Positions 1 through 35,928 of a stretch of DNA of 35,928 nt are shown here, piece by piece. A program made the position numbers and the translations under genes. The DNA is from Paludibacteraceae bacterium (GTDB taxonomy: Bacteria > Bacteroidota > Bacteroidia > Bacteroidales > Paludibacteraceae). The notes under the pieces were generated by a model. It was not told the DNA's origin. It searched no databases and saw only the letters and a list, made by a program, of their open reading frames with translations. How positions within the stretch are numbered: the first letter of the stretch is position 1; each line of letters starts with the position of its first letter. The DNA lies in the NCBI GenBank assembly GCA_017649925.1, contig JAGCFX010000040.1, positions 1 to 35,928 of the forward strand, in the 5' to 3' direction.

Positions 1-288
1 ACCGCCGAACTCATCGGCAACAAACTCATCCTGCATATGGCTGCCGCCTATCGGATGATCAAAGGTGCAGAGGAAGTGAGTGTACCGAAAGTGCAACCTC
101 TGGATCAACGTAAGATGTTGCTAAGCTTATTGCCGGAGGAGTATGAAGTCCAGAAATTAGTAACAGAGGCAAAGTCTCAAGGTTTATCGTACAGGACAGC
201 TACGCGATGGAATGAAGGATGGATGGAAGAAGGTTTAGTCATAAAAGTCCGGCATGGAGTATATAGGAAGAGCCTCGCATCCGCATAG
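1..288 (+). CDS. C-terminal part of a DUF3987/VirE-type mobile-element protein (5' end outside window)
   Basis: The frame is open from the first base, so the start lies upstream; 95 codons are visible and end with TAG at 286-288. The visible part is a helical stretch (LILHMAAAYRMIKG) followed by a small basic tail that resembles a winged helix (LDQRKMLLSLLP, then LSYRTATRWNEGWMEEGLV, then VRHGVYRK). I associate this kind of ending with DUF3987/VirE-type primase- or helicase-like proteins carried by Bacteroidales mobile elements. That is recognition from memory of a short segment, and the catalytic part is not in view. An ATG at 37 is open but is very probably internal. The next gene lies 295 bases downstream, so the two need not be one operon. 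Confidence 0.5.
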   Translation, partial: TAELIGNKLILHMAAAYRMIKGAEEVSVPKVQPLDQRKMLLSLLPEEYEVQKLVTEAKSQGLSYRTATRWNEGWMEEGLVIKVRHGVYRKSLASA

Positions 289-312
289 GGAATACCATCG
301 TAAATCTATAAC

Positions 313-332
313 GAATGACTAAGAATGACTAA
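313..332. repeat. Two tandem copies of a 10-bp unit
   Basis: GAATGACTAA is present twice in direct tandem at 313-322 and 323-332, just after the stop codon of the partial gene. No function is evident. Confidence 0.5.
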
Positions 333-410
333 GAACCACTAACAGTCGCGTTCGGCAAATGGATCGCAAAGGCCATACCGCTCCGCTAAATGGCAGGTGC
401 GACCATTGCC

Positions 411-448
411 TCCGCTCCCCCCACAAATTAAAATTTGCGGGGACCCCA
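411..448 (+). repeat. CGGGGACCCCA hairpin element, copy 1
   Basis: CCCC (419-422) pairs with GGGG (439-442), and CAAATT (424-429) pairs with AATTTG (432-437), with one A/C mismatch between the two stems. ACCCCA follows directly. A closely similar hairpin lies in the mraZ leader (24892-24921), and the CGGGGACCCCA core alone recurs at 13266-13276. All three copies are on the plus strand upstream of a plus-strand gene. This copy is 136 bases before the 126-residue gene. The role is unknown; a dispersed intergenic palindrome or an RNA hairpin are both possible. Confidence 0.6.
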
Positions 449-487
449 GGAAGTGCCAAACTTGGCTAATGAATTAAAAAATCGACA

Positions 488-549
488 TGACCTTATTGAC
501 CATTTTGACCGTTTGGAGTATGAAACGGTCAATACGGTCAAAACGGTCA
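488..549 (+). repeat. Hairpin built from three 9-bp repeats facing three inverted 9-bp repeats
   Basis: Three direct units, TGACCTTAT, TGACCATTT and TGACCGTTT (488-514), are followed by an 8-base spacer (515-522) and then three inverted units, AAACGGTCA, ATACGGTCA and AAACGGTCA (523-549). Every unit carries TGACC or its complement GGTCA at the same place. The arms can form a 27-bp stem with four mismatches. The array ends 34 bases before the ATG at 584. It could be a multi-site operator, an iteron-like site of a mobile element, or an mRNA leader hairpin. Confidence 0.75.
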
Positions 550-583
550 GATCAAAAAATTATTAAAAGAAAGGAAATGAATT

Positions 584-964
584 ATGGCACATTACGTACC
601 TTCAGACGGTTTTGAGAATTTCACCGGTGCATTGAGCAAGAAGAAAATTCAAGGAGTTAACCACATGACCGTCACCCGCCGTAAAAAGGTCAAGGATCCG
701 TTGACGGGCGAGGTGGTCGGTTTAGGACCGAAAGAGATCTACGCGCAGGAGCGTCGCGATTACAAGGAGCATCCATTGACGCCCAACGAGACGGTTCAGC
801 GCAGCCGATGGCGCGAAGCCTGCCGCGAAGCGAGTGCGATTGTTCGCGACACGAACCATCCCCGTTTTATGGAGATGTACAATCTCTGGCGCGCGCAACT
901 CACGACCGACGCTCCCTGCAAGCAGTTCCCGAACTTCGTGAGGGCGGTGTTAGCAAGCGAATAG
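584..964 (+). CDS. Unrecognised 126-residue protein
   Basis: I do not recognise this family. The ATG at 584 follows a purine-rich stretch (AAGGAAATGAATT) that can act as a ribosome binding site. The protein is charged and has no signal peptide or membrane segment. It has a basic segment near residues 31-37 (TRRKKVKD), a Pro/Gly-rich middle, and a helical second half rich in Arg, Glu and Trp (residues ~70-110). It follows the 9-bp repeat hairpin and a mobile-element-like gene end, so it may belong to an integrated element. Its stop codon lies inside a palindrome shared with the convergent regulator gene. No function can be assigned from the sequence. Confidence 0.7.
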   Translation: MAHYVPSDGFENFTGALSKKKIQGVNHMTVTRRKKVKDPLTGEVVGLGPKEIYAQERRDYKEHPLTPNETVQRSRWREACREASAIVRDTNHPRFMEMYNLWRAQLTTDAPCKQFPNFVRAVLASE

Positions 965-985
965 CGTGCATAGTGGCGCACGCTA
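962..985. terminator. Palindrome joining two convergent stop codons
   Basis: TAGCGTGC (962-969) and GCACGCTA (978-985) form a perfect 8-bp stem with an 8-base loop. The TAG of the plus-strand gene (962-964) starts one arm and the TAG of the minus-strand gene (983-985) starts the other. There is no T-run on either side, so it is at best a weak bidirectional terminator. Confidence 0.5.
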
Positions 986-1945
986 CTCCAGACTATTGAT
1001 ATCGACGAGTTTGTTGACGATGGCATAGATCGTCAGGCCCGCTGTAGAATGGATGTTGAGTTTGCGGGCGATGTTCTTGCGATGCGAGATGACGGTATGC
1101 GTGGAGATACAGAGCACATCGGCTATCTCCTTATTACTCAATCCGCGTACCACTTGCACCAGCACATCCTTCTCGCGGTCGGAGAGTTCTTCGGTCTCCG
1201 GTAACTGATGACGACGCGCGTGCTGCGGTTGAATCCTTGTAAGCGCCGGCCGCAGGATATCGTCCTCTATCGCGCAATGGTCCGCGAAATCCTGCTCCGT
1301 ATGCCAGAGATCGGACATAACACTTATCAAAAGATAAGTGATGGGTGATTGGTGATCGGTTATTGGTGATTGGTGATCGGTTATTGGTGATTGGTGATCG
1401 GTTATTGGCGACGGATAGTACTTAATGATGAGGTTTTTGATTTCCGTCAGTTTGTCCGTTATACGCTCATCGTCATGCTCATGCTCGTCAAACAGGCCCT
1501 CATTCTCATGCTCGATATGGATATGAATCTCTTCGGTGAACTCATCATAACAGCGCAGTATGAGTCCCGGAATCTTCGTCGTCGGATCAGCCGGGATAAT
1601 GGCCTCGATGAGTGCTCTTCTCAATCGCGGCAAACGGAAATCGAGGAAATAGGTATGCGCATTCTTCAGATACTGCTGCAAGGTAGGAAGGTCGATATCC
1701 TCGGGTATCGCACGCTGGTGGAACACCTTATAATTGACAACGGCAAGGAACGTAGGCGTATGTACGCCATACGCCTCACATACTTGCTCAATAGTCTGCT
1801 CCCCGACGCCCATCTCCAGTCCGAAACGGCTGATGATCTGAATGGCATCTTCCTCATGCGCCATCAGGTCGCATATCTTATCCGTGGCTCTATACATCAT
1901 CGTAGCATCGAAATCGGCCGCAAAGATACTATATTTTTTTGACAT
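983..1945 (-). CDS. LuxR-type transcriptional regulator with an N-terminal RIC/hemerythrin-like domain
   Basis: I place the start at the ATG at 1945, giving 320 residues; a TTG 18 bases upstream is also open. Residues ~90-240 resemble the di-iron hemerythrin domain of RIC/ScdA (YtfE) proteins. H97 begins one helix, the segment around HIHIEHENEGLF (141-152) provides His and Glu, and DFADHCAIEDDILRP (219-233) matches the last metal-binding helix. Residues ~253-310 are a LuxR/NarL helix-turn-helix (LSDREKDVL, then GLSNKEIADVL). No phosphoacceptor receiver is seen. The inference is a regulator whose iron site senses NO, oxygen or iron status. It is the last gene of the redox operon, so it may control that operon. 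A 63-bp heptamer tract adds 21 residues between helices of the sensor domain. Confidence 0.8.
   Translation of the reverse strand: MSKKYSIFAADFDATMMYRATDKICDLMAHEEDAIQIISRFGLEMGVGEQTIEQVCEAYGVHTPTFLAVVNYKVFHQRAIPEDIDLPTLQQYLKNAHTYFLDFRLPRLRRALIEAIIPADPTTKIPGLILRCYDEFTEEIHIHIEHENEGLFDEHEHDDERITDKLTEIKNLIIKYYPSPITDHQSPITDHQSPITDHQSPITYLLISVMSDLWHTEQDFADHCAIEDDILRPALTRIQPQHARRHQLPETEELSDREKDVLVQVVRGLSNKEIADVLCISTHTVISHRKNIARKLNIHSTAGLTIYAIVNKLVDINSLE
1321..1340. repeat. Perfect 8-bp inverted repeat beside heptamer tract A
   Basis: CACTTATC (1321-1328), AAAA, GATAAGTG (1333-1340). It lies inside the regulator gene and 3 bases from the start of the heptamer array, on the side that encodes ITYLLIS. 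It may be part of the inserted material or a structure that helped the expansion; nothing else is known. Confidence 0.45.
1344..1406 (-). repeat. Heptanucleotide tract A: nine heptamers in three 21-bp units
   Basis: On the plus strand the order GGTGATT, GGTGATC, GGTTATT repeats three times without interruption, 63 bp in all. On the sense (minus) strand it encodes three turns of SPITDHQ inside the hemerythrin-like domain. The variant AATAACC would give TAA in one frame, but its place as every third heptamer keeps it always in the same harmless codon phase. Confidence 0.9.
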
Positions 1946-1946
1946 G

Positions 1947-1962
1947 TGCAAATAAATTTGCA
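1947..1962. promoter_or_regulatory. Palindrome immediately upstream of the regulator ATG
   Basis: TGCAAAT, AA, ATTTGCA is a perfect inverted repeat with 7-bp arms, ending 2 bases before the ATG codon (1943-1945) of the hemerythrin-LuxR gene. A -7-like octamer on the minus strand (TAAATTTG, 1968-1961) overlaps it, but no -33 TTTG lies 20 bases upstream. It may be an operator for a separate promoter of the regulator, or a translational hairpin. Confidence 0.4.
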
Positions 1963-1965
1963 AAT

Positions 1966-3060
1966 TTATGCGTACGAATGCAAGCCTCCGAGGAGGTACG
2001 AAACGCCAAAATAGGTGAACAATACAAAGAAGAAAGCAACTATGCTAAGTATATGGTAGTAAATTTGAAATTTTACATCTGAGATTTTACATTTATTCTT
2101 CAGCCAGGGGAAGTGAAGCAGGAGGGCATAGACGAGCATGGTGATGAGTGCCCATGTTTCTTTCGGGTCCCATCCCCAATAACGTCCCCAGCTCATGTTC
2201 GCCCAGACGGCACCGATGAAGATACCGGCAGTGAGGCAGAAAAGCGCAGGGTAAAGCAAAACAGCCGAAAGCTGAAAGACAGTAGTCGAAAGCCGCTTGC
2301 TGCACAGGCCCACGATGCCGTTGATGGCGATGATGGCAAAGAGCGTGTACGCCAACATAATGACGGACACATGGATTCCGAGCAAAGGCGTCTGCAGAAC
2401 CGGCTGCAGTGGAGGTTTAGGAGTGACGACGTGCGTCATTACTATCGCCAATAGGATGGCGATGACCGCTAACGCTGCAAGACCGCTACGCTGACCGAAT
2501 ACAGATTTTTTCAGCAACACGCGGAAGCGGGTGTTTTTCTGAAAGAAGAATCCGATCATTCCAGCTAATAGCAGTGCATAGCCGGTGTACGTGATTCCGC
2601 TGCCCCACGGATCGTAGTTATAGGCTAGCACCACACCCGCTTGGTCGCTGTCATAGTCTGACTGGCAGAAACGCCAGCCGTGGTACTTCAGCGGCTTGTT
2701 CATCCGCACGATGCCTTCATCCACCGTGATTGCTGATTGCTGATTGATGATTGATGATTGACTTCTGTCCAACAGGCGCAGCTCAGAGATAAAATCCACG
2801 GGATTGCCGTCAGCATCATTGATAATGCGGAAATCCCAGAGGAAAAGGGTGATTTTGGATTGGTGATGGGTAATTGGTGATTGGTGATTGGTAATTGGTG
2901 ATTGGTAATTGAGCGTTTCCGCTTGGTCGGCGCGGAGGTGTATGTCGCCTTGTACGCCGAAGAAATGCGTCACACATGCCCCGACGAGGATGACCGCCAG
3001 GGCAATGTGCAACAGCCACGTAGCCGGCTTAAATCGCATTGATGAAAGCAACCACCGCAT
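1966..3060 (-). CDS. ccsA: Cytochrome c biogenesis protein, compact ResB-like/CcsA fusion
   Basis: This is a system II cytochrome c assembly protein, which delivers heme to CXXCH apocytochromes outside the inner membrane. The N-terminus is a shortened ResB: a membrane helix (residues ~13-36), an extracytoplasmic region with LWDFRI and VDFISELRLLD, and a second helix after YNYDPWGSG. The C-terminal two thirds is CcsA, with the tryptophan-rich heme motif WGRYWGWDPKETW (291-303) and conserved His at 230 and in LGGLHSYA (361). The start at 3060 overlaps the oxidoreductase gene by 32 bases; the ATG at 3039 would overlap by 11 and is also plausible. Three repeat insertions sit in this gene: two heptamer tracts in the ResB domain and one 14-bp duplication in a late loop. 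It probably matures the di-heme protein encoded just upstream. Confidence 0.88.
   Translation of the reverse strand: MRWLLSSMRFKPATWLLHIALAVILVGACVTHFFGVQGDIHLRADQAETLNYQSPITNHQSPITHHQSKITLFLWDFRIINDADGNPVDFISELRLLDRSQSSIINQQSAITVDEGIVRMNKPLKYHGWRFCQSDYDSDQAGVVLAYNYDPWGSGITYTGYALLLAGMIGFFFQKNTRFRVLLKKSVFGQRSGLAALAVIAILLAIVMTHVVTPKPPLQPVLQTPLLGIHVSVIMLAYTLFAIIAINGIVGLCSKRLSTTVFQLSAVLLYPALFCLTAGIFIGAVWANMSWGRYWGWDPKETWALITMLVYALLLHFPWLKNKCKISDVKFQIYYHILSIVAFFFVLFTYFGVSYLLGGLHSYA
2065..2092 (-). repeat. 14-bp tandem duplication inside the CcsA region
   Basis: TTGAAATTTTACAT (2065-2078) is followed directly by CTGAGATTTTACAT (2079-2092), identical at 12 of 14 positions. On the sense strand it encodes CKISDVKFQI, in the loop between the WWD segment and the last membrane helix. 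The polar text is unlike the surrounding membrane protein. The length is twice seven, but the sequence is unrelated to the GGTGATT family. Confidence 0.65.
2728..2762 (-). repeat. Heptanucleotide tract B: five diverged heptamers
   Basis: The plus strand reads GATTGCT twice, GATTGAT twice, then GATTGAC. The sense strand encodes SQSSIINQQSAIT in the ResB-like domain, between RLLD and VDEGIVRMNKPL, where ResB proteins have a variable turn. It is a sequence relative of the GGTGATT tracts rather than an exact copy. Confidence 0.75.
2848..2910 (-). repeat. Heptanucleotide tract C: nine heptamers
   Basis: Units on the plus strand are GGTGATT, TTGGATT, GGTGATG, GGTAATT, GGTGATT, GGTGATT, GGTAATT, GGTGATT and GGTAATT, 63 bp in all. 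The sense strand encodes NYQSPITNHQSPITHHQSKI, just before the first strand of the ResB-like extracytoplasmic domain. Its length equals that of tract A. Confidence 0.9.
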
Positions 3061-4639
3061 CTCTGTCTTCCTTATTCAGTTTGTAGAACTGTTGTGTTGG
3101 CCAATAAGCGTCCGACTGATTGCTATAACCATGCCACATGATAGCTTCGATGACGTTGCGTGCGCGGGTGTCGTGCATACGTGCCTCGTATTGGTCACCG
3201 GTTGCTTTCTTATGCAATCCGCGTCCCCAGAGCGGCGTGGTACGGCACCAACCGGTACGGATATCATTCTCCATGCAGAGCTTATGCTGGATCATGTCGG
3301 TATACGGCCATATCTTCTGGTTCGGATAACGCGGCATAGCAGCCGTGAAGCCTTTGAAGTTATTCGGGTCACGTACCTCATCCGGTCCGGTAGTCCATGT
3401 AGGACGGTGACAGTAGTCGCAGCCGATTTGCGTGAACAGTTCCTTGCCTTTGAGCACTTGCGGGTCATCCACGTTACGGGCAGCCGGGACAGCCAAGCCG
3501 CGATGCCAGATCATGACTTGCGTGAACTCGTCATCACTCATCTCTGCGGGCAACGTGTTGCTCTCCAGATATGCCCTTATCTCTTCCTGCGTACCGAAAG
3601 CCGCCTGCACTTCCGGATCTTTAGAAGCGTACTCCGCATAGATAGACGTACCTTCCTGACCTGTTTTGTACGCCAAGTCGAGGTAGTGATACGGCCTGTC
3701 AGAACGGGTCACATTAGTGATATTCCAGATAGCGTTTGCACCTGCGCCGTCCATCAACGGACCACGTGTGAGGGCATACGTGAAGCGCTTCGGTCCCCAC
3801 TGCGGGTCGTTCTTGTAATAGCCGGAAGTCTGGAAACTACCATTCCAGAAAGCAGGGTTGAGACCGTTCTTCAGTTTGTTATCCGTTGCTTCTTTCTCAT
3901 ACTGAGCGATGATATCCGCATCAGCGATGGCATCGAGCAGACCGGAACCGTACACGCCGATCGTGTTCTCCAGTTTGACTTCGTATCCTTGGCTCTCGAG
4001 CAGACCATCCGGATCGCGATAGCCTTGATTATAGACATAAACAGCGGTGTTCGGCATCTTCACTTCGGGGTAACGCAGTTCATACGTCTCGCCGTCTGCG
4101 AACTTATTGCCATGCTCGTCAGTAGCGGTTTTCCATGTAACCGTGATCTGACTCGGGTCGAGCGGTGCTTTGAAAGGCTCCGCGCCGAAGAGTTGCGGCA
4201 TACCTGCGAGCCAAGGCACATAGCCTTGTGTAGCAGGGTTGATAACTACCAGCAGCGTTCCGTTTCCTACGTTCGCCGCATCGTATGTACCGGCAGGCAC
4301 AGAAGTACCATGCGAGTAATTCGGGTGGCAATGCTGGCAGGAAGCACGCACATAGACAGGACCCAAGCCATGCTGACGACCTTCGGTATTGGTGACGAAG
4401 GGTTTCTCTGCGATCTGGTCGCCTTGGGCGAACTTCGTTTCCAGACCTGCGTTCTCCGTAGCCGGTGTCGGCTGACGGAAAGTCATAGACGTGAGGTTGG
4501 TAGTCGTACCTAACTTACCACCGGTGTAATACCAGTCCGGCAAATCGGTCTCCGGGTCAGGATTAGGCGTTTGTTTGCAACCTGTTACGAGTACTCCGAT
4601 TAATCCGAGTATTCCGATAAATAAAAAACTCTTTCTCAT
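3029..4639 (-). CDS. Di-heme oxidoreductase (DHOR family) lipoprotein
   Basis: The 536-residue protein matches the DHOR family of predicted thiol oxidoreductases/peroxidases (COG3488). The signal peptide ends in a lipobox with Cys21 (VLVTGC), so it is a lipoprotein at an outer or periplasmic face. Two c-type heme sites are present: CQHCH (101-105) and CDYCH (407-411). The second lies in a typical cytochrome c fold start (KGKELFTQIGCDYCHRP). In other bacteria DHOR genes sit beside imelysin genes in iron-regulated clusters; here the imelysin gene ends 1 base upstream of this start. The cytochrome assembly gene overlaps its 3' end. The substrate is unknown; iron, heme or thiol oxidation are the options family knowledge offers. 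Confidence 0.9.
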   Translation of the reverse strand: MRKSFLFIGILGLIGVLVTGCKQTPNPDPETDLPDWYYTGGKLGTTTNLTSMTFRQPTPATENAGLETKFAQGDQIAEKPFVTNTEGRQHGLGPVYVRASCQHCHPNYSHGTSVPAGTYDAANVGNGTLLVVINPATQGYVPWLAGMPQLFGAEPFKAPLDPSQITVTWKTATDEHGNKFADGETYELRYPEVKMPNTAVYVYNQGYRDPDGLLESQGYEVKLENTIGVYGSGLLDAIADADIIAQYEKEATDNKLKNGLNPAFWNGSFQTSGYYKNDPQWGPKRFTYALTRGPLMDGAGANAIWNITNVTRSDRPYHYLDLAYKTGQEGTSIYAEYASKDPEVQAAFGTQEEIRAYLESNTLPAEMSDDEFTQVMIWHRGLAVPAARNVDDPQVLKGKELFTQIGCDYCHRPTWTTGPDEVRDPNNFKGFTAAMPRYPNQKIWPYTDMIQHKLCMENDIRTGWCRTTPLWGRGLHKKATGDQYEARMHDTRARNVIEAIMWHGYSNQSDAYWPTQQFYKLNKEDRDAVVAFINAI

Positions 4640-4640
4640 A

Positions 4641-5816
4641 TTATTTGCTCAATAAAGGTAACACTTCTTTGTCCAAGATGCGCTCCAGTTCAGAAACCTT
4701 ATCCATAGCCGCTTTGACGGCAGGATTGTTTTTGGCGGTATTCTCGAAGTCCTGAATAGCCTCAATGGCCGCGATGGACTCCTCAATCGCCTTGCGCACG
4801 TCGGCGTCAAGGTCTTGATCCTGGCTCTTAACATAGTCCGACACGCTTGCATCGCCGGCTTTGCCGCCGCAGTAAGCATGCTGGATAGAACGGATGTTAT
4901 CCGCGAAATCGATGGTAGACGTGCAGCTGTACGGGCTCTCAATATAATCGCGTTCCTCGGCGCTACTGCTCAGGTAAGGATTGCCCAGTTTGAGGTCTGC
5001 CACTTCTCCGGCGATATCCACGCAACCGGCTACTATCTCTTCTGCTACAGACTGGAAGGTAACGAAAGTTGAACCGGCTTTACCGGCGTTGATCATCTGT
5101 GCGCCATAGTTGTCTTCCCACGGCTCAATGTCGCCGTCCTCCAGCACTTTCATCTTCGCGTCGCTGATGTCACCGGACCATGCAAACTCGAGGATACAAG
5201 CCTGCTCCACGAGGTCAGTGATGACACCTAACAGATAGATGGACTGCGCTTTGGTGAGGTTAGCCGCGTGCGGTTTTCCGGTGCCGACAGGACGACCGTC
5301 TTTCATCTCCGACTCAAAAAGCAGGTACTCGCAAGCATGGAAACCCTGGAGCGCATAGCCGAGGTTGTTACGCACGTAGTCCACACCGTTCTCCTCGATG
5401 TCTTGCATCTGCGCCACATTGTTGAGCAGCGAGTTCATCGCATTGAAATCCAAAGGCCAGGAGTCGATGTGCGGGTCGATGGCATGGGTGTTCACAGGAC
5501 CAAAGAGGAACGCTTCGCTTTGCTCCCAATGCTTACGCATGGCGCGCCAGTGAGTGTCCGCTTCTTTCATCGTCTGCGTGTAGTCCGTACCCTTGTCCAC
5601 GGCCTCTGCAATCTGTTGGGCACTCGCCAGCAGTTTGAGTCCTTGGTCCGCCATCGCGCTGTAAGTCGCAATGACCGTGTTGTTCACATACGGTGCCGCA
5701 ATCTTCTGCAGCGCCGCTTCCTTGTCGGTGGTCACTTCCGTACCACCTGTCTTACATGACGCCATGGCCAGTACAACCAGTGCCATCATCAAAAATGGAA
5801 ATTTTCTCATAAACAT
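4641..5816 (-). CDS. Imelysin-family (peptidase M75-like) lipoprotein
   Basis: The 391-residue protein begins with a lipoprotein signal whose lipobox ends at Cys21 (LAMASC). It carries the imelysin GxHxxE motif as GFHACE (158-163). The body is mostly helical, as expected for the paired four-helix bundles of imelysin and EfeO/Algp7 proteins. Family members are iron-regulated and probably bind metal; peptidase activity is doubtful for the family. The first ATG is at 5816 and a second (MRKFPF) lies 6 bases later; both give the same signal peptide. It is 18 bases after the porin-like gene and 1 base before the di-heme gene, so it is co-transcribed with both. Confidence 0.92.
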   Translation of the reverse strand: MFMRKFPFLMMALVVLAMASCKTGGTEVTTDKEAALQKIAAPYVNNTVIATYSAMADQGLKLLASAQQIAEAVDKGTDYTQTMKEADTHWRAMRKHWEQSEAFLFGPVNTHAIDPHIDSWPLDFNAMNSLLNNVAQMQDIEENGVDYVRNNLGYALQGFHACEYLLFESEMKDGRPVGTGKPHAANLTKAQSIYLLGVITDLVEQACILEFAWSGDISDAKMKVLEDGDIEPWEDNYGAQMINAGKAGSTFVTFQSVAEEIVAGCVDIAGEVADLKLGNPYLSSSAEERDYIESPYSCTSTIDFADNIRSIQHAYCGGKAGDASVSDYVKSQDQDLDADVRKAIEESIAAIEAIQDFENTAKNNPAVKAAMDKVSELERILDKEVLPLLSK

Positions 5817-5834
5817 ATCTATTTAGTTTGTTTG

Positions 5835-7337
5835 TTAAAGTTCATAAAATCCTGCATAGACAATGCCGATAGCCAGTTGCGGTTCGTCATTGTAAATCTT
5901 CCCGCGCGTGCCGTCCGCGCGCGTACCTTGTTTTAATATACCGTACGAAAACTCGGCTTTGACGCCTATCTGCGGTATCGGGAAATAATTGATACCCACG
6001 GCTGCACGATGCCGTCCGCACCATGCATACATGTCCGTCGGCTTGTTATCATACCGGAACATGGAATCGTAGTAATCGTAGCGAGCAAAAATATAAAATT
6101 TTTGATTGGTAATTGGTGATTGGTGATTGGTGATTTTTGCAAGCGAGAAAAAGTCATAGCCGACTTCCATACCTGCGGCGAGGGCATCGGATGCAACCCA
6201 TTGTTTGCTGGAAACCGAGCCTTTGCGCATAGAGATATTATATTGCGTGATAGCCGCAGCATCGCTAAGGTGACCGTACATAAAACTGCCGCGCAGCACG
6301 AGTCCGTAGTCCTTGTAGGCAAAGTCAAACGCCCCGATAGAGACCGTTCCTTTGACATCCTTGTAAGCACTCTCGTCCAGTTCGGCGTTCGTCTTACTGA
6401 GCGTGTTGCGGAACGAGTTACCGCAGTAGCCGGAGAGGGACAGACGCAAGCCTTGTACGCCTGTGTAGTCTACGCGTGCAGCACCTGCGAACACGTTCGC
6501 TAACTTGAATTCATACGGACTGCCTGCGCCCGGTTTCACCCAGTTCTTACGGTTAAAACGGTCACTATCCAGACCCGGCAGAAACATCGCCTGATAATGC
6601 CAGCCGCTCTCGGTCGACCCCATCAGCGTGAGTGCCACCTCATGCCATGTAGACGGAATAATAGTGAATTCTCCTTCGTTACGATAGACACCGAAATACT
6701 CGGTCGGTTCATGATGGGCGTTGAGTCCGCCGACGGGAATCACTTGCATACCTGCACGGAGGATAGCATAGCGGTTGAACTCTTTCTGCAGCCAGAACTG
6801 CTCAAGCGCCACTTCGCCGCCGCGCTCTATCTCTCCTTCATATTCGCCGCCTTCCTCTTCCTCTATCTCAATAGCCGATTCCGTACCGCCGTGCTCAAAC
6901 TCAATCTCCGTACCGACAGACCAGCCTTTGCCGAAGTCGTAGCCCAGATAGATGACCACGTGCGGCAGATCGAACTCACCGTAATGGTCGTTCGCATATT
7001 TCTCGGGATTTTTGCCGTAACGGAGATAATTGTTGGAATAGAAACAATGCTTGGCTGTCACCTCGCCATACCCGCCAATACGGAACTTACCGCGTTGGTA
7101 TTTCTGTTTTACTCGCGTTGTATCGGGTTGGATAGTATCTTTCGGAATTTGTCTTGAAGCACCTGTAACGCCATCCGTATATCCCAATTTATTGGGATTG
7201 TCGGATTTCTGCTCCAAACGTTCGATACGCTCAATCAGCGACTGCAGGTCTGCTGCACTCACCTTAACACTATCCTGCGCATGCATACCTAATGCGCACG
7301 AAATTAGCAAGATAGAAAAGATTGTTTGTCTATACAT
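5835..7337 (-). CDS. Outer-membrane beta-barrel (porin-like) protein
   Basis: The 500-residue protein has a signal peptide cleaved near HAQDS (residues ~18-22), then a short coiled coil (LQSLIERIERLEQK). After a linker, alternating amphipathic strands with aromatic girdles begin at GKFRIGGYGEV and end with an aromatic/hydrophobic residue pattern (FYEL). This is the layout of Bacteroidales porins related to phosphate-selective porins. A very acidic segment (EIEEEEGGEYEGEIE, around 160) probably lies in an outer loop and could bind cations. Heptamer tract D adds KITNHQSPITNQ between two strands. As first gene of the operon it follows the promoter with two palindromes. The solute is not identifiable; iron or heme is inferred from its neighbours. 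Confidence 0.8.
   Translation of the reverse strand: MYRQTIFSILLISCALGMHAQDSVKVSAADLQSLIERIERLEQKSDNPNKLGYTDGVTGASRQIPKDTIQPDTTRVKQKYQRGKFRIGGYGEVTAKHCFYSNNYLRYGKNPEKYANDHYGEFDLPHVVIYLGYDFGKGWSVGTEIEFEHGGTESAIEIEEEEGGEYEGEIERGGEVALEQFWLQKEFNRYAILRAGMQVIPVGGLNAHHEPTEYFGVYRNEGEFTIIPSTWHEVALTLMGSTESGWHYQAMFLPGLDSDRFNRKNWVKPGAGSPYEFKLANVFAGAARVDYTGVQGLRLSLSGYCGNSFRNTLSKTNAELDESAYKDVKGTVSIGAFDFAYKDYGLVLRGSFMYGHLSDAAAITQYNISMRKGSVSSKQWVASDALAAGMEVGYDFFSLAKITNHQSPITNQKFYIFARYDYYDSMFRYDNKPTDMYAWCGRHRAAVGINYFPIPQIGVKAEFSYGILKQGTRADGTRGKIYNDEPQLAIGIVYAGFYEL
6101..6135 (-). repeat. Heptanucleotide tract D: five heptamers in the porin gene
   Basis: The plus strand reads TTTGATT, GGTAATT, then GGTGATT three times. 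The sense strand encodes KITNHQSPITNQK in a turn between the predicted strands GMEVGYDFFS and KFYIFARYDYY. Confidence 0.9.
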
Positions 7338-7339
7338 AA

Positions 7340-7370
7340 TGTGTCGTACTCTCTTTTCAAATACGACACA
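7340..7370. promoter_or_regulatory. Inverted repeat at the start of the redox operon transcript
   Basis: TGTGTCGTA (7340-7348) and TACGACACA (7362-7370) are perfect 9-bp arms around a 13-base spacer. The repeat ends 2 bases before the porin ATG and covers the expected transcription start. It fits a dimeric repressor site or a leader hairpin that hides the ribosome entry region. Confidence 0.6.
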
Positions 7371-7400
7371 AAATTACTCATTTTTGAGTATTTATGCAAT
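7369..7400 (-). promoter_or_regulatory. Promoter of the DHOR/imelysin/porin operon
   Basis: Read on the minus strand, TAATTTTG (7376-7369) matches the Bacteroides -7 box TAnnTTTG. ATTG (7400-7397), exactly 20 bases upstream, is one mismatch from the -33 TTTG. Transcription should begin near 7365, about 30 bases before the porin ATG. Confidence 0.6.
7375..7390. promoter_or_regulatory. Palindrome in the promoter spacer
   Basis: TACTCA (7375-7380), TTTT, TGAGTA (7385-7390) is a perfect 6-bp inverted repeat located between the -33 and -7 boxes of the redox operon promoter. That position suits a regulator that blocks or remodels the promoter. Confidence 0.45.
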
Positions 7401-7402
7401 CC

Positions 7403-7960
7403 CTATTTATTGTGAAAATACTTCCAGAGCGGTGCTGCGTGCAACGCTTGAATGATCTCTCCATCGCGGAGCATTTCGAGAACCTGCTCCGGTTCCATCA
7501 CATCTACATGGATATCCTCGGTTGCTTCCTGATGCTGTTCCCTCCGTTTCTCTACGCCTGTGGCGAGGAACGTGTACGAGCGGTTGTTATGATTCGTCGG
7601 GTTCGGCGACAGTGTCATGAATAGTTGCCATTCGCCACCTTCATAGCCCGTCTCTTCGGATAGTTCGCGTTGCGCAGCCTGCAAGGGCGTCTCGCCCGGA
7701 TCTATCACACCTGCCACGAGTTCGTAATGCGTCTCGCCCAGCGCATGACGGTATTGGTCTTCCATCACCATCTTTCCGTCCTTTGTGATAGCGATGACGT
7801 TGATCCAGTCGGGAAACTCCAATACGAACCATGTCGGTATTTGTCTGCCACTCGGCAACTCTACACACTCCTGACGAACCGACAACCACGGTCCTAACTT
7901 CAGGATGTTCTCTTGCTTTAACACGCGCCAAGCGCGATTGACTAACTTAGGATAAGCCAT
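7403..7960 (-). CDS. NUDIX hydrolase, ADP-ribose pyrophosphatase-like
   Basis: The enzyme is predicted to hydrolyse a nucleoside diphosphate linked to another group, most likely ADP-ribose. The full NUDIX box is present from G84 to Y106, with GVIDPGE followed by RELSEETGY (the REUXEE core binds Mg2+). The true start is MAYPKLVNRA at 7960, giving 185 residues. The frame stays open further upstream, but that extension would run far into the TrhA gene and has no family resemblance. The chosen start overlaps the end of the TrhA gene by 19 bases, so the two are likely co-transcribed and translationally coupled. The stop lies just upstream of the redox operon promoter. Confidence 0.9.
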   Translation of the reverse strand: MAYPKLVNRAWRVLKQENILKLGPWLSVRQECVELPSGRQIPTWFVLEFPDWINVIAITKDGKMVMEDQYRHALGETHYELVAGVIDPGETPLQAAQRELSEETGYEGGEWQLFMTLSPNPTNHNNRSYTFLATGVEKRREQHQEATEDIHVDVMEPEQVLEMLRDGEIIQALHAAPLWKYFHNK

Positions 7961-8583
7961 GTTGCTATTGTATGTGATGCGGCGCCGAACGTGATAAACA
8001 CATGCCAGACGGCATGCCAATATGCATGCTCTTCGTCGCCATGAAAAAAATATGCTCCGATCGTATAAAATATGCCTTCTGCCACTATCCATCCGAATGC
8101 CGCGTGACTCATATTCTGCCACATCGGCCATAGTATAAGCAGTGCCACCCATCCCATCGCCAGATAGAGTGCGAGCGACAGGCGCGGGTGTTTGCCTAAC
8201 GCGATGAACTTACCTATTGTGCCTGCCAGTACGCACAGCCAAAGGAAAACAAACAAGGTCCACCCCACCCATCCTCCGACGACCGACAGACATATCAGCG
8301 AGTACGAACCGGCTATCATCACGTAGATGGCAATATGGTCAAAGATCCGCAGACGTGCTTTTGCCTGTGTTTCTGTTACCGCATGATACCATGTCGACGA
8401 GCCAAACATCATTACCATACCCAAAAGGAATAGCGCAGTGCTCAAAATGGTCCATAGTCCAACGGCCCTCGCCATCAACGGCCACGCAATAAGCAATGTC
8501 GCTATCAACGGTACGAGGTGCGTTAATGTGTTCGCCTTCTCTTCTGCCGGTAGATTGTTCCAATATACGCAAATTCTACTCAT
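7942..8583 (-). CDS. trhA: Hemolysin III / PAQR family membrane protein TrhA
   Basis: This is a seven-helix membrane protein of the hemolysin III/adiponectin-receptor superfamily (E. coli YqfA/TrhA). Metal-site motifs are visible in order: SSTWYHAV, FDHIAIYVMIAGSY and HAVWHVFITFGAASH, which supply the conserved Ser, His and Asp residues. The family is linked to membrane homeostasis and probably has hydrolase activity. I start at the ATG at 8583 (MSRICVYWNN, 213 residues). A TTG further up is open, but the promoter -7 box at 8599-8592 lies between the two, so only the shorter form can be translated from that transcript. The leader is therefore only a few bases long. Confidence 0.9.
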   Translation of the reverse strand: MSRICVYWNNLPAEEKANTLTHLVPLIATLLIAWPLMARAVGLWTILSTALFLLGMVMMFGSSTWYHAVTETQAKARLRIFDHIAIYVMIAGSYSLICLSVVGGWVGWTLFVFLWLCVLAGTIGKFIALGKHPRLSLALYLAMGWVALLILWPMWQNMSHAAFGWIVAEGIFYTIGAYFFHGDEEHAYWHAVWHVFITFGAASHTIATWLILS

Positions 8584-8591
8584 TCGGGGTG

Positions 8592-8623
8592 CAAAAGTAC
8601 TAAAAAATTCCCATATATGCAAA
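8592..8623 (-). promoter_or_regulatory. Promoter for trhA and the NUDIX gene
   Basis: On the minus strand, TTTG (8623-8620), a 20-base spacer, then TACTTTTG (8599-8592). Both boxes match the Bacteroides consensus exactly. It diverges from the adenosine deaminase promoter, which starts 5 bases away. Confidence 0.85.
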
Positions 8624-8627
8624 ATTA

Positions 8628-8659
8628 TTTGTTCATTTCAAATATTTTTTGTACTTTTG
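8628..8659 (+). promoter_or_regulatory. Promoter for the adenosine deaminase gene
   Basis: TTTG (8628-8631), a 20-base spacer and TACTTTTG (8652-8659) match the Bacteroides consensus. The bases that follow, through CGCTTACGTTAA at 8664-8675, are nearly the same as those after the mraZ -7 box. Confidence 0.85.
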
Positions 8660-8687
8660 CAGCCGCTTACGTTAATATCCTTGTATC

Positions 8688-9659
8688 ATGAATAGCATAA
8701 ACGCATATCCCGCATGGATAGACCTGCATTTGCATTTGGATGGTTCCATTGCTCCGAAAACGGCCCGTAAACTGGCCGGCATGCAGGGCATTCCTTTTCC
8801 CTACACCGATGAAGAACTCAAGCGCGCCATGTCGGTTTTGGGTAATTGTCGCAGTTTGAATGACTACCTCGAGCGTTTCTCCTTACCTTGTTCGCTACTC
8901 CATATCCGCGAGGCATTGTACCTCTGTACCTACGAACTGCTGGATGAACTTTGTGCGCAAGGAGTTAAGTATGCGGAAGTGCGTTTTGCGCCGCAGAAAT
9001 CAGCCCACGGCGGTATGACTCAATATGAAGCTGTCAAGATCGTGCTGCGCGCTATAGAAGATGCGCCACTGCCCTGCGGGCTTATTTTGAGCATGATGCG
9101 GGGCGATGACTGTCATGCCGCGAACATGGAGACCATCGAGGTTGCAAAAGCTTTTCATGGCAAGGGCGTAGTGGCAGTCGATTTGGCAGGCGCCGAAGCT
9201 TTATTCCCTACCCATTGTTTTAATGATGAGTTTGTTGCCGTTCGTAAAGCCGGTATGCCGCTGATCATTCATGCCGGAGAAGCAGCCGGGGCAGAGAGTG
9301 TACGCGAGGCCATCGAAGCAGGCGCCGTGCGCATAGGGCATGGCGTGAGAGCATTGGAAGATCCGGAAGTGGTGCGTATGCTCGTTGAGCGGAAAATAAC
9401 TCTTGAACTCTGTCCTACCAGCAACCTCAATACGGCCATCTTCCCGTCGTACGAAGCTTATCCGTTACGACGCTTGATGGATGCCGGCATACGCGTGAGC
9501 ATCAATACGGATAATATGACTGTCAGCAATACTACGCTACGACAGGAATGGCAGCATATGATGGATGCATTCCCACTCACGGAAGACGAGATACAACGTA
9601 TCGTCCGTGACACTATTGATGCTTCGTTCGCTCCGAAAGAACTTTTCAAACAATTCTAA
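8688..9659 (+). CDS. add: Adenosine deaminase
   Basis: The enzyme converts adenosine or deoxyadenosine to inosine or deoxyinosine in the cytoplasm, in purine salvage. The 323-residue TIM barrel shows the Zn site in order: DLHLHLDGS (H14, H16), HAGEAAG (H195, catalytic E198), RIGHG (H218) and SINTDNMTVSN (D275). ELCPTSNL before the last motif is also typical. The residue after D275 is Asn rather than the Asp of vertebrate enzymes, a variant I know from many bacterial deaminases. The ATG at 8688 lies about 25 bases after the expected transcription start. The gene runs tail to tail with the aldehyde dehydrogenase gene, with 4 bases between the stops and no obvious terminator. Confidence 0.95.
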   Translation: MNSINAYPAWIDLHLHLDGSIAPKTARKLAGMQGIPFPYTDEELKRAMSVLGNCRSLNDYLERFSLPCSLLHIREALYLCTYELLDELCAQGVKYAEVRFAPQKSAHGGMTQYEAVKIVLRAIEDAPLPCGLILSMMRGDDCHAANMETIEVAKAFHGKGVVAVDLAGAEALFPTHCFNDEFVAVRKAGMPLIIHAGEAAGAESVREAIEAGAVRIGHGVRALEDPEVVRMLVERKITLELCPTSNLNTAIFPSYEAYPLRRLMDAGIRVSINTDNMTVSNTTLRQEWQHMMDAFPLTEDEIQRIVRDTIDASFAPKELFKQF

Positions 9660-9663
9660 TCAC

Positions 9664-11079
9664 TCATCGCTCAAAAAGGCGTAGCAATCTCATTTTTACC
9701 TTCCCAGCCTTACCGCTATACGGATGTTCGCGGAGGGAGAGGTTGAAGTGCGTGTGACCTTTGAGAACGGTCTGCGGGTGCGTAAACTCGCGGAAACCCC
9801 ATTCGCCGTGATAAGCTCCCATGCCGGAATGGCCTGTACCGTTGAACGGCACGCCCTTCACCATCATATGCATACACACCTCGTTGATGCAACCGCCGCC
9901 AAACTGCTGGGTCTGCATCACGCGATTCGCCCATTTCATATTCTTCGTGAATACATACATCGCCAAAGGATGTTCACGCTCAGCGATGATGTCCATCAGA
10001 CTATCCACATCTGCGTCTTTGAAGGGAACAATAGGCAGCAACGGACAGAAGAGTTCATGTTGCACGATGGGTTCGTTGATATCGACGGGATAGATGATGG
10101 TCGGGGCATAGCGGCGCGTTGATTTATCGCCTATTCCTCCGAAAACGATGTGCTTACGATGCTCGTCGGCTAACTTTGCGCATTTATCGTATGCCGCAGT
10201 TGTGATGAGTCTCGGGTATTCCTCATTAGTCTCAGCATGTTCGCCTACCTGCGCCACAAAAGCAGATTTCAATTCTTGGATAAATTCTTCGGCTACTTCT
10301 TCTGCCACAGCTATCTGGTTGATGTTGATGCATATCTGTCCGGCATTAAGCAGTTTGAAGAACGCTATCTTACGTGCGGCATCTTTGAGATCAGCATCTT
10401 TCCGTACTACACACCAGTTTCCCGTTTCGCCGCCTAACTCCAACGCTACCGGAGTCAGGTTTTTCGCCGCTTCGGCCAATACATGCTTACCTACCGACGG
10501 ACTACCTGTATAGAAGATCTTGTCCCATCGTTGCGCCAAACACATGTCTGCCACGTCATGTCCGCCGTCGATGAGCGTTATATACTCAGGAGGAAACACT
10601 TCCGCAAAGAATTTCTTCAATACCGCCGTACTGGCGGCAGACTTGGAACTGGACTTGATGACGACCGTATTTCCGCCGCACATCGCGGCTGCTACCACGC
10701 CGATTGTCAGTAGAATCGGGAAGTTAAACGGGCTGATGACCAGCGTCACGCCATACGGCATCTTGTATACTTTTGTGAAGATACTCGGCCAACACATGAG
10801 TCCGCTGAAATGCACTTCCGGTCGACTCCACCTGCGCAGTCCCGAAATGATTTCATTCACTTCGGAAATAATCGGACCGACATCGCTCAAATATGCCTCT
10901 AGTTCACTTCTGCCGAGGTCTTCGCACAATGCCTGAACAAACTCGTCCTGACGCGCAATCACGGCCTCTTTGAGACGTTTGAGTTGTTTGATACGCCATT
11001 TAATCGGCAGCGTCTGCCCTATGTGGAAGAACTTCCGTTGCGCGTTTACGATGTCTCGTATTGATTCTTCTGTATACAT
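9664..11079 (-). CDS. NAD(P)-dependent aldehyde dehydrogenase, class 3-like
   Basis: The 471-residue protein resembles ALDH3/YwdH-type enzymes that oxidise aldehydes to acids, including fatty aldehydes. Active-site landmarks are SPFNFP (116-121, with the oxyanion Asn), LELGG (213-217, general base E214) and NAGQIC (245-250, nucleophile C250). FYTGSPSVGK (189-198) is the cofactor-binding loop. The C-terminal end (FREFTHPQTVLK, then a basic tail) follows the class 3 pattern and could contact the membrane. The gene has its own promoter, divergent from the DUF59 gene. The substrate cannot be told from the sequence. Confidence 0.93.
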   Translation of the reverse strand: MYTEESIRDIVNAQRKFFHIGQTLPIKWRIKQLKRLKEAVIARQDEFVQALCEDLGRSELEAYLSDVGPIISEVNEIISGLRRWSRPEVHFSGLMCWPSIFTKVYKMPYGVTLVISPFNFPILLTIGVVAAAMCGGNTVVIKSSSKSAASTAVLKKFFAEVFPPEYITLIDGGHDVADMCLAQRWDKIFYTGSPSVGKHVLAEAAKNLTPVALELGGETGNWCVVRKDADLKDAARKIAFFKLLNAGQICININQIAVAEEVAEEFIQELKSAFVAQVGEHAETNEEYPRLITTAAYDKCAKLADEHRKHIVFGGIGDKSTRRYAPTIIYPVDINEPIVQHELFCPLLPIVPFKDADVDSLMDIIAEREHPLAMYVFTKNMKWANRVMQTQQFGGGCINEVCMHMMVKGVPFNGTGHSGMGAYHGEWGFREFTHPQTVLKGHTHFNLSLREHPYSGKAGKVKMRLLRLFER

Positions 11080-11098
11080 AGTATTAAAATTAACGCTG

Positions 11099-11130
11099 CA
11101 AAAGTAGTAAAAAAAATTGACATGAGCAAA
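11099..11130 (-). promoter_or_regulatory. Promoter for the aldehyde dehydrogenase gene
   Basis: On the minus strand, TTTG (11130-11127), a 20-base spacer and TACTTTTG (11106-11099). The leader to the ATG at 11079 is about 15 bases. Confidence 0.85.
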
Positions 11131-11154
11131 TTTTTTCGGAAAACACGTGATAAA

Positions 11155-11186
11155 TTTGCATATGTCGAAAAAAAACAGTACCTTTG
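11155..11186 (+). promoter_or_regulatory. Promoter for the DUF59 gene and probably lpxH-mazG
   Basis: TTTG (11155-11158), a 20-base spacer and TACCTTTG (11179-11186). It rules out a TTG start at 11184 and makes the ATG at 11202 the start, with a leader of about 12 bases. Confidence 0.85.
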
Positions 11187-11201
11187 CGGCCGTTTTGCAT
11201 T

Positions 11202-11516
11202 ATGAACGAGTTTTTGGAGAAAGAAGAAGCAATCCTGAAGATGCTGAAGACAGTCTTCGACCCGGAAATACCGGTAAATGTGTATGACTTAGGGTTGATT
11301 TACGGCATCGAAGTAAAAGACGACGGCATATGTGACATCACAATGACGCTGACAGCGCCATCGTGTCCCGCCGGCGATTTTATTGTGGAAGATATCCGGC
11401 AGAAAGTGGGCAGTGTGGAAGGCATTAAAGATGTGAACGTGACGATTGTCTTTGAGCCGGAGTGGAATAAAGATATGATGAGTGAAGAAGCCAAGCTCGA
11501 GCTCGGCTTCTTGTAG
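11202..11516 (+). CDS. DUF59/MIP18-family iron-sulfur assembly protein (SufT/PaaD-like)
   Basis: A 104-residue cytoplasmic protein of the MIP18 family, whose members assist Fe-S cluster assembly or insertion. The family signature DPEIPVNVYDLGLIY spans residues 20-34, and TLTAPSCPAGDF (49-60) holds the conserved Cys55. The ATG at 11202 is chosen because the promoter -7 box ends at 11186. It is the first gene of a likely operon with lpxH and mazG. No suf genes are in view. A hairpin (11502-11521) spans its stop codon. Confidence 0.9.
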   Translation: MNEFLEKEEAILKMLKTVFDPEIPVNVYDLGLIYGIEVKDDGICDITMTLTAPSCPAGDFIVEDIRQKVGSVEGIKDVNVTIVFEPEWNKDMMSEEAKLELGFL

Positions 11517-11521
11517 CCGAG
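11502..11521 (+). terminator. Hairpin across the stop codon of the DUF59 gene
   Basis: CTCGGCT (11502-11508) and AGCCGAG (11515-11521) form a perfect 7-bp stem with a 6-base loop; the TAG stop is at 11514-11516. No T-run follows, so partial termination or RNA processing before lpxH is more likely than full termination. Confidence 0.4.
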
Positions 11522-11564
11522 CGTAGTTTACGTAAATTACGTCGTTTACGAAAAATACGAAAAC

Positions 11565-12350
11565 ATGATATATTTTTTAAGTGATGCACATTTGGGAAGT
11601 CTGGCAATAGAGCGAGGCTGGGCACAACAGAAGAAATTGATTGATCTGTTGGAGAAGATGAGTGAGGATGCCGTGTCGATATACATGCTCGGCGATATGT
11701 TTGATTTCTGGATGGAATATTACCACCACGACAAGACCAAACGTCAGTTCTCTCCGTTCTTCAAGCAATTGCGTCGCTTGCGCAAACGCGGAATACGCAT
11801 TCATTTTTTCACGGGTAATCATGACCTGTGGACATTCGGCGGCATTGAGCAGTTGAGCGGTGCGGAAGTGCATTATGAGCCTTGTACTATCAAGCGTTAC
11901 GGCAAATTGCTGTATCTTGCTCACGGCGACGGCTTACTGCCGCGAGACTGGGAACAATTATACCCGAAAGACGTACAACGCAAAATCAAGAATTTCATCA
12001 AATTGCGCAAGATATTCCATAATCCATTTCTGCAGTTCTGTTTCCGCAGTCTGCCTCCGAAATGGGGCAATAAGTTCGGTTATGAATGGGCGAAACGCAG
12101 CCGGATGAAGGAATTGAATCATCCATGTCCGTACAAAGGCGAAGACCAGGAAGAACTTGTGCTCTTTGCCAAAGACCAGGAATCACGCGGCAACCATCGC
12201 GATTACTATATCTTCGGCCATCGGCATATTCCGTTGGATTTGCAGTTGGCAAGCGGCGCGCGCGTAGTTATCTTAGGCGACACATTTAAAGAATGGACTT
12301 ATGCCAAACTGGATGACAAAGGCAATTTAACCATGCATACTTATGAGTAG
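11565..12350 (+). CDS. lpxH: UDP-2,3-diacylglucosamine diphosphatase
   Basis: The enzyme makes lipid X from UDP-2,3-diacylglucosamine in lipid A synthesis, at the inner face of the membrane. The 261-residue protein has all metallophosphoesterase motifs: SDAHLG (D7, H9), GDMFDFW (D44), TGNHDLW (N85, H86), LAHGDG (H120) and FGHRH (H219, H221). The central basic and aromatic segment (residues ~130-185) is the usual lipid-binding insertion. The family is calcineurin-like and broad, but length and spacing fit LpxH. It lies 48 bases after the DUF59 gene and overlaps mazG by 8 bases. Confidence 0.9.
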   Translation: MIYFLSDAHLGSLAIERGWAQQKKLIDLLEKMSEDAVSIYMLGDMFDFWMEYYHHDKTKRQFSPFFKQLRRLRKRGIRIHFFTGNHDLWTFGGIEQLSGAEVHYEPCTIKRYGKLLYLAHGDGLLPRDWEQLYPKDVQRKIKNFIKLRKIFHNPFLQFCFRSLPPKWGNKFGYEWAKRSRMKELNHPCPYKGEDQEELVLFAKDQESRGNHRDYYIFGHRHIPLDLQLASGARVVILGDTFKEWTYAKLDDKGNLTMHTYE

Positions 12351-13143
12351 CAGAGAAGAACAACTGAAGGCATTCGGACGACTGCTGGATATCATGGACG
12401 AGTTACGCGAGAAATGTCCGTGGGATCGCAAACAGACGTTCGACAGTTTGCGCCAAAACACGATAGAAGAGGCATTTGAGTTGGCAACCGCCATTTCACG
12501 CCACGACATGAATGAGATCAGCAAAGAGCTGGGTGATGTATTGTTGCATGTTGTTTTCTATGCCAAGATGGGTTCTGAAACCGGAGAATTCGACATGGCG
12601 GATGTGTGCAACAGGATTAGCGACAAGTTGATTTTCAGGCATCCGCATGTTTATGGCGAAGCTGCAGCACAGAGTGCGGAGGAAGTGAGCCATTTGTGGG
12701 AACAAGTAAAACTGAAGGAAAAAGGCGGAAACAAGACCGTTTTAGGTGGTATTCCGGACAGTTTGCCGAGTCTGGTAAAGGCTTATCGGATACAGGACAA
12801 AGTGGCAAATGTGGGATTTGACTGGGAGAAAAAAGAGGATGTATGGGAAAAAGTGAAAGAGGAAATAGCGGAGTTTGAAACGGAATTAACCGATGAACGG
12901 GCAAACGAACTGACGAAAGAACGAATGACGGAGGAGTTCGGAGATTTGATGTTTGCGCTTATCAATGCCGCACGGTTGTACAAAATCAAACCGGACAATG
13001 CGTTGGAGCAAACGAATCTGAAGTTCATCAAGCGTTTTAATTATATCGAATCGCGCGCGAAGGAGCAAGGCAAAGAGTTGAAAGACATGAGCCTTGACGA
13101 GATGGAAGCACTTTGGCAGGAATCAAAGAAAAACGGGCTCTAA
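12343..13143 (+). CDS. mazG: Nucleoside triphosphate pyrophosphohydrolase MazG
   Basis: The enzyme removes non-canonical or excess NTPs by converting them to NMP and pyrophosphate. The 266-residue protein has the two-domain MazG form. CPWDRKQTFDSL (25-36) and the Mg2+ motif EEAFE (42-46) with ELGD (62-65) mark the first domain. GFDWEKKEDVW and a second EEFGDLMFALINAAR mark the second. A period-4 stretch (12903-12932, encoding ANELTKERMT) lengthens the acidic linker before the second metal motif. The start ATG lies inside the end of lpxH. The 3' end carries the terminator of the opposing tRNA gene. Confidence 0.94.
   Translation: MSSREEQLKAFGRLLDIMDELREKCPWDRKQTFDSLRQNTIEEAFELATAISRHDMNEISKELGDVLLHVVFYAKMGSETGEFDMADVCNRISDKLIFRHPHVYGEAAAQSAEEVSHLWEQVKLKEKGGNKTVLGGIPDSLPSLVKAYRIQDKVANVGFDWEKKEDVWEKVKEEIAEFETELTDERANELTKERMTEEFGDLMFALINAARLYKIKPDNALEQTNLKFIKRFNYIESRAKEQGKELKDMSLDEMEALWQESKKNGL
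12903..12932 (+). repeat. Period-4 low-complexity stretch inside mazG
   Basis: The sequence is dominated by four-base steps of the form ACGA, ACTG, ACGA, AAGA, ACGA, ATGA. It encodes Glu/Lys/Arg-rich linker residues. It may be a decayed tetranucleotide microsatellite or plain compositional bias. Confidence 0.35.
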
Positions 13144-13154
13144 AAGAACCCGTT
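13129..13154 (-). terminator. Terminator of the tRNA-Leu transcript
   Basis: Read on the minus strand, AACGGG (13154-13149) pairs with CCCGTT (13137-13132). The inner bases extend the stem to about 10 bp, leaving a 3-base loop, and a T-run follows. One inner pair is G-U on this strand but C-A on the other, so it works better for the tRNA than for mazG, whose stop codon it contains. Confidence 0.7.
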
Positions 13155-13155
13155 G

Positions 13156-13237
13156 TGCGGCATAAAAGACTCGAACTTTCACTCCTCTCGGAACCAGATC
13201 CTAAGTCTGGCGCGTCTACCAATTCCGCCAATGCCGC
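13156..13237 (-). tRNA. tRNA-Leu (anticodon UAG)
   Basis: The 82-base gene folds as a class II tRNA. The acceptor stem is GCGGCAT with ATGCCGC and discriminator A at 13156. The D-arm contains GGTAGA, the anticodon stem is CCAGA/TCTGG with loop CTTAGGA (anticodon TAG), a long variable arm follows, and the T-arm is GAAAG-TTCGAGT-CTTTT. The 3' CCA is not encoded. It reads CUA and by wobble other CUN leucine codons. Confidence 0.95.
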
Positions 13238-13265
13238 TCGCTGCAAACGCTTCGCTGGTTTACAT

Positions 13266-13276
13266 CGGGGACCCCA
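13266..13276 (+). repeat. CGGGGACCCCA element, copy 3 (core only)
   Basis: The 11-base core shared with 438-448 and 24911-24921 is present without the upstream hairpin arm. It lies 66 bases before the M16 peptidase ATG and within the leader of the opposing tRNA transcript. Confidence 0.45.
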
Positions 13277-13317
13277 GAATAAAACCAACTAATACGCTTT
13301 TATTCGAAAAGCGGGTG

Positions 13318-13349
13318 CAAAGGTACAACAAAAAAACGGAATATGCAAG
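13318..13349 (-). promoter_or_regulatory. Promoter of tRNA-Leu
   Basis: On the minus strand, TACCTTTG (13325-13318) is a perfect -7 box. CTTG (13349-13346), 20 bases upstream, is one mismatch from TTTG. The -33 box overlaps the ATG region of the M16 gene on the other strand. Confidence 0.65.
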
Positions 13350-14605
13350 AAAATACGCAAACTTTTTATCATATTTTGTCAAATGGCGTCAAAATTGTAC
13401 ACCGTTTGACGCCTTCTCCGGTAGCATATGTGGGTGTGATGGTCGGTGCGGGCACGCGCGACGAATCGCCCGAGGAAAACGGGATGGCGCATTATATCGA
13501 ACATTGCGTATTCAAAGGCACGGCACATCATTCTGCGCGACAGATTATCCATGCGATTGAAGGTATCGGCGGCGAGATAAACGCATACACGACCAAAGAA
13601 GAGACGACTTTTTATGCCGCTATTTTGTGCGAACATGTGCAGTTGACGTTACATCTGATTGCGGAAATGCTGACCGCGCCGACGTTCAAAAAAGAGGAAA
13701 CGGACAAGGAGCGGATGGTAATTCTGGATGAAATTGAGAGTTACAACGATACTCCGAGCGAGTTGATTTACGATGATTTTGAGAGTTTGGTTTTTGCAGG
13801 TAACAGTCTGGCTATGCCGATATTAGGCACAAAAAAAACACTCAAACATATTTCCTCAAAACCGGAATTTGCGAAAAACTGGATGACCGCGCATTATCAT
13901 CCGGAACGGATGGTTGTTTTCTGCCAAGGCAATATCAAACCCGAACGGATTTTCAAGTTGGCAGAAAAAGAATTAGGTGGTATACCTCGGATAGATAACA
14001 CTCTCGATAATCTCTCGAAGTTGGCTCGACATCGGCTCGAAGTTGGCTCGACAGCGGTTCGAGAGGCGAGTTACAAAAAACATACGCATCAAGTGCATGC
14101 GATGCTCGGCGGACGGGCATTTGAAATCGGTCACAAGGACCAGGCGGCAATGTTTCTGCTGAACAATATTCTCGGCGGCGGGAGTCTAAACAGCCGTTTG
14201 AACTTGAGTTTGCGGGAATCGAAAGGCTTGGTTTACACTGTGGAGTCCACTTATACTCCGCTGAGCGACACAGGTTATTGGTGCGTTTATTGGGCGTGTG
14301 ACCAGGAAGACTATGAACAAAGTCTAGGATTGGTGCGGCAGGAATTGGACAGACTAAGCACAACGCCTTTATCGGCGAGCGGCTTGCGTCAAGCCCTTCT
14401 GCAGTTACGCGGGCAATTGGCGATAAGTGCGCAAAATCAAGAAAACAGCGCGTTGGCGATGGCAAAATCCATGCTCTACAGAGGCTACGCGCCGAGTTGG
14501 GAAGAGACAATTGCAAAGATTGAGCGAACCGATATTGAACAATTGCAACACGTGGCTCAAGAAGTTTATTCTGCTTCTAACGCTTACATTTTGACATACA
14601 AATAG
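13343..14605 (+). CDS. M16-family zinc metallopeptidase (insulinase-like)
   Basis: The 420-residue protein carries the inverted zinc motif HYIEH (50-54) and the third ligand E130 in ERMVILDEIESYND, at the usual 76-residue distance from H54. The second half (GGGSLNSRLNLSLRESKGLVYTVES) is the typical partner domain that closes the chamber. No signal peptide is seen, so it is probably cytoplasmic. This matches the 'mitochondrial processing peptidase-like' bacterial enzymes, whose substrates are short peptides or unknown. The ATG at 13343 has only a weak ribosome site, and I see no matching promoter on the plus strand. The linker around residues 224-241 contains a 22-bp direct repeat framed by an inverted repeat. 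Confidence 0.9.
   Translation: MQENTQTFYHILSNGVKIVHRLTPSPVAYVGVMVGAGTRDESPEENGMAHYIEHCVFKGTAHHSARQIIHAIEGIGGEINAYTTKEETTFYAAILCEHVQLTLHLIAEMLTAPTFKKEETDKERMVILDEIESYNDTPSELIYDDFESLVFAGNSLAMPILGTKKTLKHISSKPEFAKNWMTAHYHPERMVVFCQGNIKPERIFKLAEKELGGIPRIDNTLDNLSKLARHRLEVGSTAVREASYKKHTHQVHAMLGGRAFEIGHKDQAAMFLLNNILGGGSLNSRLNLSLRESKGLVYTVESTYTPLSDTGYWCVYWACDQEDYEQSLGLVRQELDRLSTTPLSASGLRQALLQLRGQLAISAQNQENSALAMAKSMLYRGYAPSWEETIAKIERTDIEQLQHVAQEVYSASNAYILTYK
14012..14065 (+). repeat. Direct 22-bp repeat inside an 8-bp inverted repeat, within the M16 gene
   Basis: Two 22-bp copies (14014-14035 and 14036-14057) starting CTCGAAGTTGGCTCGACA differ at one base. They are framed by CTCTCGAA (14012-14019) and TTCGAGAG (14058-14065). 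The segment encodes the linker LSKLARHRLEVGSTAVRE between conserved parts of the peptidase, where family members vary in length. Confidence 0.7.
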
Positions 14606-14665
14606 CCTATTTTTGTAACATTAAGAATAAAAATCGCACAAATATTGCACTTTTTTGTTAAAAAA

Positions 14666-14697
14666 TTTGGTCAATTCAAAAAAATGTTATACCTTTG
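14666..14697 (+). promoter_or_regulatory. Promoter of the SusC/SusD/lipoprotein operon
   Basis: TTTG (14666-14669), a 20-base spacer and TACCTTTG... in the form TACCTTTG at 14690-14697 match the consensus. Unlike the other promoters here it leaves a leader of about 100 bases before the SusC ATG. Confidence 0.85.
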
Positions 14698-14716
14698 CGC
14701 GATTTTTCGTATTTTA

Positions 14717-14747
14717 CGTGCGCGTATTCCTATAGAATATGCGTGCG
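14717..14747 (+). promoter_or_regulatory. Leader hairpin upstream of the SusC gene
   Basis: Bases 14717-14729 pair with 14735-14747, 13 bp including three G-U type pairs, around the loop CTATA. It lies in the untranslated leader, 51 bases before the ATG. It could stabilise the mRNA or be a target for post-transcriptional control, as occurs for other SusC leaders. Confidence 0.5.
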
Positions 14748-14798
14748 GGGAGAAATACATAATACGAGGAAACAAGTATTAATCAATTATAACAAACA

Positions 14799-17700
14799 AT
14801 GAAGAAAAGTCTTACATTATTGTTTCTTGCGATGCTGAGTGTCAGTCTGTTTGCTCAGAAGCAAGTAAGCGGTGTGGTGGTAGACGCAAAGGGCGAGCCG
14901 GTAATCGGCGCAAGTATCCAAGCGCAAGGAACCACACAAGGTACGATCTCGGATTACGAAGGTAAATTTGAGATGGACGTTCCTGAGTCTGTGAAGACGC
15001 TGGTCGTAAGTTTCGTCGGCATGGCTACTCAGGAAGTGGCTGCAGGTCGAAACATCAAAGTTGTTCTGCAAGAGAACAGCGAAGTGATTCAAGAGGTGGT
15101 TGTTACCGGTTACGGAACAGTGGCCAAGGGTGCTTATGCCGGTTCAGCTCAGGCTGTAAAGGCAGAAGACATCGAGAAAAAGAACCCGTCGGACATCACC
15201 AAGGCACTGGCCGGTGAGGTGGCAGGTGTTCAGGTGGCCACCACAAGCGGTCAGCCTGGTACAGTGGCCTCGATCCGTATTCGCGGTATCGGTTCTATTT
15301 CCGCAAGCAGCGATCCTCTCTACGTAGTAGATGGTATTCCATTGGACGCAGGTTCGATTAGTTCTATCGACCCGGGTGATATCGCATCCACCACTATTCT
15401 GAAAGACGCAACGGCAACTTCTCTATATGGTAGCCGTGGTGCCAACGGCGTTGTGCTTATTACCACCAAGAAAGGTAGTTCCAACGGAGATGAAGGAAAG
15501 ATTGAGATTGATGTCAAAGGCGGTGCCAACATGCGTCTCCTGCCTATGTATGAAGTTATTGACAGCCCGGAAGAATATGTAACTCTCTGCTGGCAAAGTC
15601 TCTATAGTCAATGGCGCGTCAACCACAATGAGAAACAATCCATTGATTATGCCAACAAGAACCTGTACGGAAAGAATGGTATTCCGACTATTTACAACCT
15701 TTGGGATCAGCCGGGCAATCTGCTGATTAATGCATATGATGCAGCCGGTAATGTAAAGCCATCATTCGACCCGACAGTGGCAAGAAAAGCCAGTTTCGCA
15801 GATATGGAGAGTTGGTATAACACCCTCTTCCATAATGGTATGAAGTTGGAAGCAACTGCTAAAATCTCCGGTGGTGACGAAAAACTGAACTATTATACCA
15901 GTTTCGGTTACTTGAAAGACGAAGGTTACTATACCGCTTCTGATTTCCAGCGTTTTAATACACGTGCCAACATCAATTACCAAGCCAAAAAATGGCTGAA
16001 AGGTGGTTTGAATATCCAATATTCTTATGCACAAATGAGTAATCCTGTACAGGATGACAATGCGGCCAACAACGGATTCTTGTTCGTGAACCAGATTCCG
16101 CCTATTTATCCTGTATACGTACGAGATGCAGAGGGCAATATTGTCATAGATCCCAAAACAGGCGGCAAAATGTTCGACTATGGTAATAACGGCAATCCGA
16201 ACATAGGCGAAGAAGGTGGTCGTCCTTATTCATATGGTATCAACCCTGCCGGAGCATTGGCATTTGACAAACAACGCATTGCGCGCCACCAAACGGTTGC
16301 CAACGCTTTCTTGGAATTCAAACTTTATGAAGGATTGAAATTTACCATTAATTTGGGAGCTCAATATCTCAACAACCGTATTAATTCGTTGGATAACAAA
16401 TATTACGGAGACGCTGCGCCTGCCGGAGGTCGTGTTGCTAACGCGCAATACAACTATCTGGCAGTAACCAGCAACCAGTTGTTAGAGTACAACAAGACTT
16501 TCAACGAGCACACCATCCGCGTGATGGCCGGACATGAGACCACATACTTTACCTACAATTTCCAATATGGTTACAAAAAGAACATTGTCGAGGATAATGT
16601 TATAGAGTTGAGTAATGGTGTAAGCATGGACGCTGTAGAGGGTTATGCGCGTACGAGCACATTGGAGTCTGCTCTGGCAACCGCTACCTACGAGTACGAC
16701 AACCGTTATTTGATTACCGGAAACTATCGTGCCGATGGTTCAAGCAAGTTTGCCAAAGGACACCGTTGGGGCCACTTCGGTTCTGTAGGTGCTGCATGGA
16801 ACTTTACCAATGAGCATTTCTTTGAAGGCACAACGGCAGCTGACTGGATTAAAAACGGTAAGTTGCGTTTGAGTTGGGGCGTGTTGGGTAACCAGGATAT
16901 CGGCGATATGCTGTATTCCGACCAATATGAGGTACAGAACGTAGATGGTAAAAAAGGTTATGTATGGAGTTATAAAGGAAATCCGGAATTAACATGGGAA
17001 CGCACAAGTACCATCGACCTCGGTTTGGAATTCTCTATCGCAAAATATTTGGATGTAGAGTTTGATTATTTCTACAAAAAGACGGATAACATGTTGTTCC
17101 CTCGCTATGTAGCGCCCTCCTTGGGTTACGGCGGTTACTATGTAAACGACGCTGCGATGGAGAACCAAGGTGTCGAGTTTGAACTCAAGGCACACGCTGT
17201 TGATATGCGTAACATCAAATTAGACATTCGTTGGAATGGCGGTTACTATCGAAACAAGATGTTACTAATGCCTATTGACGGTTACGATCCTGTAACGGGC
17301 GATCCTGTACGCATGGTAATGTCCGGCGGTATGTCGAAAGGACACTCCACTGCCGATTGGTACATGACCCACTATGAAGGCGTTAACGAAGAAGGAGAAG
17401 CACTCTATACTGCTTATTATGATGCCGACAAGGGTGGTTTTGGCAAGAACTCTGCTGACCTGATTGAGGATGGCGAGACTGGTGACAACTACATTTCTTC
17501 TGTATACGAATACAAACTCAAGCACCCGAATGCCAACATCCAAACTACAACGGTTACCGGAAAGGACTACACCTACGCCGGTGATGATTACGTAGGCAAA
17601 AGTTACATGCCGGATTTGGATGGCGGTTTCGGAGTTGACTTTGAAGCATACGGTGTTACGTTGAGTGTAAGTTGTAGCTATCGTATCGGCGGATATGGTT

Positions 17701-18098
17701 ATGATAACCAATACGCATATTTGATGCACAGCGAAAAGATTGGTAAACAAAACTGGCATAAAGATATTCGCAACGCATGGACAGAAAGTAATACAAACAC
17801 AAATGTACCGCGTTTGAGTAATGGTGCCGACCAGTATGCCAATGCGGTTTCTGACCGTTTCCTGACCAGCAACTCGTTCTTGAGTTTGAATAATATCAAT
17901 TTGGGTTATAAGTTCCCGAAGAAATTAATCGAAAAGATTAAACTCAACACATTGCAAATCTGGGTTGCAGCCGACAATTTGGCAATAGCCTCTGCGCGCA
18001 AAGGATATAACCCGATGATGTCCATGAGCGGTACTAATGGTTACAATGATTACTCTCCGCTTTCTACCATTATGGGAGGTATAAAGGTTCAATTCTAA
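14799..18098 (+). CDS. SusC/RagA-family TonB-dependent outer-membrane transporter
   Basis: The 1099-residue protein imports a bulky substrate across the outer membrane with the SusD lipoprotein as lid. A signal peptide ends near LFAQ (residue ~19). A carboxypeptidase D regulatory-like domain follows (SGVVVDAKGEPVIGAS, to ~95), then the VVVTGYGT segment that precedes the plug. Plug landmarks are YVVDGIPLD (from 175) and LYGSRGANGVVLITTKKG (209-226). The remainder is a long beta barrel ending GGIKVQF, typical of outer-membrane insertion. The SusD gene starts 19 bases downstream. No sigma/anti-sigma pair is adjacent. The substrate is unknown; nearby peptidase genes favour peptides. Confidence 0.95.
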   Translation: MKKSLTLLFLAMLSVSLFAQKQVSGVVVDAKGEPVIGASIQAQGTTQGTISDYEGKFEMDVPESVKTLVVSFVGMATQEVAAGRNIKVVLQENSEVIQEVVVTGYGTVAKGAYAGSAQAVKAEDIEKKNPSDITKALAGEVAGVQVATTSGQPGTVASIRIRGIGSISASSDPLYVVDGIPLDAGSISSIDPGDIASTTILKDATATSLYGSRGANGVVLITTKKGSSNGDEGKIEIDVKGGANMRLLPMYEVIDSPEEYVTLCWQSLYSQWRVNHNEKQSIDYANKNLYGKNGIPTIYNLWDQPGNLLINAYDAAGNVKPSFDPTVARKASFADMESWYNTLFHNGMKLEATAKISGGDEKLNYYTSFGYLKDEGYYTASDFQRFNTRANINYQAKKWLKGGLNIQYSYAQMSNPVQDDNAANNGFLFVNQIPPIYPVYVRDAEGNIVIDPKTGGKMFDYGNNGNPNIGEEGGRPYSYGINPAGALAFDKQRIARHQTVANAFLEFKLYEGLKFTINLGAQYLNNRINSLDNKYYGDAAPAGGRVANAQYNYLAVTSNQLLEYNKTFNEHTIRVMAGHETTYFTYNFQYGYKKNIVEDNVIELSNGVSMDAVEGYARTSTLESALATATYEYDNRYLITGNYRADGSSKFAKGHRWGHFGSVGAAWNFTNEHFFEGTTAADWIKNGKLRLSWGVLGNQDIGDMLYSDQYEVQNVDGKKGYVWSYKGNPELTWERTSTIDLGLEFSIAKYLDVEFDYFYKKTDNMLFPRYVAPSLGYGGYYVNDAAMENQGVEFELKAHAVDMRNIKLDIRWNGGYYRNKMLLMPIDGYDPVTGDPVRMVMSGGMSKGHSTADWYMTHYEGVNEEGEALYTAYYDADKGGFGKNSADLIEDGETGDNYISSVYEYKLKHPNANIQTTTVTGKDYTYAGDDYVGKSYMPDLDGGFGVDFEAYGVTLSVSCSYRIGGYGYDNQYAYLMHSEKIGKQNWHKDIRNAWTESNTNTNVPRLSNGADQYANAVSDRFLTSNSFLSLNNINLGYKFPKKLIEKIKLNTLQIWVAADNLAIASARKGYNPMMSMSGTNGYNDYSPLSTIMGGIKVQF

Positions 18099-18117
18099 AC
18101 AATAGGAGATTACGATT

Positions 18118-19743
18118 ATGAAAAAGATACAATATTTATTTGTGACTGTTGTCTTGGGGTTAGCACTAACCTCTTGTGGAGATAGTTTCTTAACCCAGTA
18201 TCCGGCAGGAGGAACTCTTTTGGAGGAACAGTATGAAAAATTACCGGATAACTTGCAAGGCTCTATCATGGGTATCTACTCAAAACTATATGAGTATGGA
18301 GGCGACCATGATGCCTTCGGATTACGCGCCATTGACATGTACGGAGATATCCAAAGTGGAGATATGGCGATGCAAAAGAGCAGTTATGGGTGGTTTGAAA
18401 CCTATGAGCGCGGTTATTTCTATGCATATGCACGTGGATACATATGGTCATTCTATTATGACATCATCAACCTGACGAACCTCGGCCTAATGGCTGTAGA
18501 AGGGAATACGCAGGAGATCATAAGTACGATGGATAATGGAGAAGAACCTTCTGAGACCATTCTGTTGCAAGGTTATTACTACGGACAATTGTTAGCCATC
18601 CGCGGATGGGCCTACTCAAACCTGCTGAATTTCTATTGTGACCCGATGGACGCTTTGGGAAACGACATGGATGACGAAAAGGCAATCCCTGTATATACCG
18701 TTACAGAAGTAAAGAAAGGTGTGCTTGGAGCACCGCTCTCCACTGTAGGCGCCGTATATGATTTGATTTACGAGGATCTCTTCCAATCCGTTGAGGTACT
18801 TGATTATTACAGCCAATTCATAACCAGCAACTCAAAACTGGAAGTAAATGCAGATGTAGCCCGCTTGATGTTGGCATATGCCATGCTTAATCAAGGTGAC
18901 AAACGCGGAAAAATATATAATGGCGACTCTGAGAATGCTTATGACGTAGCATTAAAGTATGCAAAATCCGTGATTGACAATGGTCATTATCCTTTACTGC
19001 CGGAGGCTGAGTTATACACCACCGGTTTTGCAGACGTCAGTGCAAAGAACTGGATGTGGGGACAAGATGTTACGGTAGAGACCACTACCGCTCTCGCATC
19101 ATTCTTCGGCCAAGTGGACATTCATACATATAGTTATGCCGCAGCAGGAGACACCAAAGGCATTGATAGTAAATTATACAATACTATTGATTCCCTTGGA
19201 TGGGACGCACGCGTGGGATGGTTCAATGCCGGCGATGTTGATTTCCCATATTGTCCGAACCGTAAGTTCTATAGCCCGAACTACAAAGATATCACTGAGT
19301 TAACCAAAGTAGATGGAGACTGGTTATGCGACAATGTATTTATGCGCGTTGAATTGGCATACCTGATTGCCGCCGAGGCAGCTTACAGGAATGGTGATGA
19401 GGCTACCGCAAAGAACTATTTGAAACTACTATGTGACGAACGCGTCATCCCGGGTAAAGAGGCAGAATATACCACATGGTTAGGTTCTCTCGCCGGTAAC
19501 GCATTAAAAGAGGCCATCATCTACAATTGGCGCGTCGAAATGTGGGGTGAAGGATATTCGCTGCAGGTACTACGCCGTATTCAAAAACAACGGACATTGG
19601 GCACTAATCACCTCGACCGAGGAGGTAAAACATTGAACATTGAGGATGCCGAGTATATCACATACCAGTGTGAAATTCCGACTTCGGAAACACGTTATAA
19701 TCCATATTTGGCAACTACTCAATTAACACACGATAACAATTAA
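18118..19743 (+). CDS. SusD/RagB-family surface nutrient-binding lipoprotein
   Basis: The 541-residue lipoprotein has a lipobox ending at Cys20 (LALTSC), followed by the usual GDSFLTQYPAGG start of mature SusD proteins. The body shows the helical TPR-like scaffold of the family (YGQLLAIRGWAYSNLLNFY, RVELAYLIAAEAAYRNGD) and the C-terminal region near YNWRVEMWGEGYSLQVLRR, where family members have RRxEL/WGEG-like motifs. It should cap the SusC barrel at the cell surface and bind the substrate. It is co-transcribed with the SusC gene and followed after 58 bases by the third gene of the operon. Confidence 0.95.
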   Translation: MKKIQYLFVTVVLGLALTSCGDSFLTQYPAGGTLLEEQYEKLPDNLQGSIMGIYSKLYEYGGDHDAFGLRAIDMYGDIQSGDMAMQKSSYGWFETYERGYFYAYARGYIWSFYYDIINLTNLGLMAVEGNTQEIISTMDNGEEPSETILLQGYYYGQLLAIRGWAYSNLLNFYCDPMDALGNDMDDEKAIPVYTVTEVKKGVLGAPLSTVGAVYDLIYEDLFQSVEVLDYYSQFITSNSKLEVNADVARLMLAYAMLNQGDKRGKIYNGDSENAYDVALKYAKSVIDNGHYPLLPEAELYTTGFADVSAKNWMWGQDVTVETTTALASFFGQVDIHTYSYAAAGDTKGIDSKLYNTIDSLGWDARVGWFNAGDVDFPYCPNRKFYSPNYKDITELTKVDGDWLCDNVFMRVELAYLIAAEAAYRNGDEATAKNYLKLLCDERVIPGKEAEYTTWLGSLAGNALKEAIIYNWRVEMWGEGYSLQVLRRIQKQRTLGTNHLDRGGKTLNIEDAEYITYQCEIPTSETRYNPYLATTQLTHDNN

Positions 19744-19801
19744 TCGGACGAAATGTCTGTTTATAATAAACAAAAAATTATTAATTAAAACAACAATCAT
19801 T

Positions 19802-20965
19802 ATGAAAAAGTATCTGATTGTATTGGCAGCTGTCGTATTAGGATTGGCAAGCTGCAAAAAGCAAGGTGGCAGTAAGTACACCCGTATCTATTTTAAAAAT
19901 GCAGAAATTGCACTTGCTGAAGGCGCATCTGATAAACTGCAAGTGCTTTATGAGCCGACAGATCTCGAAGCTCCGGTATGCGAATGGGCAACAAGCAACA
20001 AAGACGTTGTAACTGTTGACCAGAACGGCAACATCCAAGGCGTTGCTCTCGGATCTGCAAATGTTACCGCAAAACTCGGTGAATTGGAGGCTGTTTGCAA
20101 AGTGACAGTTAAAAGTTTCTTAAGTTTCTACCAGATTGAGGATTATGGTGTATTTAGTGGGGACGCACAAGGCAATCCGCTTGAATGGGTTGATGGCACT
20201 GACACCACATTTACTCTCTCTTGGGCAAAAAACGGTGCCGGTGCAACTTATAACTGCCGTTTGGCTTATTGGCCGGTACTGGCTTGGGATGGTGATTTGA
20301 CATACATCTCTGGAGAAGGTTTTGCCGGTGCAGGTTTCCTGTTGTACAGCGAAGTTCCTTTCTACACAGTTGATGACCAGACTGCCGGTTCTGACAATGG
20401 CTCACCATTCGGTTGGGGAAGCTTCAAGTTTGCCAAGACTGACGGCAAGATTTCACGCAACATCGGTGAAGCCGGTGCTGTTGACAAAGATAAATACTGC
20501 GAATATATCGATTCGTATGTTGCCGAGTTGATTAGCGGAGGCGACGGCTCTAATATCAAGTGGAGTCTGTTTTCTGAAGCTATCTCCGGCGCTATGATTT
20601 TCCTTGCAGACTACACGGTGGAAGAGCCAGTTTGGTATTACAGCGATTACGGATTGGTACATGGTTTGGTAAAAGACATGAACCTTATTTGGGATGGTGA
20701 TGCAGAGGCTTTCTCATATGTGGCAGACATTGACTGGTTCGATTTCCTGTCAGATGACACATACTATGGTGTTGTTCTTGGCGCGGATTCAACGGTTAAA
20801 AAGCCCTATGAGTTGCGTATGATTTCCGAGCACTACGAGTATGGCGAGGCTCCAGCAGCCGCTCCTGCACTTACGGAGCCGATGAAGGTTAAACGTTATG
20901 CAGAAATGCCGATCCTTCCGAATAAGAGCCGTAAAATTGCGACTAACAAAATGTACAAAAAATAA
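19802..20965 (+). CDS. Surface lipoprotein with Big2 Ig-like domain (SusE/F-position protein)
   Basis: The 387-residue lipoprotein has a lipobox ending at Cys18 (LGLASC). Residues ~28-105 are a bacterial Ig-like Big2 domain, recognised by CEWATSNKDVVTVDQNGNIQG and the following ANVTAKLGELEAVCKVTV pattern in shortened form. The rest is aromatic and acidic, rich in Trp and Tyr, with no enzyme motif I recognise. It holds the place taken by SusE/SusF-type accessory binding proteins after SusD, so it is likely a surface-exposed ligand binder. It ends the operon, 25 bases before a strong terminator. Its ligand is unknown. Confidence 0.75.
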   Translation: MKKYLIVLAAVVLGLASCKKQGGSKYTRIYFKNAEIALAEGASDKLQVLYEPTDLEAPVCEWATSNKDVVTVDQNGNIQGVALGSANVTAKLGELEAVCKVTVKSFLSFYQIEDYGVFSGDAQGNPLEWVDGTDTTFTLSWAKNGAGATYNCRLAYWPVLAWDGDLTYISGEGFAGAGFLLYSEVPFYTVDDQTAGSDNGSPFGWGSFKFAKTDGKISRNIGEAGAVDKDKYCEYIDSYVAELISGGDGSNIKWSLFSEAISGAMIFLADYTVEEPVWYYSDYGLVHGLVKDMNLIWDGDAEAFSYVADIDWFDFLSDDTYYGVVLGADSTVKKPYELRMISEHYEYGEAPAAAPALTEPMKVKRYAEMPILPNKSRKIATNKMYKK

Positions 20966-20990
20966 TCTGACAGATTAAAATTTTTCAAAA

Positions 20991-21026
20991 AATCCTGCAT
21001 ACATTTGCGTATGTGGGATTTTTTTT
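20991..21026 (+). terminator. Rho-independent terminator of the SusC/SusD operon
   Basis: A 12-bp stem (20991-21002 with 21009-21020, including two G-U type pairs) with loop ATTTGC is followed by a T-run to 21026. The loop contains the -33 box of the next promoter. Confidence 0.85.
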
Positions 21027-21035
21027 GTACCTTTG
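21004..21035 (+). promoter_or_regulatory. Promoter of the M6 peptidase operon, nested in the terminator
   Basis: TTTG (21004-21007), a 20-base spacer and TACCTTTG (21028-21035) match the consensus. The -33 box sits in the loop of the upstream terminator and the T-run fills part of the spacer. Confidence 0.85.
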
Positions 21036-21078
21036 CGGCCTAAATTGGAAGGTCATAGACCTTCGGCAAAGAAAAAAC

Positions 21079-23910
21079 ATGCGTATGAAAAAGATAATAG
21101 CTCTTTGTGGCGTAGTCTGGCTGAGCCTTTCTGTTTATGCTGTGATGGCGACTCCCGAACCCATTCAGGTCGCACAATCGGACGGCAGTACAATTACATT
21201 GAAGATAGTAGGCGACGAATTTCATCATTATTATACATTACCGGACGGGACTCCCGTTCGTTGCAATTCAGCCGGGATGTATATTCCCGATGTATCAGTC
21301 GTTGCAGAGCCGGCGAGCGCACGAAAAGCCCGTCGTATAGCAGAGCAAACAAATTTCTCAGGCGGTTTCCCGCTCAGTGGTTCGCCTAAAAGTGTAGTAA
21401 TACTGGTCAATTTCCAAGACTTGAAATTCAGATACACTCGTGAAGATTTTGAACGCATGCTGAATGTTTCCGGTTACAATGAAAATGGCGGAATAGGTTC
21501 TGCACGCGATTACTTTATTGCATGTTCTGATAGCGTATTCTCCCCTGTTTTTGATTGTTATGGCCCCGTAACATTGAGCAAAGGATATGCCTATTACGGA
21601 GCCAACAGTGGCAGCAATAATAGCGTACATGCAGACCGGATGGTGGTAGAAGCATGCAACCTGGTGGCAGACATGGGAGTAGATATGGCGCAATACGACA
21701 CGAACAATGACGGCCGACTGGACAATGTTTTCATTTATTATGCAGGTCATAACGAAGCAGAAGGCGGTGGAGCAAACACCATATGGCCTCACCGTAGTGC
21801 AATCGGAGGCGATGAACGAGTAAGCGGAAAACGCATATATGACTATGCCTGCACATCCGAGTTACGAGGTTCAGCGGGAACCGGCATGTGCGGTATCGGT
21901 ACATTTTGTCATGAGTTCGGTCACGTGTTAGGACTACCGGATTACTATGACACCGGATATAATTATTATACAGTCGGAACATGGGATATTATGTGTTCAG
22001 GCAGTTATAACGGAAACGGCAAAACTCCTCCCGTATATACATCCGGAGAACGTTTTGAGTTAGGTTGGTTAAAACCCGTACAATTGAAAGAGGCGGGTTT
22101 ATACACTCTGGAACCACTGGAAACAAGCAATACGGCTTATTTGATTGCCAAAACAGAACACAATCTAAGTTGGGAAAGTGCAAGTCCGAATGAATACTGG
22201 CTATTAGAGAACCGCCAAGCCGTGGGTTGGGATGCCGCCGCATCCGTTTTACCCGGCACCGGCATGCTGATATGGCATATCACCTATAGTTCGGTAGCAT
22301 GGGGAGCGAATGAACCGAACAACAGTCTTCCTCTGCGATATGACATTGAAGAGGCGGGAGGACAAAAGGGATATTCCGCAACGAGTGACACTTACCCCGG
22401 AAGTAGAAATGTTACCAGTTTCACACCTACTCTGCATAACGGGGAATTAGTGGAACAACCTATAATGGATATCGCCCAAGAAGGAAAAAATATTGCCTTC
22501 ACATTCAAATCCAACGGAGAAGACAAATTCATGTTCCTTCCGACGGCTCTTAACACACTGGAAAGTACTTATAATTCGGATACCAAGAAATCCGAGACCC
22601 CGGCTAGCAAAGTAAAAATCGTAGGTAGTCATTTAGATCCTGCATTACCCGTTTCTCTCTCTCTAAGCGGAACCGGTTTTGCTATATCTCAAGACAGTAT
22701 CAACTGGAAAAACTCGGCAGAATTGTCCGTTCAGAGCGATTCGACAATGGATTATATGCTCTATGTACGCTATGCGCCGAAGAAACAAGTATGCGATATT
22801 ACACAAGGGCGTATAACCGTACGTCAAGACAAATCCGTTGCTACTTATACTATACGCGGCACAAGTCCTCGTCCGATACTGATTGAAGCGCCTACTGTTT
22901 CAAGTGTGAGAGAAGTAACTCCAACTTCTTTTAAGGTTGGATGGGATCCGCAGCAAGATGCAGAGGAATACTATGTGACACTATATCACATGGAGGATGG
23001 TATTGAGTCAACGATGGAGAGTTTTGAAGGATTTGACGATGAGGCTACCGTACAAGCGGCTCATTGGTATACCAGTTTCTACCGCACGACCACTAAAGCC
23101 AAGGAAGAAGGCGCGATGTCAATGTGGTTCAAAGAAAACAATGAATATATGATTTCGCCGATTTATCCATTGCCTGTCATAGAATTAAGCATGTGGGTTA
23201 ATGCGCCAGCAACCACAGATCAAGAAGTGGGATGGATTATTCTCTCCGGCTACAGCGATTTCGGGATTGACACATTGGACACCATCAAAGTGACGAAGAA
23301 CACCAAGAAACTCATTTATGAACGCAAGTTCGACGTTTCGGATGGCTATCGCCGTTTCCGCATGGAGTATATGTCATTAGGCGGCGAAGGAACATGCCTA
23401 GATGCATTCACGACCACATTCAACCAGAAAACTATTTATACTTATAAAGATCGCGAGCGCACAATAGTTGTCCAGGACGAAACAGAGCCGGAGAAATACA
23501 CCAGCTTCTATGCTTATGATTTGTTACCCAACACCATCTATTATGTGCAACTGCAATGCTCTGAGAATAAGGGATGCAAGGAGAATGTAAGTGCATTGGG
23601 TCAGGTTATGCCTATTGCGACGAAAGAAGGCGAAGCATCCGATTCAAGGCGTTTGACATTGGACGTAGATTCCATCTTATACGATCCGGCAAGGCATGTG
23701 GTTTATATACCCCAATCGCTGACTAATGGTAGCGTATGCATCTATAGTATTGACGGCGAACTTATCAAACAAATACCGGTAGAACCGACATACAATGTCG
23801 TGCCATTGCCGGATAATGAGTTACAACACGGTACTATTTACATTGTCAAATATATGCCGGACGATGCGATGAAACGCAAAAGTCCGTGGATAAAAATCCT
23901 ATACAGATAA
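21079..23910 (+). CDS. Secreted M6-family metalloprotease, probable T9SS cargo
   Basis: I start at the ATG at 21079 (943 residues), because an open GTG at 21013 lies upstream of the promoter -7 box. A signal peptide covers residues ~3-24 (ending VMATPEP). The catalytic domain holds CHEFGHVLGLPDYYD with H278, E279, H282 and D288, the extended zinc motif of immune inhibitor A-like peptidases. A fibronectin type III-like module lies in the second half (APTVSSVREVTPTSFKVGWD). The last ~75 residues, with VCIYSIDGELIKQIP and LQHGTIYIVKY ending WIKILYR, resemble a type A T9SS sorting domain. It may release peptides for the SusC/SusD system just upstream. The lipoprotein gene starts at the base after its stop. 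Confidence 0.9.
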   Translation: MRMKKIIALCGVVWLSLSVYAVMATPEPIQVAQSDGSTITLKIVGDEFHHYYTLPDGTPVRCNSAGMYIPDVSVVAEPASARKARRIAEQTNFSGGFPLSGSPKSVVILVNFQDLKFRYTREDFERMLNVSGYNENGGIGSARDYFIACSDSVFSPVFDCYGPVTLSKGYAYYGANSGSNNSVHADRMVVEACNLVADMGVDMAQYDTNNDGRLDNVFIYYAGHNEAEGGGANTIWPHRSAIGGDERVSGKRIYDYACTSELRGSAGTGMCGIGTFCHEFGHVLGLPDYYDTGYNYYTVGTWDIMCSGSYNGNGKTPPVYTSGERFELGWLKPVQLKEAGLYTLEPLETSNTAYLIAKTEHNLSWESASPNEYWLLENRQAVGWDAAASVLPGTGMLIWHITYSSVAWGANEPNNSLPLRYDIEEAGGQKGYSATSDTYPGSRNVTSFTPTLHNGELVEQPIMDIAQEGKNIAFTFKSNGEDKFMFLPTALNTLESTYNSDTKKSETPASKVKIVGSHLDPALPVSLSLSGTGFAISQDSINWKNSAELSVQSDSTMDYMLYVRYAPKKQVCDITQGRITVRQDKSVATYTIRGTSPRPILIEAPTVSSVREVTPTSFKVGWDPQQDAEEYYVTLYHMEDGIESTMESFEGFDDEATVQAAHWYTSFYRTTTKAKEEGAMSMWFKENNEYMISPIYPLPVIELSMWVNAPATTDQEVGWIILSGYSDFGIDTLDTIKVTKNTKKLIYERKFDVSDGYRRFRMEYMSLGGEGTCLDAFTTTFNQKTIYTYKDRERTIVVQDETEPEKYTSFYAYDLLPNTIYYVQLQCSENKGCKENVSALGQVMPIATKEGEASDSRRLTLDVDSILYDPARHVVYIPQSLTNGSVCIYSIDGELIKQIPVEPTYNVVPLPDNELQHGTIYIVKYMPDDAMKRKSPWIKILYR

Positions 23911-24645
23911 ATGAAACGAATACTTTATATCGTCGCAATAGCGGCTATCGGAAGCATTTTAACAGCCTGCAAGAACGATTCTCCGGAATGGACAGAGCAA
24001 TACAAGGAGGCTAAATTCTATGTGGTTAAATTCAAGCCCGAGGCGGCGCAATACCGTCCTCATGTAATGCTTGTTCCTGACAGCAAAGGAAAATATCGCA
24101 TGCGAAGTTTGGCGAATGGCGGCACATGTAAAGAGTTCTTCCTCAAACATTCGCCATTTATCAAAGTAGATACGGTTCAAGGATGGTATATGGCCGACTG
24201 GAAATGGGGAGTGCTGCTGAGCTATGGTCACGTGGTGCTGCCTATGCGTTGGGAAGATGTAACGCGACCGGACGAGAGTTATGTGCGTTCGGATTTTGAA
24301 GTGGCAGCCAGCGGTATAATTGACAAATTCGGCATCGTTACGCGAAGCGATGTTGACAAATATCTACATATTGCTCCAGCTGCCGCGAGTGATCAACCGG
24401 GCACTTGGGGATATACATCCGGCGGTATATCAACCGACCATCTTGCACCGGTCTATTTGAGTCGCTATTTTTCTGTGCAAGACATTCCTGATGTGATTGA
24501 TAAAAAAGGCAATTGGCAGTACACCAAACAAGATTTCATACAAGAGCGTCTTCGTCAAGACAGTTTGCAGGAAGTATACCGCAAACGGCTTGAAACCCTC
24601 ATCTATTCTGGCATGGTAAATAGTGTGGTTAAGATAGTGGAATAG
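23911..24645 (+). CDS. Lipoprotein of unknown function following the M6 peptidase
   Basis: I do not recognise the family. The 244-residue protein has a lipobox ending at Cys20 (GSILTAC), so it is a cell-envelope lipoprotein. No enzyme motif is visible. The mature part mixes short strands and turns rich in Trp and Tyr (GWYMADWKWGVLLSY) and ends in a charged helix (residues ~205-240). Its ATG is the base after the TAA of the M6 peptidase, so translation is coupled to it. Tight coupling suggests a partner such as a surface anchor, chaperone or inhibitor for the peptidase; this is inference from position only. A strong terminator follows. Confidence 0.75.
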   Translation: MKRILYIVAIAAIGSILTACKNDSPEWTEQYKEAKFYVVKFKPEAAQYRPHVMLVPDSKGKYRMRSLANGGTCKEFFLKHSPFIKVDTVQGWYMADWKWGVLLSYGHVVLPMRWEDVTRPDESYVRSDFEVAASGIIDKFGIVTRSDVDKYLHIAPAAASDQPGTWGYTSGGISTDHLAPVYLSRYFSVQDIPDVIDKKGNWQYTKQDFIQERLRQDSLQEVYRKRLETLIYSGMVNSVVKIVE

Positions 24646-24687
24646 AAGAGCGCTCCATTTTGCCCCACTTTAGGTTAAATTGTTAAT

Positions 24688-24722
24688 AACCCGCGCAAAT
24701 ACTTGAAATTGTGCGGGTTTTA
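24688..24722 (+). terminator. Terminator after the M6 peptidase operon
   Basis: AACCCGCGCAA (24688-24698) pairs with TTGTGCGGGTT (24709-24719), 11 bp with one G-U type pair and a 10-base loop, followed by a short T-rich stretch. Confidence 0.85.
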
Positions 24723-24776
24723 TTATGTTTACAATTGTTGAAAACCTGTTGAAATTACAATTGAAAAATTTATTTG

Positions 24777-24791
24777 TGGGGAAATGTGGGT
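24777..24791 (+). promoter_or_regulatory. Probable MraZ operator
   Basis: TGGGG (24777-24781) and TGGGT (24787-24791) are TGGGN boxes separated by 5 bases, the spacing known for MraZ binding sites upstream of dcw clusters. The second box covers the place where the -33 element of the mraZ promoter would be (24786-24789). Confidence 0.65.
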
Positions 24792-24809
24792 TATTTAAGT
24801 ATTTTTTTG

Positions 24810-24817
24810 TATCTTTG
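24810..24817 (+). promoter_or_regulatory. -7 box of the dcw/mraZ promoter
   Basis: TATCTTTG matches TAnnTTTG. The tetramer 20 bases upstream is GTGG instead of TTTG, because the MraZ box lies there. The following bases repeat those found after the adenosine deaminase promoter. Confidence 0.75.
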
Positions 24818-24945
24818 CAGTCGCTTACGTTAAGGCTCGTGTGAGTCGCTACCTCGTAGCTCCTATTACACTCCGCCTTACGCTACGCTCTCCCCACAGA
24901 TTAAAATCCGCGGGGACCCCAAATAAAAAGTAAAAGTGGTGAAGT
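24818..24945 (+). promoter_or_regulatory. Structured leader of the mraZ transcript
   Basis: The 128-base leader holds a small hairpin (GCTAC, CTC, GTAGC at 24848-24860) and the CGGGGACCCCA hairpin element, copy 2. In that copy CCCC (24892-24895) pairs with GGGG (24912-24915), and the inner stem is weaker than in copy 1. The element ends 25 bases before the mraZ ATG. The leader is much longer than most others in this window, so control at the RNA level is possible. I see no known riboswitch class in it. Confidence 0.5.
24892..24921 (+). repeat. CGGGGACCCCA hairpin element, copy 2
   Basis: It has the same layout as copy 1: CCCC, A, a 6-base arm, a short loop, a 6-base arm, C, GGGG, then ACCCCA. 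The inner arms read CAGATT and AATCCG, with one A/C mismatch, against CAAATT and AATTTG in copy 1. It lies in the mraZ leader. Confidence 0.6.
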
Positions 24946-25407
24946 ATGCAAACATTTGTAGGAAACATAGAGGCTCGGTTGGATGAAAAGGGACGTATTT
25001 TTGTTCCTGCGGTATATCGTAAGATTTTGGCGGAAGGTACGTCGAAGCGTCTTGTAATGCGGCGTGACACAGACAACGAATGTCTGATGTTCTATCCCGA
25101 GCAAGTATGGAATGAAAAAGTGGAGCAGTTGCGTCAGACTTTGGACGAGTGGGATTCGGAAGATCAGTTGATTTTGATGCAGTTTATGGCGGATGCGGAG
25201 TATTTGGAGTTGGACGGTCAGGGTCGTGTATTGCTTCAGAAGAAGAATCTGGAAACTATCGGTGCACAGCAAGACGTGTTGTTTGTGGGCATGTTGAATC
25301 GTTTTGCACTTTGGGCACCGGAGACATTTGCTTCTAAACGACTGAGTCAGAGCGAGTTAGCAGCAAGATTGCGTGCCAAGATGAGTCGCAAGAATAAAGA
25401 GGGTTAA
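24946..25407 (+). CDS. mraZ: Transcriptional regulator MraZ
   Basis: The 153-residue protein binds DNA as a ring-shaped oligomer and represses the dcw operon. Two AbrB/MraZ-type half domains are visible: DEKGRIFVPAVYRK near residues 13-26 and LDGQGRVLLQKKNLE near 87-101. It is the first gene of the division and cell wall cluster, and paired TGGGN boxes upstream point to autoregulation. The ATG follows AAAAGTGGTGAAG, which offers a modest ribosome site. A gap of 122 bases separates it from rsmH. Confidence 0.95.
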   Translation: MQTFVGNIEARLDEKGRIFVPAVYRKILAEGTSKRLVMRRDTDNECLMFYPEQVWNEKVEQLRQTLDEWDSEDQLILMQFMADAEYLELDGQGRVLLQKKNLETIGAQQDVLFVGMLNRFALWAPETFASKRLSQSELAARLRAKMSRKNKEG

Positions 25408-25418
25408 ACGAATCACGC

Positions 25419-25475
25419 ATTAATCACACATTAATCACACAATGTTGCCTCTATGCAGCCCTTATTTTTCAAGGG
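25419..25475 (+). repeat. Short tandem repeat and hairpin between mraZ and rsmH
   Basis: ATTAATCACAC occurs twice in tandem (25419-25440). A small hairpin follows, CCCTT (25459-25463) with AAGGG (25471-25475). No promoter of the TAnnTTTG type is visible in this gap, so rsmH is probably read from the mraZ promoter. Confidence 0.4.
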
Positions 25476-25529
25476 TTCCGAGAGGTGGTACGGTTGAAAA
25501 TCGGCAACAACAAGAGCGGAAGAGTAAGC

Positions 25530-26471
25530 ATGAATGAAGTATATCACATACCGGCAATGTTGAGCGAGACGATTGATGGTTTGGACATCAAGCGTGGCGG
25601 AGTGTATGTGGATGTTACCTTCGGCGGCGGCGGGCATAGTCGCGCCATTCTTGACAGAATGAGCGCTGAGAACAAAGGAAAGTTGTATTCGTTTGACCAA
25701 GATATTGAAGCATTCGAGAATGCAATGAAAGATGACGCATGGCGGAAAGCGAACGAAGAAGGAAGCTGGGAGTTTGTACATTCGAATTTTCGGTATTTGC
25801 GGAATTGGATGGATTATTACGGTGTGACAGAGATTGACGGTTTGCTGGCCGATTTGGGTGTCAGTTTTCATCATTTCGATTGTCCTGACCGCGGCTTCAG
25901 TTTTCGTTTCAGTGCCCCGTTGGATATGCGAATGAATCAGACAGCCAAGCGCACAGCGGCAGACATTGTGAACGGGTATAGCGAGGAGGAATTGGCACGC
26001 GTGCTATGGTTGTACGGAGAGATGAAGAACAGTCGGGTTGTGGCGAAAAACATCTGTAGAGCGCGGGCGCAGAAAGCGATTGAGCGGACTGAAGAGTTGG
26101 TCGCCGCATCGCGTATACCGGCAGAGATGAGTAAAGAGTTGGCGCGGTTGTTTCAGGCACTGCGGATTGAAGTGAACGATGAGATGGGTGCTCTGCGAGA
26201 GATGTTAGTGGCTGCGCGGGATTTGCTAAAACCAGGCGGAAGGATTGCGATACTGACATACCATTCGTTGGAAGACCGACTGGTGAAGAATTTCTTAAGA
26301 AGCGGGAACTTGGAAGGGACTATTGAGAAAGATTTTTACGGCAACAACTTAAGTCCGTTCGAGGTAATAGAAAAAGGGAAAGAGGCGAGCGCAGAGGAAG
26401 TGGAACGCAATCCGCGGGCGAGAAGCGCGAAGTTGCGCGTAGCAGAGAAGAGGGATGGCAGATGCTCATGA
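25530..26471 (+). CDS. rsmH: 16S rRNA (cytosine(1402)-N4)-methyltransferase RsmH
   Basis: The enzyme methylates N4 of C1402 in the ribosomal decoding site. I start at the ATG at 25530 (MNEVYHIPAML, 313 residues); an open GTG at 25485 is less typical. HIPAML is the usual family opening. The SAM-binding loop is VDVTFGGGGHSRAIL (27-41), followed by DLGVSFHHFDCPDRGFSFR and, near the C-terminus, LTYHSLEDRLVKNF. The end overlaps the FtsL-like gene by 17 bases. The old name is mraW. Confidence 0.95.
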   Translation: MNEVYHIPAMLSETIDGLDIKRGGVYVDVTFGGGGHSRAILDRMSAENKGKLYSFDQDIEAFENAMKDDAWRKANEEGSWEFVHSNFRYLRNWMDYYGVTEIDGLLADLGVSFHHFDCPDRGFSFRFSAPLDMRMNQTAKRTAADIVNGYSEEELARVLWLYGEMKNSRVVAKNICRARAQKAIERTEELVAASRIPAEMSKELARLFQALRIEVNDEMGALREMLVAARDLLKPGGRIAILTYHSLEDRLVKNFLRSGNLEGTIEKDFYGNNLSPFEVIEKGKEASAEEVERNPRARSAKLRVAEKRDGRCS

Positions 26472-26772
26472 CATACAAAGTTGGCTGAATGGCGATAAAT
26501 TACGCAGCAAACGAATCAGGGAACAATATCCGCTGATCGGTTTGATTGTCGGGCTGACTTTTCTGTATATTCTGACGGGCTATCAGTCTGCCAAACAGCA
26601 ACATAGGCTGACAGACACAAAGAAAGAGATGCTGGACGCGAAGTTCAGATATATGACTATAAGTGCGCAGTTGACGAACACAACGCGTCAGTCGCAAATC
26701 GTTGAAGCGTTGCGCGAGAACGGGAGTGCACTTCAAGAAAACACTAAACCACCAACTAAAATCCTAAACTAA
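26455..26772 (+). CDS. ftsL: FtsL-like cell division protein
   Basis: A 105-residue bitopic protein with a basic cytoplasmic N-terminus, one membrane helix (residues ~26-43, PLIGLIVGLTFLYILTGY) and a periplasmic coiled-coil-like segment (KQQHRLTDTKKEMLDAKFRY). Size, topology and position between rsmH and ftsI identify it as the FtsL-like protein of Bacteroidetes, which helps recruit FtsW and FtsI to the septum. Sequence identity to proteobacterial FtsL is not apparent. The start overlaps rsmH by 17 bases and the ftsI ATG is 2 bases after its stop. Confidence 0.85.
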   Translation: MADAHDIQSWLNGDKLRSKRIREQYPLIGLIVGLTFLYILTGYQSAKQQHRLTDTKKEMLDAKFRYMTISAQLTNTTRQSQIVEALRENGSALQENTKPPTKILN

Positions 26773-26774
26773 CT

Positions 26775-28571
26775 ATGAGTGACGAACAAAGAAACACTGT
26801 ATGGCGCTTTGCCATCATCTTCATTTTTATCACAATCGGCTTTGTCGCCGTATTGGGTAAAATCATTTACATTCAGGCCGTTGAGCGCGATGAGTGGCTC
26901 AAAGTAGCAGACAAACAAGTGCCGACGCATAAGCCGATTAAGGCCACGCGCGGTAATATCCTCGATTGCAACGGGCGCTTGTTGGCGAGCAGTATGCCGC
27001 AGTATTATATTTATATGGATACGCGCGTGCCTGCATTACACAACGACAACGGGAAGCTTTTTGCAGCGCATATCGACACGCTGGCGCTGGATCTGGCGAA
27101 CATCGTAGGCGACAAGAGTCAAGCGGAGTACAAGGCGCGGATTGTGAATGCGTACAGACGCGGCGAGAAACGACTGAAAGTGTGCGACCATCGCATCAAT
27201 TATCTGCAACGACAGGAGTTGGAACAGAATTCGCTAATCAAGAAAGGCAAGTACAAAAGCGGTATTTTCTTTGAGGACCAACACCGTCGTATCAAACCTT
27301 ACGGCATCTTGGCGAGTCGTACCATCGGCGGTATCTACGGCGAAGACGGCGTGGGTAATTCCGGTTTGGAGAAAGGCTTTGACAAGGAGTTGCGCGGCAT
27401 TGACGGTTTGAGTTCTATTCAAAAGATCGGCGGACGATATGAGTCGGTAACATTAGAAGAGGCCAAAGACGGCTTGGATGTTGTAACAACCATTGACGCC
27501 AACTTACAGGATATTGTAGAGAATGCGCTGCTCGTGAAAACGGCAGAGCGTAGTGCTCAGTGGGGTTGCGCGATCCTGATGGAAACGCAGACAGGTTATA
27601 TCCGTGCGATTGCCAATATCGACCGGGCAAAGGACGACGGACAATATTTTGAGGGGCAGAACCACGCCGTTCAGCGTGTAGAACCGGGTTCGACATTCAA
27701 GACAATTGCTTTGGTCGCAGCGCTGGACGACGGGAAGATTAAGATTACCGACACGGTGAGTGTAAGTCGGCAGCCGTGGAAATACTTTACCGTACAACAT
27801 ACCGACGCGCACGCAATGGATACGTTGCTGACGGTGCGGTCAGCGCTTGCTGTTTCTTCTAATATCGCGTTGGCCAAACTGATAACGCGCAGTTATGAAG
27901 GATCGGCGAAGAAATTCGTTCGCAAGATTGAAAAAATGGGTCTGATGGATAGCGTATATTGCGAGATTCCTGGTGCAGACAAAGTACGCATTGACGTTCC
28001 GAAAGATACCGTGACGCTGAGTAAAATGTCGTACGGATACTCGGTAGAGTTGAGTCCAATGCAGATTTTGATGTTCTATAACGCGATTGCCAATGGCGGT
28101 CGTATGATGCGTCCGATGCTCGTAACGGCCATACAACAAAACGGCGATGTAGAGAAGAGTTTTCGACCGGAAGTAGTGGAGAGTTCCATTTGTGGCAATC
28201 GAACTTTGAAAGACATACAAGGTGCGTTGCATGACGTTGTTTGGGACGACCGTCTGGGAACGGCGGCAAAGAAAACCTGGAGTCGTAAAGCGCAGAGTGA
28301 GTTGGTGCATATCGCGGGCAAAACGGGCACAGCGCAGTTGTTCGTCCGCGGGCATGGTTATTCATCTAAACGTCACCGCATCACGTTCGTTGGCTATTTC
28401 CCGGAAGAGAATCCGCGGTACACTTGTATCTGTATGATTGAAGATCCGCAGTATCCGTACGACGCGGGAATGGACTGCGGTGCTGTTGTGCGAGTGATTG
28501 CGGAGAAGACGATGGCTTATACAGGCTGTTATATCTATGATAACGGCGAGAAACGTTTAGAGAAAAGGTAA
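26775..28571 (+). CDS. ftsI: Septal peptidoglycan transpeptidase (class B PBP, FtsI/PBP3)
   Basis: The 598-residue protein cross-links septal peptidoglycan. One N-terminal membrane helix (residues ~11-33) precedes the dimerisation domain (ATRGNILDCNGRLLASS, from 57). The transpeptidase domain has all three active-site motifs: STFK (306-309), SSN (359-361) and KTG (514-516, in IAGKTGTAQ). The C-terminus ends soon after the domain, with no visible PASTA module. It is followed after 12 bases by murE and should act with the FtsW glycosyltransferase encoded further on. Confidence 0.95.
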   Translation: MSDEQRNTVWRFAIIFIFITIGFVAVLGKIIYIQAVERDEWLKVADKQVPTHKPIKATRGNILDCNGRLLASSMPQYYIYMDTRVPALHNDNGKLFAAHIDTLALDLANIVGDKSQAEYKARIVNAYRRGEKRLKVCDHRINYLQRQELEQNSLIKKGKYKSGIFFEDQHRRIKPYGILASRTIGGIYGEDGVGNSGLEKGFDKELRGIDGLSSIQKIGGRYESVTLEEAKDGLDVVTTIDANLQDIVENALLVKTAERSAQWGCAILMETQTGYIRAIANIDRAKDDGQYFEGQNHAVQRVEPGSTFKTIALVAALDDGKIKITDTVSVSRQPWKYFTVQHTDAHAMDTLLTVRSALAVSSNIALAKLITRSYEGSAKKFVRKIEKMGLMDSVYCEIPGADKVRIDVPKDTVTLSKMSYGYSVELSPMQILMFYNAIANGGRMMRPMLVTAIQQNGDVEKSFRPEVVESSICGNRTLKDIQGALHDVVWDDRLGTAAKKTWSRKAQSELVHIAGKTGTAQLFVRGHGYSSKRHRITFVGYFPEENPRYTCICMIEDPQYPYDAGMDCGAVVRVIAEKTMAYTGCYIYDNGEKRLEKR

Positions 28572-28583
28572 AAAAACTATTAT

Positions 28584-30041
28584 ATGCTTTTAAGCGAATT
28601 ACTATCTGTTATTGAGCCGATTGAAATTATCGGAGCGACAGACAAAGAAATCAACGGGCTGCATTTTGACAGCCGCAAAGTGGGTCAAGGCGATCTGTTT
28701 GTAGCGCAAGTCGGCACAGCGGTTGACGGGCACACGTTCATCGGCAGTTGCGTGGAGAAAGGCTGTGCGGCAGTGGTGTTATCGAACAAGCAATACATGC
28801 CCGAAAAAGGACAAAGCGACAATGCAACGTATGTTCTTGTGGGGAATACGGATAAGGCGTTGGGACTGCTGGCAAGCAAATGGTTCGGTGAGCCGAGTAA
28901 GCAGTTGACATTAGTGGGAGTAACGGGAACGAACGGAAAGACGACGATTGCCACCTTATTATATAAACTCGTGCGCGCGTTAGGGCACAAGGCGGGACTG
29001 CTATCCACTGTGGTCAATTATATTGAAGAAGAGGCAGTTGCAGCGACTCACACGACACCTGACGCGATTGAATTGAACGGTTTATTGAGACGGATGGTTG
29101 ATGCGGGTTGTACATACGCGTTTATGGAAGTGAGCAGTCATGCAATTGCGCAGGAACGTATAGCGGGCCTTGACTTCGACGGCGCATTGTTTACCAACCT
29201 GACAAGAGACCATATCGATTATCATAAGACGTTTGACAACTACCGCGACACGAAGAAACGGCTGTTTGACGGGCTGAAGAAAAGTGCATTTGCAGTGACC
29301 AATAAAGACGACAAAAACGGGCTTGTGATGACGCAGAACTGCCAAGCGGCAGTGCACACCTACTCCACCCGTTCGTTGGCGGACTACAAAGCACAAATCC
29401 TAGAGGAAGGCTTTGACGGAATGCTATTGAATCTCAACGGGAAAGAAGTGTTTGTGCCGCTCGTAGGACGGTTTAATGTGAGCAACCTACTATGTATCTA
29501 CGGTGCGGCATTGTGCCTTGGATTTGAGGAACTGGATGTGCTGCGTGTACTGAGTACATTAAAACCCGTGAACGGTCGTTTTGAAACTATTCACAGCGAC
29601 AAAGGCTGGACGGCAATTGTTGATTACGCCCATACACCGGACGCCGTGGATAACGTCATTCAAACTATCCGTGAGATTAAGAAAGAAGGCGCACGACTGA
29701 TTACGGTGGTTGGATGTGGAGGCAATCGCGATAAAGGCAAGCGCCCTATGATGGCGCAGATTGCGAAGAAAGGCAGCGAGCAGTTGATACTGACGAGTGA
29801 TAATCCGCGCGACGAAGAGCCGAAAGATATTCTAAAGGATATGACAGACGGTCTGACGGCGGAAGAGTTGCGGAATACACTGGTCATTGAAGACCGGGCG
29901 GCAGCGATTCAGACCGCTTGCACGCTAGCACAGCAAGGCGACGTTATTTTGGTGGCAGGTAAAGGTCATGAAGACTACCAGATCATCAAGGGTGTGAAAC
30001 ATCATTTTGATGATCACGAAGAAGTACGCAAATACTGTTAA
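28584..30041 (+). CDS. murE: UDP-N-acetylmuramoyl-tripeptide synthetase MurE, meso-diaminopimelate type
   Basis: The ligase adds the third amino acid to the UDP-MurNAc dipeptide. The 485-residue protein shows the Mur ATP-binding loop GTNGKTT (115-121), the carbamate-lysine region and ATP site typical of Mur ligases (NLTRDHIDYH), and GCGGNRDKGKRPMM. DNPRDEEP starts at residue 406; DNPR is the motif that selects meso-diaminopimelate, so the wall is of the DAP type expected for this group. The spacing to ftsI (12 bases) and mraY (18 bases) fits one operon. Confidence 0.96.
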   Translation: MLLSELLSVIEPIEIIGATDKEINGLHFDSRKVGQGDLFVAQVGTAVDGHTFIGSCVEKGCAAVVLSNKQYMPEKGQSDNATYVLVGNTDKALGLLASKWFGEPSKQLTLVGVTGTNGKTTIATLLYKLVRALGHKAGLLSTVVNYIEEEAVAATHTTPDAIELNGLLRRMVDAGCTYAFMEVSSHAIAQERIAGLDFDGALFTNLTRDHIDYHKTFDNYRDTKKRLFDGLKKSAFAVTNKDDKNGLVMTQNCQAAVHTYSTRSLADYKAQILEEGFDGMLLNLNGKEVFVPLVGRFNVSNLLCIYGAALCLGFEELDVLRVLSTLKPVNGRFETIHSDKGWTAIVDYAHTPDAVDNVIQTIREIKKEGARLITVVGCGGNRDKGKRPMMAQIAKKGSEQLILTSDNPRDEEPKDILKDMTDGLTAEELRNTLVIEDRAAAIQTACTLAQQGDVILVAGKGHEDYQIIKGVKHHFDDHEEVRKYC

Positions 30042-30059
30042 TTTGTTAAATCGTTTATT

Positions 30060-31343
30060 ATGCTATACCATCTTTTTGATTATTTGACGACAGCCTACGG
30101 TCACTTATCGGGCGCGCGGTTGTTCACTTACATCTCATTTAGAGCCATCACGGCGGGTATTATCGGTCTTGGCGTGAGTATCTGGTTCGGGAACTGGTTT
30201 ATCAATTACATGAAGCGTCATAACATCAGCGAGACGCAGCGTGACGAGAAAATCGACCCGTTCAACGTAGCCAAAAAAGGCGTGCCGACGATGGGTGGAC
30301 TGATTGTAATAGCAGCCATTCTGCTACCGTGTCTGTTACTCGGCAAGTTAACGAACGTGTACATGATTCTGATGCTGGTAACAACGCTTCTAATGGGCGC
30401 GCTGGGTTTTGCGGATGACTATATCAAGACTTTCCGCAAGAACAAAGAAGGCCTCAACGGCTGGGTAAAAATCGGCGGACAAGTTGCCCTGGGTCTTATT
30501 GTAGGTCTAACGCTTCGTTTCTGTCCTGCGGTTTCGATGAACGAAGTGGTGACGAGTCATATTGAGAATAATGTAGTAGTGGTTGACAAGAGTCCGGAGA
30601 TTAAATCCACGCAAACGACTATTCCGTTCGTGAAGCATCACAACTTCAATTATGCAGACCTGTTCAGTTGGACGGGCGAGAACAACAAATACCGTTTCGG
30701 TTGGATTTTTTTCGTGCTATTGACCGTGTTTGTTGTAGCTGCGGTGAGCAATGGCGCTAACCTGAACGACGGCATGGACGGCATGTGTGCCGGCAACTCG
30801 GCGATAATAGGCATAGCGTTACTGATACTGGCTTATACCAGCGGTAGCGTTGTGTGGGCAGAGTATTTTGACGTGATGTATATACCGGGCAGCGAGGAAT
30901 TGGTGGTCTTCTTGGCATCGTTTGTGGGTGCTTTGGTGGGTTACCTCTGGTTCAATGGTTTCCCGGCACAAGTGTTTATGGGCGACACCGGCAGTCTAAC
31001 CGTTGGAGGCATTATCGGCGTATGCGCGATGGTGATTCATAAAGAGTTGATGGTACCTGTGTTATGCGGTGTATTCCTGATGGAAAGCGTGAGTGTGATT
31101 TTGCAGACACAGGTATATAAATGGCACAAGAAACGCGGCGAGCACGTGCGTATTTGGAAACGCACGCCGCTACACGACCATTTCCGCACATCTGTAGAAC
31201 AAGTGCTGAAGGTTGACCCCACATGCGTCATTCGCTTCAAGGGCAGCGGCAAACTGCATCATGAAACGAAGATTGTATTGCGCTTCTGTATCGTGACGTT
31301 GATTTTGGCGGCGATAACTATATTGACACTTAAAATACGTTAA
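30060..31343 (+). CDS. mraY: Phospho-N-acetylmuramoyl-pentapeptide transferase MraY
   Basis: The membrane enzyme transfers phospho-MurNAc-pentapeptide to undecaprenyl phosphate, making lipid I. The 427-residue protein is longer than the E. coli enzyme (360), with an extra segment at about 155-212, a length I associate with Bacteroidetes. Conserved residues are GVPTMGG (74-80), FADDYIK (117-123, D119 and D120), NLNDGMDGM (234-242), GDTGS (308-312) and RTPLHDHFR. The last motif has HDH where E. coli has HHH. murD begins 2 bases after the stop. Confidence 0.95.
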   Translation: MLYHLFDYLTTAYGHLSGARLFTYISFRAITAGIIGLGVSIWFGNWFINYMKRHNISETQRDEKIDPFNVAKKGVPTMGGLIVIAAILLPCLLLGKLTNVYMILMLVTTLLMGALGFADDYIKTFRKNKEGLNGWVKIGGQVALGLIVGLTLRFCPAVSMNEVVTSHIENNVVVVDKSPEIKSTQTTIPFVKHHNFNYADLFSWTGENNKYRFGWIFFVLLTVFVVAAVSNGANLNDGMDGMCAGNSAIIGIALLILAYTSGSVVWAEYFDVMYIPGSEELVVFLASFVGALVGYLWFNGFPAQVFMGDTGSLTVGGIIGVCAMVIHKELMVPVLCGVFLMESVSVILQTQVYKWHKKRGEHVRIWKRTPLHDHFRTSVEQVLKVDPTCVIRFKGSGKLHHETKIVLRFCIVTLILAAITILTLKIR

Positions 31344-31345
31344 AT

Positions 31346-32626
31346 ATGAAACGGATTGTTGTTTTAGGTGCGGGCGAGAGCGGTAGCGGAGCAGCTATTC
31401 TCGCCAAAGAGAAAGGTTTTGATGTATTCGTGAGTGACTGCGGAACGATCACTGATCCGTACCGCGCGTTACTCGATCAGAATGGCGTCAAATGGGAAGA
31501 CGGCAAGCATTCGGAAGAGTTGATTCTAAATGCCGATGAGGTAGTAAAATCGCCGGGTATTCCTACCATCGCGCCGCTTATTCAGAAGTTACAGGCAAAG
31601 GGCACTCCGATTATTTCGGAGATTGAGTTTGCCTCGCGCTATACACACGCGAAAATGATCTGTATTACGGGTTCCAATGGCAAAACGACCACTACCTCTT
31701 TGATTTACTATATCTTACGCCAAGCGGGATTAAATGTCGGTTTGGCAGGAAACATTGGCAACTCGTTGGCATTGCAAGTGGCGCATGAAGACCATGACTA
31801 CTATGTGATAGAGTTGAGTTCTTTCCAGCTAGATAACATGTACGATTTTAAGGCAGACGTTGCCATCCTTTTGAACATCACGCCCGACCACTTGGACAGA
31901 TACGACTTTAAGTTCCAGAATTATATCGACGCCAAGTTCCGCATCACACGCAATCAGACGAAAGAAGACTCGTTCATATATTGGGCGGAGGACCCGATTA
32001 TTGACCGCGAGATGAAGAAGTTACAATTAGGCGCAACACTCTATCCGTATGGTTTTACTCAACCTAACCCTCTGCCTGTCAGCGAAGAGGAATTGGCATT
32101 GAAAGGTCGGCATAATGTATTGAACTCCATGGCAGCAACCATTGCAGCCAATGTACTGAAAATCAAGAATGAAGTTATCCGCGAGAGTTTGATGACCTTC
32201 CAAGGAGTGGAACACCGTTTGCAATATGTAGCGACCGTCAGAGGTGTGCGGTGGATCAATGACAGCAAAGCCACGAACGTCAATAGTTGTTGGTATGCTT
32301 TGGAAAGTATGACCACACCGACCGTATTGATTTTGGGCGGTAAGGATAAAGGAAATGACTACAGCGAGATTGACGAGTTGGTGAAAGAGAAATGCCACAC
32401 GCTGGTCTTCATGGGACTGCATAACGAGAAGTTACGTGAACACTTCGGCGGTTTCGGACTTAACATCATTGACACGGATAACCTGCATGACGCTATTCAA
32501 GGTGCTTATGAGGCAGCGCAGGAAGGCGACACAGTGTTGCTCAGTCCCTGCTGCGCAAGTTTCGATTTATTCAAGAGTTACGAAGATCGCGGCGAGCAGT
32601 TTATGGCAGCCGTCCGCGCATTATAA
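31346..32626 (+). CDS. murD: UDP-N-acetylmuramoylalanine-D-glutamate ligase MurD
   Basis: The cytoplasmic ligase adds D-glutamate to UDP-MurNAc-L-alanine. The 426-residue protein begins with a Rossmann-like start (RIVVLGAGESGSGAAILA) and has the ATP loop ITGSNGKTTTTS (107-118), the central LLNITPDHLDRYDF region and WINDSKATN in the C-terminal domain. The order murE-mraY-murD-ftsW-murG is the standard dcw order, and murF is missing between murE and mraY, as often in Bacteroidetes. The gap to ftsW is 26 bases. Confidence 0.96.
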   Translation: MKRIVVLGAGESGSGAAILAKEKGFDVFVSDCGTITDPYRALLDQNGVKWEDGKHSEELILNADEVVKSPGIPTIAPLIQKLQAKGTPIISEIEFASRYTHAKMICITGSNGKTTTTSLIYYILRQAGLNVGLAGNIGNSLALQVAHEDHDYYVIELSSFQLDNMYDFKADVAILLNITPDHLDRYDFKFQNYIDAKFRITRNQTKEDSFIYWAEDPIIDREMKKLQLGATLYPYGFTQPNPLPVSEEELALKGRHNVLNSMAATIAANVLKIKNEVIRESLMTFQGVEHRLQYVATVRGVRWINDSKATNVNSCWYALESMTTPTVLILGGKDKGNDYSEIDELVKEKCHTLVFMGLHNEKLREHFGGFGLNIIDTDNLHDAIQGAYEAAQEGDTVLLSPCCASFDLFKSYEDRGEQFMAAVRAL

Positions 32627-32652
32627 TCCTATTAACCTAAACCAATAAAAGT

Positions 32653-33888
32653 ATGAAAAAGTTAAATTTACAAAACATTGACCGCACTTTCTGGGGTTTG
32701 TTTATCGCCCTGATTATTGTGGCAATCATCGCGCTTTTCTCGGCGTCCAGTACGCTGGTGTACATGCATCACTCGGCTCTCGGACCTATCGGTCAACAAA
32801 TGTTTTTCATCGTGCTGGGTATTATTGCTGCGTTTCTCATTCAGTATGTACCGACCTATTGGGTGCGTTTCGGCGGGTACATTCTATTGGGCATCAGTAC
32901 GTTGCTCGTGTTTTCAACCATGATTCCCGGCAACCCGATGGTGGTGTCTATCAACGGTGCGGCGCGTTGGGTGCGCATTGCCGGCATTACTTTCCAACCC
33001 TCCGAATTAGCCAAGTTATCACTTATCATCGTAGTAGCAGACCAATTGGCACGTATCCATTCGGAAGAGGATAAGAAGAAGTATTTTTACCGCACGTTGA
33101 TTATTTCGGGCATTGTGATGCTACCTATTATGGCATCTAACCTCTCGACCGCCGTGCTGATCGGATTGATCGTATTCTTCCTGTGGATCCTCGCCCGTAT
33201 CCCCTGGAAATATACCCTTTCTGTTATCGGCATTGCTGTTTTGGTTCTTGGTCTCGGGTACGCGATTGTTGAGTTTGCTTTTGTTCGTCCGCATCGCGAG
33301 ATGCACGGTCCATTCAAGCGCGCGACTACATGGGTGGCACGTATTGACCGTCATTTTGCGGACGACGGAAAAGACAAATACACACTGACGGACGAAAACA
33401 TACAAGAGGTGTATGCCTCGGTTGCTATCGCCCGCGGGGGCGCAACACCATTTGGCGTTTTCCCCGGCAACAGTAAGGAACGCGACTATTTACCGTTGGC
33501 TTTTGCGGATTATATCTTCGCTATCATCGTAGAAGAGTCCGGATTTATCGGCGCGTTCGCCCTCATTTTCCTCTACCTTGCCGTGCTCTTCCGAGCGTGC
33601 AATGTGTCGAGCCGTTACTCCGATATGCCGGCCATGCTGATGACCATGGGTCTGGCGCTGATGATTACATGTCAAGCCCTTATCTCCATGCTGGTGGCTG
33701 TAGGTCTGGGACCGGTAACCGGGCAGCCCTTGCCACTTATCAGCAGAGGCGGAACGTCCGTGCTTATCACTTCCATCTATTTCGGAATTATCATGGGCGT
33801 GAGCCGCGAACAGATACAACTGCGTGAGCGCGTGAATGAGACGATTGAAGAGAGTCTGGACGATGCACCGATTGTTACACTGGAATAG
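32653..33888 (+). CDS. ftsW: Septal peptidoglycan glycosyltransferase FtsW (SEDS family)
   Basis: The 411-residue polytopic protein polymerises lipid II at the septum together with FtsI. SEDS hallmarks are NGAARW (101-106), QPSELAK (115-121), the large extracytoplasmic loop containing VAIARGG and GNSKERDYLPLAFADYIFA, and PLPLISRGGTS near residue 360. Several membrane helices are obvious. The C-terminal tail after SREQIQLRE is acidic and short. A DUF2851 gene begins 2 bases after the stop, between ftsW and murG. Confidence 0.95.
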   Translation: MKKLNLQNIDRTFWGLFIALIIVAIIALFSASSTLVYMHHSALGPIGQQMFFIVLGIIAAFLIQYVPTYWVRFGGYILLGISTLLVFSTMIPGNPMVVSINGAARWVRIAGITFQPSELAKLSLIIVVADQLARIHSEEDKKKYFYRTLIISGIVMLPIMASNLSTAVLIGLIVFFLWILARIPWKYTLSVIGIAVLVLGLGYAIVEFAFVRPHREMHGPFKRATTWVARIDRHFADDGKDKYTLTDENIQEVYASVAIARGGATPFGVFPGNSKERDYLPLAFADYIFAIIVEESGFIGAFALIFLYLAVLFRACNVSSRYSDMPAMLMTMGLALMITCQALISMLVAVGLGPVTGQPLPLISRGGTSVLITSIYFGIIMGVSREQIQLRERVNETIEESLDDAPIVTLE

Positions 33889-33890
33889 CT

Positions 33891-35114
33891 ATGCCGGAAA
33901 TTCTGCTGCATTACATATGGGAACATTGCCTGTGGGCGGGATTTGAGCAACGGACGACCGACGGGCGTAAGGTGGAGATTCTCTCTGTAGGTGAGCACAA
34001 TCGTGATGCGGGACCTGATTATAGCCATGCGCGGATTCGTATTGATGACCGCGAATGGGTAGGTAACATTGAGATTCATGTGTGCGCCAGCGACTGGACG
34101 AAGCATCGCCATCACTTGGATAAAGCTTACGACACCGTTATTCTGCATATCGTACGGACGGCGGACAAACCGGTCTATAACTCTCGCAGGGAGTTAGTAC
34201 CGCAGTGCGAGTTGCAGTATCCGAGCGATAAAGACTACCTGAGCGGACTCTTTGATGCAGCGCAACAGATGGATAGTGCCATTAGCAGAATAGGCTGCGC
34301 AGAGCAGTTATTACGCGAGCCGGCACTGTTGACAGAAGGATGGAGACGAACCTTACTACGCAAACGATTAGACTGCAAACGCGCCTCTATTGAGCGATTG
34401 TTACAAATCACAAAAGGCAGTTGGGAGCACGCGTTATACATATCCTTGGCACGCAATTTCGGATTCCATACGAACAGCGTACCGTTTGAGGAATTAGCGA
34501 TCAACACTCCCCTATCCTACCTGCAAAAACACCGCAATAACCTCTTCCAATTGACCGCACTGCTGATGGGTCAGGCGGGACTCATCCAAGACGACGAGCA
34601 GATGGTCAAAGAATATGAGTTTCTGCGCACCAAGTTCGGATTAACGCCCCTAGATGCAAGTATCTGGAAGAATGCCCGCCTACGACCGCAAAACAACCCT
34701 GTGTTACGCATTACTCAATTCGCACAGTTAATGTATCAGTCGGAAGCGCTGCTGAGTAAAATACTGGACACACACGAACTCAAAGACCTTGTACCGCTCT
34801 TTGCGGTGGACAAAATGGGACGTAGCAGCATCGATATCTTGCTAATTAACACCGTTATCCCATACAAGTACGCTTATGCACTGCATCGTAACGATAGAAA
34901 GCAAGCGGAGCAAGCCATGGCACTGATGGACAAGATTGCAGCGGAAAACAATACCATTGTGCGGCAATGGCGCGTGTTGGGACAAGAGGTCAAGAGTGCA
35001 GCAGATACGCAAGCATTGCTACACCTGTATCAGAACTACTGCCAGCATCACGAATGCATCAATTGTGAGGTAGGATACAAGATTTTCCAAGACAAGCAAC
35101 TGAAACTATTCTAA
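33891..35114 (+). CDS. DUF2851 family protein inserted in the dcw cluster
   Basis: The 407-residue protein matches the DUF2851 family known from Bacteroidetes, from its N-terminal signature (EHNRDAGPDYSHARIRIDD, then WVGNIEIHV and SDWTKHRHHLDKAYDTVILHIV). The D, E and H residues in that part resemble a nuclease-like metal site, but that is only my reading. The C-terminal half is helical and ends with a Cys/His cluster (YQNYCQHHECINCEVG). No signal peptide or membrane helix is seen. It is 2 bases from both ftsW and murG, so it is co-expressed with cell wall genes. Its function is unknown. Confidence 0.85.
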   Translation: MPEILLHYIWEHCLWAGFEQRTTDGRKVEILSVGEHNRDAGPDYSHARIRIDDREWVGNIEIHVCASDWTKHRHHLDKAYDTVILHIVRTADKPVYNSRRELVPQCELQYPSDKDYLSGLFDAAQQMDSAISRIGCAEQLLREPALLTEGWRRTLLRKRLDCKRASIERLLQITKGSWEHALYISLARNFGFHTNSVPFEELAINTPLSYLQKHRNNLFQLTALLMGQAGLIQDDEQMVKEYEFLRTKFGLTPLDASIWKNARLRPQNNPVLRITQFAQLMYQSEALLSKILDTHELKDLVPLFAVDKMGRSSIDILLINTVIPYKYAYALHRNDRKQAEQAMALMDKIAAENNTIVRQWRVLGQEVKSAADTQALLHLYQNYCQHHECINCEVGYKIFQDKQLKLF

Positions 35115-35116
35115 AT

Positions 35117-35928
35117 ATGAGGTATTTGATTTCCGGAGGGGGAACCGGCGGACATATCTTCCCCGCAGTAAGTATTGCGAATGCGCTGAAAGAATTGGAC
35201 CCGGAAGCAGAGATTTTGTTTGTCGGCGCTCTCGGGCGTATGGAAATGGAGCGTGTACCGCAAGCGGGTTATAAAATCATCGGCCTGCCCGTTCGCGGTT
35301 TTAACCGTGCCCAGCCGTGGAAGAACGTGTCGGTGATGATTGATCTAATCAAATCATTGCAGCAAGTGAAGAAAATCATTCGTGAGTTCAAGCCCAATGT
35401 AGGTGTAGGCGTAGGTGGCTATGCTTCGGGCGCAGCCATGTGGCAGGCATCCAAAATGGGCATCCCTATTCTGCTGCAAGAGCAGAACGGTTTTGCCGGC
35501 GTGACCAATAAAATACTTCGCGACAAAGCAGCAAAGATCTGCGTGGCGTACGAGAACATGGATCGTTTCTTCCCTGCCGACAAAATCATTCTCACCGGTA
35601 ATCCCGTGCGCCAAAACCTGACAAGCGGTAAGCGGAAGAAGACCGGTCATCCGTCGCTCCTCATCATTGGCGGCAGTCTCGGTGCCCGTACTATCAACGA
35701 TGCCATCATTGCCGGGTTGCCACAGCTCAAAGATGCAGGAATACATGTTGTTTGGCAAACGGGTAAGATCTATTATGAGAAATGCAAGGCGGCATGGGAA
35801 GCAGCCGGTAGTCCGAAAAACATTGAGTGTCTGGACTTTTTGAGTGACATGCCTGACCGTTATGCGCAGACAGATCTCGTTATCTCGCGTGCAGGTGCCA
35901 GCAGTATCAGCGAACTGTGTCTGTTAGG
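35117..35928 (+). CDS. murG: UDP-GlcNAc transferase MurG, 3' end outside window
   Basis: The membrane-associated glycosyltransferase converts lipid I to lipid II. The frame opens at the ATG at 35117 and stays open to the end of the window (270 full codons). Motifs are GGGTGGHIFPA (7-17), GVGVGGYASG, LLQEQNGFAGVTNK, the second glycine loop IIGGSLGAR and SRAGASSISEL close to the cut. This covers the N-domain and much of the C-domain of the GT-B fold; roughly the last quarter is missing. It starts 2 bases after the DUF2851 stop. Confidence 0.95.
   Translation, partial: MRYLISGGGTGGHIFPAVSIANALKELDPEAEILFVGALGRMEMERVPQAGYKIIGLPVRGFNRAQPWKNVSVMIDLIKSLQQVKKIIREFKPNVGVGVGGYASGAAMWQASKMGIPILLQEQNGFAGVTNKILRDKAAKICVAYENMDRFFPADKIILTGNPVRQNLTSGKRKKTGHPSLLIIGGSLGARTINDAIIAGLPQLKDAGIHVVWQTGKIYYEKCKAAWEAAGSPKNIECLDFLSDMPDRYAQTDLVISRAGASSISELCLL

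Follow-up and report, generated by a model that had tools for sequence, protein, structure and literature searches.

Tandem heptanucleotides that are dispersed over the genome and reside mostly between genes are known from heterocystous cyanobacteria as STRR. The tracts described here, found in a Paludibacteraceae bacterium of the order Bacteroidales (assembly GCA_017649925.1), resemble them in being dispersed tandem heptamers, and the same GGTRATT motif also occurs in cyanobacteria; however, the host belongs to another phylum, and the mostly intergenic position is that of the cyanobacterial repeats. More generally, long simple sequence repeats with units of 5-11 nt in runs beyond chance were described by Mrazek et al. 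2007, as cited in PMC4679880 and PMC4692102, according to which heptamers are the most frequent class in the majority of these genomes; for such repeats, slippage linked to a 7-nt contact of the polymerase has been proposed (PMC4679880, PMC4692102). TAACTGA heptamers occur in Beggiatoaceae, cyanobacteria and five Bacteroidetes (MacGregor 2015, PMC4679880). The sections of that paper dealing with the repeats describe them, similarly to the host tracts, as dispersed, strain-specific heptamers with stops on one strand and a heptapeptide (LSVISYQ) on the other, and report 7-nt indels between two close strains; in contrast to the host tracts, which are mostly in genes and often internal, they are mostly intergenic and, within ORFs, mostly at the ends, and their motif is a different one. 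Xanthomonas and Nostoc carry GGGAATC and GGGGA(C/T)T heptamers that are, like those of the host, dispersed among genes of many functional classes, but these form G-quadruplexes and are treated as intergenic repeats near ORF ends (PMC4692102). Finally, the (AAGACTC)n repeat in neuO of E. coli K1 is likewise an in-frame heptanucleotide repeat in which only multiples of three units keep the frame, but it is a long array in one phase-variable contingency gene, whereas the host tracts are short, imperfect and spread over many genes (PMC8653822). Thus, as far as these sources describe them, heptamer repeats, strand-dependent stops and an occasional reading as a heptapeptide are already known.

The window, a stretch of 35,928 nt (contig JAGCFX010000040.1), contains four GGTGATT-type tracts, to which an earlier note made from the sequence had drawn attention at 1344-1406, 2728-2762, 2848-2910 and 6101-6135. 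All four were found at these positions by a sequence check, and Tandem Repeats Finder confirmed them at 1338-1408 (7-bp unit), 2727-2761, 2858-2911 and 6103-6135. As that note had also held, the tracts are in frame and distributed over three genes; gene calls place these on the minus strand within a run of five. The tract at 1338-1408 resides in a gene for a LuxR/GerE-type regulator with a GerE/LuxR-type HTH (983-1963, minus strand, by gene call and Pfam); from 1344 it consists of three perfect 21-bp copies (GGTGATTGGTGATCGGTTATT on the plus strand), called in addition by Tandem Repeats Finder as 1344-1408 with 3.1 copies of 21 bp at 100%, and is read as (TDHQSPI)n. Two tracts fall into the gene for a ResB/CcsA-like cytochrome c assembly protein (ResB and Cytochrom_C_asm; 1966-3060, minus strand, by gene call and Pfam), one in loop 1 (2848-2911, read as LNYQSPITNHQSPITHHQS) and one in loop 2 (2727-2761, read as SQSSIINQQSAIT), the latter being built of the variant units GCTGATT and GATGATT. 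The fourth, at 6101-6135, reads KITNHQSPITN in a loop of a gene called on the minus strand at 5835-7337, named porin-like in the earlier note, whose product matched no Pfam family at E <= 0.001. The two genes in between, for a di-haem oxidoreductase (3029-4639) and an imelysin (4641-5816), carry no heptamer tract detectable by Tandem Repeats Finder. The four tracts exceed chance: the window holds 32 two-unit matches when up to 3 mismatches are allowed, whereas 100 shuffles that preserve dinucleotides gave 10.4 (sd 3.9, largest 20). Such tracts had been thought unique within the 36 kb, which holds insofar as no further GGTGATT-type array was found, only single two-unit matches with 2-3 mismatches; however, Tandem Repeats Finder also identified tandem arrays with units of 9, 10 and 11 bp in the window.

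The view that the family is concentrated in this operon had to be given up. A search of the 1.98-Mb host genome for three GGTRATT units with up to 3 mismatches returned 123 matches on many contigs (overlapping positions, not tracts) versus 1 in a reversed control, which rules out an operon-specific family. The same search produced matches in 55 of 61 genomes of the genus, with counts ranging between 0 and 131; three genus mates surpass the host (G003 with 131, G041 with 128 and G034 with 124). In some genomes it is the reversed control that scores high, owing to other heptamers carried there, for example in G047 with 7 matches and 121 in the control, and in the genus mate G028 no heptamer tract was found in 382 kb sampled. 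In a sample of 198 genomes from the order, 40 contained a match when up to 2 mismatches were allowed, the host ranking highest with 77, followed by 37. In public genome records, at least 119 stretches contain four exact GGTRATT units; among the 80 matches listed, 54 are cyanobacterial and the remainder include Bacteroidales, Saprospiraceae, Chloroflexi, WOR-3 and others, proportions among listed matches that are not to be trusted. The closest named records by the porin-like orthologue are titled Bacteroidales or Paludibacteraceae and share 78-91% identity.

When arrays above a set score were counted in 427 kb of the host, namely the window and 20 further stretches, 18 were found at period 7, 13 at 11, 3 at 10, 1 at 8 and none at 4, 5, 6, 9, 12 or 13. 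The arrays at periods 7 and 11 recur as echoes at the multiples of these periods, and one Markov shuffle per sequence gave no array at any period. The stretches had been picked partly since their contigs carried tracts, so that the host density is biased upward, whereas the contrast between periods should not be. In 40 relatives, a total of 642 kb surrounding the orthologous operon yielded 61 arrays at period 7, 15 at 11, 9 at 8 and 4 at 9, and none after shuffling. With 18 period-7 arrays versus 0, the host has runs of 1-11 nt units beyond chance, as in long simple sequence repeats, and its tracts are tandem heptanucleotides dispersed over the genome, as in STRR; they belong to a background of 7-bp and, separately, 11-bp arrays that is present in much of the genus. 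The noted operon, with 4 of the 23 host tracts in 427 kb, forms the densest 5 kb (P = 0.038 if the 23 tracts are placed at random, for a cluster picked post hoc), and the local cluster is thus a weak one; tract pairs less than 1 kb apart are in excess, 6 versus 1.17 expected (P = 0.002). The operon is therefore the densest of the sampled stretches, yet not outstanding, and this close pairing indicates that tracts tend to pair in tolerant places.

What distinguishes the host is how often its heptamers occur within genes. With genes called by a codon score devised for this analysis, 15 of 20 heptamer tracts were inside genes, 2 at edges and 3 between, a share slightly under the coding fraction of 0.90 (P = 0.045) but far from that of the 11-bp arrays, only 1 of 15 of which is inside a gene (Fisher P = 9e-5). 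It also exceeds the share in the other genomes together (58/167; P = 0.001), made up of 4/34 in G047, 21/47 in G113, 5/19 in G041 and 28/67 in 39 operon relatives. For long simple sequence repeats, in contrast, it is units that are a multiple of three that the literature cited above, in the parts concerned, holds to be more likely in genes. All 15 in-gene tracts have a stop-free sense reading and are read through in frame, as is required of tracts inside genes. Since 7 and 3 have no common factor, a heptamer run encodes one repeating heptapeptide in any frame; if the strand is stop-free, this would amount to a soluble, loop-like stretch (SPITNHQ in this case), and the protein need not be destroyed. 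In G047, consensus units with stops on both strands make up 18/23 intergenic and 6/7 edge tracts, but none of the 4 in-gene tracts. Ten tract-bearing host ORFs outside the window were scanned against Pfam, eight of which are in-gene by the codon-score caller while two (L165 7765-8754 and L169 16978-17997) come from cruder gene calls. Nine gave a family, namely a PrmC-type methyltransferase, a pseudouridine synthase, a member of the EPSP-synthase family, an MnmA-type tRNA transferase, a sulfatase, DUF4886, MMPL, a nucleotidyl transferase and a bile-acid-symporter-like protein whose match is slightly under its cut-off; the L165 ORF had no Pfam match. The spread over gene classes that the earlier note had suggested looking for was therefore largely found, the tract-bearing genes being a mixed, partly housekeeping set. 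The likeness to cyanobacterial STRR, combined with an unusual position within genes, was well seen in that note: the tracts represent a heptanucleotide simple-sequence-repeat system of the LSSR/STRR kind that is unusually often in genes.

The operon is kept in many genus mates, which allows the same loops to be compared. In the orthologues that were compared, the tracts differ or are lacking. Alignment of 37 porin-like orthologues showed the NHQSPIT text in none of them, so that the sharing by orthologues which would have spoken against the earlier note was not found, and the loop has about 12 residues in the host versus about 8 linker residues in relatives. Among 40 relatives the cytochrome assembly loops, and among 23 homologues (some from outside the operon) the regulator loop, display nothing, an ordinary linker, or related or other heptamer text; at the assembly-protein loops and the porin-like loop the codons of 9 relatives were compared. 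In G113 (L184), AAAGTCG units occupy the porin-like loop and AACCCGT units the regulator loop, and these motifs rank first and second in its 319-kb sample, with 11/50 and 7/50 tracts, respectively, in counts that include that locus. A non-heptamer insert (SLEGRxGGVS-like) is present in both loops of the assembly protein in L174 and in loop 1 in L209. The goat-rumen Paludibacteraceae record RGIG3530 (L334), chosen for carrying the motif, has it in loop 1, exactly 7 residues shorter, but in neither loop 2 nor the porin-like gene. For the other host genes, few orthologues were available in the stretches compared: an MnmA-type relative at 60% identity is without the tract. At the corresponding site of an EPSP-synthase relative (57% identity), equally long non-repeat text is found, so that the tract there is a replacement rather than an insertion. 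Host units centre on AATCACC (13/23 tracts), unlike TAACTGA; a single AACTGAT tract was found, in the relative L188.

Motifs are shared within genomes. In a set of 187 tracts, an identical consensus was found in 10.5% of 1954 unlinked pairs within a genome compared with 1.1% of 15303 pairs between genomes, while 1000 permutations gave a mean of 2.3% and a maximum of 4.1%. The difference persists when one tract is taken per 5-kb cluster (101 clusters; 7.8% versus 1.1%, permutation maximum 4.9%), when the host is left out (8.7% versus 0.9%), for in-gene tracts alone (16.6% of 325 pairs versus 2.6%) and for intergenic tracts alone (14.6% of 329 pairs versus 0.5%), the last of which rules out codon selection as the sole cause. 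Pairs less than 1 kb apart match more often (29% of 58), but the trend with distance is not smooth, with 4.9% at 5-20 kb and 10.8% beyond. One genome can hold several motifs, unevenly, as G041 does, which has 128 GGTRATT matches genome-wide and yet a 279-kb sample led by other motifs.

We consider it probable that the tracts grew in place by slippage of heptamers of the LSSR/STRR kind, with the frame kept by selection in genes. Replication slippage with a preferred step of 7 bp would lengthen a short seed located in a tolerant loop or linker, and inside genes only frame-keeping changes, that is, of three units or 21 bp, would survive. What is seen fits this course: the tracts occur genome-wide, in frame, on the stop-free strand, and share motifs within the genome. 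A 21-bp step has left a weak signal that is suggestive only. Perfect 21-bp sub-repeats are present in the regulator tract and in that of an uncharacterised 329-aa ORF rejected as a gene by the codon-score caller, and identity at lags 7, 14 and 21 amounts to.877,.844 and.873, respectively, for in-gene tracts, compared with.893,.889 and.877 for those between genes. Of the three lags, 21 scores highest in 9/22 in-gene, 1/23 edge and 7/27 intergenic tracts, and 9/22 versus 8/50 for all others gives P = 0.034, uncorrected and at a threshold chosen by the analyst. At the species level, the evidence on length comprises the one orthologue shortened by exactly 7 residues and the one same-length replacement. 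Loss of mismatch repair can be dismissed as a cause, MutS-domain proteins being present in 60/61 genomes, the host included, with G018, a genome 54% complete, as the exception; the host has two, one of them, by its length, presumably MutS2-like. Neither is a Y-family polymerase necessary, with matches in 47/61 genomes but none in the host or in tract-rich G047. Slippage alone, however, leaves the shared motifs at unlinked sites unexplained, and the replacement of ordinary text by repeat text in the porin-like loop (12 residues for about 8) and at the EPSP-synthase site speaks against simple lengthening. The added step might be ectopic copying or template switching that occasionally takes place between tracts, or else a genome-biased seeding. 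A change of unit number could also act as a switch, turning the three genes on and off as in phase variation; heptamer changes shift the frame unless three units are involved, which is how neuO works as described in PMC8653822. For tracts that are short, imperfect and in mid-gene, that are all read through in frame in the 15 in-gene cases of the host, and that reside in housekeeping-type genes (EPSP synthase family, PrmC type, MnmA type), such a role as contingency loci seems improbable to us.

Slippage would be secondary if an enzyme or a template, by RNA- or DNA-templated copying, wrote the current heptamer of a genome into new sites. The motifs shared at unlinked, mostly non-homologous sites, among intergenic and in-gene tracts alike, the different motifs in the same loops of different genomes, and the substitution of repeat text for ordinary text, seen both at the site compared with the EPSP-synthase relative and in the porin-like gene, would all be accommodated by such a spreading element, but a carrier is missing. 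Homology of the 300-bp flanks was found in only 14/205 same-motif pairs, all in G047 and G113 and none in the host; the constant flanks of a transposon or MITE are thus lacking, and larger dispersed repeats are excluded as carriers. A reverse transcriptase is not necessary, as RVT_1 has no match in the host genome and is present in 14/61 of the genus. Genes for the four-helix-bundle family PF05635 are known to be associated with such repeats, but the host has one weak match (1.7e-5) and 80 named loci searched had one; 10/30 PF05635 loci have a tract within 100 bp, only modestly above the share of all genes with a tract nearby, which is 13-23% in four samples out of six (the host has 5% and G028 0%), and we reject these genes as the cause. 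A spreading element thus appears to us a rather unlikely alternative. That the SPITNHQ stretches are selected protein features of the operon, such as functional surface loops or linkers, is mostly refuted and in our view highly improbable: their position in loops and linkers, the presence of four within one operon and the loop-1 text shared by RGIG3530, albeit in a record selected for this motif, would suit such a role, but the text is absent from all 37 porin-like orthologues, relatives have unrelated text or none, and similar text is found in unrelated enzymes. Near-neutral tolerance is our default. Growth in place by slippage remains our preferred reading, and the interpretation of the earlier note is, as a whole, partly supported; its suggestion that the element may be expanding is accepted as a possibility. 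A less probable reading is a genome-wide concerted evolution of the tracts in this genus, in which a copying process would keep writing the current 7-bp motifs of a genome into permissive loops and intergenic sites. Different text would then fill the same loops in sister species, and whether or not the motif is stop-free would decide if its tracts reside within genes or between them.

In the open-licence PMC literature, we found no description of either a high in-gene share or a species-by-species change of motif at the same loops, PMC4679880 as the only paper on heptanucleotide tandem repeats in Bacteroidetes, and nothing for the peptide words NHQSPIT, SPITNHQ, QSPITNH, NYQLPIT and LPITNYQ. 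SPITNHQ-like text in these proteins should be annotated as a repeat at the DNA level, not as a domain. Why a seven-base unit is preferred and how one motif comes to fill a genome is treated as an open question in the cited papers. The interesting part is what sets the genome-specific motif, for which copying between tracts and biased seeding are not separated by the present data. The genus offers a natural comparison, with sister species that carry different motifs and one that has none in 382 kb, and in tracts that reside in ordinary enzymes the reading frame records the length steps that survived.

Among genus mates of the host, the sampled loci of genome G028 (L270-L289) contained no heptamer tracts across 382 kb, and ten loci of 5-8 kb from other genus mates (L320-L329), in which the match to the cytochrome c assembly protein is weaker and the open frame longer (728-763 aa), yielded just 2 tracts in a total of 77 kb, both in L322. 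In two relatives, the assembly-protein orthologues carry SLEGRxGGVS-like repeat text that is not heptamer-based, located in loops 1 and 2 at locus L174 and in loop 1 at L209. At 10 of 30 loci with four-helix-bundle (PF05635) genes (L290-L319), a heptamer tract lies no more than 100 bp from that gene, a proportion modestly above the background for other genes.

Besides heptamers, arrays of 11-bp units form a second period class in the host, and 14 of its 15 11-bp arrays are intergenic, including those at 25411-25441 of the window and, in sampled host stretches, at L150 695-782, L152 4420-4526, L164 10489-10587 and L167 12840-12928; units of one example are TCGAGCCATTA adjoining CCATAGGATAC. An 11/22-bp tandem array (window 14014-14062) lies within the ORF at 13343-14605, and an intergenic 10-bp tandem array, GAATGACTAA, occupies window positions 313-342. 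A host gene of the EPSP-synthase family (L156 3-1256) combines four arrays that differ in period, two with 7-bp units and one each with 10-bp and 11-bp units. Arrays of 11 bp are also present in the heptamer-free G028 sample.
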